Shown here in pieces: positions 1-64,000 of a stretch of DNA of 64,000 bases (its first letter is position 1; each line of letters starts with the position of its first letter). This DNA is from Streptomyces sp. NRRL WC-3618. GTDB lineage: Bacteria > Actinomycetota > Actinomycetes > Streptomycetales > Streptomycetaceae. The position numbers and the translations under genes are program-made. Below the pieces are notes generated by a model. The model did no database searches. It was not told the origin of the DNA and saw nothing but the letters and a program-made list of their open reading frames with translations. The stretch is taken from contig NZ_LGDW01000119.1 in NCBI RefSeq assembly GCF_001280005.1, positions 20,577 through 84,576 of the forward strand, in the 5' to 3' direction.

Positions 1-1029
1 GAGGCGCTGGCACTCGGTGACCTGGCGAGCGCGTGGGAGATGCTGCCGGAGGAGCATGGCACCGTGTTCCCGGAGAGTCCCGTGCACATCCACCAATCCC
101 TTGTCCGCGAGTACCTCACCGGATCCTGGGCCACCGCACTCGCCTTGGCGGGCAGCCTGGAGGCGACCCCGGGCGCCACCGGGCACGGCCCGCTGTACGC
201 GTACAGCCGCAGTCTCGCCGCAGAGATCTGCCGACGGCAGGGCGAGAACGCGCGGGCGCAGGCTTGGCTGGACCGGGTCACGGATGGCGCGGGCCGCCTG
301 CCGCTGCTGAGCTGGGCCCGGATGGGACTGCTGTACAGCCGAGGTGACACGGCGGGCGCGTGGCGGCAGGGCCGAAGGGACTGCCAGGCGCTGTGGCGCG
401 GTGGCCTTACCGCCGGATTGGAGAGACCCCTGCTGCGGCTGCTGTCCTATGCGGTGCGTGACACGGAGGGCGCTACCGCTGTCCGAGGCGCCCTGGAGCT
501 GCTGGAGGAGCTCGACCGGGCCGCTCCCTCACGGCTGACCCGGGCCGGCACGCTGCTCGGGCGCGGTATCGCGGCGGACGACGTGGACAGCGCCATGGAG
601 GGCTTCGGCGTGCTGGCCGACGACGGAGGGCGGCAACTGTCCTTCAGCACCGCGGTGTGGCTGCTGCGGCGGACCCGTGAGCAGAAGTGGCTCCAGGAGG
701 CCTGGCGGCAGAGCGAGGGCATGTCCAGTCGACCGGCCCGGGAGGCTCTCGTCCGGCTCGCCGGCGACTTCGGTCTGACCGTGCCGCAGCCGAGAGACGA
801 ACGTCCCCTTCTGGGCCGGCTGGATCTGAGGATCATCGAGATGGTCGTCGCCGGGCAGACCAACCGGCAGATCGCGGCCACGCTCAGGCGCAGCGAGAAG
901 AGCGTCGAGGCGTATCTCGCCAAGATCTTCAAGCTCACCGGCTGCCGCTCCCGCGTGGAACTGGCCACCGCGAGGCTCGGCGGCGGCCTTTCGCGGACCG
1001 CCGCTTCGCAATGGCACTCGGCGACCTGA
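1..1029 (+). CDS. LuxR-family transcriptional regulator, C-terminal part
   Basis: The reading frame is open from base 1, so the gene begins outside the window. What is visible is a helical, TPR-like stretch ending in a LuxR-type helix-turn-helix at about the last 70 residues (motif QTNRQIAATLRRSEKSVEAY, then KIFKLTGCRSRVEL). This is the layout of the large LuxR (LAL-type) activators common beside actinobacterial clusters. The N-terminal ATPase, if any, is not in view. It may control the adjacent cluster, but nothing in the sequence proves that. Family assignment is good; the target genes are unknown. Confidence 0.8.
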   Translation, partial: EALALGDLASAWEMLPEEHGTVFPESPVHIHQSLVREYLTGSWATALALAGSLEATPGATGHGPLYAYSRSLAAEICRRQGENARAQAWLDRVTDGAGRLPLLSWARMGLLYSRGDTAGAWRQGRRDCQALWRGGLTAGLERPLLRLLSYAVRDTEGATAVRGALELLEELDRAAPSRLTRAGTLLGRGIAADDVDSAMEGFGVLADDGGRQLSFSTAVWLLRRTREQKWLQEAWRQSEGMSSRPAREALVRLAGDFGLTVPQPRDERPLLGRLDLRIIEMVVAGQTNRQIAATLRRSEKSVEAYLAKIFKLTGCRSRVELATARLGGGLSRTAASQWHSAT

Positions 1030-1204
1030 TGTGCGGCTGCCGCCCGTGGGCTGGCGAAAACGTGTGGCGCAAAGACAACTGATCACGTGTGTGACTTTTC
1101 CCTACAACCGGTCGGCCGGGCGCACGAAGAGTGCGACAGCCGTGATTCCTGTGCCACCATCGACTGCGTTCGGAGGGTTCTTGCTGTTGAACCGGGAGAC
1201 CTTC

Positions 1205-1700
1205 ATGCCTGCTCTGCGAGTGGCGGTCCACGCGGAGGACGCCTTCTCCTTCCTCGGGCTCGTCGGCTCGCTGGAGGACCCGCCCGGCACCGCGTTGGTC
1301 GGCCCTGCTTCGGGTGAGGAGACCGGCGTCCCCGTCGTGTCCCGGCTTTCGGGTTTCTCATCATCGTCGGCAGCGTACGGAAGGCCAACCACTGGGAGAC
1401 CTTCGGATTCGGAGTTCGCGCGATAATGCGGCGCGCCGACTTCACCAGGGAAGGAAATTCTGGCGACCATCGACCTCGTGGCGGACGGTCAGACCGCACA
1501 TTCTCGCCCCGCGCACTCTTGCCGCTTCGGGTCTTTCCCTGAGGATAATCGACGTTCCGTGGACGGCGGTCGACGGGTACGGCAACGTAGGTATATCCAA
1601 GGAATTGACCTATTCCGAACGCACCATCCAGAACGCGCCATCCGGACGTTTTCTACGGCCTGCTGAAACGCCTCCGGCGGTTCAGGAGCCGGTCAGCAGC
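1205..1700 (+). pseudogene. Decayed LuxR-type response regulator
   Basis: A start at 1205 opens MPALRVAVHAEDAFSFLGLV, the usual beginning of small Streptomyces LuxR regulators with a receiver-like domain. The expected C-terminal HTH appears much later in a different frame (SKELTYSERTIQN near 1600-1635) and its last helix (GLLKRLRRF near 1655-1680) in yet another frame. The regulator has therefore suffered several frameshifts and a shortened middle. The order of pieces and their match to one family make this a remnant and not chance frames. Its end runs into the convergent permease stop. Confidence 0.65.
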
Positions 1701-2986
1701 GCGAAGTTGTCGATGCCGAGCCAGAGTGCCACAGTCAGCCCGGCGAAACTCAGAATTGCTGCGGCGAAGCGCTGCCACGATACTCCCGCGAACCGGCGGC
1801 TGACGCGGACGACCGACAGCGCGGCGGCGGCCTGGAGCGCCACGATGCCCAGCGTGCCCAGGCCCAGCATGGTGGTGGTCATCCCGGTGTACGGATCTCG
1901 GCCGGCCAGAGCGAACCCCGCGACCGCGGCGACGTTGAGCGCCGTCTGCACCAGTCCCGCCCGGTACGGCGAGGCGTGCCGAGGGTGCGACTCCGCGAGC
2001 GGAGCGGGCAGCAGACGGTCGCCGGCGAGGGTCTGGGCGTACCGGTTGGCGGCGCTGTGCAGCGCGAGGGTGGCGGCGAACAGGCTGGTGCAGAGCATGA
2101 TCTGCATGCCCGTGGCGGCGGCCGAGCCCAGATAGGTGTCGGTGAGGGCGAAAAAGAGCCCGCCGAGCTGCCGGCCCGCCTCCTCGCGCACTTCGCCCAC
2201 GCCCAGGGCGCCGACCGCGATCCAGCTGGTGAGCGCGTAGAACACGGTGATGAGGGCCACCGCGACATAGGTGGCGCGCACGACGCTGCGGCGCGGGTCC
2301 CTCGCCTCCTTGCCGTACAGCGCGGCGGACTCGAACCCGATGAACGAGATGGCGGCGAACATCACCGACACGCCGAAGCCGGGGCCGAACACCTCGTGCG
2401 GCGCGAACGACGCGGCAGGGAGAGCCGACGGGATTCCGTCACGGACGACGACGGCGACGTCCAGGGCGCACAGGATCGCCAGCTCGCCCACCATCATCAC
2501 GGCCACGGTGCGCGCCCCGGACCCGATCTCGCGGTACCCGAGCCAGCCGACCGCGGCCGCACCGGCCAGCGCACAGACCCACCACGTCAGATGCGCGCCG
2601 TGGTCGGCCAGCGCCAGCGAGGTGAAGTAGCCGAAGGCCCCGAGCAGTCCGATCGTCGCGAGGTTGTAGGCGGCGACGGCGACATACCCGCTGACCACGC
2701 TCATCGGGCGGCCGAGCCCCTCCATGGCGGCGGAGTAGAAGCCGCCGTGACCGCCGGTCCGGCGGGCGATCACGGCGTAACCGGCGGAGAAGCACAGCAG
2801 GACGAGTCCCGTCAGCACGAATGCGGCCGGAACCCCGGCGCCGTTTCCGAACGCGAACGCCAGCGGAACGGTGCCGGCCATCGCTGACAGCGGAGCGGCC
2901 GCGGAGACGATGAGATAGACGATGTGCCGGGTGGTGAGTGTCGGCGATCGTGTGGTCACCGTATTCGACGGAGCATGGTCGAGCAT
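1682..2986 (-). CDS. APC-family amino acid/amine permease
   Basis: Membrane transporter of about 434 residues with roughly 12 hydrophobic segments, beginning after LTTRHIVYLIVSAAAPLSAMAG. The sequence SAAAPLS followed by a glycine-rich first helix and the segment FIGFESAALYGKEARDPRRSV are typical of the amino acid-polyamine-organocation (APC) superfamily. The ATG at 2986 is chosen because CTCCGAGGAG lies directly upstream; a longer frame from 3067 lacks a good ribosome site. It is transcribed divergently from the SARP gene. A role in importing an amino acid precursor or exporting an amine is inference. No SARP-type repeats were found upstream. Confidence 0.8.
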   Translation of the reverse strand: MLDHAPSNTVTTRSPTLTTRHIVYLIVSAAAPLSAMAGTVPLAFAFGNGAGVPAAFVLTGLVLLCFSAGYAVIARRTGGHGGFYSAAMEGLGRPMSVVSGYVAVAAYNLATIGLLGAFGYFTSLALADHGAHLTWWVCALAGAAAVGWLGYREIGSGARTVAVMMVGELAILCALDVAVVVRDGIPSALPAASFAPHEVFGPGFGVSVMFAAISFIGFESAALYGKEARDPRRSVVRATYVAVALITVFYALTSWIAVGALGVGEVREEAGRQLGGLFFALTDTYLGSAAATGMQIMLCTSLFAATLALHSAANRYAQTLAGDRLLPAPLAESHPRHASPYRAGLVQTALNVAAVAGFALAGRDPYTGMTTTMLGLGTLGIVALQAAAALSVVRVSRRFAGVSWQRFAAAILSFAGLTVALWLGIDNFALLTGS

Positions 2987-3026
2987 TATTCTCCTCGGAG
3001 TGTCAAGGTAATGGAATGCATGACTG

Positions 3027-3050
3027 GAATCGGGTTTACGGGCCCGATTC
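3027..3050. other. Inverted repeat in the permease leader
   Basis: GAATCGGG and CCCGATTC form a perfect 8-bp stem with an 8-base loop, 40 bases upstream of the permease start in the 287-bp permease-SARP intergenic region. It could be a regulator site or an mRNA hairpin. Nothing else was recognised in that intergenic stretch. Confidence 0.4.
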
Positions 3051-3273
3051 TCGACTCTGTGCTTCAACGGTGGAATGCCAATTAACTCTCGGGCAATGGA
3101 GGTGGGCGACTGCCTGATGAAGCCGACGCAGCTGCCTGTATGGAGACGTGCTCCGAGTTGAATCGGCCAATAACGACTCCGACCCCCGTGGTCCTCTTGC
3201 CTTCGGCTTGGCGCGTTGCATTAATTGACCCGTACACGAAGACGCGCTGTGCGGGTGTGATCGGAGAAAAGCA

Positions 3274-4179
3274 GTGTTTCAGCAGGTTGCAGAGAATGTG
3301 AATCGTCCCAAGAGTGCGAGTATGTTGAGCTTCAGGCTTCTCGGGCCGTTGGAAATACGGGTCGGGGAGCGCGTGAGCAGGCTCGCCGGCGCAAGGCAGC
3401 GGACCCTGCTGGCCGTTCTGCTCGTCGACAGCGGACGGCTGCTCCCCGTCGAGCAGCTTTACGACGAACTGTGGGGCGAGACACCGCCGCCGACGGTGGG
3501 TAACTCCTTACAGGCGCACGTCTATCGGCTGAGGCGTACGCTCAATGAGCTGTCGGACAGTCCGGCGACCCGCCCCCGGCTGATCACCCGCCCCTCGGGC
3601 TACGTTCTGGAACTCAACGGGGCCACCGTCGACACGGATGCCTTCCAACGGTCGATCTCCCTGGCCCGCTCCCTCATGCACACCGATCCGGCCGCCGCCC
3701 ACGCCCTGTTCGAGGAGGCGCTGGAGCTCTGGCAGGGCGACCCGCTGCAGGACGTGGTCCAGGGACCGATGTGCCGCAGCGTCGCCCTCCAGTTGAAGGA
3801 GGAGTACCTCACCGCGGTCGAGGACAAGCTGTCGCTCGGCATCGACATCGCCGACCCGGTCCGCACCATCGGCGAGCTCAAGCGCATGAGCGTCGCCCAC
3901 CCCTGGCGCGAACGGATCACCGAACTCCTCATGCTCGCCCTCTACCGGGCGGGCCGTCAGGCGGAGGCGCTCGAGACCTACAACTGCGCCCGTCGTAGGC
4001 TCGTCGAGGAGCTGGGCATCGAACCCTCCATCCAACTGCGGCAGCGGCTGCGGGAGATCCTCAACCAGGTGCCCGGCGTGAGCGGTCATCTGAACGCGCA
4101 CAGGTCCAGAATCCCGGGGGCCGGCCACGATCAGTCGCTCGTGGTGCCGTCCGGCAGGATGCGGCCGAAGCCCGCGTAG
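3274..4179 (+). CDS. SARP-family transcriptional activator
   Basis: Streptomyces antibiotic regulatory protein of 301 residues, the usual length of a small SARP. An N-terminal winged helix ([13 protein letters not shown], then [30 protein letters not shown]) is followed by a bacterial transcriptional activator domain up to about residue 265. The GTG at 3274 is favoured by GGAG seven bases upstream; ATG at 3322 is the alternative. Codon 79 (3508-3510) is TTA, so translation probably depends on the bldA tRNA. Its predicted sites are the 11-bp-period TCAG heptamers listed here. The 3' end overlaps the convergent serS by 49 bases. The valanimycin cluster also has a SARP gene. Confidence 0.92.
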
Positions 4180-5411
4180 GGCACGAGAGCCTTGGGCAGC
4201 GCCACCGAACCGTCCGGCCGTACCCCCTGTTCGAGAAGCGCTGCCATCGTGCGTCCGATCGGCAGTGCGGAGCCGTTGAGTGTCACGACGGGTGATTTCC
4301 GGGAGCCCGGGCCGCGCAGGCGGATGCCGGCCCGCCTCGCCTGGAAGGTGCCGCAGTCGGACACCGAGGAGATCTCCCGGAAGGCGCCGCCGCCCGGCAT
4401 CCACACCTCGAGGTCGTATGTCATCCGGGCCGAGAAGCCGAGATCCCCGGCCGGCAGCAGCACCACCCTGTACGTCAGCTCCAACGCCCGTAGGCATTCC
4501 TCGACATGGCTGACCATCAGCTCCAGTTCCCGCCGCGCGTCGTCCGGCGCGCACAGCCGGACCAGTTCCACCTTCTCGAACTGGTGCAGCCGCAGGATGC
4601 CCCGGCTGTCTCGGCCGTAGGAACCCGCCTCGGCCCGGAAGCAGGGGGAGCGGGCGGTGACGGCGAGCGGCAGCTGCGCCGGGTCGAGCACCTCACCGGC
4701 GAACAGGTTCGTCAGCGGCACCTCGGCGGTGGGGATCAGCATGAGTTCCCGGTCGCCCACGCGCGTCGAGAACAGGTCCTCCTCGAACTTGGGTAGCTGC
4801 CCCGTGCCGGTCATCGTCTCCCGGGTCACCAGATACGGCACCGAGTACTCGGTGTAGTCGTGGGCGCCGGTGTGCAGGTCCAGGAAGAAGGCGGCCAGCG
4901 CCCGCTCCAGCCGGGCCCCGGCGCCGCGGGCCACCGAGAATCTGGCCCCGGACAGCCGGGCCGCGCGGTCGCCGTCCAGGATGCCCAGTGAGGCGCCGAC
5001 CGCCGCGTGATGACGGGCCTCGTCCGCCGCGGCCGGCGGCGGGCCGCACCGGCGCACCTCCACCGCCTCGGCCTCGGTGCGCCCGTCGGGGACTTCGTCC
5101 AGCGGGATGTTCGGAATCGTCAGCAGCAGGTCGGAGAGGCGTTCTCGGGCGTCCCTGGAACGCGCCTCGGCCCTCTGTACCCGTTCCCGCAACACCCGGG
5201 CCGCCGCCCGCCGTTCCTCCGGGACGACGTCCCGGCCGCCGCCCTTGGACGAGCGGTTGAGCTCCGCCCGCGCTCCGTCCATCTCCTCCGCCGCCGCGGT
5301 CCGCTCCCGGTACAGCGCCTCCAGCTCCTTCAGCCGCAGCGCGTAACCGCGCCGGGCGAGCCGGGCCACCGCATCCTCGCCCAGCGCCAGCAGCTCACGT
5401 GCATCGTGCAT
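4131..5411 (-). CDS. serS: Cluster-encoded seryl-tRNA synthetase
   Basis: Class II SerRS of 426 residues. The N-terminal helical arm that grips the tRNA-Ser variable arm (about residues 25-110) is followed by a catalytic core with TAEVPLTN, motif 2 ([15 protein letters not shown], then LHQFEKVEL) and motif 3 (NGSALPIGR). Motif 3 differs slightly from the usual NGSGLAVGR form. The start is ATG 5411; a longer frame exists but adds non-conserved residues. The gene is last in the leftward operon. A second SerRS in an azoxy cluster has a precedent in VlmL of valanimycin, where seryl-tRNA feeds a seryl transferase. Here it may charge the anticodon-less tRNA-Ser-like RNAs at 19059-19245 (inference). 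Confidence 0.95.
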
Positions 5412-5452
5412 CGCTTGTCCCTTCCTCTGCCGATATGCCAGGCCGGGCGCGT

Positions 5453-6676
5453 TCAGGCCGCCGCGATGGCGAGTACGGCGTTCTGCCCGCCGAAGCCGAA
5501 GGAGTTGCACAGTGCCAGCTCGGCCCTCGTCGCGGTGGCGGTGGTCGCGACCTCGATGTCGAGCCGTGGATCGAGGCAGGACAGACCCGCCGTCGGGGGC
5601 ACCACTCCCTGTTCCAGGCTCAGCACCGTCAGCGCGGCCTCCACCGCCCCGGCCGCACCCAGCAGATGCCCGGTCACCCCCTTGGTGGAGGTGACCAGCG
5701 GGCTCCCGGTCAGCACCCGGCTCAGCATCTGTCCCTCGGCCAGGTCGTTGAGCGGGGTCGACGTGCCGTGGGCGTTGACATGGCCGACCTCCGACGCGGC
5801 GGCGCCGGCGTCCGCCAGGGCCGCCCGCACCGCCGACTCGGCGCCCACACCCTGGGGATGCGGGCTCGTCACGTGGTGGGCGTCGGCGCTCGCCCCGTAC
5901 CCCACCACCCGGCCCCTGACCCGGGCCGAGCGGGCGCGTGCGTCGGCGGCCCGCTCCAGCACCAGCACCCCGGCGCCCTCCGCGGCGACGAACCCGTCCC
6001 GCTCGACGTCGAAGGGCCGGGACGCGCTGTCCGGGTCGTGTTCCCGCGCGGACAGCGCGCCCATCTGCGCGAACCCGGCCATCACCAGCGGCGTGATCAT
6101 CGCCTCGCTGCCGCCGGCCAGCACGATGTCACAGCGGTCCAGCGTCAGCAGGTCCCGGGCGGTACCCACGGCAGTCGCGCCGGACGCGCAGGCGGTCGCC
6201 ACCACCAGATTGGGTCCCCTGGCCCCCAGCGCGATGGCGAGCTGCCCGGCCAGCATGTTCGGCAGTTGCATGGGGAGCAGCAGCGGCGAGACCCGGCGCG
6301 CCTCCTCGGTGATCAGCACCAGGTGCTGTTCCTCCACGGTGCCCGGCCCGCCGTCGGCCGACCCCATGACCACACCGACCCGGGCGCCGTCCCAGGTCGC
6401 CGGGTCCAACCCGGCGTCCGCCACCGCCTCCTGGGCCGCCACCAGAGCGAACTGCACGAACCGGTCCAGCCGCAGCGCCCGCCGGGCGCCGAGCAGGGCG
6501 TCGGCGTCGAACCCCGGCACCCGGCAGGACAGCCGTACGGAATTGCCTTCCAGCGTCGGGTCCAGGGCCGCCGTCGGCCGCCCCGCGAGCACCGCCGCCC
6601 AGGTGGCGGCGGTGCTCGTACCGGCCGGTGTCACCAGTCCCACACCGGTGACCGCGATGTCGGCACCGACGGTCAT
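5453..6676 (-). CDS. FabF-like beta-ketoacyl-ACP synthase (KAS II)
   Basis: Condensing enzyme of 407 residues with an intact catalytic triad: Cys163 in TACASGA, His303 in [11 protein letters not shown] and His337 in [12 protein letters not shown]. This is the FabF/KS-alpha type that elongates acyl-ACP with malonyl-ACP. Its ATG overlaps the ACP stop as ATGA (6673-6676), so the two are translationally coupled, and FabH-like KAS III lies just upstream. Together they form a dedicated fatty-chain-building set. The valanimycin cluster, as I recall it, uses a valine-derived amine, so this route is different. Chain length cannot be read from the sequence. Confidence 0.93.
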
Positions 6677-6903
6677 GCCGCGGCACTCCGCTCCTCCATC
6701 AGCCGGACCATGTCGCCGACGGTGGCCGCCTCCAGCAGCTCGTCGTCGCTGATGGTCAGCCCCAGCTCCTTCTCCAGCACGAGCGAGAGCTCCACCACAG
6801 CCAGCGAGTCCAGCTCGATGTCCTCCCGTGTGGCGTCGGGGGTGACGGTCTCCGGCGTCACCTTGAGCTTGCTGACGAGCATTTCCTTGAGGGTGTCGAA
6901 CAT
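6673..6903 (-). CDS. Acyl carrier protein
   Basis: Small acidic protein of 76 residues with the phosphopantetheine site LDSLAVVEL (Ser33) and the usual four-helix length. GGGAGAG precedes the ATG at 6903. It sits between the FabH-like and FabF-like genes and overlaps the latter, so it is the likely carrier for the growing acyl chain that later becomes the alkyl amine. A second free-standing ACP (24107) and the PKS-borne ACP suggest separate carriers for the two halves of the pathway. Confidence 0.93.
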   Translation of the reverse strand: MFDTLKEMLVSKLKVTPETVTPDATREDIELDSLAVVELSLVLEKELGLTISDDELLEAATVGDMVRLMEERSAAA

Positions 6904-6914
6904 GATCTCTCCCT

Positions 6915-6946
6915 TTGTCTGGTAAGTCGGTTGTCTGGTAAGTCGG
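6915..6946. repeat. 16-bp perfect tandem duplication
   Basis: TTGTCTGGTAAGTCGG occurs twice back to back (6915-6930 and 6931-6946), filling the space between the KAS III stop and the ACP ribosome site. It increases the intergenic distance in an operon whose other junctions mostly overlap. Confidence 0.9.
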
Positions 6947-7963
6947 TCATAGGGCCTTCACGTCGGGCCAGACCAGCGCGGTCGCCCCCCACGTGAGGCC
7001 GCCGCCGAACGCGGTCAGCAGCAGCCGGTGGCCGGCCGTCAGGGTGCCCTCGGCGGCGGCCTGCGCGAGCAGCACCGCGAGTGACGCCGCCCCGGTGTTG
7101 CCCACCCGCTCGATGTTGGACAGCCGTCGCTCGTGCGCGATGCCCAGGTCGTCGGCGACGGTGGCCAGGATGCGGGCGTTCGCCTGATGCGCGGCGAACC
7201 GGTCGGCCGCCGCCGGAGTGTCCCAGCCCGCCGCCTCGGCGGCCTGCCGGGACGAGGTGGTCATCCGTTCCACCGCGTGCCGGTACACCTCGCGTCCGGC
7301 CATCCGGAAGAACTCCTCGCCGGGCTCCGGCGCGACCCCCGAGGAGCGCTGCCGTGAGCCGCCCGCCGGTACCTGGATCAGTCGGTTCAGCCCGCCGTCG
7401 CTGCCCAGCACCACCCGGCCGACGGCGCCGGGCTCGCTCGCGTCCCCGGCCCGCAGGACGACGGCTCCGGCGCCGTCGGCGAAGATCACCGCGGTGCCGC
7501 GGTCCTGCGGATCGATGATCGTGGTGAACGCGTCGGCGGCGATCAGCAGCACCCGCTCGGCCGTGCCGGAGGCGATGAACCCGGCGGCCGCGGCGAGGCC
7601 GTACAGGAAGCCGCTGCACACCGCCGACACGTCGAACGCCGCGACACCGCCCAGCCCGAGCCGGTGGGCCACGTCCGGGGCGGTGGCCGGGCATGGCCGG
7701 TCGGGCGTGGTGGTGGCCAGCACGACGGCGTCCGCGCCGCCGCCGGCCGACTCCAGTGCGCGCCGGCCCGCCTCGACCGCCAGGTCGGAGGTGGCGACCC
7801 CGGGCGCGACCATGTGCCGGGTCGCGATCCCGGTCCGGGAGCGGATCCACTCGTCGGACGTCTCGAGGCGGCGGGTCAGTTCCTCGTTGGTCACCACGTC
7901 CGGCGGCAGGTGACACCCGATCCCGGCGATGACCGCCGCCCGCCCGCCGGACGCACCGCTCAT
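6947..7963 (-). CDS. FabH-like beta-ketoacyl-ACP synthase III
   Basis: KAS III-fold protein of 338 residues. The FabH triad is present: Cys116 (SAVCSGF), His259 (AAHQAN) and Asn289 (GNTGAASL). The N-terminal IAGIGCHLPPDVVTNEEL and the RTGI motif are typical of FabH. It would start the chain by joining an acyl-CoA to malonyl-ACP. The ATG at 7963 overlaps the stop of the diiron protein gene as ATGA. Longer upstream extension would intrude into that gene. The choice of starter unit (straight or branched) is unknown. Confidence 0.92.
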   Translation of the reverse strand: MSGASGGRAAVIAGIGCHLPPDVVTNEELTRRLETSDEWIRSRTGIATRHMVAPGVATSDLAVEAGRRALESAGGGADAVVLATTTPDRPCPATAPDVAHRLGLGGVAAFDVSAVCSGFLYGLAAAAGFIASGTAERVLLIAADAFTTIIDPQDRGTAVIFADGAGAVVLRAGDASEPGAVGRVVLGSDGGLNRLIQVPAGGSRQRSSGVAPEPGEEFFRMAGREVYRHAVERMTTSSRQAAEAAGWDTPAAADRFAAHQANARILATVADDLGIAHERRLSNIERVGNTGAASLAVLLAQAAAEGTLTAGHRLLLTAFGGGLTWGATALVWPDVKAL

Positions 7964-8967
7964 ACGGAGCCCCCGGTGCCGCCCAGCAGCTCCGGCGGCA
8001 GCCCCATGTACGCCATGCGGACCTCGGCCATCTGCTCGGTCCACCGCTCGGCCATGTCGTACCGCTGTTCGGGAGTGGTGTCGAGCATCCGTACGCCCGG
8101 CCAGATCTCGTAGTCGCCGATCCTGTCCGCGTGGGCGGCCATGCCCTCCTGGAAGAGCTTCTCGCGGTGGATCACGAACTCCCGGTCGGGGACCTCGTCC
8201 CACATCTTGACCCCGGCCTGGATGATCTCCACGATCCGGTCCCGGGACTCGGGGTGCGCGGCCAGATGGTCCTTCAGGATCGTGCTCGCCACCGTCAGAT
8301 GCCGGATCTCGTCGATCGCGGTGCCCCGGGAGATCTCGCCGGTCGCTGGGGAGAGCGGGGTCCACTTGCGCTCGCTCAGCTCGGCGGCGGGCGCCAGGAC
8401 GCCCTCGATGACGATGGCGAAGACGGCCACCCCGCCGGCGAAGTCCTGCTGCTCCCGCACGATCTCCAGGGTGAAGTCCACCACCGGCTGGAGCACCCGG
8501 GCGCGGTAGTCGGCGGAGAGTTCCGTCACGTCCCGCAGCAGGGTGTCGGCCGGCATGCCCAGCTCCACCAGGTGGTTGCGGAACACCCGGGCGTGCCGGG
8601 CCTCGTCGAGCAGTTGGGTCGCGTAGAACTCCATCTCCGGAATGCTCGGGGCGAGTTCGACGTACGGGGCGAGCAGCCGGGTGGCTATCTCCTCGGACAC
8701 GCCGCGGAAACCGAACTCCAGGATCAGCGCATCTCGCAGCGGACCGGGCTCCTTGAGGAAGTCCGGTACCCGCGCGTCCGCATGATGGCCTGTCACCCCT
8801 CGGTCACGCAGGGTGCCCTGGGCGACCGAGGTGATCCAGTACGGGAGGTCGCAGTCGGTCGGCCCGAGGGTCAGCTGCATGGCGCCGTCCAGGAGCCCGG
8901 GAGCGGCGTCCCAGTCGGCCTCCGGAGCGACGGCTGCCTCGGTCCGGGCCGTGTTGTCGATGCTCAC
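7960..8967 (-). CDS. vlmB-like: VlmB-type ferritin-like diiron azoxy synthase
   Basis: Protein of 335 residues with two carboxylate/histidine helices typical of ferritin-like diiron oxygenases: E-M-E-F...DEARH, and a later Glu followed by DEIRH. It matches the VlmB type from valanimycin, which is known as the nonheme diiron partner that turns a hydrazine into an azo and then an azoxy product. The start is GTG 8967, overlapping the flavin reductase stop as GTGA, with AAGGAGAAGGAG upstream; a longer frame from 9021 only reads back over the reductase. Its operon mates (membrane hydrazine synthase type, N-hydroxylase, flavin reductase) match that chemistry. Confidence 0.82.
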   Translation of the reverse strand: MSIDNTARTEAAVAPEADWDAAPGLLDGAMQLTLGPTDCDLPYWITSVAQGTLRDRGVTGHHADARVPDFLKEPGPLRDALILEFGFRGVSEEIATRLLAPYVELAPSIPEMEFYATQLLDEARHARVFRNHLVELGMPADTLLRDVTELSADYRARVLQPVVDFTLEIVREQQDFAGGVAVFAIVIEGVLAPAAELSERKWTPLSPATGEISRGTAIDEIRHLTVASTILKDHLAAHPESRDRIVEIIQAGVKMWDEVPDREFVIHREKLFQEGMAAHADRIGDYEIWPGVRMLDTTPEQRYDMAERWTEQMAEVRMAYMGLPPELLGGTGGSV

Positions 8968-9524
8968 AGTGCTGCTTTCTCCTTCTCCTTCGGATGGATC
9001 ACGGAAGAGTCCGGCACCCACGGCGCATGCGCCACGTCCCTCCGGGGCGCGCCGGCCACCAGCTCACCGGCGTAGCTGAGCAGCGGCGCCCCGGACGGGC
9101 CCACGTCCGCCCGGACCACGAGCCCCAGCAGGACCTCGTGGTCGCCGACCAGGAGGCTGCCGCGCACCCGACAGGCGTAGTGCGCCAACGCCCCTTCCAG
9201 CAGGGGTGCGCCCGAGTACCGGTCGCGCCGCCAGGCGAGACCGTCGAACTGCGCGGCGCCCGCCGGGCGGTCGCGATCGGCGAACCGCCTGGCCACCGAG
9301 TCCTGACCGCCGCTGAGTACGTTGACCGCGAACCGCCCCTCGACGAGCGCGAGGTGGACGAAGGACGAGCCCTCCTCAAGGCTCGCGGCGAGCAGTGGCG
9401 GCGCGTGCGACACCGTCGTCAGCGAGGACACCGTCGTCCCGTGCGTCCGCCCGTCATGACACACCGTCAGCACGGCGACCGGCGCCGCGAGCCGGTCCAC
9501 CACGGTGGCGAAGCCGGCGTTCAT
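8964..9524 (-). CDS. vlmR-like: Flavin reductase, VlmR type
   Basis: Protein of 186 residues of the short-chain flavin reductase (DIM6/NTAB, FMN-binding split barrel) family: VAVLTVCHDGRTHGTTVSS, then FAVNVLSGGQ and the closing YAGELVA. These enzymes use NAD(P)H to supply reduced flavin to a partner monooxygenase. The partner is most likely the acyl-CoA-dehydrogenase-like hydroxylase at 11910-13049, as VlmR serves VlmH. ATG 9524 overlaps the upstream membrane protein stop (ATGA). A second flavin reductase occurs at 35992 beside a luciferase-like enzyme. Confidence 0.85.
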   Translation of the reverse strand: MNAGFATVVDRLAAPVAVLTVCHDGRTHGTTVSSLTTVSHAPPLLAASLEEGSSFVHLALVEGRFAVNVLSGGQDSVARRFADRDRPAGAAQFDGLAWRRDRYSGAPLLEGALAHYACRVRGSLLVGDHEVLLGLVVRADVGPSGAPLLSYAGELVAGAPRRDVAHAPWVPDSSVIHPKEKEKAAL

Positions 9525-10051
9525 CGCACGACCCGTTGCGGCTCCCGGCGAGACGCCGGCAGGTGCCCCACGGGAACAGGGTCGCCTCCGTGGCCGACCG
9601 GTTTCGGGTGGGCGAGACCCAGGTCGTCCAGCAGCCGCAGATAGCCGTCCTGCCGCACCGGCTCGAAGGGCAGGGCGAACGACTTCATGAAGTTGCCGAA
9701 CAGGCCCCGGTCGCCGAACAGATGGAACGGGATGGCCAACAGCGCCCACTCCGGCCCGGCCAGCCAGCACCACAGGCCGATCACGATGCCCTGGGTGATC
9801 AGGCTGTGCATCACGTTGTAGAGGACGTAGTACGCCTTGTGGATGGGGCGGCCCTGGGCCCGCTTGAACGCGACGGCGCCCGGGATGTAGCCGATGAGGT
9901 CGATGTAGAGGAACAGCCCGACGAAGGGCAGCCATCGGATGTCTCCGAGGTGAGCGATGATCAGGCCCGTGGACACCGCGAAGCCGGCCAGGTATTCGGC
10001 GCGGTGCAGGGAGTAGGTCCGGGGGGTCTCGAACGGATTTGCCTGGTCCAT
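9521..10051 (-). CDS. vlmO-like: Small integral membrane protein, VlmO-type hydrazine synthase
   Basis: Protein of 176 residues with about four hydrophobic helices (roughly 21-36, 39-62, 78-97 and 100-112) and histidines at 16, 34, 71, 82 and 110 that could bind metal. In valanimycin biosynthesis a small membrane metalloprotein (VlmO) rearranges the seryl hydroxylamine ester to a hydrazine and works with the diiron VlmB. The size, membrane nature and position next to the VlmB-type and flavin reductase genes fit this role. The assignment leans on context and general resemblance, since no alignment could be run. The stop overlaps the flavin reductase start. Confidence 0.65.
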   Translation of the reverse strand: MDQANPFETPRTYSLHRAEYLAGFAVSTGLIIAHLGDIRWLPFVGLFLYIDLIGYIPGAVAFKRAQGRPIHKAYYVLYNVMHSLITQGIVIGLWCWLAGPEWALLAIPFHLFGDRGLFGNFMKSFALPFEPVRQDGYLRLLDDLGLAHPKPVGHGGDPVPVGHLPASRREPQRVVR

Positions 10052-10067
10052 GACGTTTTGCCTCCTG

Positions 10068-10541
10068 TCATGCGGTGGCGGGCACGCCGGGCTGCTCGCC
10101 GACGACCTCGCTGTCGGGGAACATCCCGGTGACGGCCCAGGCGACGGTCTCCCTGATGACCCGCTCGGCGATCGGGTCGAGGATGCCTTCGAGGCTCGGG
10201 ATGCCGAAGTCGAACTCGGCGACGAAGCGCACGGTCACGTCAGCGCCGTCCTGCGCGATCCGCCAGGCGCCCTGGAAGGAGTCGAAGTCGCCGTCCATCT
10301 GCTCGAAGCGGATCTCCAGGGTCTCGGTGCAGAAGACGTCCCGCTCCGTCCAGCGCAACAGGCCGCTGCGGAAGTGCAGTTCCCAGCTGGAGGAGCAGTC
10401 GGGGTCGGGGTGGGTGGCGTGCACGGTGGTGGCCTCCACGTGCGGGGCCAGTTCGGGGAAGCGCTCCCAGCGCCGTACGGCGTGGAAGACGCTCTCGGCG
10501 CTCTCCGCGCGCACCAGCGCCTCAAGGGTTACCTCTCGCAC
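10068..10541 (-). CDS. SRPBCC (START-like) cyclase-family protein
   Basis: Protein of 157 residues beginning MREVTLEALVRAESAESVFHAV and having the layout of the SRPBCC hydrophobic-pocket fold (polyketide cyclase/coenzyme Q-binding type): an early VFHAVRRWERFPELAPHV segment, a central beta-rich part with W-R-I-A, and a long C-terminal helix. The start is GTG 10541, just six bases before the aminotransferase stop at 10547. It may hold a hydrophobic pathway intermediate such as the unstable seryl hydroxylamine or hydrazine (inference from its place beside the membrane protein). Confidence 0.75.
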   Translation of the reverse strand: MREVTLEALVRAESAESVFHAVRRWERFPELAPHVEATTVHATHPDPDCSSSWELHFRSGLLRWTERDVFCTETLEIRFEQMDGDFDSFQGAWRIAQDGADVTVRFVAEFDFGIPSLEGILDPIAERVIRETVAWAVTGMFPDSEVVGEQPGVPATA

Positions 10542-10546
10542 GGTCC

Positions 10547-11860
10547 CTACCGCCTTTCGGGCATCGTGGCGGAGCCGCTGACCAGGTCGCGGGTCGCCTT
10601 GTCGAAGGAGTCGAGCAGATGGTTCACGTCGGTGTCGGTCAGGATCGCGGGCGGGGTGAAGCGGACCACCGCGCTGCCGTTCATCGAGTGGTTGGCCACC
10701 ACCCCGTGGTTGAACAGCTCGATCAGCAGCTCGCCGGCCAGCCCCGCCTCGACCAGCTCCACTCCGATCAGCAGCCCGCGCCCCCGCACCTCCACCAGCA
10801 GTCCGGGCAGGTTGCGGTGGGCGATCTCGGTGATCCGGGGCAGCAGCCGGGCGCCCAGTTCCATCGACCGGGTGACCAGACGTTCCTCCTGCACCGCGCG
10901 GATCGCCCCTTGGACGGCGGCCATCAGCAGCGGCTGCCCGGAGAAGGTGCCGGTGTGAATGTAGGGGTCCTTGTCGAACGGGCGGAACGCCTTGCGGGTG
11001 GCGACCACCGCGGACACCGGAGCAACTCCGCCGCCGAGTGCCTTCCCGGCCAGCAGCACGTCCGGGACGATGCCGTCGATGTCGGCGCCCCACCACTCGC
11101 CGAGCCGCCCGAACCCGGTCTGCACCTCGTCCAGGATCAGGAAGCCGTCGTACTCCCGGACGAGCGCCTCCACTTCCTTCAGGAAGCCCTTCGGCGGGAT
11201 GATCACGCCGCCCTCGCCCTGCACCGGCTCCAGGATCACGCAGACCTCGCCCGGATGCGCGGCCAACTGCTCGCGCAGGGCGTCCGCATCGCCGTACGGG
11301 ATGTGCGTGAAGTCGGGCAGGAGCGGTCGGAAGGGGTCCTGGTAGACCTTCTTGGCGGTGGCCGAGAGGGCGCCCATGGTCTTGCCGTGGTAGCCGCCGA
11401 ACATCGAGACCGTGCGCCGTCGGCCACTCGCCCGGGCCAGCTTGAGCCCGGCCTCGACCGCCTCGGTGCCGGACAGCGCGAAGTGGACGCGGTCCAGGCC
11501 CGCGGGCATCACCGAGACCAGGGCCTCGGCCGCCTGCGCCACCGTGGGTTCCAGCAGGATGCGGGTGGCCACCGGGTGCCGGTGCAGCTGGCGCTCGACC
11601 GCCTCCACGACGAGCGGATGCCGGGCGCCCATGATGAAGACGCCGTAGCCGCCCGCGTTGAGGAAGCGCTCGCCGTCGCTGGTGGTGAGCCAGGCGCCGG
11701 ACGACTCGACCTCCATATGACTGCCGAAGAGTTCGGCGACGGTGGCCCGCCCCTTGCTCAGATGCGCCCGGTACAGGCCGAGGACCTTCTCCTCGGAGAT
11801 CTCGGAGATCTCGGAGATCTCGGAGACCTCGGCGGCGGAGGGCTGTGCGGTGGTGGTCAT
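10547..11860 (-). CDS. Class III PLP aminotransferase
   Basis: PLP enzyme of 437 residues of the ornithine/putrescine aminotransferase class. Lys273 in LLAGKALGGG is the Schiff-base lysine, Asp244 in LILDEVQTGFGR binds the pyridine nitrogen, and SGTEAVE is near the phosphate site. It most likely aminates a fatty aldehyde to give the alkyl amine for N-hydroxylation, taking the place of the amino-acid decarboxylase used in valanimycin. The N-terminal 23 residues contain an SEISEISEISE run encoded by a 9-bp tandem repeat. It is flanked by the hydroxylase and aldehyde-dehydrogenase-family genes in one operon. Confidence 0.9.
   Translation of the reverse strand: MTTTAQPSAAEVSEISEISEISEEKVLGLYRAHLSKGRATVAELFGSHMEVESSGAWLTTSDGERFLNAGGYGVFIMGARHPLVVEAVERQLHRHPVATRILLEPTVAQAAEALVSVMPAGLDRVHFALSGTEAVEAGLKLARASGRRRTVSMFGGYHGKTMGALSATAKKVYQDPFRPLLPDFTHIPYGDADALREQLAAHPGEVCVILEPVQGEGGVIIPPKGFLKEVEALVREYDGFLILDEVQTGFGRLGEWWGADIDGIVPDVLLAGKALGGGVAPVSAVVATRKAFRPFDKDPYIHTGTFSGQPLLMAAVQGAIRAVQEERLVTRSMELGARLLPRITEIAHRNLPGLLVEVRGRGLLIGVELVEAGLAGELLIELFNHGVVANHSMNGSAVVRFTPPAILTDTDVNHLLDSFDKATRDLVSGSATMPERR
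11792..11827. repeat. Four 9-bp tandem repeats in the aminotransferase N-terminus
   Basis: CTCGGAGAT is repeated three times, with a fourth copy ending in C. Each unit encodes three residues, so gain or loss of units would leave the frame intact. The repeat lies before the folded domain. Confidence 0.9.
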
Positions 11861-11909
11861 GAGGTCACTCCTGTGGCTTTTGTGACGCCGGGCCGGGGGA
11901 CGTGTTCGG

Positions 11910-13049
11910 TCATGACAGCTCCAGGGACCCGCCTGTGAACCACTTCAGCAGCGGCTCGGCGGCCGAAGCCCGGCCCGGGGGATGGAAGGCGAGGGGCCGT
12001 ACGGAGTCGGCGAGCCGGGTGTGCTCGCCGCCCCGGATGAAGTCGATGCCGCCCAGCAGCTCCAGTGCCTGGTCGGCGGCCCGGACGAGGGCCTCCTGGG
12101 CGGCGTACCTGGCGACCAGCACCGCCGCCACCGCCGGCTCACCGGCCAGCCCGTCCTGTACGGCCCGCGCGGCGCCCTCCAGCAGGGCGAACGCCGACTC
12201 CACGCCGACCGCGAGCGCGGCACGCTCACCGGCGCTGCCGCGCTCCCGCTCCAGCACGGTGGCGACGAGGGCCGTCGCGGCGCCCGCGTAACCCGCGGAG
12301 ATCAGCAGCTCGAACCAGATGAACCCGGTCGTCTGCAGGTCGTCCAGCAGATGCGGAGCCTCCGGCACGGTGCGTACCACCAGCTCCTCCGGGACGAACA
12401 CATCGGTCAGCCGGACCTCGTCGCTCTCCGCTCCCGCGAGCACCTCGTTGCCCCAGAACGGGTGCACCGAGATGCCGGGGGAGTCGGCCGGCAGCAGGGC
12501 CAGCGCGAGCTCCGGGGCGCCGTCGGCGCCGGGGACCGCGATGCTCGCGGTGAGCAGGTCCATGGAACGCGCCAGGCTGCACGGCTTCTTGACGCCGTTC
12601 AGCACAAAGCCGCCCTCGGCCGCGGTGGCCGTCACGGACGGGATCAGGATGTTCTGCTGGGTACGGCCTTCCGCCCAGCCGGAGGCGAGCAGCAGCCGCT
12701 CCGGGGCTATGCCGTGCAACACCTTCGCCTGAGCGGGCGTCAGTCGCCCGGAGCCGGCGGCCATTTCGAACAGCATGGCGACGGTGAAGTGGTGCATCGC
12801 GGCCGCCGCGGCGAGCGAGGGCGACACCGAGCCCACCGCACGCTGCACCCGGATCGCGTCCAAGGCGCCGGCGCCCCGCCCGCCGTGGTTCTCGGGGACC
12901 AGCAGACCCGCGCCGCCGTGCTCGCGCAGCAGCGCGGTCACGGGGGAGCCGGGTGCCTCGCGCTCGGCGAAGGGGAGGGCCTCCAGTGCCGTGAGGAGGC
13001 CGGGATGGTGGCGTTCGCACACCTCTCGGGCGTGACTGAGGGATCGCAT
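11910..13049 (-). CDS. vlmH-like: Acyl-CoA dehydrogenase-like amine N-hydroxylase, VlmH type
   Basis: Flavoprotein of 379 residues with the acyl-CoA dehydrogenase fold: N-terminal helices with LLREHGGAGLLVPENHGG, a central beta domain (FVLNGVKKPCSLARSMDLL) and C-terminal helices ending DQALELLGGIDFIRG. VlmH of valanimycin, isobutylamine N-hydroxylase, is a two-component flavin monooxygenase of this superfamily and uses VlmR as reductase; a VlmR-type gene is in the same operon. A true acyl-CoA dehydrogenase is the alternative, but the azoxy context favours amine hydroxylation. The ATG at 13049 is preceded by a GGGAG-type ribosome site. Confidence 0.8.
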   Translation of the reverse strand: MRSLSHAREVCERHHPGLLTALEALPFAEREAPGSPVTALLREHGGAGLLVPENHGGRGAGALDAIRVQRAVGSVSPSLAAAAAMHHFTVAMLFEMAAGSGRLTPAQAKVLHGIAPERLLLASGWAEGRTQQNILIPSVTATAAEGGFVLNGVKKPCSLARSMDLLTASIAVPGADGAPELALALLPADSPGISVHPFWGNEVLAGAESDEVRLTDVFVPEELVVRTVPEAPHLLDDLQTTGFIWFELLISAGYAGAATALVATVLERERGSAGERAALAVGVESAFALLEGAARAVQDGLAGEPAVAAVLVARYAAQEALVRAADQALELLGGIDFIRGGEHTRLADSVRPLAFHPPGRASAAEPLLKWFTGGSLELS

Positions 13050-13088
13050 GGGGGGATCTCCCTACGGGGTCGGGTGGCGTCGGGCGGG

Positions 13089-14714
13089 TCAGGAACCGAA
13101 GACCGCCTCGTGCGGGCTGACGTCCCGCGCGATGCTCACGCCCTGGAGATGCGAGGTCTTGAGCATCGGGTAGTTGGCCTCGCCGAACGCGCCGCCGGTG
13201 AGCCCGGTTCCGCCGTGGCTGGGCAGGTACGGCAGGAAGCCGATGTGCGAGTCGTTGATCTTCAGCAGGCCGCCGTTGCCGATCCGGCGCACCACTGTGT
13301 CGATGACCTCGGGCGAGTCCGCCCACAGTGAGTTGCGCAGGCCGTACTCGTTGGAGTTGACGAAGTCGATCATCCGTTCCAGGAGCTCGTCGTCGGTGCC
13401 CGCCTCGGGCACGACCACGGGCAGCAGCGGGAAGAACGTCTCGTCGCGGACGACGTCGTACTTTCGGGCCTCGGTCAGCCCCTCCACCCGCAGCACCGTC
13501 GGCTGGAGGAAGACGCCCGTGTCGGAGGGGGTGCCGTCCACCTCGGCCCGGCTGCCGCCGGTGACCAGCTCGGCGCCCCGGTCCAGGGCCTGCTGGAGCA
13601 GCGTGAAGAACCGCTCGCTGCGCCGCACCGGCGACAGCAGCACCTCCGGGTCCTCCGGATAGCCGGGCCGGATCGCCGCCGCTCGCTTGCTGACCTCCTC
13701 GATCAGCCGGTCGGCGATCGCCGGGTGCGCGAGTACGTAGTTGGGCACCATGCATATCTGCCCGGAGCCGTAGAACGCCTCCGCGATCGCCTCACCGGCC
13801 CGGACCGGGTCGGCGTCCCGCCACACCACGATGCCGTCGTTGCCCGCCAGTTCCAGGATCGGCTTCTTGCCGCGCGCCACGCACTGTTCCTGGAAACGCA
13901 GGCCCTCCTGGCTGCCGCCGATGTAGAAGATGTCGTCGATCAGCGGATCCTCCAGCCAGCGGTCCAGCGTCTGCCGGGGATTCGCGCAGATCGCGTTGAG
14001 CACCCCGGGCGGCGCGCCCACCTTCTCCAGCAGTGGCGCCACCACGTCTCGGATGAGCCACATCGTGCTGAGAGCGATACTGCGCGGCGCCCGCACCACC
14101 ACGGCGTTGCCCGCCATCACCGCCAGCACCGCCAGGGCGGCGCTGGGGGCGGGTGCGTTCTGCGGCGGGTTGAAGGCGACCACGCCGTCCGGCTGCCGCC
14201 GCACGATGAGCCGCCGCGGACCGTGCTGGAACTCCGTGTGCATCTGCTGCCGGTACCAGCCGAGGCTCTCCTCGCTGTACACCTGGAGCAGACAGCTCAG
14301 CTCCCACCGGGCGAGCTTGACCGGGTGGCCCTCCACCATCAGCATCTCGGTGAACTCGTCCTGCCGGCGCAGGAGTTCCTCCCGGAACAGGGTGCCCAGC
14401 CGCATCCGCTCGTCCAGCGGCACAGCCGCCCACGCGGGAGCCGCGGCCGCCGCGGCGGTGGTCGCCCGGTCGATGTCCGAGTCGCTCGCGACAGCGCACC
14501 GGCCCGCCACATACGGATGACCCGCGGCCTCGGACTCCGGATGCCGCTCCAGCTCACGCTTCAGGCTGACGCTCGTGAAAACGTCCTCCAAAAGAGAACG
14601 TGAGCTGACCGTGTACACCCACTGATCGCTCTCGACATCCTCGCCGCCAATGTAGAGCTGGTAGCTGCGGATTTCTGATGTATGCATCGACCGCCCCATA
14701 GATTGCGTCTCCAT
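13089..14714 (-). CDS. Aldehyde dehydrogenase-family protein, possible acyl reductase
   Basis: ALDH-superfamily protein of 541 residues. The catalytic Cys321 lies in GSGQICMVPN and Glu288 in ILELAGND. A long N-terminal extension (about 65 residues) precedes the usual core. Working in reverse on an acyl thioester or acid, it could provide the fatty aldehyde needed by the neighbouring aminotransferase; simple aldehyde oxidation is the alternative. It is the first gene of the leftward operon that runs to serS and is preceded by the four-heptamer SARP site at 14769-14808. ATG 14714 has AAGGAA upstream; an ATG at 14687 is also possible. Confidence 0.82.
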   Translation of the reverse strand: METQSMGRSMHTSEIRSYQLYIGGEDVESDQWVYTVSSRSLLEDVFTSVSLKRELERHPESEAAGHPYVAGRCAVASDSDIDRATTAAAAAAPAWAAVPLDERMRLGTLFREELLRRQDEFTEMLMVEGHPVKLARWELSCLLQVYSEESLGWYRQQMHTEFQHGPRRLIVRRQPDGVVAFNPPQNAPAPSAALAVLAVMAGNAVVVRAPRSIALSTMWLIRDVVAPLLEKVGAPPGVLNAICANPRQTLDRWLEDPLIDDIFYIGGSQEGLRFQEQCVARGKKPILELAGNDGIVVWRDADPVRAGEAIAEAFYGSGQICMVPNYVLAHPAIADRLIEEVSKRAAAIRPGYPEDPEVLLSPVRRSERFFTLLQQALDRGAELVTGGSRAEVDGTPSDTGVFLQPTVLRVEGLTEARKYDVVRDETFFPLLPVVVPEAGTDDELLERMIDFVNSNEYGLRNSLWADSPEVIDTVVRRIGNGGLLKINDSHIGFLPYLPSHGGTGLTGGAFGEANYPMLKTSHLQGVSIARDVSPHEAVFGS

Positions 14715-14768
14715 ATGGCCATTCGATTCCTTGTGCAGCCTGTTCGGAAAACAGTCTTACAGTGTTCT

Positions 14769-14808
14769 CTGATACGGAACTGACGTGGGGCTGACCCTGT
14801 TCTGACAT
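14769..14808 (-). promoter_or_regulatory. SARP operator A: four TCAG heptamers, leftward operon
   Basis: Read toward the leftward operon: ATGTCAG, GGGTCAG, ACGTCAG, GTATCAG, starting every 11 bp with 4-bp spacers. Nine bases beyond the last heptamer is TAAGAC, a fair -10, matching the SARP habit of binding direct repeats just upstream of -10. The divergent VlmA-type gene starts 62 bp to the right and could share the site. Confidence 0.88.
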
Positions 14809-14869
14809 GTGCCTACTGCCCGACCCGGTCCCCTTTCGGCGGCGAATTGGTCTCTGCTCTACTTCACTC

Positions 14870-15850
14870 ATGACCGAGACACTTCTGCACGCCATAAGGA
14901 ACTGGACCGAGGCAGAAAACCCCAGTGCTTTTCTCGCGATGAACGACGACAAGGAGGTCTTCACCCTGCCCGGCGCAGAAGGAGTCGTGCTGCACCGGCA
15001 GGCCGGCCGGTATCTGGTGCAGTTCGGGGGCCCGTTCGCGCCGCCCGACTCCTACGACTCGCTGCTGGACGCCTTCCTCGCCCACGCCCGCCGACAGGGG
15101 CTTCGTGTGGTGGGTGTGCAGTTGCAGCGCTCCGACGCCGAGGCCTATGTCCGGCACGGCTTCACCGTCAACCAGATCGGCGCTTCCTGGGCCGTGCGGC
15201 TGCCTGAATTCAGCCTGCGCGGTACGAAGTTCATGCAGCTGCGAAACAAGATCTCCCGGGCCCTGCGCAACGGGCTGAAGGTCCAGGAGGTCGAGGCCGG
15301 GCGCTGGCAGCACGCCATCGAGCACATCGACTCGGCCTGGCTGAAATCGAAGGGAGAGAGCGCCCGTCCGCTGGAGTTCCTCGTCGGCCAGATCGGCGGC
15401 CCCGCGCAGGAACACCGCCGTCTCTTCCTCGGCACGATCGACGACGAACCGGTCGCCTACATCTCCTACTGCCCGGTCTACGGCAGCCGCGCGGGCTGGA
15501 TGCACGACCTCAGCCGCCGGCTGCCGGGCGGCTCTCCCGGCCTGATGGAAGCCGTCAACGCGGCGGCGATCGAGATCTTCCGGGGTGAGGGAACGCCGTG
15601 GCTGCACTTCGGCTTCACTCCCTTCACCGGGCTCGACCCCGCCAGCGAGCTCCCGGGCCACAGCCCGGCCTTCAGCTGGCTGATGCAGTTCCTGTGGGCC
15701 GAGGGCGGCGCGTTGTACCCGGCGCAGACCCAGCTCGCCTACAAGGAGAAATGGGGGCCCGAGCTGGTGATCCCCGAGTACGTGGCCTTCGAGGGGCAGG
15801 CCTCGCTGCCGTCCTTCGCGCACATCTTCCGCGCCTGCAACTCCTTCTGA
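14870..15850 (+). CDS. vlmA-like: Seryl transferase, VlmA type (DUF2156)
   Basis: Protein of 326 residues beginning MTETLLHAIRNWTEAENPSAFLAM, with the doubled acetyltransferase-like fold of the DUF2156/aminoacyl-tRNA-dependent transferase group (FMQLRNKISRALRNGLKVQEV, then SAWLKSKGE, later GWMHDLSRRLPGG and LMEAVNAAAIEIFR). VlmA of valanimycin moves serine from seryl-tRNA onto an alkyl hydroxylamine, and MprF-like lysyl transferases share the domain. It is thus the expected consumer of seryl-RNA in this cluster. The ATG has no recognisable Shine-Dalgarno sequence, suggesting a leaderless or unusual start. It diverges from the leftward operon across operator A. Confidence 0.85.
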   Translation: MTETLLHAIRNWTEAENPSAFLAMNDDKEVFTLPGAEGVVLHRQAGRYLVQFGGPFAPPDSYDSLLDAFLAHARRQGLRVVGVQLQRSDAEAYVRHGFTVNQIGASWAVRLPEFSLRGTKFMQLRNKISRALRNGLKVQEVEAGRWQHAIEHIDSAWLKSKGESARPLEFLVGQIGGPAQEHRRLFLGTIDDEPVAYISYCPVYGSRAGWMHDLSRRLPGGSPGLMEAVNAAAIEIFRGEGTPWLHFGFTPFTGLDPASELPGHSPAFSWLMQFLWAEGGALYPAQTQLAYKEKWGPELVIPEYVAFEGQASLPSFAHIFRACNSF

Positions 15851-15901
15851 ACCGCGCCGCCCAGCCCGACCGTCCGAACCGCCTGATCCCAGGGAGATGC
15901 C

Positions 15902-16111
15902 ATGTCCATCGAGACGACGACCACGGAGACGACGACCACGGAGACGACGACCACCGCGGCGACGAAGAGGAGTACCGACGAACTGCGCCACTCCGTGGTG
16001 GAGTTCCTGATGGCCGTCATCGGCGCCCCGGACGACGAGGAGATCGCCCGCACCGCGGACGACGCGGTCCGCGTGCTGGACGCCCGGCTCAGCGAAGAGC
16101 GGCAGGGCTGA
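15902..16111 (+). CDS. Small Thr-rich-leader helical protein
   Basis: Predicted 69-residue protein with GGGAG before the ATG. Its first 20 residues are a TTTTE repeat (three 15-bp units of GAGACGACGACCACG type), followed by a short predicted helical domain (RHSVVEFLMAVIGAPDDEEIARTADDAVRVLDARL). I do not recognise the family. It lies 51 bases after the VlmA-type gene and before a strong terminator, so it is probably co-transcribed. A helper of the transferase is possible but unproven. Confidence 0.65.
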   Translation: MSIETTTTETTTTETTTTAATKRSTDELRHSVVEFLMAVIGAPDDEEIARTADDAVRVLDARLSEERQG

Positions 16112-16147
16112 CCGGCGGCCCGGCCGGCTGACCGGCCGACGCGCACA

Positions 16148-16192
16148 GCCGTGGTGGCGGGACCCGGATCGACCGGGTCCCGCCACCACGGC
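16148..16192. terminator. Bidirectional transcription terminator
   Basis: A perfect 20-bp inverted repeat (GCCGTGGTGGCGGGACCCGG and its complement) with a 5-base loop lies between the convergent small protein gene and MFS gene. Confidence 0.92.
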
Positions 16193-16212
16193 TTTCGACA
16201 TGCGCAGGGGCG

Positions 16213-17616
16213 TCAGCGGACCGGGATCCGGTCCACCGGGCGGCCTGTCGTACGGTCGCCGAGGACGGCGACGTCGAGCGACAGCAGCACCATCGCGCCC
16301 GCGATCACCGTGAACAGCAGCCCCGCCCCGCCCGAGTCCAGCAGCGGCAGCAGCAGGAACGGCAGTGCCGCCGCGGTCAGTTTGGACAGGGAGTAGGCGA
16401 GGCCGGAGGCGCCGGCCCGGATCGCCGTGGGGTACTGCTCGGACAGCAGGACGTGCGAGGCGGCAGAGAACACGTTGCTGACCAGCGTGTAGCCGAATCC
16501 GAAGGTCACGACCCAGCCGGGCGAGGCGGCGAACGCGAAGCCCAGGCCCGTCGCCGCCATCGTGCACGCGGAGGCCGAGACCAGCGTCTTCCGCTCGATC
16601 CGGTCCAACAAAGGCGCCGCGAGCAGGGAGCCCACCGGGTAGCCGAAGAACGCCACGGCGGTGTAGCCGAGCCCCTGGACCACGTCGAACCCCTTCGCGG
16701 CCAGCACCTGCGGGGCCAGTGTGCCGAACCCGTAGTACCCGACCGTGGACAGCAGGCAGAAGATCCACGTCATCACCGTCCGGCGGCGGTACGACGCCGA
16801 GAACACCGCCCGCAGCATGCCGCCCTCGGGTGACCGAGTCTCCGGGCCGACGACGGCCGGCGCCGGATCCGTCGTGACGTACGACGGCCCGGCCGACGCT
16901 TCCAGCCGCGCGGTGATCACCTCAGCCTCCTCGGCCCGGCCGACCGCGGCGAGCCAGCGCGGCGACTCGAACAGGCCCCGGCGCAAGCCCCACACCACCG
17001 CCGAGCCCAGTGCGCCGAGCAAGAACAGCCAGCGCCAGCCCGCCACGCCGAACGGGCTGAGAGGCACCAGCCACACGGCGAGCAGACCGACGGCCGGCAC
17101 CCCGCAGAAGCCGATGGTGTACGTCAATGCGATGAGGCGCCCGCGATGCCGGGAGGGCAGCACGTCGGCGAGGTAGCTGTCGGTCAGCGACTGCTCCGCG
17201 CCGATGCCGATCCCCGCCACGAAGCGAGTCGCCACCAGCCAGCCGACTGACGGGGAGAACGCGCCGGCCAGCGAAGCCCCCGAGTACAGCGCCAGGTTGA
17301 GCAGGAAGGCCCGCCGTCGGCCGAACCGGTCGGCGAACCGGCCCAGCACCACCGCCCCCAGGAACTGGCCGAGGAATGCGGACGCGAGGACCAGTTTCAG
17401 GGTGGTGCCGTTGAGGGCGAAGTCCGCCTGGAGCACCTTGGACAGGACGCCGGACAGGTTGTTCTCGTACATGTCGAACATCAGGCCGACGCCGATGACG
17501 CCGGTGAGTCGGTGGTGCACCGGGGTGACCGGCAGCCGGTCCAGCCGGTCGCCGATGGACATGCGACGGCCCGCGGGCACGGGGGCCTGGACCGCCTTGG
17601 TTGTTTCTTCGGACAT
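16213..17616 (-). CDS. MFS transporter of the metabolite/sugar porter type
   Basis: Protein of 467 residues with about 12 membrane helices. The loop 2-3 motif GRFADRFGRRRAF and the sequence RFVAGIGIGAEQSL (helix 4-5) are characteristic of the MFS sugar/organic acid:proton porter families. A cytoplasmic loop of about 65 residues separates the halves (SPRWLAAVGRAEEAEVITARL). It is likely the exporter or a precursor importer for the cluster. It lies between the terminator and the desaturase gene with which it shares direction, and may be read from the desaturase promoter. Confidence 0.88.
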   Translation of the reverse strand: MSEETTKAVQAPVPAGRRMSIGDRLDRLPVTPVHHRLTGVIGVGLMFDMYENNLSGVLSKVLQADFALNGTTLKLVLASAFLGQFLGAVVLGRFADRFGRRRAFLLNLALYSGASLAGAFSPSVGWLVATRFVAGIGIGAEQSLTDSYLADVLPSRHRGRLIALTYTIGFCGVPAVGLLAVWLVPLSPFGVAGWRWLFLLGALGSAVVWGLRRGLFESPRWLAAVGRAEEAEVITARLEASAGPSYVTTDPAPAVVGPETRSPEGGMLRAVFSASYRRRTVMTWIFCLLSTVGYYGFGTLAPQVLAAKGFDVVQGLGYTAVAFFGYPVGSLLAAPLLDRIERKTLVSASACTMAATGLGFAFAASPGWVVTFGFGYTLVSNVFSAASHVLLSEQYPTAIRAGASGLAYSLSKLTAAALPFLLLPLLDSGGAGLLFTVIAGAMVLLSLDVAVLGDRTTGRPVDRIPVR

Positions 17617-17730
17617 GGCGGAGGGGGACTCCTCTCTGGGATTGAGGGCCTTCAGGTGTCTTGGGGTGGTGCCGGACGCGCCGCGGCCCGGCTCCGGCGG
17701 GAGGTGCCGGGGCCGGGCCGAGGGGTCGAG

Positions 17731-18849
17731 TCAGGCCGCCTGGCTCGTGGCGCCTGCCCGGCCGTCGCGTACCGGTGCGCTGACCTCGTGCAGGAACGTC
17801 GCGACCTCCTTGTACGAGGCCCAGAAGCCGACCTCGTGGTACGGCATCCCGCGCTCGGCGCAGTAGGCCATGGTCAGCTCGCGGGCCCGCGCCAGGTTCT
17901 TCTGCGGCATCGCCGGGTACAGGTGGTGCTCGACCTGGTAGTTGAGGCCGCCGTACAGGAAGTCGATCACTAGGGACGGCCGGATGTTGCGGGAGGTCAG
18001 CACCTGGCGGGCGAGCCAGTCCAGGGACTCCTCCTCGCCGTCGCGCAGTTCCATGCCCTTGTGGTTGGGCGCGAACATCATCCCGAAGTACACGCCGAGC
18101 GTGGCGTTCTGCACGAGGAAGAAGGCCACGGCGAGCAGCGGCGACAGCACCGTGAACAGGAGCGTCAGGAAGATCGCCATACGCACGACCAGGAGGGTGG
18201 CCTCCAGCGTGGGGCGGCGCACCTCACGGCGCGCGATCATCTGCACGGCCGTTTTCCCCATCTTGTACGACTCCAGCACGAGCAGTACGAAGAACAGCAC
18301 GCTCTGGTAGCGGACGATCAGCCGCTGCCGGCCCTTGCGACCCGGGTACTGCTTCATGTCGAAGATGACGGTGCGCCGGCCGATGTCCGGGTCCATGTCC
18401 AGGTGGTTGGGGTGGGAGTGATGCCGGTTGTGGTGGTTGACCCACCAGCCGTAGCTGACCCCGTTGACGAGGTTCGCGTGGATGTAGCCGACCAGGGAGG
18501 CGGCACGACGGTTTCGGAACATCGACTTGTGGCCCGCGTCGTGCCACATGAACGCGCTCTGGCCGCCGCTGAAGCCCATCCAGACGGCGACGAGGAGCTG
18601 GAGCCAGGAGTCGCCGAGTGCGAAGAAGGCGGCGATGCCGACGGCGAAGATGGCGGCGTTCAGCGTCAGCCGGCCGAAGTAGTAGCGGGGGGCCAGGTCC
18701 AGGAGGCCTTCCGCTTTGACGCGCTGGAGCAGTTCGGCGAACGTGGCCGACGCTCCCCCAGCCCGCTCACCTTTGCCCTCGCCGGCCCGGACCGGTGCAG
18801 TCGGCCGGCTCTGATGCCCCAGTAAGGCATCGCCATAGGGATTGTTCAT
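17731..18849 (-). CDS. Membrane fatty acid desaturase
   Basis: Protein of 372 residues with the three histidine boxes of membrane diiron desaturases: HDAGH (103-107), HHNRHH (139-144) and QVEHHLYP near 325, separated by hydrophobic helices. It would insert a double bond into the acyl chain, either as lipid or on a carrier. ATG 18849 has GAGGGGA upstream; a longer frame to 18906 is less likely. SARP operator B lies 69 bases upstream, so it belongs to the cluster regulon. Several bacterial azoxides have unsaturated chains, which fits, but the position of the double bond cannot be read here. Confidence 0.92.
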   Translation of the reverse strand: MNNPYGDALLGHQSRPTAPVRAGEGKGERAGGASATFAELLQRVKAEGLLDLAPRYYFGRLTLNAAIFAVGIAAFFALGDSWLQLLVAVWMGFSGGQSAFMWHDAGHKSMFRNRRAASLVGYIHANLVNGVSYGWWVNHHNRHHSHPNHLDMDPDIGRRTVIFDMKQYPGRKGRQRLIVRYQSVLFFVLLVLESYKMGKTAVQMIARREVRRPTLEATLLVVRMAIFLTLLFTVLSPLLAVAFFLVQNATLGVYFGMMFAPNHKGMELRDGEEESLDWLARQVLTSRNIRPSLVIDFLYGGLNYQVEHHLYPAMPQKNLARARELTMAYCAERGMPYHEVGFWASYKEVATFLHEVSAPVRDGRAGATSQAA

Positions 18850-18917
18850 GCCTGGGTCCCCTCGCACGAGATGATCCGTCGTATGAGACGGGCGGAATTC
18901 CAGCATCGAGTAGCGCC

Positions 18918-18946
18918 CTGATATCCAACTGACTGTGCCCTGACGG
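18918..18946 (-). promoter_or_regulatory. SARP operator B: desaturase promoter
   Basis: Read leftward: CCGTCAG, CAGTCAG, ATATCAG with an exact 11-bp period and 4-bp spacers, pointing at the desaturase gene. A TACTCG element follows about six bases after the last heptamer. Confidence 0.85.
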
Positions 18947-18961
18947 AGATATTCCGAAAGA

Positions 18962-18990
18962 TCGTCAGAGAGATATCAGCAGCGTGTCAG
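18962..18990 (+). promoter_or_regulatory. SARP operator C: tRNA-like/kinase promoter
   Basis: Read rightward: TCGTCAG, ATATCAG, GTGTCAG with 11-bp period. Eight bases later comes TGCAGAGT, a possible -10. Transcription would begin about 45-55 bases before the first tRNA-like gene and continue into the kinase and MmgE/PrpD genes. It lies back to back with operator B. Confidence 0.86.
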
Positions 18991-19058
18991 AGGACTGCTG
19001 CAGAGTTGTACTCGAGAACGGCGCCGGAGAGTGCGAACTCACCGGAACCGGAATCGCT

Positions 19059-19150
19059 GGAGAGGTGCCCGGAGTGGTTATCGGGGATCGGGATTCGTCT
19101 CGGTCGGGTGGTTTTGCCCGCCTGCGCAGGTTCGAATCCTGCCCTCTCCG
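19059..19150 (+). ncRNA. tRNA-Ser-like RNA without an anticodon, copy 1
   Basis: This 92-nt element folds as a class II tRNA: a perfect 7-bp acceptor (GGAGAGG with CCTCTCC) and discriminator G; D arm CCCG/CGGG with GG in the loop; variable arm GGGTGG/CCGCCT; and a perfect T arm GCAGG-TTCGAAT-CCTGC. The serine identity features known from E. coli are present: G73, G2-C71, A3-U70, a purine-pyrimidine pair 4-69, C11-G24 and the long variable arm. The anticodon arm is replaced by GATCGGGA-TTCG-TCTCGGTC, an 8-bp stem with a UUCG tetraloop, leaving no 7-base loop. SerRS does not read the anticodon, so charging is plausible while decoding is not. CCA is not encoded. Likely role: seryl donor to the VlmA-type transferase (inference). 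Confidence 0.85.
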
Positions 19151-19153
19151 CTT

Positions 19154-19245
19154 GGAGAGGTGCCCGGAGTGGTTATCGGGGGCCGGGATTCGTCTCGGTC
19201 GGGTGGTTTTGCCCGCCTGCGCAGGTTCGAATCCTGCCCTCTCCG
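19154..19245 (+). ncRNA. tRNA-Ser-like RNA without an anticodon, copy 2
   Basis: Second copy, three bases after the first (95-bp pitch). It is identical over 92 nt except for two adjacent changes in the 5' strand of the anticodon-replacement hairpin (GATCGGGA becomes GGCCGGGA). There an A-U pair becomes G-U and a U-G pair becomes C-G, so the 8-bp UUCG hairpin is kept. Acceptor, D, variable and T arms are unchanged. It precedes the kinase start by 60 bases in the same transcript from operator C, so maturation by the normal tRNA end-processing enzymes is expected. No standard anticodon reading fits serine. Confidence 0.85.
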
Positions 19246-19305
19246 CTCGTCTACCGCAGTGCTGTCCGTTCCATCGGCATCCCCATCGACTTCCGGAGAG
19301 TTTCC

Positions 19306-20295
19306 ATGACCGAGGAGTCCCAGGCGCTCGTTCGGAGCGTGCTCGTCGTCGCCAACCCCGCTGCCGGAACCACGAGCGATCGGCTCACGGCAGACGTCCT
19401 CGCCGAGTGCGCGAACCGCGCGGCCGACGTGCGCCTGTACCGCACCACCGGTCGAGGCGACGCCACCGCGGCGGTGAGCGCGGCCCGTTCGGAAACCGTC
19501 GGGCACCGCGTGCCCGACCTGGTGGTGGCGGTCGGCGGCGACGGCACGGTGCACGAGGTGGTCGCCGGTCTCGTCGCCCAGGGTCCCGCGGCCCGCCCCG
19601 CACTGGCCATCGTGCCGGCGGGCACCGGCAACTCCGGCTACAAGATGCTCTGGTCGGACCGCCCCTGGCGGACGGCGCTCACCGCTGTCCTCGACGGCCC
19701 CCGCCACGGCGCCCGACTGCGCCGCATCGACCTCGCCCACCTCACGGAGACCGGCGCGAAGGTGTTCCTCGGCGCCTGTTCCGGCGTCATCGCCGACGCC
19801 CTGAGGGTGGCGCGGTCGGTGCCGCAGAGTGGCCGCGACCGCTACACCACGGCCTTCGCCGATGCTGCCGCCGCCTTCACGCCGTATCCCGGCCGGGTCA
19901 CCGTCGACGGCACGCCTCTGTACGAGGGGCCCACCGTGCTCGCCAACGTCGGCGGCGGGCGCTTCCGCGGCGGGCGCTACCAGGTGCTGCCGCACTCGGA
20001 ACTGGACGACGGCCTGCTCGACGTCTGCGTCATCGGCTCGCCCATATCCCCCGCCGAGGTCCCTGAACTCACCCGACGCGCCGCCCACCTCGGTCTGCCC
20101 GGCGTCCACTACGGCCGCGGCCGGCGCATCGTCGTGGAGCGCCTCGACGGCGTACCCCTGTGCTTCGAGCACGACGGCAACCTCCAGCCTCCCGACCTGG
20201 CCCGGCTCACCTTCGAGGTGTTGCCCGGCGCCCTCCCGGTATGGGGCGCCGACACCGCCGTACTCGCCGCCCCGGCGGCCGAGGCGCGGGCGTGA
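19306..20295 (+). CDS. vlmJ-like: Diacylglycerol kinase-like kinase, VlmJ type
   Basis: Protein of 329 residues of the DAGK catalytic family: VLVVANPAAG at the N terminus, the nucleotide loop VAVGGDGTVHEV (GGDGT at 77-81) and AIVPAGTGNSGYKML. In valanimycin, VlmJ of this family phosphorylates the hydroxyl of valanimycin hydrate, so VlmK can eliminate it. The same two-gene order is present here, with a GTGA overlap. GGAG precedes ATG 19306. It is cotranscribed with the tRNA-like genes. A longer frame reading through those RNA genes is spurious. Confidence 0.87.
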   Translation: MTEESQALVRSVLVVANPAAGTTSDRLTADVLAECANRAADVRLYRTTGRGDATAAVSAARSETVGHRVPDLVVAVGGDGTVHEVVAGLVAQGPAARPALAIVPAGTGNSGYKMLWSDRPWRTALTAVLDGPRHGARLRRIDLAHLTETGAKVFLGACSGVIADALRVARSVPQSGRDRYTTAFADAAAAFTPYPGRVTVDGTPLYEGPTVLANVGGGRFRGGRYQVLPHSELDDGLLDVCVIGSPISPAEVPELTRRAAHLGLPGVHYGRGRRIVVERLDGVPLCFEHDGNLQPPDLARLTFEVLPGALPVWGADTAVLAAPAAEARA

Positions 20296-21806
20296 CGCTC
20301 CTGGAGGAACTGTGCGCGTGGGCGGCCCGGTTGACGTACGACGACATCCCGGACCGGGTCCGTGCGCTGGCCGCCAGCCAGGTCCTGTCCCAGGTCGCGT
20401 CCATCAGAGCCGGAGCCGTCCACCCGCTGGGCGGCCGCATGATCGCCGCGTTCGGTGAGCCGTTCCAGCCCGACGCCCGGCAGGCCGCCTGTGTGCTGGC
20501 CGGACTCGGCTCGTGGCTCAACCTCGACGACACCGCGTACGCCGGACACCTCTCCAACTCGACGGTTGCCGTCCCCCTCGCGTTCGCCCACGCCCGCCGG
20601 CTGACCGGCGCCGCGCTGCTCACGGCGGTGGTCGCCGCCAACGAGTGCGCGGCCCGCGTCACCGCCGCCGCGACCCTCGGACCGCTGCGCGGACAGAGCG
20701 CGGTCCACACCCATCTGGTGGGCGCCGTCTGCGGACGGCTGCACTGCGAGGGCGTCAAGGATCCCAGGCGGTGGGCGGACGCCCTGGGCCTGGCCCTCGC
20801 CATGCCGCACCGGCCGCTGATGCGGGCGTTCCTGGCCAGCGACGCCCGGCTCCTGAACGCCTTCGCCCCGGTGCGGGCCGGCATGGACGCCTGCGACGCC
20901 GCCACCGCCGGACTGCGCGGCGCACCGGATCTCCTGGAACACCCCGACGGCTTTCTCGCCGCGCTGGCCACGGTGCCGCTGCCCGACGAGGTCACCGACG
21001 GCCTCGGCCGGCGCTGGCACACCGACACGCTGTCCTTCAAGATGCGCCCCGGCGGCCCCGGCATCGACGCGGCCGTGGACTGCGCCATCGACCTCCACCG
21101 CGAACTGCGGTCGGACGTCGGCCGGTCGGCCCCGCCCGTCGACCCGGCTTCGGTGGCGGAGGTACTGGTGGAGACATCCCTGTACACCCTGTACGCGGGC
21201 CGCCGTGCCGACCGCTACGTCACCGGCCCCGACGCACCCCTGGGCGCACTGGTGCTGCACACGCCCTACCCGGTCGCCACGGCGCTGCTCACCGGTGGCC
21301 TGACGGTCGCCGACTTCGAGCGGCCCGCCCTGGCGGACCCGGCCCGCTGGCAGCTGGCGCAGCGGGTCCGGCTCGCTCACGACCCCGCCCTCACCCGGGA
21401 ACTGTTCGCGTCCGCCGCGCCTTTCGGCGCCGCGGTCCGCCGGGCGGGAGCCGCCGCAGAGCCCTGGCTGTTCGACTTCGGCGGCTCCGAGACCGCCCGC
21501 ATGGCACTCGACGCGGCCGAGCCGCCCGAGCCCGACTTCACGGCCGCCACCAAGGCGACCGGCGCCCGCGTCACCGTACGCCTGCGTGACGGCCGCGCGT
21601 TCACCCGTGAACGGCTCGTCCCCCTGGGCGCCGCCGGCCCGCACACCCGGGCCTGTCACGACGAGCTGGTCCGGGAGAAGTTCGTGTCCCTCGGTGGTGA
21701 CGTGGACACCGCGAAGGCCGCTGTCGAGCTCGGCGCGATGGGCGCTGTCCGACTGCGCGACTGGCTGCACGCGGCACTCGCCGTCCAGCGGCCCGCGCCG
21801 AGGTAA
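20292..21806 (+). CDS. vlmK-like: MmgE/PrpD-family eliminase, VlmK type
   Basis: Protein of 504 residues of the MmgE/PrpD (2-methylcitrate dehydratase / aconitate decarboxylase-like) family: all-helical N-terminal domain with GLGSWLNLDDTAYAGHLSNSTVAVPLAFAHA, then TLSFKMRPGGPGIDAAVDCAID, and a C-terminal domain with TVRLRDGRAFTRE. The valanimycin protein VlmK acts after VlmJ to remove phosphate and create the double bond. GTG 20292 overlaps the kinase stop. Its presence suggests the serine-derived part ends as a dehydro or vinyl unit (inference). A G/C-rich terminator follows. Confidence 0.83.
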   Translation: MTLLEELCAWAARLTYDDIPDRVRALAASQVLSQVASIRAGAVHPLGGRMIAAFGEPFQPDARQAACVLAGLGSWLNLDDTAYAGHLSNSTVAVPLAFAHARRLTGAALLTAVVAANECAARVTAAATLGPLRGQSAVHTHLVGAVCGRLHCEGVKDPRRWADALGLALAMPHRPLMRAFLASDARLLNAFAPVRAGMDACDAATAGLRGAPDLLEHPDGFLAALATVPLPDEVTDGLGRRWHTDTLSFKMRPGGPGIDAAVDCAIDLHRELRSDVGRSAPPVDPASVAEVLVETSLYTLYAGRRADRYVTGPDAPLGALVLHTPYPVATALLTGGLTVADFERPALADPARWQLAQRVRLAHDPALTRELFASAAPFGAAVRRAGAAAEPWLFDFGGSETARMALDAAEPPEPDFTAATKATGARVTVRLRDGRAFTRERLVPLGAAGPHTRACHDELVREKFVSLGGDVDTAKAAVELGAMGAVRLRDWLHAALAVQRPAPR

Positions 21807-21849
21807 CACGCGGAGCGCGCGGTCGGGCCCGCGCCCACGAGGGACGTGT

Positions 21850-21883
21850 GTGGGGCCCCTCCGCGACTGCTTCGGGGCCCCAC
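21850..21883. terminator. Bidirectional transcription terminator
   Basis: GTGGGGCCCC and GGGGCCCCAC form a 10-bp stem with a 14-base loop between the convergent MmgE/PrpD and AhpD-like genes. Confidence 0.85.
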
Positions 21884-21908
21884 GCTCAACGGAGTTTCCC
21901 GGGTGGCG

Positions 21909-22466
21909 TCACCCGGCCCGCATCTCCTGCGCCATGCGGAGCACCTCGTCGCCCTCAGGCGCGTCGATCTCCACGTCGAGCACCGTGCACACCCGGGCCA
22001 CGAGGAAGTAGAAGCCCGCCAGAATCAGCGTCTCCACGACCTGCTCCTCGTCGTAGTGCTCCCTGAGTCGCGCGTAGCGGATGTCGTCGACGAGCGGGCC
22101 GTCGGCCACGGCCGAGGCGAACGCCACGAGCGCTCGCTGCGCCGGGGTGAAGACGGCCGAGTCGTGGTCCGCGCGGCGCAAAGCCGCCCGCTGCTCGTCG
22201 GTGACGCCGACGGCCCGCGAGATGGGGACGTGCTGGGCCCATTCGTACTCGGACCGGAAGCCGGTGGCGTAGGTCAGTATGAGCAGTTCGCGTTCCACCG
22301 CGCTGAGGCCGCCCTCCGTGAAGAGCGCGGCGCCGAGCCGGGCGATCTGCTCGACCGACTGCGGTGCGTGGCCGAGGACCCGGTAGAGATTGATGACGCG
22401 TCCCTGGGCGAGGGAACGCAAGGATTCGGGGAGCGCCTCGGTGTCGAGGCAAGGGATGCGGGACAT
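21909..22466 (-). CDS. AhpD/carboxymuconolactone decarboxylase-like protein
   Basis: Protein of 185 residues starting MSRIPCLDTEALPESLRSLAQ. The segment LSAVERELLILTYATGFRSEYEWAQHVPISRAVGVTDEQ is the CMD/AhpD signature helix pair, but the peroxidase CxxC is absent (SEYEW in its place). Such proteins are often unannotated cluster partners. It sits 47 bases after the CaiB-like gene and is probably co-transcribed with it. Function is unknown; proton transfer or a chaperone role for a CoA-linked intermediate is possible. Confidence 0.82.
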   Translation of the reverse strand: MSRIPCLDTEALPESLRSLAQGRVINLYRVLGHAPQSVEQIARLGAALFTEGGLSAVERELLILTYATGFRSEYEWAQHVPISRAVGVTDEQRAALRRADHDSAVFTPAQRALVAFASAVADGPLVDDIRYARLREHYDEEQVVETLILAGFYFLVARVCTVLDVEIDAPEGDEVLRMAQEMRAG

Positions 22467-22513
22467 GACGAGTTCTCTCCTCGTGCGATGCGGGTGGTGT
22501 GGGGCGGCGGGGA

Positions 22514-23974
22514 TCAGACGGTCACCGTCTCGAGCCAGCGGGGCTGCGAGGAGCCGCGGGGCACGAGAAGGGGGCCGCGCCAGGACGGAGGCGTCTCGCT
22601 CAGCCGCACGGGAGGTGCGACCAGGCCGAACTCGCCGAGCGGAGTGGAGCGGGTGATCCGCTCGGCCGGGGGCAGCAGGTCGGTCGGCACGGACCGGGCC
22701 GTCTCCTGGCCGAACGTGCCCAGGCCGTAGGTCCAGTTGGACACGCCGGCGAGGGACACGCGCACCTCGTAGCTGCCGCCTTCCCGGGCCCGGCGCAGGA
22801 CCGCGCTCATGACGCCCGCGGCCGCGAGGGAGGCGGCCAGGTAGTCGTTGACCATCCGCCCGTACGGGAGCCTGGGCTCGTCGCCCTGCCGTTCGCTCCA
22901 GTTGATGCCGGTCAGTGCCTGGGCGTGCTGGTCGAAGCCGCCGCGATCCTGCCACGGCCCGCTGTGGCCGTAACAGCGCACCGACACGTTGATGATCCCG
23001 GGCGAGATCTCCGCGCACTCCTGTGGGCCGAGGCCGAGACGGTCCATCTTCGACGCCCGGTGGTTGTGGACGAAGACGTCGGTCGTGCGCAGCAGTTGGT
23101 CGAAGGTCCGGCGCCCGTCGCTGTCGCGCCGCACGTCGAGCCGGGCGGAGCGCATGCCGACCCCGCACTCGTTCCAGCACAGGTCGTGGTCGAAGGCGTT
23201 CGGCTCGCACACGTGCAGGACGTCCGCACCCTGCTCCGCGAGGACCCGGCCGGCCGCCGTGCCCGCGAAGACATGGGTGAACTGGAGGCTGCGCAGGCCC
23301 GACAGTGGCTGTGCGCCCACCGGCAGGGGGCGCGGCGGGGCGTCGCCGATGCGCTCGACCGAGACGAGTGGCTCGGCCAGCACGGCCTGCCCCTGAGGGT
23401 GGTCGAGGAACTCCTGCCTGCTGCGGACGACGGCCAGCGGCACTCCGCGCGCCGCCGCCGCCTCCTCCAACTCCCACGCGTTCCACCGGGCGATGGCAGC
23501 GGCGAAGTGCTCACGGGTGTGCGCGGTGTTCAGCAGGGCGGTGAACTCGTCACGGGAGCGCGCGTAGCAGGCGATGGGGATGACCCACCGGTCGTCCGCC
23601 GTGCGGTACAGGTCCCACAGGGCGGGCATGGGGGTGCCGTCCCGGCCGAGCACGCTGCCCATGTTGGAGCCGTATCCGTTCAGCGTGTTGCCACCGCCGA
23701 GGTACGGCGTGATCTGGTGCATCGCCTGCCCCAGATCCAGCGCCAGCCGCTGCGGACGCCCCGTGCCGGCCTGCCAGATCTGTGCGGCGCCGACGGCTGC
23801 GGACAGCAGGGCGATGCCCATCGCCGAACCCAGTCTGATGGTGGACGGCACGAGGGGATCGCTTCCGCTGACGGCGATCTCGCTGACCGCCGGGTCCCGG
23901 GAGAGCCCCAATACCTTCAGAGTCCTGTCTAATTCACCCAGGAGGTCGAATTCGTTTTCATCCATGCCGGGCAT
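22514..23974 (-). CDS. CaiB/BaiF-family CoA-transferase-like protein
   Basis: Protein of 486 residues of the class III CoA-transferase family: the core RSLQFTHVFAGTAAGRVLAEQGADVLHVCEP, then LLRTTDVFVHNHRASKMDRLGLG, and GIINVSVRCYGHSGPWQDRGGFDQHAQALTG, with PYGRMVNDYLAASLAAAGVMSA later. The nucleophilic Asp expected near VNDYLAA is present. It would move CoA between acids or act as an epimerase-like relative. It diverges from the ACP/PKS genes across operator D; the operator faces the PKS, so its own control is unclear. ATG 23974 or 23965 may be used. Confidence 0.85.
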   Translation of the reverse strand: MPGMDENEFDLLGELDRTLKVLGLSRDPAVSEIAVSGSDPLVPSTIRLGSAMGIALLSAAVGAAQIWQAGTGRPQRLALDLGQAMHQITPYLGGGNTLNGYGSNMGSVLGRDGTPMPALWDLYRTADDRWVIPIACYARSRDEFTALLNTAHTREHFAAAIARWNAWELEEAAAARGVPLAVVRSRQEFLDHPQGQAVLAEPLVSVERIGDAPPRPLPVGAQPLSGLRSLQFTHVFAGTAAGRVLAEQGADVLHVCEPNAFDHDLCWNECGVGMRSARLDVRRDSDGRRTFDQLLRTTDVFVHNHRASKMDRLGLGPQECAEISPGIINVSVRCYGHSGPWQDRGGFDQHAQALTGINWSERQGDEPRLPYGRMVNDYLAASLAAAGVMSAVLRRAREGGSYEVRVSLAGVSNWTYGLGTFGQETARSVPTDLLPPAERITRSTPLGEFGLVAPPVRLSETPPSWRGPLLVPRGSSQPRWLETVTV

Positions 23975-24035
23975 CGTAGCCTTAATTCGGCGGCGATAAA
24001 CCGGTCGGAGGTAACTCCAGGGCCTCGGACAACTG

Positions 24036-24064
24036 TCGTCAGTCGCCTGTCAGTTGGTTATCAG
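24036..24064 (+). promoter_or_regulatory. SARP operator D: ACP/PKS promoter
   Basis: Read rightward: TCGTCAG, CTGTCAG, TTATCAG, every 11 bp with 4-bp spacers; a weaker copy (TCGGACA) lies one period upstream at 24025. The free ACP gene begins 43 bases later. Confidence 0.86.
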
Positions 24065-24106
24065 TAACGGCTGTTTCGATGGGGGAGTCGCAGTCGATTC
24101 GGAGAG

Positions 24107-24403
24107 GTGGTGGCCGGAGTGCCGCACGATTTCCCCACCATGGAGAAGCTGACGCTCATGCCCAGGCACGAGCGTCGGGACGTCATCGAGAGCCTGGTGG
24201 TCGAGGAGTTCAAAGCAGCACTTTTCATGACGGACGATGATGAATTCGCGCTCGATGTCGGCTTCTTCGATCTCGGTCTCACCTCGTTGCGTCTCAGCGA
24301 GCTGAAACTCGCTTTGGAACAGAAGCTGGAATGTGAAATTTCGACGGCCGACCTTTTCGGGCATCCGACTGCGGGCCATCTGATCGACCACCTTTCCGAA
24401 TGA
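24107..24403 (+). CDS. Free-standing carrier protein
   Basis: Carrier protein of up to 98 residues with the phosphopantetheine motif FFDLGLTSLRLSELKLALEQ; the Ser is in LTS. The three-helix body and the ending STADLFGHPTAGHLIDHL are typical of ACP/PCP domains. The start is uncertain: GTG codons at 24107, 24110 and 24119 and ATG 24140 are all in frame, with GGAGAGG at 24101. It is 22 bases before the PKS gene and under the same operator. It could receive an extender or the azoxy half for coupling to the PKS chain. Confidence 0.88.
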   Translation: MVAGVPHDFPTMEKLTLMPRHERRDVIESLVVEEFKAALFMTDDDEFALDVGFFDLGLTSLRLSELKLALEQKLECEISTADLFGHPTAGHLIDHLSE

Positions 24404-24424
24404 CGTCCCGGCTGGAGACCATCA

Positions 24425-27400
24425 ATGTCCAGAGAGTCTGAGCCGAGGCAGGACGAGCTGGCCGCCGCACTGGCCGAGTTGCGGTGCGCGAAGGAAGAGC
24501 TCGCCGAGCTGACGCGTGAGAAGTACGAGCCCATCGCCATCGTGGGAATGGGGCTGCGCTACCCGGGTGGGAACAGCAGCGCCGACGAATTCGCCGACTT
24601 CCTCCGGGAGGGGCGCTCGGGCATCCGCGCCCTGCCGGCCGACGAGCGTCGGCAACTGGCGCCCGACCCCGAATCCGACAAGGGACCCACCGGGGAGCGG
24701 CCCAGCGGTGGCTTCCTGAACGACGTCGACCGGTTCGACGCCGCCTTCTTCTCGGTGTCACCCAAGGAAGCCCCGTACATCGACCCCCAGCAGCGCCTCG
24801 CCCTGGAGACGGCCTGGGCGGCGCTGGAGCACGCGGGCATCGACCCCACCTCCCTGCGGCACGGCGACACCGGCGTGTTCATGGGCGTCACCACCCTCGA
24901 CTACATCTTCGAATCCACCGACCTCGAGTCCGCCGATGTGGACGCCTACCTCGCACCGGGGCTGACCCACAGCGCCGTGTCGGGCCGGCTGTCGTACTTC
25001 CTGGGCCTGCGCGGGCCGTGCATGACCGTCGACACCACCTGCTCCTCGTCCCTCACCGCGACCCACCTCGCCGTGCAGGCCCTGCGCGGCGGGGAGTGCG
25101 GCGTCGCGCTGAGCGGCGGGGTCAACGTGATCCACAACGCGCACAACCACAACATCCTGGCCCTCGGCGGGGTCCTGGCCGCCGACGGCCAGTGCAAAAC
25201 CTTCGACGAACGAGCCGACGGATACGCCCGCGCCGAGGGTTGCGGTGTGCTGGTCCTCAAGAGGCTCTCCGACGCACACCGCGACGGCGACACCGTGCAC
25301 GCCGTGATCCGCGGCTCCGCGGTCGGTCAGGACGGCGAGAGCGCGGGCCTGGTGGCCCCCAACGGCGCGGCTCAGGAACAGGTCATGCACTCGGCCCTGG
25401 CCCGGTGCCGCATGACACCCGCGGACATCCAGTACGTCGAGGCGCATGGCACCGGCACCGCGCTCGGCGACCCCACGGAGATGGACGCGATCATCGACGT
25501 CTTCAGCCGGTCGCACACCACGGACCGGCCTGTCGTCGTCGCCTCGCTGAAGACGAACTTCGGCCACATGGAGGGCGCGGCCGGGGTGGGCGGGATCATC
25601 AAGACGGCCCTCCAGCTGCGGGAGAAGGTGATTTTCCCGCACCTGAACCTCGTCACCCCCTCCCGCCGCATCGCCTGGGCCGACGCCCCCGTCACCGTCC
25701 CCACCGAGATCCGCCCGTGGCCCGCCGCCGACACCAGGCGCGCCCTGGTGAACGGCTTCGGTGTGACGGGCACCATCGCGTCGATCGTCCTGGAGGAGGC
25801 GCCGCCCTCCCCGGCCGCGCCCGAGCAACCCGAGCCGGCCGTCGACGAGCGTCCCGGCGAGCTGCTCACCCTCTCCGCCAAGAGCCGCAAGTCCCTGCGC
25901 GGGCTCGCCGAACGCCATCTCGACCATCTCGCGCGCAACCGGGACCTGGCGGTCGCCGACCTGTGCCGGACCTCGAACATCGGCCGGGCACATTTCCGGC
26001 ACCGGATCGCCGAGGTGGTGCGTGACCAGGAGGGCGCCGTCCGGCTGCTACGCAAGCGGCTCGCGGCGCTCGAACAGGGGGATACCCGGGGAGGCGGATC
26101 CGGCGCCCCGAAGGTGGCGTTCCTCTTCCCCGGCGCTGGGGCGCAGTACCCCGGGATGGGCGCCGTGCTCTACCGGCAGTACCCCGCCTTCCGTACCGCT
26201 CTCGACGCGGCCGACCGCATCCTCACACCGCTGACCGGAGTCCCGATCGGTGAGCTGGTGCGCGGCGAGTGCACCGCGCCCGAGCGCATCCACGAGGCCC
26301 GCTACCAGCAGCCCGCCCTGTTCAGCCTCGAATACGCCATGGGGCAGCTCTGGCTGTCCTGGGGCGTCCGCCCCTCCGTGCTGATCGGTCACAGCCTGGG
26401 CGAGTTCGCCGCCGCGGTGACCGCCGGCCTGTTCTCGCTCGAGGACGCCGCTCGTGTGGTGGCCGCCCGCGGACGGCTCAGCGACCGGGTGCAGGGCAAG
26501 GGAGGCATGGCGGCGGTAGGCGCGGCGGCCGCCGAGATCGCCCCGCTCGTCGAGGGGTACCCGGACCTGGTGATCGGCGCCGTCAACGGGCCCGGCCAGT
26601 GCCTGCTGACCGGGGGGAGCGACTCCCTGGCCGACGCACAAGGGCGCCTGACGGAGCGGGGCGTCAAGGTCACCCTGCTGCGGGGGGCGGCGCCCTACCA
26701 CTCCCCGCTCATGGCGGAGATCGCCGACGAGTACCGCGAGGTGCTCGCCTCCGTGGAGTTCCACCCGCCGACCATGACCCTCGTTTCCAACGTCACCGGC
26801 CGCGTGGCCAGGGGCGGTGAGATGGGAAACCCCGAGTACTGGGTACGCCATCTGCTCGAACCGGTGCAGTTCGAGTCCGGTGTTCAGGCGGTGGCCAAGC
26901 GCGGACGGCACGTCTTCGTCGAGGTGGGCCCCTCGACCGCGCTCACCGCGCTCGCCAGGACCTCGGCGAGCGACCCGGACCACGTCTGGCTGAGCAGCAC
27001 CTTCCGCGACGACCACGACGGCGACATGATCCGCCGCTCGCTGGCCAAGGCGTACGAGGCCGGTGTTCCCGTCTCCTGGGCGGGATACCACCTGGGCGCG
27101 CCGCAGGGCAGGGTGACGATCCCCTCGTATCCGTTCGACGGGAAGCGGTACTGGCTGCCCACCCCGCAGCGCCGGGCGGCCGAGGCGGCCCGGCTGGCCG
27201 GAGGGCGGCCCGAGGAGGAGCGGGACGCGAACGGCCGTCTGTTCTACGAGCAGCACTGGGTGACCCGGCCGCTGCCCGACAGCCGGCACGACAAGCGCCG
27301 CGTGCTGCTCCTCGGAGACCCGGCGAACCGGCCCGCCGCGTTGGAGAACGCCGCCGCCAGGGCCGGCGTCGACCTCGTCCTCGCGGCCGACGCACAGGCC

Positions 27401-28954
27401 CTGGGTGCCGCGCTGGACGAGGCGCCGCCCACCGACCTGTGCTGGTTCTGGCGCGCCGACCCGGACGACGGTATCGGTGCCGAGGGGCTGCGCGCCGCGT
27501 GCGAACGCAACTACCGCGATCTGCTCGCGGTCCTCGACACCCTGGCGCGCAAGGGCTTCGGCCGGGGCCAGCGCCTGTGGCTGGTCACCGAGGGCGCACA
27601 GCGGCTGCCCGGCGACAAAACCCCGCAGCCGCTGACCGCCGCGGCCACCCTGTGGGGCTTCGGCCGGGCCCTGGGCGTCGAATGCCCCGGATACCAGGTG
27701 ACGCTGGTGGACCTGCAACCCGGCGAGAACAGTGCCGCGGGGCTGGTGGACGAGTGGATGGCGGCTGAGGAGACGGAGTTCGAGGTCGTCCACCGTGCCA
27801 AAGAGCGTTGGGTACGCCGGCTGCGTTCCGCCGAACCGGTGCCCGAGCCGTCCCTGCCGATCGCGGTCCGCCCCGACCGCACCTACGTGGTGGCCGGCGG
27901 ACTCGGCATGGTCGGGCTGGCCGTCGTGCGGCAGTTGGCCGCCCTGGGAGCCCGCCGCCTCGCACTGCTGAGCCGCACCGGCGGTACTGCCCCCGCCCTC
28001 GGCGACGGCGTCACGGTCACGGTCCACCGGTGCGACATCGGCTCCGCCCAGGACATCGACCGCGTCTGGGCCGAACTCGCGGACGCCGGGCAGCCGGTGG
28101 GCGGCCTGGTGCACGCGGCCGGCGAGGCGGAGGACCTCCCGGTGGCCCAGCAGAGCTGGGAGAGCCTCGACACCGTGTTCCGGGCGAAGGTCTACGGCGC
28201 CTGGCTGCTGCACGAGGCGGCGGCCCGCCTGCCCGAGCTGGACTTCTTCCTCGGCTGCTCCACGGCCGGCGCGCTGCTCGGCGCCACGACCCAGACCAAC
28301 TCCGGCGCGGGCAACGCCTTCCTCGACCAGCTGATGTCCTGGCGGGCCGGCGCCGGTCTGCCCGCCACCGCGGTCAACTGGGGCCCGTGGGCGCCGCAGG
28401 GCCCCTCCCGGCAGCTCAGCTCCTCCCTCGTCAGGAGCTGGCAGGGCCAGGGCATCACGCTCCTCGACCGGTCGGAGGCCATGGACGCGCTCCCGGCGCT
28501 GCTCGACCGCGGCCGGGCCCAGGTCCTCATGGGCCTGTGCGACTGGAACCGTTTCGTGTCCCGGCGGACGCAGAGCGCGCTCTTCGACGAGCTGGTGACG
28601 GATCGCGGACGGGCCGCGGGCGGGCCGGTGACCGACATCGGTGACCTGCCCGCGGAAGCGGGGCCGGCCCGGTCGGCGGGGATCAACACGATCGTCCGAG
28701 CCCGGCTCGCCGACGTCCTCCGCTTCGAGGGCCCCGACGACCTGGAGCCCGACGCGGAACTGGCGGCGTTGGGAATGGACTCGCTCAACTCGGTCGAGAT
28801 CCGCAACTCCCTGGAAGCGGCCTTCCGGGTCACGCTCCCGGTCTCGGTCGCCTTCGACCGGCCCAGCGTCGACCTGCTCAGCGAATACATCGAAGAGCTG
28901 CTGCCCACGGCAGCGGCACCGGCACATCAGCCGGAGACGGGAGCACAGCGATGA
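24425..28954 (+). CDS. Type I polyketide synthase module KS-AT-KR-ACP
   Basis: Protein of 1509 residues. A coiled N-terminal linker (1-34) is followed by KS (about 35-455; Cys206 in DTTCSSS, His in EAHGTGTALGD and NFGHMEG), AT (about 570-880; Ser657 in GHSLGEF, with PYHSPLM at the specificity region), KR (about 1150-1370; GGLGMVG cofactor loop, Lys in FRAKVYG) and ACP (about 1420-1490; Ser1453 in LGMDSLNS). No DH, ER or TE is seen. In the KR the catalytic Tyr is Ser1293 (QTNSGAGNAF instead of QGNYAAANAF), so ketoreduction is probably lost. The stop overlaps the AMP-ligase start. One round of extension is the simplest reading. Confidence 0.95.
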   Translation: MSRESEPRQDELAAALAELRCAKEELAELTREKYEPIAIVGMGLRYPGGNSSADEFADFLREGRSGIRALPADERRQLAPDPESDKGPTGERPSGGFLNDVDRFDAAFFSVSPKEAPYIDPQQRLALETAWAALEHAGIDPTSLRHGDTGVFMGVTTLDYIFESTDLESADVDAYLAPGLTHSAVSGRLSYFLGLRGPCMTVDTTCSSSLTATHLAVQALRGGECGVALSGGVNVIHNAHNHNILALGGVLAADGQCKTFDERADGYARAEGCGVLVLKRLSDAHRDGDTVHAVIRGSAVGQDGESAGLVAPNGAAQEQVMHSALARCRMTPADIQYVEAHGTGTALGDPTEMDAIIDVFSRSHTTDRPVVVASLKTNFGHMEGAAGVGGIIKTALQLREKVIFPHLNLVTPSRRIAWADAPVTVPTEIRPWPAADTRRALVNGFGVTGTIASIVLEEAPPSPAAPEQPEPAVDERPGELLTLSAKSRKSLRGLAERHLDHLARNRDLAVADLCRTSNIGRAHFRHRIAEVVRDQEGAVRLLRKRLAALEQGDTRGGGSGAPKVAFLFPGAGAQYPGMGAVLYRQYPAFRTALDAADRILTPLTGVPIGELVRGECTAPERIHEARYQQPALFSLEYAMGQLWLSWGVRPSVLIGHSLGEFAAAVTAGLFSLEDAARVVAARGRLSDRVQGKGGMAAVGAAAAEIAPLVEGYPDLVIGAVNGPGQCLLTGGSDSLADAQGRLTERGVKVTLLRGAAPYHSPLMAEIADEYREVLASVEFHPPTMTLVSNVTGRVARGGEMGNPEYWVRHLLEPVQFESGVQAVAKRGRHVFVEVGPSTALTALARTSASDPDHVWLSSTFRDDHDGDMIRRSLAKAYEAGVPVSWAGYHLGAPQGRVTIPSYPFDGKRYWLPTPQRRAAEAARLAGGRPEEERDANGRLFYEQHWVTRPLPDSRHDKRRVLLLGDPANRPAALENAAARAGVDLVLAADAQALGAALDEAPPTDLCWFWRADPDDGIGAEGLRAACERNYRDLLAVLDTLARKGFGRGQRLWLVTEGAQRLPGDKTPQPLTAAATLWGFGRALGVECPGYQVTLVDLQPGENSAAGLVDEWMAAEETEFEVVHRAKERWVRRLRSAEPVPEPSLPIAVRPDRTYVVAGGLGMVGLAVVRQLAALGARRLALLSRTGGTAPALGDGVTVTVHRCDIGSAQDIDRVWAELADAGQPVGGLVHAAGEAEDLPVAQQSWESLDTVFRAKVYGAWLLHEAAARLPELDFFLGCSTAGALLGATTQTNSGAGNAFLDQLMSWRAGAGLPATAVNWGPWAPQGPSRQLSSSLVRSWQGQGITLLDRSEAMDALPALLDRGRAQVLMGLCDWNRFVSRRTQSALFDELVTDRGRAAGGPVTDIGDLPAEAGPARSAGINTIVRARLADVLRFEGPDDLEPDAELAALGMDSLNSVEIRNSLEAAFRVTLPVSVAFDRPSVDLLSEYIEELLPTAAAPAHQPETGAQR

Positions 28955-30525
28955 CCACGTCAACGCGACCGCGGACGTTGCAGGGCGTGATCGCCCACCA
29001 GGCGCGGCTGCGGCCGGACCACCAGGCCGTCGTCTGCGCCGGCCAGGCCGTCACCTACGCGGAACTGCACCGGGACAGCGACCGTACGGCGCAGGTCCTG
29101 CGTGCGACCGGCGTCGGAAGCGGCTCCCGGGTCGGGTATCTCGGCAAGGAGTCGGTGCAGTACTGGGAACTGGCCTTCGCCTGCGCCAAGACCGGCGCGG
29201 TGCTCGTACCCGTCAACTGGCGGCTGACCGCGCAGGAAGTGGACCACATCCTGCGCGACTCGGACACCGAGGCGCTCCTGGTGGACGAGGAACACCTGCC
29301 GGTCGTCGCCGAGGTGCGGGCCGGCCTGCCCACCCTGCACACGGTCCTGCGCGTGGACGCCCCCGCCGACGACCCCGACGGGCTGATGGCACGCAAGGCG
29401 GCCGTCGGCGACGACACCATCGACGCGGCGGGGGACGACGACGAGAGCCCGGTCGTGCAGATCTACACCAGCGGCACCAGCGGCCTGCCCAAGGGTGTCG
29501 TCCTGCCGCACCGCAGCTTCTTCAACGTCGCGGAGGCGATGGACGCCCACGGACTGGACTGGTTCGACTGGAAGCCCGGCGACCGAAGCCTGTGCGGACT
29601 GCCGGGCTTCCACATCGGCGGGCTGTCGTACGGGATGCAGGCGTTCAACGCGGGCGTCACCGTGGTGTCCCTGCCCGCCTTCATCAGCTCCGACGCGGTG
29701 CGGGTGATCGAGGAGGAGCGGGTCACCACCGCCATCGTGGCCCCGGCGATGCTGGAACTGATGCTCGCCGAGCCCGCCGTCGGCCGGGGTGCTCTCAGCA
29801 CTCTGCGCAAGGTGGTCTACGGCGGCTCCCCGATCGGCGAGGACCTGCTGCGCCGGGCGCTGGACGTCCTGGACTGTGATTTCCTGCAGATCTACGGCAG
29901 CAGCGAGACCGGCAACTTCGCGGTCTGTCTGCCCCCGGCCGACCACGTCGTCGGCAGCCCCCTGCTGCGGGCGGCGGGCCGGCCCTACCCGGGCATCGAG
30001 GTGCGGATCGAGGACCAGGACGGCAAGCCGTTGCCGGTCGGCGAGGTCGGGGAGATCTGTGTGCGCACCCCTGCCAGGATGCTCGGCTACTGGCGGCTGC
30101 CCGAGGCCACGGCACAAACCGTGGTCGACGGCTGGGTCCGGATGGGGGACGCCGGCTGTCTGGACGAGGATGGGTACGTCCACGTCCGCGACCGGGTCAA
30201 CGACATGATCATCGTGGCCGGGGAGAACGTCTACCCGGCCGAGATCGAGGATGCCCTGGCCCGGCATCCGGCCGTGGCCGGGGCGGCCGTGGTGGGCCTT
30301 CCGCACGAACGGTGGGGCGAGTCCGTGCACGCCCGGGTGGTCCTGGAGCCCGGACAGCGGGCCGGGGCCCGGGACCTGCTGCTGTTCCTGCGCGGCCGAC
30401 TGGCCGACTTCAAGATCCCCACCTCGTACGACTTCGCCGAGGCGCTGCCGCGCAACCCCAGCGGCAAGATCCTGCGCCGGGCGATCCGGGCGGAACTGAG
30501 CGCCCCCGCGACCACGACCGGCTGA
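28951..30525 (+). CDS. AMP-dependent acyl-CoA/acyl-ACP ligase
   Basis: ANL-superfamily enzyme of 524 residues. The P-loop YTSGTSGLPKG is at 172-182, IYGSSETGN is motif A5, then GDAGCLDEDGYVHVRDRVNDMIIVAGENVYP, and the C-terminal NPSGKILRR lysine is present. It activates a carboxylic acid as adenylate and loads CoA or a carrier. ATGA overlap with the PKS indicates coupled translation, so it probably loads a starter acid onto the free ACP or PKS. The substrate is not predictable by eye. Confidence 0.92.
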   Translation: MTTSTRPRTLQGVIAHQARLRPDHQAVVCAGQAVTYAELHRDSDRTAQVLRATGVGSGSRVGYLGKESVQYWELAFACAKTGAVLVPVNWRLTAQEVDHILRDSDTEALLVDEEHLPVVAEVRAGLPTLHTVLRVDAPADDPDGLMARKAAVGDDTIDAAGDDDESPVVQIYTSGTSGLPKGVVLPHRSFFNVAEAMDAHGLDWFDWKPGDRSLCGLPGFHIGGLSYGMQAFNAGVTVVSLPAFISSDAVRVIEEERVTTAIVAPAMLELMLAEPAVGRGALSTLRKVVYGGSPIGEDLLRRALDVLDCDFLQIYGSSETGNFAVCLPPADHVVGSPLLRAAGRPYPGIEVRIEDQDGKPLPVGEVGEICVRTPARMLGYWRLPEATAQTVVDGWVRMGDAGCLDEDGYVHVRDRVNDMIIVAGENVYPAEIEDALARHPAVAGAAVVGLPHERWGESVHARVVLEPGQRAGARDLLLFLRGRLADFKIPTSYDFAEALPRNPSGKILRRAIRAELSAPATTTG

Positions 30526-30554
30526 CCGGCCCGGCGCCGACCCGCACACGCGAA

Positions 30555-30587
30555 GCGGTGGCCGCCCCGGGCAGGGGCGGCCACCGC
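30555..30587. terminator. Bidirectional transcription terminator
   Basis: GCGGTGGCCGCCCC and its exact complement pair around a 5-base loop between the convergent ligase and monooxygenase genes. Confidence 0.92.
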
Positions 30588-30610
30588 CGCGTTGTCGCCG
30601 GTCCGTGCGC

Positions 30611-32092
30611 TCACTCCTGGACGTAGTCCTGCGGTGTGAAGACCGCCGTGCGCTCCCGGTACGTCCTGAGGTCGGACGGCCAGTTGTTGACCACCCTGCC
30701 GTCCGCCGTCTTGTACCAGCTCGCGCAGCCGGCGCTGAAAGCGGTCTTCGCCAGCTCTCGCTGGAGTTCCTCGTTGTAGCGCCGCTGCACCTCGGGGTCC
30801 ACGTCCAGGCGCCGGGCCGGTTCGGCGTCGAGTGCCCGCAGCGCCTGCAGCACGTACGCGATCTGGTTCTCCACCATGAAGAGGATCGAGTGATGGCCCA
30901 CGTTGGTGTTCGGGCCGTAGAGCATGAACATGTTGGGAAAGCCGCTGACCGCCATACCGAGATACGCCTGGGGACCTTCCTTCCACACCTCGCGCAGCGA
31001 CCGCAGATCCTTCCCGACGATCTCCACTCCACCGGTCCGGTCGAGCGGCTGGAAGCCTGTGGCGTGCACGATGACATCGACGTCGTGCCGACGACCGTCC
31101 GCGGTCCGAATGCCCTCAGGCTCGATGCGGGTGATGCGCTCGGTGACGAGCTCGACGTTGTCACGGCCGAGCGCCGGGTAGTAGTCGTCGCTGATGAGCA
31201 CCCGCTTGCAGCCGAACGCGTAGTCAGGGGTGAGCAGTTCCCGCAGCGGCCCGTCCGGTACCTGGGTCTCGAGCAGTTCCCCGGCCGCCTGCACGAACTG
31301 CGCACGGACAGGGTTGGCGTCGTCGCGCAGGCCGACGGCCCACCCGTCGCGCTCGTCGTGGAGAGCGTCGCGCATGGCCTGGTAACGGTCCGGCTCGGCG
31401 AGGAGGGCCGCGCGCTCCTCGTCGGAGAGCGCGCGGTCCTGACGGGCGAGCAGATAGTTCGCGGACCGCTGGAACACCGTCAGTCGCTCGGTCGCCGGGG
31501 CGATCGTGGGCACCAGCTGGACGGCGCTGGCCGCGGTGCCGATGCAGGCCACCCGCTTGCCGGTGAGATCGAGGTCGTCGGGCCAGCGCGCGGTGTGCGC
31601 CTGCACCCCCGTGAAGCTGTCCGCCCCTTCGATCCGCGCCAGAGCCGGCCTGCTGAGCTGCCCCCACGCCGTGATCAGGACCCGGGCACGCAGCCGCTCG
31701 CCGCGCGCGGTGAGCACGGTCCAGCCGCCCTCCCGCGGTGACCACGACGCCTGCGTGACCTCCGTGCCGAAGCGGATGTGTCCGCCGAGGTCATGGGTCT
31801 CGGCGAAGCGTTCGAGGTTGCGCAGGATCTCTGGCTGTCCGGCGTAGACGTGGCTCCAGTCGGGCTGCTCACCGAAGGAGTACCAGTACAGGTGGGACTG
31901 CACGTCGCAGGCAGCGCCGGGATAGGTGTTGTCACGCCAGGTGCCCCCGACCGACGAGGCCTTCTCCAGCACCCTGAACGAGTGCCGTCCCGCCTCCTTC
32001 AGCCGGGCGGCCATGCCGAGGCCCGACATGCCGGCGCCGATGATGACCACTTCATAGTCTTCGTCCACGGCTTTCCCTTCGTCGATCTTCAT
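30611..32092 (-). CDS. FAD/NADPH monooxygenase of the Baeyer-Villiger type
   Basis: Flavoprotein of 493 residues with two Rossmann sites (GAGMSG at 19-24; GTAASAVQ near 186) and the Baeyer-Villiger fingerprint FxGxxxHxxxW at 160-170 (FTGVQAHTARW). Such enzymes insert oxygen next to a ketone or oxidise heteroatoms. Since the PKS KR looks inactive, a keto group would be available as substrate; N-oxidation is an alternative. ATG 32092 is preceded by operator E, so it is in the SARP regulon. Confidence 0.9.
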   Translation of the reverse strand: MKIDEGKAVDEDYEVVIIGAGMSGLGMAARLKEAGRHSFRVLEKASSVGGTWRDNTYPGAACDVQSHLYWYSFGEQPDWSHVYAGQPEILRNLERFAETHDLGGHIRFGTEVTQASWSPREGGWTVLTARGERLRARVLITAWGQLSRPALARIEGADSFTGVQAHTARWPDDLDLTGKRVACIGTAASAVQLVPTIAPATERLTVFQRSANYLLARQDRALSDEERAALLAEPDRYQAMRDALHDERDGWAVGLRDDANPVRAQFVQAAGELLETQVPDGPLRELLTPDYAFGCKRVLISDDYYPALGRDNVELVTERITRIEPEGIRTADGRRHDVDVIVHATGFQPLDRTGGVEIVGKDLRSLREVWKEGPQAYLGMAVSGFPNMFMLYGPNTNVGHHSILFMVENQIAYVLQALRALDAEPARRLDVDPEVQRRYNEELQRELAKTAFSAGCASWYKTADGRVVNNWPSDLRTYRERTAVFTPQDYVQE

Positions 32093-32117
32093 CCGTCGCC
32101 CACTCTGATCACCGGTG

Positions 32118-32146
32118 CTGACCGGAGACTGAGCGGCGACTGACGC
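32118..32146 (-). promoter_or_regulatory. SARP operator E: monooxygenase promoter
   Basis: Read leftward: GCGTCAG, CGCTCAG, CGGTCAG with 11-bp period, inside the 63-bp gap between the hotdog thioesterase stop and the monooxygenase start. Confidence 0.82.
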
Positions 32147-32155
32147 TCGGCCGAC

Positions 32156-32641
32156 TCAGTCCGCGGAGGCCGTCCGCCGGGCGCGGTCGCCGCCGAGAAC
32201 GGCCTGCGACTGAATGGTGAGACCGACGCTCCGGCCCTCGTCGTCGCTCAACTCCGTCTGGACGACGACGAACGACGACCCCACGTGCAGCGGACGGGCC
32301 ACCGCGTTGAGCGTCCCGGACCGTACGCCGCGGAAGAAGTTGGTCTTGGACTCGACCGTCGAGGTGGCGGCGCCCGGCGGCAGATTCAGAAAGGCGCACA
32401 CCGCTCCCACGGTGTCCGCCAGGGACATCACAGCACCTCCGTGCAGCAGTCCCCCCGCCGTGCACAGCTCCGCCGCCCACGGCAGACTGCCGCGCACCAG
32501 ACCGGGCCCGGCCTCCTCCAGCCTGATTCCGGTTGCCTGTGCGTACGGCATCAGGGCGAGCATCTCTTCCAGACCGACGGCGGACTGCGTCAAGGTGGCC
32601 TCCAGCGCGATGGGGGGATGGACGGGGGATACAGACTGCAC
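32156..32641 (-). CDS. PaaI-type hotdog-fold thioesterase
   Basis: Protein of 161 residues with the hotdog helix segment ELCTAGGLLHGGAVMSLADTVGAVCAF, where GGAVMSLADT is the PaaI/YbgC-type signature, and the strand AVARPLHVGSSFVVVQTEL. It would cleave an acyl-CoA or acyl-ACP. ATG 32641 lies 4 bases from operator F, which points the other way, so its promoter may overlap that site. It may release the fatty or polyketide acid, or act as an editor. Confidence 0.85.
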   Translation of the reverse strand: MQSVSPVHPPIALEATLTQSAVGLEEMLALMPYAQATGIRLEEAGPGLVRGSLPWAAELCTAGGLLHGGAVMSLADTVGAVCAFLNLPPGAATSTVESKTNFFRGVRSGTLNAVARPLHVGSSFVVVQTELSDDEGRSVGLTIQSQAVLGGDRARRTASAD

Positions 32642-32644
32642 GAT

Positions 32645-32673
32645 TTTTCAGTGAGCGATCAGGCACGTATCAG
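32645..32673 (+). promoter_or_regulatory. SARP operator F: type II thioesterase promoter
   Basis: Read rightward: TTTTCAG, CGATCAG, GTATCAG with 11-bp period and 4-bp spacers, 55 bases before the thioesterase II start; TGATTGGAT follows about seven bases downstream. Confidence 0.84.
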
Positions 32674-32727
32674 ACACGGTTGATTGGATGTCGGCGACCG
32701 CTTCCCACGACCCGAGAGAGGTGCGCG

Positions 32728-33504
32728 ATGGGCGTCTCCCGTCAGCCGCTCCGCCGCCGGTGGTTCACGACGTCCGGCGCTGACCCCAACGCCCCTTACC
32801 AGGTGTTCCTGTTCCCGCATGCCGGCGGCACCGCCTCCATGTACCAGGCGTGGGCCGCCACCCTGCCGTCCAGCATGGACGTACGCACCCTGCAACTGCC
32901 AGGGCGTCAGGAGAGGCTGGACGAGGAGCCGTTCTGTGATGTGACACCGCTGCTGGAGGCGCTTCAGGAGGCGTTCGAGGCCGAACTCGACGGTAGGCCT
33001 TACCTGTTGTTCGGGCACAGCTTCGGCGGGCTCCTCGCCTACCGGCTGTCCGTGGCCGCCGAGGACGCCGGCATCCCGCTTCCCACGCTCCTCGCGGTCT
33101 CCGGCTGGGCCCCTGGACTGAGATCGTCCGAAGAGCTGGAGGCCGTCGCCGGGATGTCCGACGACGCGCTGCTGGCCCGGGTGGCGGAGCTGGGCCTGAT
33201 GCCGGAGGGCACGACGCTCGACCCGGCCACACTGTCCACGATCATGCCCGCCATGCGCGGTGACTTCCTGGCGGCCGGCAGCGTCAAGAACGACGGAGCC
33301 ATGGTGCCCTGTCCCGTTGCCGCCTACTGCGGCACCACTGATCCGATCCTCCGACCCCAGGACATGGCCGGCTGGGCGGAACTCTCCACTGACTTCCTCG
33401 GCGTCACGGAGTTCCCCGGCGGCCACTTCTACCACTTCGACCACGCAGCCGCAGTCCACCACGGCCTGGACCGCCAGCTGCGCCGACTGGCCACGCAGGT
33501 GTAA
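32728..33504 (+). CDS. Type II thioesterase
   Basis: Alpha/beta hydrolase of 258 residues of the GrsT/type II TE family: FLFPHAGGTASMYQAWA, then LQLPGRQER, the nucleophile elbow GHSFGG (Ser98), the loop around CGTTDPI, and GGHFYHFDH with the catalytic His. These enzymes clear mis-primed or stalled carriers of PKS/NRPS. GAGAGAGG precedes ATG 32728. It is in the SARP regulon and most likely serves the type I PKS or the free ACPs. Confidence 0.93.
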   Translation: MGVSRQPLRRRWFTTSGADPNAPYQVFLFPHAGGTASMYQAWAATLPSSMDVRTLQLPGRQERLDEEPFCDVTPLLEALQEAFEAELDGRPYLLFGHSFGGLLAYRLSVAAEDAGIPLPTLLAVSGWAPGLRSSEELEAVAGMSDDALLARVAELGLMPEGTTLDPATLSTIMPAMRGDFLAAGSVKNDGAMVPCPVAAYCGTTDPILRPQDMAGWAELSTDFLGVTEFPGGHFYHFDHAAAVHHGLDRQLRRLATQV

Positions 33505-33581
33505 GGACACCGAGGGTACCCGGGCCGGGACCGACCGAATGCGGAGTGTTGGTACTCGCACGCTGGAGCTAATGTTCTTCA

Positions 33582-34415
33582 ATGATCACCCAGTTACTGC
33601 GGTCGCCTGGTACCCCCGACGTCGGAGTGCTGTTGCGCAGATGGCGTGACCGACGCGGGGTCAGCCAGCTCGAACTAGCATCTCGAGCCGACAGCTCTGC
33701 CCGGCATATCAGCTTCATCGAGACCGGCCGGGCCAAACCCAGCCACACCCTGCTGATGCGGTTCGCCGAGCAGTTGGACGTGCCCGTACGCGAACGCAAC
33801 GCCCTTCTGATCGCCGCCGGGTTCGCCCCGGTCTTCTCCGAGACCCCGCTGAACGACCCGGCGATGGAGACGTTCAGCGGCGAACTCGACCGCCTGCTCG
33901 CCGTTCACGAACCGAATCCGGCTCTCGTCCACGACGGCCTCTACAACGTTGTGGGCGCCAACCGCACGCTGCTCGCGCTGATCTCGGGCATAGCCGACCA
34001 TCTGCTGAAGCCGCCCATCAACACGATGCGCCTGACGCTTCACCCGGAGGGCCTGGCTCCCCGGATTCTCAACTTCGCCCAGTGGCGCGCCCATCTGCTG
34101 GGGCAGATGGAACGGCAGATCTCGGTGACCGGCTCGGCAGCCCTGGCCGACCTCTATCAGGAGGTGGCCGCCCATCCCGTCCCCGATGGAGAGCCCGTGC
34201 TGCCGGCCGCCTACGCGCTGCCGCTGTACATCGAGTGGGAGGGGCGGCAGCTGTCGTTCATCTCTATGCTGACGACCTTCAACACCCCGCTGGACGTGAC
34301 CGTTTCCGAGCTGGCGATCGAGACTTTCCTGCCCTCGGACCCGGAGACGGCCGCCGCCCTGCGCGATATGTCGGGTGAGGTCAGGCCCCCGGAACCCGGT
34401 CCAGGAAGCCGCTGA
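33582..34415 (+). CDS. XRE-family regulator with MmyB-like ligand domain
   Basis: Protein of 277 residues. An N-terminal helix-turn-helix (VSQLELASRADSSARHISFIETGRAKPS) is followed by the MmyB-like PAS-related domain (FAPVFSETPLNDPAM, then NPALVHDGLYNVVGANR and SFISMLTTFNTPLDVTVSELAIETFLPSD). This class often controls a neighbouring oxidoreductase or SnoaL-like gene. Codon 5 (33594-33596) is TTA, so bldA dependence is likely. The end overlaps the convergent SnoaL-like gene by 35 bases, and the palindrome at 34832-34852 in front of that gene may be its operator (inference). Confidence 0.9.
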   Translation: MITQLLRSPGTPDVGVLLRRWRDRRGVSQLELASRADSSARHISFIETGRAKPSHTLLMRFAEQLDVPVRERNALLIAAGFAPVFSETPLNDPAMETFSGELDRLLAVHEPNPALVHDGLYNVVGANRTLLALISGIADHLLKPPINTMRLTLHPEGLAPRILNFAQWRAHLLGQMERQISVTGSAALADLYQEVAAHPVPDGEPVLPAAYALPLYIEWEGRQLSFISMLTTFNTPLDVTVSELAIETFLPSDPETAAALRDMSGEVRPPEPGPGSR

Positions 34416-34749
34416 CGGTGATGATGCGGCCGTCGTCGGCCAGCGTGATGACGTCGGAACCGCCGGCCGGGGAGGAGCCGTCGGCCTTCGACACAAGGTC
34501 CCACGAGAAGCGGGCGATGTTGTGGTTGCCGTCCACCGACCCCTTCATCCGGAACTCGAAGCCCGGGAACTGGGCCTGGGCGCCGGCGATCGCGGCGGCG
34601 AGGCCCTCGTGGCCCGCCACGTCGGCCAGCGGGTCGGTGTAGGTGGCGTCCTCCGTGAAGGCGTCGGACACGGCCTTGGCGATCGCCTCGTCCCCCTCGG
34701 CGTTCCAGGCCGCGAAGTAGCGCTCGGCCGCGGTTGCATACGTCGACAT
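34381..34749 (-). CDS. SnoaL-like NTF2-fold protein
   Basis: Protein of 122 residues with the NTF2/SnoaL layout: MSTYATAAERYFAAWNAEGD, then AFTEDATYTDPLADVAGHEGLAAAIAGAQAQFPGFEF, and the strand IARFSWDLVS. Such folds act as cyclases, isomerases or epoxide hydrolases, or merely bind ligands. GAGGAGAAAC is before the ATG. Its position opposite an XRE regulator is a common pair in Streptomyces and may be independent of the azoxy pathway. No SARP heptamers are upstream. Confidence 0.85.
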   Translation of the reverse strand: MSTYATAAERYFAAWNAEGDEAIAKAVSDAFTEDATYTDPLADVAGHEGLAAAIAGAQAQFPGFEFRMKGSVDGNHNIARFSWDLVSKADGSSPAGGSDVITLADDGRIITVSGFLDRVPGA

Positions 34750-34831
34750 GGAGTTTCTCCTCAGTTGTGGTTCGTAGCCGCGGTGTCGGCGCGGCCGCGT
34801 GATCACTGTGCAGGGCACGGGGGGTGCCAGT

Positions 34832-34852
34832 CGATTACCCGTCAGGTAATCG
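34832..34852. promoter_or_regulatory. Palindromic operator upstream of the SnoaL-like gene
   Basis: CGATTACC and GGTAATCG are perfect half-sites separated by 5 bases, 83 bases upstream of the SnoaL-like start. The layout suits a dimeric regulator, most simply the XRE protein next door. The rest of 34750-35069 shows no gene. Confidence 0.6.
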
Positions 34853-35069
34853 TCGACCGAGTGAACGGCCCGAGAGCCGACGGCGCCGGCTCTCGGACCG
34901 CTCACTCATGCTGTTTCGCGAGGCCCGGGCGGCGGGGCCCGACCGCAGGGCGGACGCCGCCCACGGCGTACGTCGGCCAGGCCCCGTGGCGTGACGGTAC
35001 GGCCGCGCCGGAGCCGCCGCGCTTCCCGCGCGACGGTGACCGCCGGTGCCCAGCCCCCGGCCGTACGCG

Positions 35070-35966
35070 TCACGCCATCACGTTCGCCAGCCAGTGCTCC
35101 AGCAGCCGCGCATCGCCCGTGATGTCCACCGCGGCCTGCTTCATCGGAACGCGTCGCTTGAGCAGCATCAGCAGATCGCCGGCCCGGCCGCTCACGGTCG
35201 TCCCGGCCCGCCTGTCGTCGTCCTCGGCCGCCAGGGCCGGCCCCTCGGGCGTACGCAGCAGCAGCCACTCGGCCTCTGCCACGTCTGCCACGTCCGTCGC
35301 CCGGAAGCGCAGCGACTCGCCCTCGCCGGCCATCGCGGCGAGCCGCGGCCCGAAGAACGCCTCGGCGCCGGGCGCGGTGATCATTCGCAGCCAGAGCTGC
35401 ACGCTTTCCACCGAGAGATCCGAGCGCAGGCGTAAGGCGTCGGGGGCCCGACCGAGCAGCAACTCCGTGTCCGCCCGGTGCACCATGGTCTCCAGGGCAC
35501 CCCAGCTCGCCCAGAACCGGGTGCCGTCGGCCCCGACGGAGTTCCAGACGTCGCCATCCGGTCCGGCGTCGCGCAGGGCGACGACCAGGCTGTCTGCCGC
35601 CGCCAGCACCCATCGCGCGCGTGCCTCGCCACCGTCGAACTCGGCGACCTCGTCGAACGACACCTTGATCAGGTCGTTGACATATTCCGGCCAGGTCCCG
35701 CCGTGCGTCGCCCACCGCTCCTCGTCGCCCCCCGCCACGAACAGGTGCGGCGGCAGGAACTCCTTCGCCCGGGTCTCCACCATGCCGGCCGCCCAGGTGA
35801 ACGCCTGGAACAGGTGGGCCATCAGATGGCTCGTGGTCCACCCCGGACAGGTGCCGACCGGCTCCTCGGGACCCACGTCCCGCAGAATTCCCGCGAGCAG
35901 CCGGGCCTCGCTCTCGATGCCGGCACAGAGCTGCTCGTAGCTGATCTCGTCACGGATCTTGTTCAA
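35070..35966 (-). CDS. Mycothiol-dependent maleylpyruvate isomerase-family protein
   Basis: Protein of 298 residues with the DinB/MDMPI fold: YEQLCAGIESEARLLAGILRDVGPEEPVGTCPGWTTSHLMAHLFQAFTWAAGMV, where CPGWTTSHLMAHL is the conserved metal-site signature, and a C-terminal MDMPI_C-like domain (GRAGDLLMLLKRRV). The start is TTG 35966 with GAAGGAGA eight bases upstream; no better ATG is in frame. Such proteins use mycothiol or bind metal for isomerisation or detoxification. It is followed upstream by the flavin reductase gene, with which it may form an operon. Confidence 0.85.
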   Translation of the reverse strand: MNKIRDEISYEQLCAGIESEARLLAGILRDVGPEEPVGTCPGWTTSHLMAHLFQAFTWAAGMVETRAKEFLPPHLFVAGGDEERWATHGGTWPEYVNDLIKVSFDEVAEFDGGEARARWVLAAADSLVVALRDAGPDGDVWNSVGADGTRFWASWGALETMVHRADTELLLGRAPDALRLRSDLSVESVQLWLRMITAPGAEAFFGPRLAAMAGEGESLRFRATDVADVAEAEWLLLRTPEGPALAAEDDDRRAGTTVSGRAGDLLMLLKRRVPMKQAAVDITGDARLLEHWLANVMA

Positions 35967-35991
35967 GGATCTTCTCCTTCGCGATCGACGT

Positions 35992-36525
35992 TCACCTGGT
36001 CTCCAGGGCGGGTGGTACGGCGATCCGTGGCCCCGGGCGACGGAAGTCGCCGTCCTGGAAGAGCAGCGGCTCACCGGAGGTGTGAGCGAAGTCCTGCACC
36101 TCGCCCAGGAAGAGGACGTGGTCGCCTCCGTCGTACGTGCGCCACGGCCGGCACAGCAGCCAGGCCACAGTGCTGTCGAGCCGAGGCACACCGTCCTGGT
36201 CCAGCCAGGGAACGGCGAGCGCGGACTGCGGCCGGCCGGCGAAATGCAGGGCCAGCGGCGCCTGGTCGGCGGCCAGGACGTTGACCACGAACGGTGCGCC
36301 GCGCAGCCCCGCGCAGGACCGCGACCGGCGGCTGACGCTGACCAGCACGAGTGAGGGGTCGAGGGAGACGGAGGTGAACGAGCTGATGGTGACGCCCCGG
36401 AAACCGTTGCTTCCGGCATAGGTCACCGTGCTCACGCCCGTGCCGAACCTGCCCAGGCAGTCGCGCAGTTGCCGCGGGTCCGGTCCGGGCTGCCGGGGAG
36501 GCGGTCCGGTCAGTGCTGGCTGCAT
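35992..36525 (-). CDS. Flavin reductase domain protein
   Basis: Protein of 177 residues of the FMN-binding split-barrel reductase family: LRDCLGRFGTGVSTVTYAGSNGFRGVTISSFTSVSLDPSLVLVSV, PFVVNVLAADQ and the conserved GDHVLFLGEV. It would feed reduced flavin to the luciferase-like monooxygenase encoded next to it (36641-37618). The cluster thus has two separate reductase-oxygenase pairs. Confidence 0.88.
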   Translation of the reverse strand: MQPALTGPPPRQPGPDPRQLRDCLGRFGTGVSTVTYAGSNGFRGVTISSFTSVSLDPSLVLVSVSRRSRSCAGLRGAPFVVNVLAADQAPLALHFAGRPQSALAVPWLDQDGVPRLDSTVAWLLCRPWRTYDGGDHVLFLGEVQDFAHTSGEPLLFQDGDFRRPGPRIAVPPALETR

Positions 36526-36640
36526 GAACCCTCCAGTGGAAGTGGCGGATGCGGGCGGTGGCGCTTTCCGATCCGGAACGCGAACACGCGCCGACGTCAG
36601 GTCGGTCGGCAGGACGGGGCGCCCCGCTGCCCCTCGGCGC

Positions 36641-37618
36641 TCAGGCCGTGAGGGTCCGCACGGTCGGCAGCATCGCCTCGGCGATCTTCTTCAACTGCGG
36701 CTCAGGACGCAGCGACCCGATCCGGACCACGATGTGCCGGGCCCCCGCCCGAACATAATCGGCCAGCCACTCGGCGCAGTGCTCGGCGGTACCCCAGGCG
36801 TACGCCTGGATCGCCGACATCTGCTCCAGCGTGCGGCCGTAGTAGTGCTCGATGTAGTGCTCCAGTTCCGCCTTCGCGCGGCCCTCGTCCGGGCCGACCG
36901 TGATCGTGGCGTAGAACCCGGGCGTCACCGCGCCCTCGGGGCGCCCGGCCTCGGCCCGCAACGACTCCAGCCGCCGCCAGGCCGCCCCGTACGCCTCGGC
37001 TGACGGCAGGAACGGCAGCCACCCGTCGTACAGCCGGGCCACCCGGTCCAGCACCCGGGGTGTGTCACTGCCCGCCAGCCATAGGGGGGGACCGCCCGGC
37101 CGGGGCGGGCGGGGCAGCCGGTCGAGCTGCCCGGCCTGCCAGTACCGTCCGCTGAACGCCTCGTCCCCCGCTTCACCCCAGGCGGTCCGCCACAGCGCGA
37201 CGGTCTCGTCGAGCCGTCCGGCACGCCCCGTGAACGACGCGCCCACGGCAGCGAATTCGGCCTCGGTCTCGGGGACCGGGAAACCCGACCCCAGACCCAT
37301 GATCAGCCGGCCCCCGCAGACATGGTCGAGGCTGCTCACCATGTTGGCCCCGATGAGGGGATGCCGGAGCGCCGGCGTGAGTGCGGCGGTCCCGAGCGTG
37401 ATGGATCGTGTCACCGCGCCGGCCGCGGACAGCACCACCAGCGGGTCGAGCCGGGGCCGTGCGGTCAGCGAGTCGCCCGTCCACAACGAGTCAAAACCGA
37501 GTCCCTCCGCCTGGCGGGCGAACTCCAGCAGCGGAGAGGCGGTGAAGTCGCCGAGGATGGCCTGCTCACGGGTCGGCAGCAGGACACCGAGACGGGCGGA
37601 CTGATCGGGGATCGCCAT
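36641..37618 (-). CDS. Luciferase-like (LLM-class) flavin monooxygenase
   Basis: Protein of 325 residues with the bacterial luciferase-like TIM barrel: SPLLEFARQAEGLGFDSLWTGDSLTARPRLDPLVVLSAAGAVTRSITLGTAALTPALRHP, then GLGSGFP and a C-terminal region with GTAEHCAEWLADYVRAGARHIVVRI. These enzymes use FMNH2 or F420. ATG 37618 has AGAGAGG upstream, and operator G lies 69 bases away, making this the last gene of the SARP regulon. A late oxidation, such as N- or C-hydroxylation, is likely but the substrate is unknown. Confidence 0.9.
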   Translation of the reverse strand: MAIPDQSARLGVLLPTREQAILGDFTASPLLEFARQAEGLGFDSLWTGDSLTARPRLDPLVVLSAAGAVTRSITLGTAALTPALRHPLIGANMVSSLDHVCGGRLIMGLGSGFPVPETEAEFAAVGASFTGRAGRLDETVALWRTAWGEAGDEAFSGRYWQAGQLDRLPRPPRPGGPPLWLAGSDTPRVLDRVARLYDGWLPFLPSAEAYGAAWRRLESLRAEAGRPEGAVTPGFYATITVGPDEGRAKAELEHYIEHYYGRTLEQMSAIQAYAWGTAEHCAEWLADYVRAGARHIVVRIGSLRPEPQLKKIAEAMLPTVRTLTA

Positions 37619-37686
37619 CGCGTGCCTCTCTTCTAGGGGGCTCTCAGGATCTGGACAATGTCTCTCACGGATCCAAACACCGGCCC

Positions 37687-37715
37687 CTGACGCGCGACTG
37701 ACCTGCGCCTGAGAG
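37687..37715 (-). promoter_or_regulatory. SARP operator G: LLM oxidase promoter
   Basis: Read leftward: CTCTCAG, AGGTCAG, GCGTCAG with 11-bp period. It is the rightmost operator found and lies just before the mobile-element remnants, so it marks the cluster border. Confidence 0.84.
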
Positions 37716-37871
37716 CGGCAGCCGCGGTAATGGCCGGGCAGTCCAGCCCACCCACACGGCGACGGCGCCCGCCCGCACCCCCGCACCCGAGCCCACACCG
37801 ACACCATGACCGGGACTTGGGGTATCGCCGAGGTCGAGCCCGGAAGCCGCCAATAGTTGATCTTGGAGGCG

Positions 37872-37994
37872 TCAGCCCTTCCGCCGGGCTGCGGGGTCGC
37901 CTTCGGCGACGTGCCGAGCGACCGCGTCGACGCCGGGACGGGCGTAGCGCTCCAGGGAGCGGACGGAGGCGTGCCGGGAGCGGGCCAGCAGCAT
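37872..37994 (-). pseudogene. Tyrosine recombinase C-terminal remnant
   Basis: About 40 codons encode LARSRHASVRSLERYARPG, the end of a phage-type integrase including the catalytic Tyr, followed by DAVARHVAEGDPAARRKG and a stop. The upstream part of the recombinase is missing: the frame runs into unrelated sequence near 37995. It marks an old integration or deletion at the cluster border. Confidence 0.7.
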
Positions 37995-38226
37995 CGGCGA
38001 CGCGGTCGACCTGCCCAACGTCAAGGGCGCGATGGAGAACTCGACACCGGTCGCCACCTTCGGCACCGGCGAGGACCGGATCGAGATCCGCAGGATCGAG
38101 GCCGGCGGCGACGAACGGGCGCGCGACACCGAGGCAGCCGGCACGGACGAACGGGCGCGACAGACCGAGGCGGCCGGCGACGTCGACCGGATCCGCGATG
38201 CCAAGGCCGCTGGAGGCGACCGATGA
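37995..38226 (+). pseudogene. 3' fragment of an unidentified gene
   Basis: An open frame without a convincing start ends IGDAVDLPNVKGAMENSTPV... and a charged tail DERARQTEAAGDVDRIRDAKAAGGDR. Its stop overlaps the next gene as ATGA, so it once formed an operon with the glycosyltransferase. The 5' part seems lost at the integrase junction. Family not recognised. Confidence 0.45.
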
Positions 38227-39074
38227 ACAGCGGAAGCTACGAGTCCACCGCCCCCGAAAGGCTGGGCGACCCAGCCGTGCACGGGGTCGAGATCCCCGAG
38301 CCCGGGGCCGTCACCATCGTCGTACCGACCTTCAACGAGTCCGCCAACGTGCGGGAGCTGCTGCACCGGATCACGGAGACGGTGCCGTCCCGGCTGCCCT
38401 GCGAGGTCGTCTTCGTGGAGGACTCCACCGACGACACCCCCAAGGTGATCGACGAGGCCGCGCAGGACTGCCCGTTCCCGGTCACCGTGCTGCACCGCGA
38501 CGAACCGGCCGGCGGCCTCGGCGGCGCGGTAGTCGAGGGCATCAAGGCGGCCACCTCCGACTGGATCGTCGTCATGGACAGCGACCTGCAGCACCCGCCG
38601 TCACTGGTACCGGAGCTGGTGGCGACCGGGGAGCGGTCGTCAGCGGAGCTGGTGGTCGCCTCCCGCTACACCAAGGGCGGCAGCCGCGCCGGGCTCGCGG
38701 GCAGCTACCGTGTGGCCATCTCACGCGGGGCGACCTGGCTCACCAAGTCCCTCTTCCCGCGCCGGCTGCATGGCATCAGCGCCCCGATGAGCGGCTTCTT
38801 CGCGATCCGCCGCAGCGCGGTCACCGCCGACATCCTCCAGCCGCTCGGCTACAAGATCCTCCTCGAACTCGCCGTGCACAGCCGCCCGCGCCAGGTCACG
38901 GAAGTGCCGTTCGTCTTCCAGGACCGGTACGCCGGCGAGTCCAAGTCGACCGCGCAGGAGGGCATCAGGTTCCTGCGCCACCTCGTCGGACTGCGCACCG
39001 CCTCCCCCGTGGCCCGCATGCTCGTCTTCGGGCTGATCGGCGTCACCGGTTTCCTGCCGAACCTGGCCGGCTGA
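38223..39074 (+). CDS. Family 2 glycosyltransferase, truncated
   Basis: Protein of 283 residues starting MNSGSYESTAPERLGD. GT2 core like dolichyl-phosphate mannose synthase: AVTIVVPTFNESANVRELLHRI, VVFVEDSTDDTPKVIDE, the DSDLQHPP metal motif and GYKILLELAVHSRPRQVTEVPF. Many such proteins continue with a GtrA-type membrane domain; here the frame reaches RMLVFGLIGVTGFLPNLAG and stops within the first expected helix. The GT2 domain is intact, but membrane anchoring is probably lost. Confidence 0.8.
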   Translation: MNSGSYESTAPERLGDPAVHGVEIPEPGAVTIVVPTFNESANVRELLHRITETVPSRLPCEVVFVEDSTDDTPKVIDEAAQDCPFPVTVLHRDEPAGGLGGAVVEGIKAATSDWIVVMDSDLQHPPSLVPELVATGERSSAELVVASRYTKGGSRAGLAGSYRVAISRGATWLTKSLFPRRLHGISAPMSGFFAIRRSAVTADILQPLGYKILLELAVHSRPRQVTEVPFVFQDRYAGESKSTAQEGIRFLRHLVGLRTASPVARMLVFGLIGVTGFLPNLAG

Positions 39075-39549
39075 AGCGGCTGGTCGAACGCGGGATCCTG
39101 ACCGAGCCCGAGCAGGGGTTGTTCACCCAGCCACGGCCATAGCCACCCGGAGAGGCCACCGCCAGCCCGCCAGCCCCAACTACAAGCGCGAAACGGGCAA
39201 CACGTCACTTACCGCCCTCTGAGGTGTTGCAACGACCGCTAGAACCCAGATGGTCTCCCCGACCATGACGGCGCGCGCACCGCTTCAGCGCACGATGGCG
39301 GACTCGCCCATCGCCAGGTCCAGAGTCGCTACGGGGCGGCGCTGGTCGTGCTCGCATGCGGCGCAGCGGCCGTGGTCGCGCGCCAGCCGCCAGCGCACGC
39401 ATTCGTCTTGGTCGGTCGGCTGCGGGAGCATGGGGACGGGACGACGGCGGAGTTCGCCGACGCACACGCAGGCTCGGTGGGAGTGCTCTTCGCTGACGGC
39501 AGCGATCCGGTCCCATTGTCGATTCTCTTCAAGGGACGTCGGTCTATCC
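39075..39549. other. Non-coding or decayed stretch
   Basis: The first 70 bases continue an open frame (KRLVERGILTEPEQGLFTQP) that looks like the tail of another gene now joined to the glycosyltransferase end. After that no convincing gene was seen; a leftward frame at 39285-39530 with several Cys (VCVGELRRRP, CAACEHDQRRP) is possible but unsupported. Confidence 0.5.
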
Positions 39550-40176
39550 TCACTTGTCGCAGTGCTCGGCTGGTTCTTGCCGGGCTGGCGCGACGCCGAC
39601 GTCCTCGCCATCCTTCCTCTCGTTCTCGGCCGCCCGAAGCCCGTCCGGGTCGCGCAACCACTGCTGTCCGTCGCTATCGAAGAACTGGACAGCGCGAATC
39701 GGTGCCCCGCCCTGCGCAATGCCGTAGCCCTTCAGGAAGTCGTCGATAGCGCGGGGGGCAAAGGTCAGCCGGGTACAGGGCGGGATGGCATCGAAACCCA
39801 TGAAAACCCATTCGTACCCATCGACACCCGCGTCCGGCGCATAGAACCACAGGTCGACTCGGGTGACCGGGTCCAGCGAGCGATTCGCGACGATCACTGT
39901 CTCGCTCATACCGCTGGCGTCCTCGGTCCAGTAACTGACCCGTCCGGCCTGCTGCCGCCGGTCCCGCTCCAACTGCTTACGCGTCGCGTCCACGCTCGAC
40001 GATGCCACCGTGGCGCTGAAGAACAGACCGATTGCCGCCGCGACAGCCGACAGCGCTGTCGCCCAGGGCGCCAGGTTGTGGCCGAAAGAGCGCCGTGGCG
40101 TTGCGCCGATCTGGGTACGCCGCCGGAGGGACGACTGCCGCCGGGCCCTGACGGTGCGGGAGGTCGCTCGATGCAT
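39550..40176 (-). CDS. Hypothetical single-pass membrane protein
   Basis: Protein of 208 residues. A basic N terminus (MHRATSRTVRARRQSSLRRR) is followed by one membrane helix (LAPWATALSAVAAAIGLFFSATVAS, about 33-58), a short coiled segment and a soluble domain with TVIVANRSLDPVTRVDLWFYAP and IPPCTRLTFAPRAIDD. This form is common among Streptomyces proteins of unknown role. I do not recognise a catalytic motif. Neighbours give no clear hint. Confidence 0.6.
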   Translation of the reverse strand: MHRATSRTVRARRQSSLRRRTQIGATPRRSFGHNLAPWATALSAVAAAIGLFFSATVASSSVDATRKQLERDRRQQAGRVSYWTEDASGMSETVIVANRSLDPVTRVDLWFYAPDAGVDGYEWVFMGFDAIPPCTRLTFAPRAIDDFLKGYGIAQGGAPIRAVQFFDSDGQQWLRDPDGLRAAENERKDGEDVGVAPARQEPAEHCDK

Positions 40177-40301
40177 GACAACAGCATCGGCCAGAAGTCA
40201 CATCCCGGCCATCGGGGATGCGCCGAGTGCCTCCGCTGGCCGGCTTGGCCACTGCAGCCTCACCGGCCGCGGTCCATACCGATCTACTCGTTGGACCAAA
40301 G

Positions 40302-41117
40302 TCAGGCGGAGGGTGCGTTCCAGTATGCCTGGCCCGGTTCGGGGCGGTGGGGGGCGAAGAGCTGGGAGACGGTCACGGGGGTGAGGCCGCGCCGCCTCAG
40401 ACCGTCGATGATCCCGGGCACGGCGGGAACAGTGCCTGGGTACACGTCGTGCAAGAGGATGATCCCGTTGCGCCGGGCCCCTTGCAGGACACGGCTCGTG
40501 ATGACCTTGGGATCGTGGTCTCGGTAATCCTTGGCTGTGACGGACCACAGGATCTGCGCGAGCCCCAGGGAGCGGCAGACCTCGGCGACACTCGGGTTCG
40601 TCAGTCCCTGCGGTGGACGCATCAGGGTGGGAGTCCGGCCGGTGAGCTCTTTGACGCGTTCCTGGAGGAGGACGAGCTCGCGGCGGACCTCCTTCGCCGA
40701 TGCCTTGGTCAGAAGCCGGTGCGTCCAGGTGTGATTGGCCAACTCATGCCCCTCAGTCGTCTCTCTCCGAACCAGGTCGGGACGGCGGGTCACGTTCTTG
40801 CCCAGTAGGAAGAAAGTCGCGTTGACGCGTTTGGCCTGGAGGATGTCCAGCAGTCGGGTCGTGTCGGGGCCGGGTCCTGCGTCGAAGGTCAGAGCGACGC
40901 ACTGAGTCTTTTGGCAATCGACGGGGTGTGGCTTCTGAGCAGTCGGTAAGGGTGTCGCGCTAGGGGCTGGCCGTGAAACGTGAGAGGACGCCGGAGGAGT
41001 CTTGGCGCCAGGGGCCGAAGCCGGCTGCGCCGAGCCGCAGGCGCCAAGGGCTACGGCCGCGGTCACGGCGGCCGCGACACCAGTCAGGATTTTTCTAAGA
41101 TGGCGGTGTGTGCTCAT
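40302..41117 (-). CDS. NodB-type polysaccharide deacetylase lipoprotein
   Basis: Protein of 271 residues. A signal peptide with lipobox (VALGACG, Cys27) and a Pro/Ser-rich linker precede a NodB homology domain from about residue 68. Motif 1 reads TFDAGPG: the catalytic Asp79 is kept but the second Asp, a metal ligand in TFDDGP, is Ala80. Motif 2 is NHTWTH (His129, His133), motif 3 RPPQG, and later LLHDVYPGT. The role would be removal of acetyl groups from cell-wall sugar polymers, if still active. ATG 41117 gives a normal signal peptide; a longer frame does not. Confidence 0.88.
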   Translation of the reverse strand: MSTHRHLRKILTGVAAAVTAAVALGACGSAQPASAPGAKTPPASSHVSRPAPSATPLPTAQKPHPVDCQKTQCVALTFDAGPGPDTTRLLDILQAKRVNATFFLLGKNVTRRPDLVRRETTEGHELANHTWTHRLLTKASAKEVRRELVLLQERVKELTGRTPTLMRPPQGLTNPSVAEVCRSLGLAQILWSVTAKDYRDHDPKVITSRVLQGARRNGIILLHDVYPGTVPAVPGIIDGLRRRGLTPVTVSQLFAPHRPEPGQAYWNAPSA

Positions 41118-41476
41118 ACTCACAGAACTATCAGTATCAAAAGGCATGAAACGGACGGCGCTCGACACGGCGGAGGCAGCCTCTCAGCAGGCATGACGTC
41201 GTGAACAGCAGATGCACGACGTCATGCGCAGGCCGCGGTGGATGCAGCCGGCCGGCGAGCACGGCCGCCATCCGGGTGCTCAGCACATAGCTGGTGTGGG
41301 CGAGAAGGACGAGGGGTCCGGTTCCTTGCGGTGACAGCCATGGCAGTCGTGCGACAAGCCCGCGACTGCAGGCGCTGGTCCGAGTGCCGTACAGCGGAAG
41401 GCGGAGGCTGCTGTCCGGCGGCACCGTGGTGGTTAAACGCCAGGTCCGATACCCGACAGACCAGTGGGGTCCAGCC
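41118..41476. other. Intergenic region, no gene recognised
   Basis: About 360 bases between the divergent deacetylase and membrane glycosyltransferase genes. Short frames are present but none has a recognisable product or a good ribosome site. Confidence 0.5.
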
Positions 41477-43003
41477 GTGACGCAGATATCAGCCAGACCG
41501 GGCAGCCCGAGGGCAGAGCAGCCCCGCTCCCGCAGATACCGGGCGATGGTTCGCGATGTCCGATGGCCCGTTGGCATCGCGGCGGCGTACACCGTCGCCC
41601 AGCTGTTGCTCGTCGTGCCGGGGGCGGGCCTGGGATGGGACGAAGCCGTCTATGTCAGCCAGGTCAGCCCGCATGCCCCCGCCGCGTTCTTCAGCGCCCC
41701 GCGTGCCCGTGGCATCACCTTTCTTATCGCTCCCGTAGTGGGATTGACGGGTTCGCTGGAGGCGCTCCGCGTCTATCTTGCTGTCCTCTCGGGCGCCGGT
41801 CTCCTGCTGTCGATGTGCATATGGCGTCGGCTCCTCTCCCCCCGTGTCGCCGCTCTCGCGGGTGCGCTTCTCGCCGGCCTGTGGATCACCATGCTCTACG
41901 GCTCGCAGGCCATGCCCAACTTGTGGGTCGCGTACGGGGCGCTGATCGCGGTCGGCTGTTTCCTGAGAGCGGCGCAGGACCGATCGGACCGTGCGGCGCT
42001 GGCCGGTCTCGGCACAGCTGTGGCCTTCACCGCGCTCATGCGGCCGGGTGACGCGTTCTGGCTCCTCTTGCCGCTCTTTGGTGCCGCGTTGTCCGTTCGG
42101 GCGTGGCGGCGTCCGGCCGTGCTGCTCGTGCTGGTTGCGGGAGCGGTCCTCGGCAGCGCCGAATGGGTCATCGAGGCGTACCTCCGCTACGGCGGTCTCC
42201 CCGCCCGGCTCAGCCGTGCGGGCGAGATCCAGGGGCACTTCGGATGGCACCTCGCATTTGACGACCATGTACGGGCGCTGCAGGGGCGGACCCTGTGCCG
42301 CCCGTGCAATGTGCCGTTGCGGGAACCGCTCTCCGCTGCGTGGTGGTTCGTTCTGCCGCTGCTCACTGCAGGCGGCCTCGTGGCCGCGGTCCGCGCGCGC
42401 AAGACGGCCCTCATCCTCGTGCCGACGGTGGTCGGACTGTCCCTCGCGGTGCCGTACCTGCTCCTGGTCGGTTACGCGGCACCCCGCTTCCTGCTGCCTG
42501 CCTACGCGCTGCTCTCGCTCCCGGCAGCGCTGAGCCTGATGTGGCTGGCTGGTGCCGCGCGGCCACGCGCGGTCGTCGTCACCGCCCTGGTGCTGGCGCT
42601 GGCCGCTCACCTGACCGTCCAATACTTGGTCCTCGAAGCAGCCGTCTCCCGCAGCCGGTCGAGCCAGACGGCATTCGGGCGGGTGGCCACGGAACTCCGC
42701 CGCCAAGGGCTTCGCCCCCCGTGCGTCGTCAGCGGGGAGGAAGCCGTCCGAGTCGCGTTCCGCTCCGGCTGCGCGTCTCGCCAGACCGGTGGCCACGACG
42801 GCAGCATCACCCCGGCCGAGATGGGGGTCACTGCGCGGAGCCGACCTGTTGCCGTCCTCGTACGAGGCGACGCGCACCCACCTCCGTACGCCCGGGCCTG
42901 GCGGCACCACCCCCTCCCAGGCCTGCCTGGCATGCCGGGCCTTCTCGCCTACCTCGGGCCTGCGACGCTGCCGGCCCCGGCCAGGAAGCAGCATGCGCCG
43001 TAG
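41477..43003 (+). CDS. Polytopic membrane glycosyltransferase (GT-C type)
   Basis: Protein of 508 residues if GTG 41477 is used (ATG 41546 also possible). The N-terminal helix is followed by GAGLGWDEAVYVSQVSPHAPAAFFSAPRARGITFLIAPVVG; the WDEAVY acidic loop after helix 1 is the usual GT-C catalytic site (ArnT/PMT family). About 10-11 helices follow, then a soluble C-terminal domain of about 110 residues. It would use a polyprenyl-phosphate sugar to modify a surface molecule. No link to the azoxy cluster is apparent. Confidence 0.8.
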   Translation: MTQISARPGSPRAEQPRSRRYRAMVRDVRWPVGIAAAYTVAQLLLVVPGAGLGWDEAVYVSQVSPHAPAAFFSAPRARGITFLIAPVVGLTGSLEALRVYLAVLSGAGLLLSMCIWRRLLSPRVAALAGALLAGLWITMLYGSQAMPNLWVAYGALIAVGCFLRAAQDRSDRAALAGLGTAVAFTALMRPGDAFWLLLPLFGAALSVRAWRRPAVLLVLVAGAVLGSAEWVIEAYLRYGGLPARLSRAGEIQGHFGWHLAFDDHVRALQGRTLCRPCNVPLREPLSAAWWFVLPLLTAGGLVAAVRARKTALILVPTVVGLSLAVPYLLLVGYAAPRFLLPAYALLSLPAALSLMWLAGAARPRAVVVTALVLALAAHLTVQYLVLEAAVSRSRSSQTAFGRVATELRRQGLRPPCVVSGEEAVRVAFRSGCASRQTGGHDGSITPAEMGVTARSRPVAVLVRGDAHPPPYARAWRHHPLPGLPGMPGLLAYLGPATLPAPARKQHAP

Positions 43004-43494
43004 AGCCTTGCGAGGAGCCGGCCGAACGGATCTGCCGTCGGCGGTGCCACGCGGGGGAGGGCACCGTTGTTGACGCTTTCGTATTTCACGCAATCGTCCA
43101 CAGGGCTGGCACCGAAGCGGCCCCGACTGGCTGGGTGAAGAAGCGCCAGGTGATTGTGCCGCTCCGTGCAGGTGGTGAAGCGGCTGCCGGGTGGTCACCG
43201 TGTCGCCCTGCGATCGGTGACCACGGTCTGGAGCGTCGCCAGCCGCGCGCACGACCGGGTCCAGGACGTCATCAGGGCGAGCCGCAGTTCGCAGGTTCAG
43301 GCGAAGACCACCGAGAGGGTCACTTTTGATCCGCCGTCAGAGGGTCAGAATTCAGGCGTAGCCGAGACACTGACCACCTTGGATGTGGATGAGCTGAGAG
43401 CGCAGCAGTTCCGGTGCTGACCCGCAAGCTGTCATATCTCTCAGCTGGACCCCTTGGAATCAATCACCTAGCGGTGCGCACGGGCTGCGGGTGG
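43004..43494. other. Intergenic region, no gene recognised
   Basis: Nearly 500 bases with only short overlapping frames and no family motif. It separates the membrane glycosyltransferase from the acetyltransferase end and may be scar sequence from rearrangement. Confidence 0.5.
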
Positions 43495-44070
43495 TCACGG
43501 TGCGGCGGCCTCGTTGCCGACCTGGAGGAGCAGCAGGTCGTAGACCGGGCCGCCGGGCTCGTTGCGGTAGGGGCCCGCGTAGGTGTAGCCGAGGCGTTCG
43601 TACAAGGTGCGGCCGGGGGTGTTGTCCGGGCGGACCAGCAGTGAGGCGTAGTCGGGGTTGACGGCCTTCAGGAGTGCGGAGTGGAGGCGGGAGCCGATGC
43701 CCTGGGACTGGCGGGCGGGGGTGACGGCGAGCTCGCACAGGCCCATGAGGCGGCCCGCGCGGATGTGTTCGGGGATCTCGGGGAGCAGTTCGGGGCCGTA
43801 CCAGTACTCGGGTGTGCACGGGAAGGCGTAGCCGAAGCCGACCATGGAGCCGTTCGCGTAGGCCGCGACCAGTGTGAAGCCTTCGTGGCGGAGGTGCCCG
43901 GTGACCTGGCGACGCAACGCTACGGCGGACAGGCCGTCGGTGGCCGCGCCCGGGGTGTCGACGAGCTCGGGGTGCGCGTCGGACCAGATGTCCGCGATCG
44001 TGTCGAGCATCGGCGGGACCTGGCCGGGGCCGTAGGTGCGGATCACGACGTCTGTGCGGGTACTGGTCAC
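43495..44070 (-). CDS. GNAT-family N-acetyltransferase
   Basis: Protein of 191 residues with a GNAT core: FTLVAAYANGSMVGFGYAF (strands 2-4), the acetyl-CoA loop LAVTPARQSQGIGSRLHSALL, where RQSQGIG matches R/QxxGxG/A, and LLVRPDNTPGRTLYERLGYTYAGPY. It acetylates an unknown amine. The ATG at 44070 overlaps the stop of the broken TPR regulator (ATGA), an arrangement common in Streptomyces for this regulator/acetyltransferase pair. Confidence 0.9.
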   Translation of the reverse strand: MTSTRTDVVIRTYGPGQVPPMLDTIADIWSDAHPELVDTPGAATDGLSAVALRRQVTGHLRHEGFTLVAAYANGSMVGFGYAFPCTPEYWYGPELLPEIPEHIRAGRLMGLCELAVTPARQSQGIGSRLHSALLKAVNPDYASLLVRPDNTPGRTLYERLGYTYAGPYRNEPGGPVYDLLLLQVGNEAAAP

Positions 44071-44843
44071 GCCCGACCTCCTCCGGTGGCAACGGTGGTG
44101 CGGTACTCCTCGATCCAGTCGGCGACCGCGGGGACGCGGCCGTGTCGCTGGAGTGCGCCGGCGACGTTGTGCAGGGACTGCAGCAGCCGGTCGGAGCGCA
44201 CTTCGGGGAGGAACGCGAGGACCCTGCCTGCGGCCTCTGCAACTGCCTCCGGCTCGGGACGGTCCCTCACCGCATGTTGGATGGCGACGTCGGCCGTGTA
44301 CAGGGCGCGGTTTCTGGCGAAGGCGTCGCCATGCAGGAGGACGGCCTGTTAGAAGCCGAGCCAGGGCGGGTCGGCGTCGGCGGGGCCCTGGGCATAGAGG
44401 GTGTGGGCGCGGACGATCGCCTTGTCGGTGGCAGTGGCATCGCCCCTCAGTGCCCAGCCGCCGGCCTCGCGCATGTGGAACAGGGAGAGCAGCCGCGGGG
44501 AGCCGAGGTTGCGGCCACGGCCTGGGCGCCTTGCGCGGCGGAGACCGCTTCGCGCGGGCGGCCGGAGGCTTTGGCGAGTAAGGACAGGCAGCCGAAGGCG
44601 TGCGCCTCGAGTTCGGGGTCGTCGGCGATCCTTGCTGCGGCGAGGGCCTCGCCGTACAGCGAGTGGGCGTCCCCGGCCCGGCCGGAATCGTAGGCCAGCC
44701 ACCCGGCGGCGATCGACAGGACGCCGGTTGCCGAGCGCAGCTTCGACTCGGTGCGGCTGGTGTAGGTGCCGGACTGGAGCCACTGGTAGGCGGTGTGCAG
44801 CGCCTCGGACGCGGCCTGGCGCAGCGGCGAGGCTAGCGGCCGA
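44067..44843 (-). pseudogene. TPR-type transcriptional regulator, broken and 5'-truncated
   Basis: Helical repeat sequence can be followed through SGTYTSRTESKLRSATGVLSIAAGWLAYDSGRAGDAHSLYGEALAAARI, then a frame change near 44510 (LLSLFHMREAGGWALRGDATATDKAIVRAHTLY), an in-frame TAA at about 44348-44350, and the tail QAVLLHGDAFARNRALYTADVAIQHAV to the stop at 44067. The N-terminal HTH half is missing beyond 44843, where an alpha/beta hydrolase gene now ends. It is thus a pseudogene with at least two lesions. Confidence 0.8.
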
Positions 44844-45609
44844 GGAATCTTTCGACCACTGTCGCCAGGGCCTCTGGGCTCTCATCCGGGGCGAAGTGGC
44901 CGGCGTCATTGAAGACCTGGAGCTCGGCGTTCGGATACCACTGCAGCCAGGTGGACCGCATGGCGTCGGGGCCCATCGCCGGGTCGTTCGCACCAGCCAC
45001 GACAAGCACCGGGGTCGGATTTCCCTCGAGCCGCTCGTGAATGTCGGAGCCACGAGTCCAGGATTCGAGGTACGAGCGCAGGGCAGCCGACGAGGAGCGT
45101 CCCGAGCCGCTCACCCTGGCATCCAACCATGCATCGTCGTGCCGACTGCCGGTGGTGACATCAAAGATCGTCCTGCGGTTGCCGGAATCCTCCACGGCCC
45201 CGACGAACAGCTCCCACATCTCCCCTTCGAGCGGGAACCCGGACGCGGGTACCGGCGAGATGCCAACGATCGAGCGGACCCGCGAGGGGGCGTCCAGCAA
45301 CATCAGCTGGGCCGCCTTGCCGCCCATGGAGTGACCGATGACCGAGAAGGTGTTCCAGCCGAGGTCGTCGGCCACGGCGAGGGCGTCCGCTGCGACCTCC
45401 TCCATCGTGTACGTGCCGGGTGTGTCCATCGCCTCGCCGTACCCACGGCAGTCCACGAACGCGTAACTGAACGCGCTCCCGTCCAGGTACCGCCGCATAC
45501 GGCCGAAACTCGACCTGTCGCTGAGCCAGTGGTGGAGTGCGAGGACCCGCTCCGGACCGCTGCCCTGTACCTCGTACGGAATTACGTGTCCTGCTACATG
45601 ACCTGTCAC
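44833..45609 (-). CDS. Alpha/beta-fold hydrolase
   Basis: Protein of 258 residues starting at GTG 45609 with GGAGGGGAAG upstream. Features: oxyanion segment LALHHWLSDRSSFGRM, FVDCRGYGEAMD, nucleophile elbow GHSMGG, acid in VVAGANDPAMGPDAM and His in FNDAGHFAPDE. The length and motifs are those of a complete haloperoxidase/esterase-like hydrolase. It lies between transposase fragments and the broken regulator, so it may have arrived by transfer. Substrate unknown. Confidence 0.88.
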   Translation of the reverse strand: MTGHVAGHVIPYEVQGSGPERVLALHHWLSDRSSFGRMRRYLDGSAFSYAFVDCRGYGEAMDTPGTYTMEEVAADALAVADDLGWNTFSVIGHSMGGKAAQLMLLDAPSRVRSIVGISPVPASGFPLEGEMWELFVGAVEDSGNRRTIFDVTTGSRHDDAWLDARVSGSGRSSSAALRSYLESWTRGSDIHERLEGNPTPVLVVAGANDPAMGPDAMRSTWLQWYPNAELQVFNDAGHFAPDESPEALATVVERFLGR

Positions 45610-45649
45610 AACGCTGGGTCTTCCCCTCCGGGCCGGGCCCGGAATCCGC

Positions 45650-45790
45650 CCAATTGAGGCTTCGCTCCAACGGCGTAGCAGCACGAGCGGGCGACCCAAG
45701 GCGTCGCAGGCCAGATGAATCTCGCCGGTCAGGCCACCCCAGCCCGGGAACTTCCAGACGATCCCGTGAGGGCCCCCGGTCGTCCAGCCG
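45650..45790 (-). mobile_element. IS5-like transposase fragment
   Basis: A short frame reads GWGGLTGEIHLACDALGRPL, matching the GGLTxKIHLAC segment of IS5-family transposases common in Streptomyces. Only about 45 codons remain. Confidence 0.65.
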
Positions 45791-45794
45791 CTTG

Positions 45795-46005
45795 CGTCCA
45801 CGCAAACGCCTCGCCGGTGTTGGCCAGGAAGCACACCAGCGGGTGGAACCCGAAACCGCCTTTGTATGTGGGTGCGGCTGTTCCTTCTCGGAGTGGCACC
45901 AGCGTGGCGTCGAGGTCCAGGATAGGAGCGGGCAGCATGCGTCCTGCGGCCCGGGCGGCGGGTACGCTCTCCCGGTCTCGGCGGCCTGCAGCCAGGCGGG
46001 AGGTG
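45795..46005 (-). mobile_element. IS1380-like transposase fragment
   Basis: A leftward frame reads PILDLDATLV followed by GTAAPTYKGGFGFHPLVCF, the DDE-region signature of IS1380 transposases. It is directly next to the IS5-like piece, indicating nested insertions and decay. Confidence 0.65.
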
Positions 46006-46023
46006 CGCGCCATCACCGACGCC

Positions 46024-46416
46024 ATGGTGCGCCTGCTGATCGGCGCCCCGCTGACTTCCGACGGCAAGCTGACCGTCGTCTCCCTGGCCGCCGAAGCCGG
46101 CCTGCGCCGCAACAAGCTCACCCACAAGCACACCGGGCTCAAGGACCTCTTCTACGCCCTCGTCAAAGCCCGCGCGCCCCTCCCCGAGACGGACTCCGGG
46201 AGGGGCGCGCGGGACCGCGCGGCCAAGCAGCAGCAGGACCTGACCCGAGTCCGCGCCGAACGCAACGACCTGCGGACCCAGCTCCAGCTCATGGCCCGGA
46301 TCGTCCAAGTCCTGGAGGTCGAGAAGCACCAGCTCGAGGAGGCCAACACGAGCCTGCGCGCGCAGTTGGCCGCTCACACGGCCGTCCCCGACCTCACCCG
46401 CAGGCGCCGAACCTGA
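46024..46416 (+). CDS. Small HTH plus coiled-coil protein
   Basis: Protein of about 130 residues. The first part (LTVVSLAAEAGLRRNKLTHKHTGLKDLFYALVKA) looks like a helix-turn-helix, and the rest is a coiled coil (LTRVRAERNDLRTQLQLMARIVQVLEVEKHQLEEANTSLRAQL). Similar small proteins accompany tyrosine-recombinase elements, which would fit the surrounding mobile debris. The start could lie further upstream in the same frame; ATG 46024 is the clearest. Confidence 0.6.
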   Translation: MVRLLIGAPLTSDGKLTVVSLAAEAGLRRNKLTHKHTGLKDLFYALVKARAPLPETDSGRGARDRAAKQQQDLTRVRAERNDLRTQLQLMARIVQVLEVEKHQLEEANTSLRAQLAAHTAVPDLTRRRRT

Positions 46417-46440
46417 CCGAGCGCGGCGCGGCGACATGGC

Positions 46441-46857
46441 CTACTCGTCGAGCTCGGCGCGCACCCGGCGCGAGGGGCTGAAGGCGTACAGGTCGAGGAA
46501 GGCGGGCGGCTCGGTGACGCCGGGGCCGCCGCTCTCGACCCAGGCGGCGATGTCGGCGGTGGCGTCGCGGTCGTTGACCAGGCCGAGCCATACGGGCCAG
46601 ATGCCGGCCTTACGGCCGGTGGTGGAGGGCTGGACCACGACGACGTTGGCGCGCTCGCAGGCGTCGAGGCAGTCGGTGACCCGGACGGTCGCCGTCCCGT
46701 CCAAGGCTTCTCGCAGGTCGCGGAGTTGGGCGGCGTGGTCGAGGCCGGGAACCTTCGGTGTGCCGCAGCAGCAGCCGCGGCACACCGTGACCGTGGGCCG
46801 GGCCGCTCGCGGCCCGGCGCGGGAGCCGGGCGGCGGGAGCGTCTGCTCACGCGGCAC
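46441..46857 (-). CDS. Thioredoxin-like [2Fe-2S] ferredoxin-domain protein
   Basis: Protein of 138 residues with a cysteine pattern VTVCRGCCCGTPKVPG near residues 23-38 and TDCLDACERANVVVVQPS near 62-79, as in thioredoxin-like [2Fe-2S] proteins (NuoE-like C-x(n)-C...C-x3-C). It might transfer electrons or sense metal. Its 5' end overlaps the tail of the ATPase fragment by 11 bases, as expected for a former operon with a metal pump. Confidence 0.75.
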   Translation of the reverse strand: MPREQTLPPPGSRAGPRAARPTVTVCRGCCCGTPKVPGLDHAAQLRDLREALDGTATVRVTDCLDACERANVVVVQPSTTGRKAGIWPVWLGLVNDRDATADIAAWVESGGPGVTEPPAFLDLYAFSPSRRVRAELDE

Positions 46858-47218
46858 CTCCTCGGACGGGGTTCTTCCAGGCGGCTTCGCGCAGCAGGCG
46901 CAGGCCGTTGAGGCCGACGATGACGGTGGAGCCTTCGTGGCTGGCGACGCCGAGCGGCAGCGGGAGGGTGGCGATGAGGTCCCAGGCCACCAGGGCGGTG
47001 ATGAAGACGCCGGCGATGACGAGGTTCTGGACGACCAGGCGGTGTGCGCTGCGGGAGAGGGCGACGGTGGGGATGGTGGAGAGCTCGTCGCGTACGACGA
47101 CGGCGTCGGCGGTCTCCAGGGCGAGGTCGGAGCCGGCCTTGCCCATGGTGATGCCGGTGTGCGCGGCGGCCAGCGCCGGGGCGTCGTTGACGTCGGCGCC
47201 GGACCTCCGGCGGGCCTA
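46847..47218 (-). pseudogene. P-type metal ATPase, 3' fragment
   Basis: The frame preserves GADVNDAPALAAAHTGITMGKAGSDLALETADAVVV, the hinge region of P1B ATPases (normally GDGVNDAPAL), then two membrane helices and NGLRLLREA. Everything upstream (phosphorylation site, metal-binding helices) is absent and the frame starts at the border with the next gene at 47216. It is a truncated heavy-metal pump. Confidence 0.85.
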
Positions 47219-47959
47219 GAAGCGGCCCTCCTTGTCCAGGTTGATCAGCATGACGATCCACACGGCGGCGGCCCGCACCACGCCCAGCGCCTCAATCCGG
47301 GTCAGCTCCACGTCCTTCTGGCCGCCGCCGTGGCGCACCCAAGGCATCGCGGAGCCGTAGTTGTGCAGCTGGTTGATCGCCTGGCACAGCGGGGTGCGCT
47401 CGCCTTCGGGGAACAGCCGGCGAAGCCCGGAGTTGATGTCCTTCTGCCCGGAGGCGATCTTGACGACGCCTTCCAGGGTGTTGACGGCCAACGCGACGGC
47501 CTGGCGATCGTCCCCGGCCTTCTGGGCGGTCAGGGCCTTGGACCAATTGCTCCGGGCGGCGGCGTACTTCCCGGTGAGCAAGGTCAGCGGGCGGACCGTG
47601 GTGTCCTGGACATCCAGTTCCTCGGCCCCCTCGTCGTCCTCGAGGAAGGAGCCGTCGACCATCACGAGAGCGATTTCGGCCTCCTTGAGGATCTTGTTGA
47701 CCCTCTCGTCGTAGGCCGATGATCCCCACATGCCGTTCGAGGTCAGGGCCTGCTCCAGCAGGTCGAAGACCTTGGGGTCCGGCAGCCGCTGCAACTGCTC
47801 GTTGATCCATTCGGGCAGGTCCCTGCCCCACAGGCCGGAGGGCACGGGGATGTCGAGCCAGGCGGCGAGGGTCGCAACCGCTTCCTCCTCCAAGGCGTGC
47901 ACGACGTCCTGGAGTACTCGGCGTAGCCCGGGCGGGGCTACCTCACGTTCGTGACTCAT
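47216..47959 (-). CDS. Hypothetical Abi-C/HEPN-like protein
   Basis: Protein of 247 residues starting MSHEREVAPPGLRR. The C-terminal helical part (WSKALTAQKAGDDRQAVALAVNTLEGVVKIASGQKDINSGLRRLFPE, then INQLHNYGSAMPWVRHGG) resembles the Abi-C or HEPN-type domains that end many abortive infection proteins. The N-terminal half is helical and not recognised. Its position beside the DUF4209-like gene suggests a defence module. The exact family is uncertain without profile searches. Confidence 0.5.
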   Translation of the reverse strand: MSHEREVAPPGLRRVLQDVVHALEEEAVATLAAWLDIPVPSGLWGRDLPEWINEQLQRLPDPKVFDLLEQALTSNGMWGSSAYDERVNKILKEAEIALVMVDGSFLEDDEGAEELDVQDTTVRPLTLLTGKYAAARSNWSKALTAQKAGDDRQAVALAVNTLEGVVKIASGQKDINSGLRRLFPEGERTPLCQAINQLHNYGSAMPWVRHGGGQKDVELTRIEALGVVRAAAVWIVMLINLDKEGRF

Positions 47960-48135
47960 CGTCAGTCCTTGGGATCGGCGTGGTGCTTCGGCCTTCATTG
48001 TCGCCGAGCTGGCTGCTGGGCTCGGCCCGTTTTCGTACGAGTGAGCCGCGCCGGACCACGCCGGGGCGGCGGGTGGCGTGCGTTCCCGGCCTGGCGAAGC
48101 GGCCCAGGAGTGGCGCTGCCCTGCGGTCCTGGGGA

Positions 48136-49794
48136 TTAGGCCGTCGGGTCAGGTGTCATGCGCTGCCCGTGCGCGTGGCTGAGCAGGTACAGCGCCGCTT
48201 GCAAGATGAGCACGACGTGGTGCTTGGACGGGGTGTCGGCCAGGCCGTGGAGGATGTCGTTGCGCAGGTTCATCCCGCGGTCGGGGTCGACCAGGAGAAG
48301 TTCCAGCGCTCTGCTCCAGTCCGCCGGATACCCGGCCTCCGGCATGCTCTGCAAGAGCTTGCCCAGCAAGTCGACTCCACCGGGGCTCGGTCCCCAGACC
48401 ACGGAGACGACAGGAACCCGGGAGCGCAGGAGTTCCCGGAGGATCTGCTCAACCTGTGGCAGGGCGACGCACGCCGCGGCGTCGAATTCCTCCAGCCAGT
48501 AATAGCAGAAGGCCTGGGCGAGGGTCCGCGCACGCGGCTCGGGCAGCACCGCCTCGTGTGCCAGAGCGGCGGTCATCTCGAACTCGTCGGGTCGAAAGCG
48601 TTCGTGGATGCGGTCGAGCTGGATTGCGGTCAGGATCCCGAACAGTCCCAGGCCGCGGACCTGCATCGCCACGGCGAGGTCGTCGTCGGCCTCGACGGGC
48701 GGTCGGACGAAGACCGGTCCGGCTGGGTTGATGCGCGAGCGCGGGATCCTTAGCAGGCCCTCGAGCGCGCCGTCGGCCTCGGCCTCGGCCTGCGCGCGCA
48801 TCGCCGGATGGATGTCCTGCACAGTGAGCCACAGCGCGGTCCGCAGATCCTCGGCTGCATCGACCCGGGCCTGCTGCCCGGCGATCAACGCGCGCGGGAT
48901 GGTGCCCTCGGTCCGGATGGAGGTCCACTCCGGCGTGGTCTGCTGCAGGGCCATCTCGGCACGGGCCCGCAGGTCGGGCAGTCCCCGCTTCTGCGCCTGG
49001 GTCGCTGCCTCCGTCAGGAAGTACAGGCGGCGGTGCCCTGCATCGGCGGTATCGGCGGCGTCGAGGAGGGTGTGGACCACGGCGGCATCGATCTCCGTGT
49101 GGCGGCTGGGGACCGCGTCCTTCCGCAGTGCATCGAGGAAGCCAAGCCGGACATCCACGTCGCGGGCGAAGAGGTCGGCCGCCCGTTCGGCGAGGTCCGC
49201 GACATCGCACTCCAGGGTCTGCAACGTTTCCAGGACAACCAGCAGGGGTCGCCCCTCGTCCTCGGCGCCGGCTAGGAGGCGCTCGGCAAGGGCGACGGCG
49301 TCCTTGGTCGCGCGTTCACGAACGGCGTGCTGCTTGAACTTGAGGGACAACTCTCCGGCCCTCTTCAGGCACCGGGCGGCCCGCAGCAGCCCGTGGCCGT
49401 CCTGGGCGGCCAACAGCAACTGCACCGCGTCGAGGTATCCGGAGGCCGCGCCACGAACGTGGTCGGGTCTACGGCCGTGTCCGGCGTCGAGCAGCAGATG
49501 ATGAAGGTGGCCACGGAGCAGAGGATCATCCACGTGGTCTGCGTACAGGCTCCAGATCTCCAGCTGGGCCGGCGTGGTGGGCGGAATCGGCGGGGCCTCC
49601 CGCGGCTCCGTCCGAGCCTTCAGCACCTCAGACGGCCGGCGGCGCAAGGCCGCGACCAGCGCATCCCGCTGCTCGACGGCCGTACTCGAACCGACGTCCA
49701 TGGCCGCGAGGGAGAACGCGGCGGCTGCGTTGGAGACGGCGTCCTTCGCCGCCGCCATGAGCGCTGTCAGCACGCTCGGCTCGATCTGGGGCAC
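48136..49794 (-). CDS. DUF4209-like protein with HEPN RxxxxH motif
   Basis: All-helical protein of 552 residues. Near its end MNLRNDILHGLAD contains an R-N-x3-H HEPN-type motif, as in DUF4209 proteins, where NxRNxxxHG closes the chain. HEPN domains are commonly RNases in toxin-antitoxin and phage-defence systems. The first 450 residues are helical repeats without a catalytic signature that I can name. It is transcribed toward the Abi-like gene, 176 bases away. Confidence 0.6.
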   Translation of the reverse strand: MPQIEPSVLTALMAAAKDAVSNAAAAFSLAAMDVGSSTAVEQRDALVAALRRRPSEVLKARTEPREAPPIPPTTPAQLEIWSLYADHVDDPLLRGHLHHLLLDAGHGRRPDHVRGAASGYLDAVQLLLAAQDGHGLLRAARCLKRAGELSLKFKQHAVRERATKDAVALAERLLAGAEDEGRPLLVVLETLQTLECDVADLAERAADLFARDVDVRLGFLDALRKDAVPSRHTEIDAAVVHTLLDAADTADAGHRRLYFLTEAATQAQKRGLPDLRARAEMALQQTTPEWTSIRTEGTIPRALIAGQQARVDAAEDLRTALWLTVQDIHPAMRAQAEAEADGALEGLLRIPRSRINPAGPVFVRPPVEADDDLAVAMQVRGLGLFGILTAIQLDRIHERFRPDEFEMTAALAHEAVLPEPRARTLAQAFCYYWLEEFDAAACVALPQVEQILRELLRSRVPVVSVVWGPSPGGVDLLGKLLQSMPEAGYPADWSRALELLLVDPDRGMNLRNDILHGLADTPSKHHVVLILQAALYLLSHAHGQRMTPDPTA

Positions 49795-49812
49795 GGGACC
49801 TCACTTTCGTCA

Positions 49813-50201
49813 TCAGCAGTATCGGAGCAGCCGGTGTCCGAGCGCACCGATTTTCGTGCGCTCCGGCGGGAAGCCCTCGGGTTCAGCGGCCGCGTCGGCA
49901 CGGCCACGGCGACCGGCACCCCGGACATCGCCACCCCGCGCAGTTACGCCCCGTCGGCGTCGATGTCGTACAGACCAAAGCGGAACCGCGCGGCGGAAGG
50001 AGCCGGAGTAGTGGTGCTCGACCACGAAGGTCTTCGATTCCTTCTCCGCAGCAGCTCGACCGCGTACCGCCGGGCGTCGAACCCGCCATCACCAACGTGA
50101 CGGAAGGAGTGCCGTCGACCGTTCCACCGCTGGCACCAGTCGGAGGCGGTGGGAACCTCGGCCAAGCCGTCGAACGGAGGGGTGTCTTGGACGGTAGTCA
50201 C
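49813..50201 (-). pseudogene. Mom-like/GNAT-type protein, frameshifted fragment
   Basis: The first 45 codons from 50201 read SDWCQRWNGRRHSFRHVGDGGFDARRYAVELL, resembling the start of Mom-like DNA-modification acetyltransferase relatives. The next conserved part, VEHHYSGSFRRAV, is in a different frame at about 49980-50025, and the following RFGLYDID-type segment is in the first frame again. The gene therefore carries frameshifts and is cut off near 49813. Confidence 0.5.
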
Positions 50202-50326
50202 GGCCGCGAGCGCGGCGCGCTGGTAGCGTCGTCAGCAGAGCGGCAACACGTGGAAACTGTCCGCAGAAGCCGTGGGTTCCGGCATGGCTCATTTGCAGTC
50301 GACCACAGAGAAGCCATGATCCAAAG

Positions 50327-52846
50327 GTGGCGAAGACTGATGAGCGCAGGAATCGGCGCCGGTGGCCGTGGGTGGCGAAGGTGGCCGTCCTGCTGCTTGC
50401 GCTGAGTCTGGTCGATTCCACCTGGCGCCTGACTCAGGAAGGCCTTCGCTGGCTGGATGTCGCGTACCTGGCCCTCGTTCTGGTTTCTGGTGGAGCACTG
50501 CTCGCACTGTGGCTCGACTCGGCGTCACACCTGGCCCATAAGGAGAAGGAGGCTGAGCAGCGCCAGAGGGAGCGGAGGCAGGTGGCGGGCAGGGACGACT
50601 CGATCTTCATCAGCTACGCGGGTCCCGACCGGGCAAGGGCTGAGTGGGTGGCGTCTACGCTGACAGCGGCAGGGCACGGCGTATTGCTGGACTTGTGGGA
50701 CATTCACCTGGGTGACCGCTGGGAGCAGCGCATCCAGGAGGGTCTGAAGCGGACCTCCGTCGTCGTCGCCATTTACTCCCCCTCCTACTTTGCCGGTGCA
50801 TCACCCACGCTTGAGTTGTCCAGCTTCTTGGCGAGTGGGCAGCGGTTCATTCCACTTGTCTTCGATCCGCAGGCAACGAAGAGCATCCCGCCGTCCCTGC
50901 GGACCGTCGCGTGGCTTGACCTTGACCATACGGATGAAGCGACCGCCATTGCTCGACTACTGCAGGCGGTCAACGACCGCGGCCAAGGCGAGGCGGGCAG
51001 CGAGTCGTCCCCATACCCCGCCCCAGCGGATATGGACCATGGCGGTGCGCCCTCACGTCTCGGCACCGTTCCTGCCTTGCCTGGTCAGGCGTCGAAGATC
51101 AGCACACCTCGGCTGCCGACCGACGAACTACCCCCAGTTTGGAACATCAATGCCGAACGCCCGACGGTCATCGGACGCGACGCCCTCATCACGCACATTC
51201 GTGGGGAGTTGATCAAAAATGGGGTCCGGGTTCTCCAGCCTTTGTATGGCCTGGACGGTGTGGGCAATAAAGAGCTTGCCCAGGAGTACGCCTACCGCTT
51301 CGCCAGCCAGTACGACCTGGTCTGGTGGGTCGATGCGACGAAAGACGAGAACCTTCGCGACGCCTTCACACGCTTGGCCCGCAAATTAGCGCCCTCGCTG
51401 GCCCATACCCGCATCGGGACCCCGGGCGACGTCGAGGCCATGTTTGCCCGCCTTCGGAAGCGCCGCTGGCTCGTAATCCTCGCCGACGCGGACGCCCTCG
51501 AGGTGGTTGGTCCATGGCTCCCCTCCAGGAATGGCTCTGGTCACATCCTCATCACGACAAGCTCAGAGGCATGGCTACAGAAGGGCGAACCATATCTCCG
51601 GGGCTCAAGAGGCGGGGGCGCGCCCAAGGTCGGTCGGGCCGCCCACCGCAAGCAGCCACGGCCCCGGGCCCCCTGTGTGCTCTCACTTGCGACCGAATGG
51701 GAGTCTGGTAAAGGCGGGCTCTCCACATTCAACCGCCGGCTCTGCCTGGCACTAGCCGACGCTGGCGCGAAGGTCTTCTGCCTGGTACCACAGGCGGGAT
51801 TGGAGACACGCAACGAGGCACGCAGAGGTGGCGTGACTCTCCTTGAGGCGGCGCAGCTCCCTGCCTGGTCTGAAGATCACGCCCTGTATCGCAAACCCGC
51901 GCTGCGAGCCGAGGACTACCCGGACATCATCATCGGCCACGGGCGCATCACCGGCAGAGCGGCCCAACTCCTGGCTGAGGACCACTACTCGGCAGCCAAG
52001 CGGCTGCATGTCATCCACATGGCTTCCGAAGAGATCGAGTGGTTCAAAGAGCGGGCGAGCGATGCAGGTGAGCGTGCGGACCTTCTAAGGCGAATCGAGG
52101 TCCAACTCGGCCGCACGGCGCACGCCTCACTTGCGGTGGGCACGCGACTCGAGGCGCGATTCGCCACGGACCTCCACGCTGCGAAGGCTGCCAATCTACT
52201 GCGCATTGACCCAGGATTCGATGCAGCAGAGATAGAGGACCGCGAGCCTCCACCCGGAGAACCTTTGAGGATTTTGGTTTTCGGCCGGGCTGAAGACTCG
52301 AAGCTCAAGGGACTTGACCTAGCGGCGCGTGCCCTCGGGCTCGTCGCCCAGCGCACAGAGGTCACAGCCAGAATCGAGCTCTTGGTCCGCGGTGCACCCG
52401 AAAGACTAGGCGAGAAACTCCGACAGGAGCTACAGCAGCAGGCGGATAGCCCCACGCTCAGCATCGTGGTCCGCCCGTTTTCCACCGACACAGACGAACT
52501 AGCCGCAGATCTACGCTCGGCCAGCCTTGTCCTCATGCCATCTAGGGCCGAGGGCTTTGGCCTATCCGGAGCCGAGGCCATCACCGCGGGGGCACCGGTG
52601 CTCCTGAGCAGCGCCAGCGGTCTGGCCGCGCTAATCACGGAAAGCCGCGGACCGGAAGGAGCGAAACCCTTCATTGTGGAGACCAACGACGCCCCCGAGG
52701 ACACGGAGCGCTGGTGCCAGGCCATCGAAGCAGTCCTGGTGGACCTTGGGGCCGCGTTCCGCCGAGCTGGCGAACTGAGAGACAACCTGGCCAGGACATA
52801 CACGTGGTCGGGCGCCGCTGCGAAGCTTCTCGCTGAGATTGAATAA
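50327..52846 (+). CDS. TIR - degenerate NTPase - glycosyltransferase fusion
   Basis: Protein of 839 residues. Two membrane helices (about 15-33 and 44-63) precede a TIR domain (91-215; DSIFISYAGPDRARAEWV, with the conserved Glu163 in TLELSSF). Residues 275-420 look like an NB-ARC type NTPase, but the P-loop is GLDGVGNKELA instead of GxGGVGKTxLA and Walker B is ILADAD. From about 449 to the end is a GT-B glycosyltransferase (CVLSLATEWESGKGGLSTFNRRL; SRAEGFGLSGAEAITAGAPVL, the GT4 ExxxxxxxE region). TIR enzymes often cleave NAD in defence; a linked GT4 is unusual. The gene stands alone, with no clear partner. Confidence 0.82.
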   Translation: MAKTDERRNRRRWPWVAKVAVLLLALSLVDSTWRLTQEGLRWLDVAYLALVLVSGGALLALWLDSASHLAHKEKEAEQRQRERRQVAGRDDSIFISYAGPDRARAEWVASTLTAAGHGVLLDLWDIHLGDRWEQRIQEGLKRTSVVVAIYSPSYFAGASPTLELSSFLASGQRFIPLVFDPQATKSIPPSLRTVAWLDLDHTDEATAIARLLQAVNDRGQGEAGSESSPYPAPADMDHGGAPSRLGTVPALPGQASKISTPRLPTDELPPVWNINAERPTVIGRDALITHIRGELIKNGVRVLQPLYGLDGVGNKELAQEYAYRFASQYDLVWWVDATKDENLRDAFTRLARKLAPSLAHTRIGTPGDVEAMFARLRKRRWLVILADADALEVVGPWLPSRNGSGHILITTSSEAWLQKGEPYLRGSRGGGAPKVGRAAHRKQPRPRAPCVLSLATEWESGKGGLSTFNRRLCLALADAGAKVFCLVPQAGLETRNEARRGGVTLLEAAQLPAWSEDHALYRKPALRAEDYPDIIIGHGRITGRAAQLLAEDHYSAAKRLHVIHMASEEIEWFKERASDAGERADLLRRIEVQLGRTAHASLAVGTRLEARFATDLHAAKAANLLRIDPGFDAAEIEDREPPPGEPLRILVFGRAEDSKLKGLDLAARALGLVAQRTEVTARIELLVRGAPERLGEKLRQELQQQADSPTLSIVVRPFSTDTDELAADLRSASLVLMPSRAEGFGLSGAEAITAGAPVLLSSASGLAALITESRGPEGAKPFIVETNDAPEDTERWCQAIEAVLVDLGAAFRRAGELRDNLARTYTWSGAAAKLLAEIE

Positions 52847-53137
52847 CCTCCACGTTTCGCCACGGATATCGGCTGCCCGGTTTTATGGTGCGTACGTGAG
52901 GGAGGAGATGCCGTCGGCCGGCGGGCCCGCCACCACTCGCCCGGGCGCCTGTATCGGACGTCGGGCGCATCAACTGCTCCGGGTGGGCGCGGCCCCGCCC
53001 GAACGCGTGCCGGTCAGCCGTGCGGCACGCTGCGCGCCCGCCCCGCACTGCCCCTGGGGAGACCGCGGGTGCCGGCTTGACACTCTCCCAGAGTCCGCCC
53101 GGGCAGTTCGGGAGCATGTTGCGTATCGGCGGCAGGC

Positions 53138-54970
53138 TCAGCGCTTGACCCGACCTCGCACCGCCAAGAAGGCCAGTGCGAGGAGCACCGGCTCCAAGAG
53201 GCGGGAGGTCATTTCGATACACGTGCCTGCAACCGTCAGATCCTGTCCAGCGGAGCGGAAGATCACGGAGTTCACTGCAGTCCGTACCGCTTGCTCCGCC
53301 CGCCGCCACGTTAAGCGTTCACCCATTGGTCCCGGTGCAGCGCCACCAGGATCGGGACTGTCGGTGGTCATATCGATCTTCTGTCCGGCGGTCACCGTGC
53401 CGGTGGTGCGCGGCAGCGGAGGATGGGAGGGAAGCCCGACCAAGACCAGCAGCATGACAGTCAAACTTATAGAAAACATCAGCCAGCCCAAGGCTCTCAT
53501 GGCGCGCAAACCGTAGCCGGAAACAGCCCAGTAGACGGCCAGCAAGGTGCGCTCACTCAGTGGGCGGTTGGGGTCGTGACGGCGCATCTCCATCTCGCCA
53601 TAGTAGAAGTCCGCAGCGTCCGGTTCATTCTTGGAATCTTCAGATGCTTTCCGTAGAGCCCGGTAGGTGGATGCCAGCTGATCCGGGCCCGGACTCATGG
53701 GACGGTCACTGTACGGAGCGAGGTCGCTCGGATCCAGCTGCCAGCCCGGCAACAGAATCGAATGTCGACCTCCATCCGGGCGTGTAATCGCCATGTGGAT
53801 GTCGAGCCAATTTTCCGCATTGGCAAGCCGCTGGGCCAAGTGGGGATCGTTCACGGAGACGCGCCAGTAGCGCTCCTCGGCCAGGACCCTGCGCCGGGTC
53901 CACCGCAATCCGCTAGGAGAGTACGCAAACGTGCAGTTTCCCTCGATGCGCAGCTGATCGAGATGGAAAGCTCCAGAGAACCGGCAGTTCGTCAAGTCGA
54001 TATCGGTCAGGACCAGGTGTGCGGCGTCCACTCCGCGAATGGAGGTCACCCGTACACGGCGGTCGCGGTCACCCAGGGGGCTTTCGCCCACCTGTGTGCG
54101 CCGAGGCAAGTTCAGCAGGATGGCCCCCCGCCGCGTTTGGGGGAGGTGGGTGAAGGGAGTGGGAGGGGCGGTGACCGCGACCGGAGAGGAGAGCACTGCG
54201 TCACTGAGGTCGACGGTTGCGTAGCGCAGGCGCAGAGTCGCCGTCGATTCCCAACGTGCCCGTACACATTTCAGCGCAGGGGCTGCGATCTCCATCGTTA
54301 CTGGGTCTTCGAACACTGCACCGGAGAAATCAACTGCTCCCGTCGATACCAGAGGTCCCACCCTCTGAGTCGCAAACTTCGACCCGTTGAAGTCGATGCC
54401 TGGCGTCTTCCCTCCGTGGAAGCTGACGGCCCCCCGGAACGTCGCCCCAGTAAAGCGCGGGGTGCTGGTGAACTCCGATCCGATGAACGTGGCGGTTCGG
54501 GAGAACTGCGCCCCGTCGAACACGGCATCTTCCCCGAACTTGGCTCCGTTGAAGCCGGCGACTCGTTGGAATATCACGCCGCGGAACTCGGCGTTGTCAA
54601 CGAAGGTTGCACCGTAGAATTCGGCATTGCCGTTGAATGTCGCCCCGCCGAACAAGGTCATGTGGGAGAACGTCACGTTATTAAACTTGGCCGTATCGGT
54701 GAAGGTTGCCCCACGGAACGACGCGGCACCGATGCGAGGATTATCTCCTGGAACAGAACAGGCTTGAAGGAGTGCCTGGAGAAGGGCCGCGGTGAAGACG
54801 GTATCGTCATGTTCGACGTGAGCACCGGGGCGCAGCCTAGCGAGATAGGCGGCGCGTTCAGGGTCGGTGAGGTGGGTCAGGCACGCGCTATAGCCAGGGA
54901 CGCATTTGCCTGGGCAGTCGGCCCCGTTTTCGCCGCAGCGGGCCCGCACTGGAGGAGATGAGTCGGCCAC
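53138..54970 (-). CDS. Pentapeptide-repeat membrane protein
   Basis: Protein of 610 residues starting at GTG 54970 (GAGGGACT upstream). The N terminus is Cys-rich (RCGENGADCPGKCVPGYSACLTHL), a form common in Streptomyces pentapeptide proteins. About 25 A(D/N)FxG-type repeats follow (ATFNGNAEFYGATFVDNAEF and so on, residues 90-200, with a second group near 300), giving a right-handed beta helix. The C-terminal third has two membrane helices (near 500-530 and at the end). Role unknown; some accompany conflict systems, which are near by. Confidence 0.82.
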   Translation of the reverse strand: MADSSPPVRARCGENGADCPGKCVPGYSACLTHLTDPERAAYLARLRPGAHVEHDDTVFTAALLQALLQACSVPGDNPRIGAASFRGATFTDTAKFNNVTFSHMTLFGGATFNGNAEFYGATFVDNAEFRGVIFQRVAGFNGAKFGEDAVFDGAQFSRTATFIGSEFTSTPRFTGATFRGAVSFHGGKTPGIDFNGSKFATQRVGPLVSTGAVDFSGAVFEDPVTMEIAAPALKCVRARWESTATLRLRYATVDLSDAVLSSPVAVTAPPTPFTHLPQTRRGAILLNLPRRTQVGESPLGDRDRRVRVTSIRGVDAAHLVLTDIDLTNCRFSGAFHLDQLRIEGNCTFAYSPSGLRWTRRRVLAEERYWRVSVNDPHLAQRLANAENWLDIHMAITRPDGGRHSILLPGWQLDPSDLAPYSDRPMSPGPDQLASTYRALRKASEDSKNEPDAADFYYGEMEMRRHDPNRPLSERTLLAVYWAVSGYGLRAMRALGWLMFSISLTVMLLVLVGLPSHPPLPRTTGTVTAGQKIDMTTDSPDPGGAAPGPMGERLTWRRAEQAVRTAVNSVIFRSAGQDLTVAGTCIEMTSRLLEPVLLALAFLAVRGRVKR

Positions 54971-55140
54971 ACATGAATAGTCCCTCGGCCGGAACCCCGC
55001 GCCTCGCTGCCACGCCGCCAGTGGATGGCCTGGGGCCTGTATGGGTGTGCAATTTGGAAAGCGGTCACAGCAAAGACATTGCATGATCGTGATCTGTCCG
55101 GGTTGATCATGTGAGGCCGAGGGCTTACAGCAGGCGGTTG

Positions 55141-55707
55141 TAGTCGCGGCACGCGTCCGAGCTGGTGGTCTACGACGGGCAGAAGGAAGTAGCCCGGCAC
55201 GAGCGCCTCATCGCCAAAGGCCAGGCCCGCCTCGTGCTGGATCACTACCTGGAGGCCCTGGTCAAGAAGCCCGGCGCCTTCCCGGGCGCGACCGCCCTGG
55301 AACAGGCGAAGTCCGCAGGCAAGTTCACCCCGGTCCATGACGCCTGGTGGGCCGCGGCCTGCAAGGCCCACGGAGACCGGGACGGCACCCGGGCTCTGAT
55401 CGAGGTCCTGCTGCTGGGCCGCCACCTCACCCACGAGTACTTGGTCGCCGGACTCGCCACCGCCCTGCGGGCCGGCGCTTTGACCGCGGACGCGGTCGCG
55501 CTGGAGGCGAGGAAGGCAGCCGAGGCCGACGACGTGGACGAGCCGCCCGTCCCCGCCCGGTCGGACCGGGCGACGGTGACGTTCCTGACCCAGCGGCGGC
55601 TGGCCCACCTGCCGCCCGACATCCGACCGCCGCCCTCGGTTGCGGCCTACGACCAGTTGCTGAAAACCAGGCAGCCGGCCGACCGCCCCGCGATCCAGGG
55701 AGAGTGA
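55141..55707 (+). mobile_element. istA: IS21-type IstA transposase, 3' fragment
   Basis: The frame reads YDGQKEVARHERLIAKGQARLVLDHYLEALVKKPGAFPGATAL, the end of IstA-type transposases, to a stop at 55707 just before the IstB gene. The DDE core and HTH are absent: the frame opens near 55141 without a start. It is a truncated IS21-family element. Confidence 0.85.
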
Positions 55708-55711
55708 CGCC

Positions 55712-56508
55712 ATGACGTTCCAACGCCACCGCGGGCTGACCGAACAGGCCGCCGACGCCGCCGTCGACCAGGCATGCCGCATGCTGCGGCTGCCGACCAT
55801 CCGGGCCCAGTTCCCCGACCTGGCCGAACCCGCCGCCCGCGACCAGATGTCATATCGCGGGTTTCTGGCCGAGCTGCTGATGGCCGAGTGCGACGACCGG
55901 GCCCGCCGGCGCTCCGAACGGCGGATCAAGCCGCCGCCTTCCCGCGGGAGAAGTCCCTGCGGAGCTTCGATTTCGAGGCCAACCCGCACATCGACCCGGC
56001 CGTCATCCACACGCTGGCCACCTGCGACCGGGTCAAGAAGGGCCTGCCTCTCTGCTTGATCGGCGACTCCGGCACCGGCAAGTCCCCCCTGCTCATCGCT
56101 CTTGGCACCGAAGCCGCCATGGCCGGCTACCGGGTCCGCTACTCACTCGCCACTAAACTGGTCAACGAACTGGTCGAGGCTGCGGACGAGAAGGTACTGA
56201 CCAAGACCATCGCCCGCTACGGCCGCGTGGACCTCCTCGCGATCGACGAGCTCGGATACATGGAACTGGACCGCCGCGGCGCGGAGTTGCTGTTCCAGGT
56301 TCTGACCGAGCGGGAGGAGAAGAACAGCGTCGCCATCGCCTCGAACGAGTCGTTCGGCGGGTGGACGAAGACCTTCACCGATCCGCGGCTCTGTGCGGCC
56401 ATCGTCGACCGCCTGACCTTCGGCGGGAACATCATCGAGACCGGCAGCGACTCCTACCGCCTCGCCAGCACCAGGGCCGCCCAGGCCCGACAAGACACCG
56501 AGAGCTGA
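55712..56508 (+). pseudogene. istB: IS21-type IstB ATPase, frameshifted
   Basis: The start ATG 55712 gives MTFQRHRGLTEQAADAAVDQACRMLRLPTIR, the N terminus of IstB helper ATPases. Near 55925 the frame shifts and the rest continues in the next frame (FPREKSLRSFDFEANPHIDPAVI). The Walker A is GDSGTGKSPLL (usual H replaced by P), Walker B LLAIDELGYM, and the end is ETGSDSYRLASTRAAQ. With the missing part of IstA the element is inactive. Confidence 0.88.
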
Positions 56509-57798
56509 TCAGTCCTTGCTCTCCCCGGCAGCAGCCTCTGCGCCATGCCGTGTCAGGTCAGCTGTTGAGGGATCGAGTTCGTCGGCAGTACGGGCCCTCC
56601 GTGTGGGAGAAAACACCAGCACGAGTGCCTGGACGACTGCTCCGGACAGTCCGACCCCCAGGGCGAAGCGATAGCTGACCTGGTCGGCGAGGACTCCGCC
56701 CAGTGGTGCACCCACCGCTACCATTCCCCAGTTCATCGAGCGGATCGTCGCGTTCATCCGCCCGCGCAGCCGATCGGGTGTCACCGCCTGGCGATAGCTC
56801 ATCTCCACCGGGCTTTCGACGCCGATGGCCAGGGACACGAGGAAGAAGCCGAGCGACACGGAGGCAAGCGCCCACGGTCCACGCTCGGCCAGGACCAAAG
56901 GCAGCCAGCCGACGGCAGCGAGCAGGCGGAAGGCAATCAGAGTGGCGCCGACGTCCAGTCTTCTGGCCACGCGCCCGGAGAGCGCACCGCCGAGTACCAC
57001 GCCGACACTCGCGCAGGCATAGGTGACCCCCAGACCGAATTCCCCGATCTTGAGGCTCTGCAGGGCGAAGACCACGAAGACCGTGCTCACCATGCTGTTG
57101 AAGAGGAGCATCGCGTGCGAGGTCAGGGCGATGGACGACAACGTGCGATGCCGGTAGACCCATGCCACCCCCTCACGCAGCTCGCTGCCCAGGCTGCGCC
57201 GTGCGCCTCGATCAGGGACGGGGTCGGGCGCCTTCACCGAAGCGAGAAGCAAGCCGGACATCAGATAGGAGAGGGCGTCCACCAGCACGGCAAGCGGCGC
57301 TCCCATGACTTTGATGAGTACCCCGGCGAACAGAGGGCCGGTCGAGCCAGCCACTGCACCGGCCTGTTGCACACGGGCGTATCCCGCGTTGAGCAGCTCC
57401 TTTGGGACGAGCTGTGGCACATACGACTGGTTGGCCGCCTCGAACAGCAAAGACAGCACCCCGAACACGAAGACGAACATGCACAGCGCGGGGATGCTGA
57501 GCCGATCCAGCGCATAGAGCACCGGTATCGCACAGAGCAGGACTGCCCTTGCGAGGTCCGTGGCGACCATCATCGGCTTGCGCCGCCACCGGTCCACCAG
57601 GACCCCGGCTATGAGCCCGAAGAGCAGATACGGAACCCACCGGGCGGCATTGACGATGCCGACCTCCGTGGCAGATGCGCTCAACGCCACGGCGGTAAGA
57701 ATTTGCAAGGCCAGGCCCGTGACCTGAGAACCGAACGCAGACACAGCCGAAGCGGTCAAGAAACGTACGTACCCAGGGACTTCGACCAGGCGCGGCAT
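56509..57798 (-). CDS. MFS drug-efflux-type transporter
   Basis: Protein of 429 residues with about 12 helices, of the MefA/enterobactin-exporter-like MFS group: YVRFLTASAVSAFGSQVTGLALQILTAVALSASATEVGIVNAARWVPYLLFGLIAGVLVDRWRRKP (motif A variant), and later RQAVTPDRLRGRMNATIRSMNWG. It abuts the IS21 remnant (stop codons adjacent) and probably exports a small molecule. No regulator is next to it. Confidence 0.88.
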   Translation of the reverse strand: MPRLVEVPGYVRFLTASAVSAFGSQVTGLALQILTAVALSASATEVGIVNAARWVPYLLFGLIAGVLVDRWRRKPMMVATDLARAVLLCAIPVLYALDRLSIPALCMFVFVFGVLSLLFEAANQSYVPQLVPKELLNAGYARVQQAGAVAGSTGPLFAGVLIKVMGAPLAVLVDALSYLMSGLLLASVKAPDPVPDRGARRSLGSELREGVAWVYRHRTLSSIALTSHAMLLFNSMVSTVFVVFALQSLKIGEFGLGVTYACASVGVVLGGALSGRVARRLDVGATLIAFRLLAAVGWLPLVLAERGPWALASVSLGFFLVSLAIGVESPVEMSYRQAVTPDRLRGRMNATIRSMNWGMVAVGAPLGGVLADQVSYRFALGVGLSGAVVQALVLVFSPTRRARTADELDPSTADLTRHGAEAAAGESKD

Positions 57799-57846
57799 GA
57801 TCGGACCGTATCAGCGAAGATCAACGGCAGACGATGACGGAACAGG

Positions 57847-58167
57847 TCACCCAACGACGGCAGACATGCGCCAGTGTTGTCGGCTCTCATCAATATTCCC
57901 GAGCGCTCTGATCGTTAAGTGCTGCCCAAAGCCAGCGATAAACGTTGCCCGCTCTCGCTTACGAAACCAGATGGTCGGGGTCGAGCGCCGATCTCTGGCT
58001 GACGAGCAGGCGGGGGTTGGTCGAGGCGGGCCAGCGGCGGTCCGGGGGCGTACCCGGCGCTCGTCCGCCATCTGCGCGCGCAGCGCAGCCAGCACCGCAT
58101 ACGGGTCGGTGAGAGTGGCTTCGTCCAGCGGGTCGTACCGCACCGGGCAGGTGGGCGTCACGGCCAC
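57847..58167 (-). pseudogene. Cytochrome P450 N-terminal remnant
   Basis: GTG 58167 with AAGGAGAA upstream opens MAVTPTCPVRYDPLDEATLTDPYAVLAALRAQ, the usual N terminus of actinobacterial P450s. After about 33 codons the similarity ends and the remaining frame looks random. Translation signals survive but the heme domain is gone. The 5' flank (58168-58510) shows nothing else recognisable. Confidence 0.6.
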
Positions 58168-58514
58168 GGTGGTTCTCCTTCACGCGTAGAGAGGACGGAC
58201 CGGTCCCGGCCATCGGCGAGGCGCCGGCGGCCAGGACCGGAACGGGTTGCGGAGCACGATGTACATCAGTGGTCCCTACGTCATGCCAGACCCCCCTTTC
58301 GGTCTCGGGCGGGACAGCCGCCGTGTGCTGCGACATCATGAGAATGGGCACAACTGTTCGGGTTCGTCGCCCAGTTGAGGGGGGTCCCGTGGGGGTCCCG
58401 CCTTTGCGAAGGTCACCAATCCTGTGCGCTGAGTGATTGGATGGGAGACGTGGAAGAGACCACCAGTCATCCGTTGGTTGTGGCTTCTGGGGAAGATCGG
58501 AACGGTGGTTAGCG

Positions 58515-58705
58515 ACTTGGCTGGCCTCCGGCGGTGCCGTCGACGGCTTCGGGGTACGCCTGGGCCTTCTTATGCTCCGCGAAGGCTCGGCAGATGCTGA
58601 TCTGCTCGACGGATTCGGCGCCGCAGCACGGTGTGGAGCATGTCCTCGGTGATAACCGGTGGCCGGCCACCGTGCTTACCCAAGCGCCCGCGCTTCCATA
58701 CCTTG
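58515..58705 (-). mobile_element. Serine resolvase C-terminal remnant
   Basis: In one leftward frame GKHGGRPPVITEDMLHTVLRRR, and in the next ESVEQISICRAFAEHKKAQAYPEAVDG, match the ends of resolvase-type recombinases (RPPVITDDMLHTV..., then ...AEHxKREAYPEAV). A frameshift and a deletion between the two pieces make it inactive. Confidence 0.65.
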
Positions 58706-58710
58706 GCGTA

Positions 58711-61700
58711 TCAGCCTGGTGGGCAGGCGTGCCCATCAGATTGTCCGGACAGGTAGGACGTCCGTTCGTCTGCGGCCAGATCGCGACGGACGGCCTGGCA
58801 GATCTTCCGGATCGCTGCATCCGGCGCGGGAAGGACCGTGTTCCACAGCCGCACGGTGGTGTCCCCGCTGCCGCTGGCGAGGGTGTGCCCGTCGGGGCTG
58901 AACGCCAGCGACGTCACTGCGTTGGTGTGGCCGGTGAGGGTGGCGCGGGTGTTTCCGGTGTGTACGTCCCACAGGCGAACCGTGAAGTCGTCGCTGCCGG
59001 AGGCAATGGTCCGCCCGTCGCGACTGAAGGCCACGGACCAGACCCTGGCGGTGTGACCCGTCAGCGGAGCCTTTGCCTTGCCGGTGGCGACGTTCCACAG
59101 CCTTACTGTCTTGTCGGTGCTGCCGGTGGCGAGGGTGCTCCCGTCGGGGCTGAACGCCAGGGACCAGACTCTGTCCGTGTGGCCGGTCAGGGGCGCCCGG
59201 GCCTTTCTGGTGGCGATGTCCCACAGCCACACCGTTTTGTCATCGGCGGCGGCGGCGACGGTACGGCCGTCGGGGCTGAACGCCACGGACCACAAACCGC
59301 TGCTGGCGTCCGGAAGAGTGGCGCGGAGCTTTCCGGTGGCTGCGTCCCACAGTCGTACCTTCTTGTCGCCGCCGGCGGTGGCGAGGGTGTCCCCGTCAGG
59401 ACTGAACGCCACGGACAGAACGGCGTCGGTGTTACCGGTGAGTTTGGCCCGCATTTTTCCCGCGGTCAGGTCCCACAGCCGTGCCGTGTGGTCGGCGCTG
59501 CCGCTGGCGAGGGTGGGCTTGTCGCGATCGGGGCTGAACGCCACGGATGTCACCGCGTCGGTGTGGCCGGTCAGCGGGGCCCGGGGTTTCCTGGTGTCCA
59601 GGTCCCACAGCCGTACGGTCTTGTCGGCGCTGCCGGTGGCGAGGGTGTCCCCGTCGGGACTGAACGCCACGGACATGACGGGATGACTGTGACCGCTGAG
59701 GGGGGCGCGGGCAGACCCGCTGGTCAGGTCCCACAACCGCGCCGTCGCGTCCACGCTGCCGGTGGCGAGGCTGCTCCCGTCGGGACTGAACGCCACGGAT
59801 TTCACCTCGTCGGTGTGGCCGCTGAGAACGGCACGGGCCTTCCCCGTGTTCGCGTCCCACAACCGGGCTGTCTTGTCCTCGCCCGCCGTGGCGAGGGTGC
59901 TGCCGTCGGGGCTGAAGGCCACCGAGAACACACGTTGGAGTTGGTCGGGCAGTGTGACACGGGGCTTCCCGGTGGTCAGGTCCCAAAGGTTCGTTGTGTA
60001 GTCGTCGCTGGTGGTGGCAAGGGTTTTGCCGTCGGGGCTGAAGGCCACCGAGAACACGGGACCGGTGTGGCCGATGAGCGCGGCGCGCTCTTCTCCCGTT
60101 TGCAGGTCCCACAAATGCACCATCGTGTCGGCACTGCTGGCGGCGAAAGCGGTTCCGTCGGGGCTGAAAGCCACCGACATCACGGTGTAATTGTCGCTGA
60201 CGGGGAGGGTGGAGACGCCTACTTCCTTGATCACGTCCCAGAACCGGACGGTAGCGTCGTCGCTGCCGGTGGCGAGGGTGCTGCCGTCGGGGCTGAAGGC
60301 CACCGACGTCACGCCCTGGGTGTGACCGGTAAGGGTAGCGCGGGATTCCTTTGTGTCCAGGTCCCAGAGCCGCACAGTCTTGTCGTTGCTGCCGGTGGCG
60401 AGGGTATGTCCGTCGGGGCTGAACGCGACGGACGAGACCTTGTCGGTGTGGCCGGGCAGCGTGGCGCGGAGTTTCCCGGTGGACAGGTTCCACAGCCGGA
60501 CCGTTGTGTCTTGGCCAGCGGTGGCGAGGGTGCGCTTGTCGGGGCTGAACGCCACCGCTGCGACCTCACCCGTATGGCCCGGCAGGCGCTGCTTCAGTGG
60601 CAGGGCTGCCGCGTTTTCCAGGCTGGCGTGGGCTTCAGGGGTGGGGCTGGCGCGGTAGGCCCGGATGGCGAGGAGCGAGGCGAGGTCGGGGTTCGTGTCG
60701 ATGAGGGTGCCGGACTGGGTGGCGAGCTGTCGTGACAGGGCTGCCTGTCGCTCGTCGACGGCTGTCCGCCACTGCCAAAGGACGCCTGCCGCGGCGAGGA
60801 GCGTGAGGACGAGGAGGGACGCGAGGATGGCGTTGAGGCGCCTGCTGCGTCGGATGACGGCGTGCTGCCGCTGCTCGCTGGCCCTGAGGAAGGCTCTGAT
60901 GTCGCCCGGCAGGCGCCATTCGCGTGACCAGTCGAGCCCTGCGTCGAGCGCTGCTCCGCTGAGGAGCTCTCCTGGGTCGGATGTCGCCGCCCAGAGGGCT
61001 CGCCGCTCACGGGTCCGGTTGAACCATTCATGGAAGAGACGGTCCTGGGCGACCCATTTGCGCAGAGTGCCCCACTCGCGGATGAGTGCGTCGTGGACCA
61101 GTTCGGCCACCGGCTCGCCCGGAGGCGTATCAGGCCCTTCAGGAGAGCGCAGTTGGGTGGTGATGATGCGATGGAGGGTCAGGACGCCGATGACGTCGTC
61201 GACGTACCCGTCGGCTGCATCGTCGGGGTCGGCCGCCAGGTCGCGCAGTTCGTCGAGGGGCACCTGGGCACGTACGGCAGGCACGTTGCGGCTGGGATCC
61301 TCCGGGTGCACCAATGAGGTCAGGATGCGCCGCGCGACCGGGTGTTGCTCGGGAGGCATCCCGTTGAGGGCGTTGTCACACCACGTGGTCAGGCTTCCGC
61401 CGACCGCTCCGATGCGCCGGTAGGCCTCGTGCGTGAGGTAGCCGTCCTCGCGTCGGGACCACAGTTGGCTGAGCGTCAGCTCCAGCAGGGGCAGCACCGT
61501 GACGGGTGCCTGGCGGGCCATGTCGGGGGTCACGGCCAGGACATCCGTGACGATCTGCTCCACCAGACCCGGTTGGAAGCGGAGTCCCACATCCTGGGCG
61601 GGCAAAGTGATGATGTCGCACAGGTCCTGCTGGCTCAGGGTGCCCGGCACATTCAGGAGACCTGGCATCGCGGTGTCCAGAAGCTGGGGGGCCAGAGCCG

Positions 61701-62859
61701 CCAGCTGTGGGTAGAAGTCGTCCCGCATGATCAGGATCACGCTCAGCCCGACCGGGGAGCCGACGGCCGCAGTGATCTGTTCCATGGAGGCCAGGCCGTC
61801 CTGCCGTTGGCCATGGCCGGGCTGGGTGAACAGCTCTTCGAACTGGTCGATGACCAGGAGAACGCGCTCGTAACCATCCTCCGCCGAGAGCCGTCGGCCG
61901 GCAGCGGCGGCGATGCCCTGCGTGATCGCCCCGGGGAGTCCGGCGCGCTCGATCTCCGCCAACAGGTTCTGCCGAGGCCGGGCGACGACGGGTAGCCAGC
62001 GGTCGCTGCCGGGCAGCTCACCAGCGGCCAGCGCCTGCAGGACGCCGGCCTGGACGAGGGACGACTTGCCCGAACCGGAGGGGCCGAGAAGCAGTGTCAG
62101 CCGCCGTTGCCCGGCCAGGTTCGCAACCACCTGCCGCACCGCGTCTTTCCGGCCTTGGAACCATTGGGCATGTTCTGCGGTGAAAGGCTCCAGTTTCCGA
62201 TAGGGGCACACCTCTTGCACCGCGACTTCCGGCACGATCTCCCGCAACGTCTGCGTGGCAGTCACGTAGGCGACCCCTTGCCCTCGTTGGTGGGCGTCGG
62301 GGGCGGTGATCTCCGTGAGCATGCCGATGACCAGCCCGGTCTCCTGGTCCAGGACCGGCGCGCCGCTGAAGCCGGTGGTGAGATCGTTGGCGTCGGTCAA
62401 CTGCATATGGATGCCCCGCCGGGGGGAGGGCGGCAGCAGATCCCCGGCTTCGCCGAAGCCGAGGTGCCCCGTCTGCGGGGCCTGCGCGGGGAACCCGTAC
62501 GAACGCACCCTGTGGCCGCTGCAGCCAGCCGCAGAGCCCAGCGGCAACGGCTTCAGACCGGGAGGGGTGCTGCTCAGGCGGACGACCGCCACGTCCTCGT
62601 CCTCCGAGGCACGCCACAACGCTGTCAGGACTAGCCCGTCCACCTGGGGGCCACCCTCCAGGTGGGGGAAGCGCAGCTGTACCGGTGTACCGGGCCCCCC
62701 TCCGGCAAGTTCGACGACGTGGGCGCAGGTGACCAGCAGTCCGTCGGCCACCGGGAAGCCGGCCCCGGCGACCTTTCCGTCCGGTCCGAGGACCTGTGCC
62801 ACGGCAGCGGGCAGGCTCCCCGCCATGCCGCCGTCGGGTGTCTTCGCGGTGCCGGTCAT
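58711..62859 (-). CDS. Trypsin-like protease - STAND NTPase - WD40 protein
   Basis: Protein of 1382 residues. Residues 1-205 form a trypsin-like protease with the triad His47 (VTCAHVVE), Asp89 (DEDVAVVRL) and Ser165 (TGFSGAPV). A STAND NTPase follows with Walker A GPSGSGKSS (259-267) and Walker B LLVIDQFEELF near 345. A membrane helix or hydrophobic linker sits near 690 (ILASLLVLTLLAAAGVLWQW). The C terminus holds 14 WD40 repeats (AFSPDG...LATGS...VRLWD), enough for two seven-blade propellers. Such proteins are thought to be conflict sensors in actinobacteria. The stop-proximal gene 62864 encodes its trypco1-type partner, 4 bases upstream. Confidence 0.92.
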   Translation of the reverse strand: MTGTAKTPDGGMAGSLPAAVAQVLGPDGKVAGAGFPVADGLLVTCAHVVELAGGGPGTPVQLRFPHLEGGPQVDGLVLTALWRASEDEDVAVVRLSSTPPGLKPLPLGSAAGCSGHRVRSYGFPAQAPQTGHLGFGEAGDLLPPSPRRGIHMQLTDANDLTTGFSGAPVLDQETGLVIGMLTEITAPDAHQRGQGVAYVTATQTLREIVPEVAVQEVCPYRKLEPFTAEHAQWFQGRKDAVRQVVANLAGQRRLTLLLGPSGSGKSSLVQAGVLQALAAGELPGSDRWLPVVARPRQNLLAEIERAGLPGAITQGIAAAAGRRLSAEDGYERVLLVIDQFEELFTQPGHGQRQDGLASMEQITAAVGSPVGLSVILIMRDDFYPQLAALAPQLLDTAMPGLLNVPGTLSQQDLCDIITLPAQDVGLRFQPGLVEQIVTDVLAVTPDMARQAPVTVLPLLELTLSQLWSRREDGYLTHEAYRRIGAVGGSLTTWCDNALNGMPPEQHPVARRILTSLVHPEDPSRNVPAVRAQVPLDELRDLAADPDDAADGYVDDVIGVLTLHRIITTQLRSPEGPDTPPGEPVAELVHDALIREWGTLRKWVAQDRLFHEWFNRTRERRALWAATSDPGELLSGAALDAGLDWSREWRLPGDIRAFLRASEQRQHAVIRRSRRLNAILASLLVLTLLAAAGVLWQWRTAVDERQAALSRQLATQSGTLIDTNPDLASLLAIRAYRASPTPEAHASLENAAALPLKQRLPGHTGEVAAVAFSPDKRTLATAGQDTTVRLWNLSTGKLRATLPGHTDKVSSVAFSPDGHTLATGSNDKTVRLWDLDTKESRATLTGHTQGVTSVAFSPDGSTLATGSDDATVRFWDVIKEVGVSTLPVSDNYTVMSVAFSPDGTAFAASSADTMVHLWDLQTGEERAALIGHTGPVFSVAFSPDGKTLATTSDDYTTNLWDLTTGKPRVTLPDQLQRVFSVAFSPDGSTLATAGEDKTARLWDANTGKARAVLSGHTDEVKSVAFSPDGSSLATGSVDATARLWDLTSGSARAPLSGHSHPVMSVAFSPDGDTLATGSADKTVRLWDLDTRKPRAPLTGHTDAVTSVAFSPDRDKPTLASGSADHTARLWDLTAGKMRAKLTGNTDAVLSVAFSPDGDTLATAGGDKKVRLWDAATGKLRATLPDASSGLWSVAFSPDGRTVAAAADDKTVWLWDIATRKARAPLTGHTDRVWSLAFSPDGSTLATGSTDKTVRLWNVATGKAKAPLTGHTARVWSVAFSRDGRTIASGSDDFTVRLWDVHTGNTRATLTGHTNAVTSLAFSPDGHTLASGSGDTTVRLWNTVLPAPDAAIRKICQAVRRDLAADERTSYLSGQSDGHACPPG

Positions 62860-62863
62860 CGGA

Positions 62864-63253
62864 TCAGCCTGCCCCTTCGTCTGGATGAGGAGGACGACCC
62901 GTGTCGTCCTTCATCTTCCACGACATGATCACTTTGAGGTGGCAACCCGCTTGGCTCTTGGTGATCACTGCCCCCGCCTGGGCGGCGAGGTCGACACCGA
63001 ACTCGACCGCGATCTCATCGGGACGGGCCTTGCGCAGTTGGTCGAGTGCGGCGCGAGCCGCCTCCGTGACCGGCGCAAGTGCTTCTTGCAGCGTCCTGGG
63101 CAGCTCACCAATGGCCTCGCCGAGGCGGCCGGCCTTCACCGGTCCCTCCAGCACACCTGCTGGTTCCTCGACCAGAATGTAGCCCCCGTCATCCAGCGGA
63201 AGTCGGGTCACCGGTGCCAAGACGGCCTCCTTCTGAGTGCTGCGATGCTGCAC
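62864..63253 (-). CDS. Trypco1-type (CU044_2847-like) small protein
   Basis: Protein of 129 residues: PDDGGYILVEEP-like N-terminal strand, a helical centre (AIGELPRTLQEALAPVTEAARAALDQLRKARPDEIAVEFGVDLAAQAGAVI) and a final strand HLKVIMSW. This is the layout of the trypsin-co-occurring domain 1 family, which is encoded beside trypsin/STAND conflict proteins; here it is followed after 4 bases by exactly such a gene. It is a likely trigger or regulator of the protease-NTPase (inference). Confidence 0.8.
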   Translation of the reverse strand: MQHRSTQKEAVLAPVTRLPLDDGGYILVEEPAGVLEGPVKAGRLGEAIGELPRTLQEALAPVTEAARAALDQLRKARPDEIAVEFGVDLAAQAGAVITKSQAGCHLKVIMSWKMKDDTGRPPHPDEGAG

Positions 63254-63477
63254 GCGTTCCCGCAGGTGGCGGCAGGCGGTGAGTACACGGTCCCGTTCTG
63301 CGCAGGCACCCCGTCCAGCGTCGTCAACAGCGGACGCCGCCGCATCCTCGCGTAGGCCGCATGCATGAGTGGGTCCGCCTGTTCGGTGGACGACGCGGCC
63401 CTGTCAGGGTGTGGGAACCGCCCGCCCGTACTGATCTTGAAGCTCTGAGAGGACGTTCCGGTTGAAGACGGGATAGT

Positions 63478-64000
63478 TCATGGGTTGTGCCAAGTTATGG
63501 GCGTTTCTCCGGTCGCTCGTTTCGCGAGGTTCGAGATCATCGCGAGACGGATCATGCTCTCGGAGTGAGCGGGTTTGGTCTCGTAGTCCCGGGCGAGGCG
63601 ACGGTGCATCATGATCCAACCGAAACTTCGCTCCACTACCCACCTTCGCGGAATCACGGAAAACCCTTTGACCTGGGCGTTCCTGGGGGCGACGTCGACA
63701 TCGATACCGAGGGCGGCGCCGTGCTCGATGGCCTGGGTCTTGTAGCCGGTGTCGACCCATGCCTTGGTGATCGTGGGGTGGTCGGCGGCGATCCGGGTGA
63801 GGAGCTGTTTGCCGGCCTCGCTGTCGGAGACGCTGGCTGCGGTCACGATGACCAGCAGTAACAGGCCGAGGGTGTCGACGACGATGCTGCGTTTGCGGGC
63901 GTTATCTTGAGCCCGCCGATCTTGCAGGTTCCTGACCTGGTGTGTTGTGTGGAGGACAGTGTCCTCGACGGTCTCCTCAGCAGGGCCCGATGACGGCGGA
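63478..64000 (-). mobile_element. IS5-family transposase, C-terminal part
   Basis: From the stop at 63478 a leftward frame stays open to the window edge: RKRSIVVDTLGLLLLVIVTAASVSDSEAG, then ADHPTITKAWVDTGYKT, and RRWVVERSFGWIMMHRRLARDYE (the E of the DDE triad in VERSFGW). It is the second half of an IS5-like (IS427/IS1031 group) transposase; the first half is outside. The 224 bases to 63254 show only the likely element end. Confidence 0.85.

Follow-up and report, generated by a model that had tools for sequence, protein, structure and literature searches.

The window analysed here is a stretch of 64,000 nucleotides from Streptomyces sp. NRRL WC-3618, in which genes were called by our own script and domains were assigned with Pfam and NCBIfam. 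Homologues of VlmA, VlmH, VlmB and VlmO were found together, as in azoxy (vlm-type) clusters, VlmO being recognised solely from its position and its homologues. For VlmA, B, H, J, K and O the naming follows passages of PMC9379638 and PMC11705231 and the annotation of relatives. The features of the cluster are as follows:

3322–4179, plus strand: SARP-family activator (BTAD; Pfam)
4131–5411, minus strand: second, cluster-encoded SerRS, VlmL-like (Pfam; NCBIfam serS above cut-off)
7960–8967, minus strand: VlmB-like diiron oxygenase (weak AurF match under the cut-off; 57–58% identity to proteins annotated as VlmB-like)
8964–9524, minus strand: flavin reductase, VlmR-like by position (32–50% identity to same-place proteins in related clusters)
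9521–10051, minus strand: VlmO-like protein (position and azoxy-cluster homologues; 54–62% identity to the same-place protein in loci L218 and L219)
11910–13049, minus strand: VlmH-like acyl-CoA-dehydrogenase-type N-hydroxylase (Pfam; homologues)
14769–14806, minus strand: RTCAG array towards the biosynthetic operon starting at 14699 (array scan)
14939–15850, plus strand: VlmA-like aminoacyl-tRNA-dependent transferase (LPG_synthase_C; Pfam; alignment A1)
18918–18944, minus strand: RTCAG array, divergent, towards the desaturase gene (array scan)
18964–18990, plus strand: three 11-bp-spaced RTCAG repeats, predicted SARP-type site of the RNA promoter (array scan)
19001–19006, plus strand: −10-like hexamer CAGAGT, 10 nt past the last repeat (sequence)
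19059–19150, plus strand: tRNA-Ser-like RNA, copy 1, from acceptor to discriminator G73 (family model R1, 82.9 bits)
19086–19105, plus strand: 8-bp UUCG hairpin in the place of the anticodon arm, copy 1 (fold)
19154–19245, plus strand: tRNA-Ser-like RNA, copy 2 (family model R1, 83.3 bits)
19181–19200, plus strand: 8-bp UUCG hairpin in the place of the anticodon arm, copy 2 (fold; two pairing-neutral changes)
19306–20295, plus strand: VlmJ-like kinase (DAGK_cat/YegS_C; Pfam), 60 nt past RNA copy 2
20292–21806, plus strand: VlmK-like MmgE/PrpD dehydratase (Pfam)

An aminotransferase gene lies between the VlmO-like and VlmH-like genes and a desaturase gene between the VlmA-like gene and the RNA pair. 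Homology to VlmA starts at about 14867, ahead of the called start, and the true start is probably upstream of 14939. Two same-place relatives of the 8964–9524 product are annotated as flavin reductase; for the VlmO-like protein no Pfam match was found. Behind VlmA, at 15902–16111, lies a small ORF of 69 amino acids which by eye is like a short ORF recurring near VlmA of relatives (a BLAST cluster from 7 loci) and which had no NCBIfam match. The other SerRS of the strain is only 38% identical to the cluster SerRS. A preliminary description of this DNA had read the pair as non-decoding RNAs that could be charged with serine and serve an azoxy cluster, and the computational tests support this reading; Pfam found genes for a SerRS and for a VlmA-like transferase within the cluster.

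Each RNA measures 92 nt up to the discriminator G73, which is followed by a C, and 3 nt separate the tandem copies. The MFE folds of both are full cloverleafs with a 7-bp acceptor stem, a D stem, a 6-bp variable arm and a 5-bp T stem, in which an 8-bp hairpin closed by UUCG occupies the position of the anticodon arm. This bears out the preliminary description, which had noted two 92-nt copies with the acceptor, D, long variable and T arms of a tRNA-Ser, a TTCG-closed 8-bp stem in place of the anticodon arm and, as the sole differences between the copies, two changes within this stem that keep pairing (A-U to G-U and U-G to C-G). The fold z-scores were −2.1 and −2.2 for copies 1 and 2 (5/200 and 3/200 shuffles were as stable or better); the centroid fold of copy 2 is the cloverleaf, that of copy 1 deviates from it. 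ARAGORN reported tRNA-??? at 19059–19151 and 19154–19246, with a usable anticodon absent. A whole-genome scan with the Rfam tRNA model listed copy 1 with 33.8 bits (cut-off 29) without copy 2, and a faster Rfam scan of the window reported neither. The family covariance model R1 recovered both at 83 bits and, since 142 distinct family elements were collected as well, the pair is not a product of chance.

Cloverleaf, 7-bp acceptor stem, 5-bp T stem and long variable arm are those of a tRNA-Ser; the 5-bp anticodon stem, 7-nt loop, U33 and serine anticodon of a translational tRNA-Ser were not found in either copy. The strain has five ordinary tRNA-Ser genes (anticodons GCU, UGA twice, CGA and GGA) with acceptor stems that differ from that of the pair, and therefore the two RNAs are not its working serine tRNAs. 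Neither do they look like tmRNA: they are 92 nt long, have A3-U70 and G73 and no tag frame, and ARAGORN called no tmRNA. According to passages of PMC9976931, bacterial serine identity resides in G73, C72, G2-C71, R4-Y69, C11-G24 and a large variable arm, in addition in G30-C40, and is independent of the anticodon. Compared with the set given there, the RNAs keep all elements outside the anticodon arm (G1-C72, G2-C71, R4-Y69, C11-G24, G73 and the large variable arm), as is needed for the earlier suggestion that a SerRS could charge them; G30-C40 has no counterpart because the anticodon arm is replaced.

Members and structure of the RNA family

The covariance model R1 found both copies and family members in other actinobacterial genomes. 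A total of 165 elements were extracted at 136 loci, including some places fetched twice, and 142 of the elements, the window pair included, are distinct. Scanning one genome per species with a sequence pattern gave at least 119 stretches; among the 80 matches listed, judged by their titles, Actinobacteria were found throughout (Streptomyces, Kitasatospora, Streptacidiphilus, Embleya, Salinispora, Actinokineospora and Saccharothrix, plus two MAGs). Relatives were present in 14 Streptomyces records in a DNA similarity search of plasmids, and blastn over 61 genomes (the strain's own included) matched 7, G010 and G020 only by a 22-base piece of the T arm. R1 was run on the same 61 genomes with stricter filters and 70 candidates scored per genome, so that weak members may escape, and gave family members at 82.9 bits or more. 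Its remaining matches (E up to 1e-6) were five genes of 49–57 bits in five other genera, which were rejected as family members when checking identified them as ordinary tRNA-Ser genes. A phage origin was rejected as well: 3 of 50,697 phage records gave partial matches, covering 29–37% of the query at the T-arm end.

The two RNAs are part of a wide actinobacterial family of tRNA-Ser-like RNAs with a variable hairpin for the anticodon arm. The proposal that the RNA serves an azoxy cluster held insofar as homologues were found in related azoxy clusters, but the RNA is not peculiar to the cluster of the window, since the family is widespread and has dispersed copies too. A feature confined to azoxy clusters was thus rejected, as copies also lie far from the cluster.

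Because the search pattern prescribed the acceptor and T arms, their invariance among the collected elements is not evidence; the hairpin, variable arm and D-stem pair 13-25 are free of this bias. Constrained MFE folds, computed with acceptor, D and T stems imposed, had two hairpins, the replacement hairpin and the variable arm, between D and T arms in 142/142 distinct elements. The loop of the first hairpin has 4 nt in 76 elements, 5 nt in 34, 3 nt in 22, 6 nt in 5, 8 nt in 3 and 7 nt in 2. A full 5-bp stem with a 7-nt loop and U33 beside the D stem was found in 0/142 elements, as against 5/5 of the strain's ordinary tRNA-Ser used as control; a full 5-7-5 arm without U33 is possible in 5/142 and one with U33 and 4/5 pairs likewise in 5/142. 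In 56 diverse representatives (set A2) the proposed structure was paired in 97.1% of cells, compared to 35–60% with the partners slid, and 44 cells had changes on both sides, compared to a shuffle mean of 10.7. Seven pairs had a both-side change (4.4 in shuffles; 6/500 shuffles reach 7). Three of the four outer pairs of the replacement hairpin changed on both sides (88.4% of cells paired, 11.6% fail), as did 3/5 variable-arm pairs (94.6% of cells paired). The replacement hairpin varies in sequence and mostly keeps its pairing, and the RNA structure is under selection.

A fourth D-stem pair, 13-25, is possible in 142/142 elements (G-C in 134, A-U in 8), whereas the strain's own tRNA-Ser, read by eye, have three, a 3-bp form that the family RNAs do not fit; the D arm is therefore a second family-specific feature. 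One extra base ahead of A14 was also read by eye in the D arm of the family. A C directly follows G73 in 165/165 elements.

Promoters, VlmA and a second SerRS

The repeats upstream of the RNA pair are spaced by 11 bp and followed by a −10 element, and a SARP gene lies in the cluster; shuffling predicts 0.25 matches to such an array over the whole window. Passages of PMC10972967 describe the layout of SARP sites and report that the SARP VlmI has sites upstream of vlmJ as well as ahead of vlmA-vlmH. The region upstream of the RNA fits these described sites, and activation by a SARP is predicted. A similar array faces a downstream PKS-like gene (named by eye) in the window. Two more RTCAG arrays, both on the minus strand, lie outside the core cluster at 32118–32144 and 37687–37702, which suggests a regulon that may extend to roughly 38 kb in the window.

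The same layout recurs across the family. In 154 distinct 120-nt upstream regions GTCAG was found in 128 (16.9 in shuffles) and RTCAG pairs at 10–12 or 22 bp in 121 (0.12 in shuffles). The −10-like hexamer stands exactly 10 nt past the last RTCAG in 105 of the 127 upstream regions that have one, the other spacings from 4 to 19 occurring at most 4 times each. An 11-bp repeat pair is present at 33/57 loci with a cluster gene in view and at 75/86 loci without one, and therefore the dispersed copies share the switch.

VlmA-like genes are the commonest neighbour family, found at 29 of the 126 gene-called loci at a median distance of 187 bp and divergent in 24/29; SARP-like genes occur at 25/126. 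At 97/126 loci no VlmA gene is present in the DNA fetched, which spans up to 8 kb (20 kb at eight plasmid loci), and, therefore, most copies of the RNA are not beside VlmA. A strong VlmA-like gene (474–624 bits) was nonetheless present in 20/20 RNA-bearing genomes searched; VlmA near the RNA was already known in 6 of these (G000, G035, G062, G069, G072 and G073) and not in the other 14. Among 61 related genomes the RNA was found in 5 and VlmA in 8, all 5 RNA genomes being among the 8, and 53/56 RNA-less genomes had no VlmA. The chance of this overlap, C(8,5)/C(61,5), is about 1 in 100,000 with relatedness ignored. The three genomes that have VlmA without the RNA are G001 (79% complete), G007 and G034, and no SerRS, VlmJ or VlmK homologue was found in the 12–20 kb around their VlmA genes (contig-limited in G001). 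The strain of the window itself has a second azoxy-type VlmA locus (G000 C269:57948-58919, L226), around which 20 kb were read and neither the RNA nor a homologue of SerRS, VlmJ or VlmK was found. Since VlmA occurs without the RNA at these loci, the RNA is not needed by all VlmA enzymes.

Plasmids gave a similar picture. Among 72,556 plasmids, 11 encode VlmA with at least 55% identity and all 11 carry the RNA, about seven of them being independent since near-identical plasmids are included; three RNA plasmids have no VlmA match. None of the 8 plasmid records with VlmA-like proteins below 45% identity was among the RNA plasmids, and no such RNA was found within 15 kb of the VlmA-like plasmid loci of Paraburkholderia (44.6%) and Embleya (38.6%).

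A SerRS 58–100% identical to that of the window was found in 16/20 RNA genomes, besides one or two with 37–42% identity, whose alignments start at residue 16–68 and so do not cover the whole of the N-terminal domain that binds tRNA. The window-type SerRS is encoded on the VlmA contig in 14/16, about 4 kb from VlmA in G003, G061 and G065. It is missing in G035, G026, G072 and G074, in which the ordinary SerRS would have to charge the RNA. The RNA thus occurs together with VlmA, as expected of a dedicated aminoacyl donor for a GNAT-type transferase.

A likely serine carrier for azoxy biosynthesis

The RNA pair, as members of this widespread family, likely provide azoxy biosynthesis with a dedicated serine carrier that does not decode. 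The SARP activator would turn on the RNA along with the cluster, as the observed promoter layout suggests, and RNase P and the CCA enzyme would be expected to mature the transcript. Charging would then fall to the cluster SerRS or, in genomes that lack a second SerRS, to the housekeeping enzyme; the RNA would be chargeable without an anticodon because serine identity does not use it. The VlmA-like transferase would take serine from the RNA to form an O-seryl hydroxylamine ester, which would lead to the azoxy group. Once it has given up its serine, the RNA would have no means of decoding, which would keep the serine pool of the pathway apart from translation, and in many genomes dispersed copies under like promoters would supply the carrier in trans. 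The family probably represents a class of carrier tRNAs that lost decoding, has a private SerRS and promoter code and trans-acting chromosomal satellites, and delivers serine to a metabolic enzyme only. Passages of PMC12945691 and PMC11705231 describe that VlmA takes serine from Ser-tRNA, the former naming a hydroxylamine as acceptor. In published assays VlmA worked with Ser-tRNA-Ser. An ordinary tRNA can therefore serve VlmA, and this activity is the strongest point against a necessity of the RNA.

SARP-type promoters and dispersed copies would also suit a trans-acting regulatory RNA or decoy, which would be produced along with the antibiotic and, rather than donate an acyl group, titrate SerRS, RNase P or some other protein that binds tRNA, or signal serine status; indeed, a Bacillus cereus pseudo-tRNA is reported, in passages of PMC3399842, to reside within a larger regulatory RNA. 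Such a molecule, however, has no need for serine identity elements or for the C after G73, nor for the tight tracking of VlmA and the second SerRS, and the hairpin has no conserved sequence usable as a target-binding site. We regard a decoy as unlikely.

The number of RNA copies varies from 1 to 15 in 15 named genomes, S. griseofuscus and Kitasatospora MBT63 each having 15, and on the NBC_01766 plasmid a stretch of about 16 kb holds repeated, near-identical cassettes of promoter and RNA. High copy number and repeated cassettes could point to decaying tRNA-Ser genes or to tRNA-derived repeats acting as selfish elements or integration sites. This is very unlikely in view of the compensating pair changes in the arms, the conserved promoters and the tracking of a biosynthetic enzyme; moreover, the five ordinary tRNA-Ser of the strain differ in the acceptor stem, and no neighbour family is common to most of the dispersed loci (by BLAST grouping, with neighbours mostly unnamed).

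In the window the RNA follows a SARP-type promoter and precedes VlmJ by 60 nt, and no terminator was seen by eye in between, as would be the case if a tRNA-like fold had become a leader or attenuator acting in cis on the VlmJ operon. The downstream gene differs by locus, however (VlmJ, VlmA, SARP, aldehyde dehydrogenase or unshared genes), and copies persist far off where the RNA adjacent to VlmA was lost. The RNA is inside the 1.5-kb VlmA flank at 10/20 VlmA loci, and among the remaining ten there are six (G033, G061, G065, G067, G068 and G070) in which the repeats are kept beside VlmA and the adjacent RNA is gone, with an apparent decayed 3' remnant in G061 and G065. The VlmA contig is without an RNA copy in 5/6 such genomes, and in G061 the nearest copy is more than 1.8 Mb off. 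All six retain VlmA, the second SerRS and 4–15 RNA copies elsewhere. Because these genomes keep VlmA with copies only elsewhere, the RNA is probably diffusible rather than a cis leader and very probably acts in trans, which leaves the leader most improbable.

Bacterial alanine identity resides in G3-U70 and A73 according to passages of PMC9976931, and the RNA has A3-U70 and G73 instead. On the NBC_01766 plasmid (L014) an annotated alanine–tRNA ligase gene (6189–8843) is located about 1.2 kb from the RNA at 10004–10090. This copy could speak for a carrier dedicated to another residue or enzyme, such as alanine in an azodyrecin-type or non-azoxy pathway, but this is extremely unlikely, given the missing alanine pair set, the VlmA on the same plasmid and the lack of the RNA at those VlmA loci that were read without a nearby SerRS homologue.

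Some enzymes are known to draw on the aminoacyl-tRNA of translation, and how cells stop such side pathways from draining the translational pool is, to our knowledge, an open question. If the serine carrier is real, it provides a clean answer, an anticodon-stripped tRNA that usually comes with its own synthetase and switch, and it would mean a second, insulated aminoacyl-RNA economy beside translation, with a transfer RNA kept purely for metabolism; SerRS and RNA may then be a natural orthogonal pair. In staphylococcal wall synthesis a non-translational tRNA-Gly, which keeps its anticodon arm, is the amino-acid donor for a FemX-type transferase. Like this tRNA-Gly, the RNA described here would be a tRNA-derived RNA reserved as amino-acid donor, but it has a hairpin instead of the arm and usually comes with a second synthetase and a SARP-type promoter. 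With tmRNA it has in common a tRNA-like, predicted chargeable and anticodon-less form, whereas tmRNA carries alanine and an mRNA part and works on ribosomes and the family RNA has neither mRNA part nor alanine signature. The tRNA-Other of Bacillus cereus is likewise a tRNA-like RNA outside translation but, according to passages of PMC3399842, it bears a Trp anticodon, is a poor substrate for charging in vitro and belongs to a larger regulatory RNA, whereas the family RNA is anticodon-less. Like tRNA-Sec, described in passages of PMC7609411 as charged by SerRS and set apart from tRNA-Ser by arm changes, the RNA is predicted to be charged by SerRS; tRNA-Sec keeps its anticodon and decodes, whereas here the decoding arm is replaced.

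The valanimycin system (VlmA and the SerRS VlmL) and the window have homologues of VlmA, VlmH, VlmB, SerRS, VlmJ, VlmK and SARP in common. The valanimycin literature consulted names Ser-tRNA or Ser-tRNA-Ser as donor; in or near the cluster of the window, and likewise the valanimycin-like plasmid cluster L219, lies an anticodon-less RNA that is probably dedicated to the pathway. No description of such an RNA was found in the literature searched, which is weak evidence of absence as most subscription journals and bioRxiv preprints lie outside its coverage; the main text of the review PMC12945691 gave no match for tRNA gene, dedicated or anticodon.

If the carrier role holds, the family RNA could be used as a marker for finding seryl-type azoxy clusters, with the warning that a tRNA finder overlooks its genes or assigns them to many different amino acids: ARAGORN gave some anticodon to 66 of the 142 distinct elements, over 16 labels (Ser in 6, 15 other labels in 60), called 35 "???" and missed 41. 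RefSeq locus-tag numbers jump at the RNA positions in L013, L016, L017, L018, L019 and L215, which suggests that the RNA is annotated there as some RNA gene and was omitted from the plasmid table. In G010 and G020 (L006 and L007) a class I tRNA-like gene at 1495–1569, ARAGORN tRNA-??? with a four-base anticodon (ctga), has 22 T-arm and acceptor bases in common with the RNA of the window; it is possibly an expanded-anticodon tRNA or a pseudo-tRNA.
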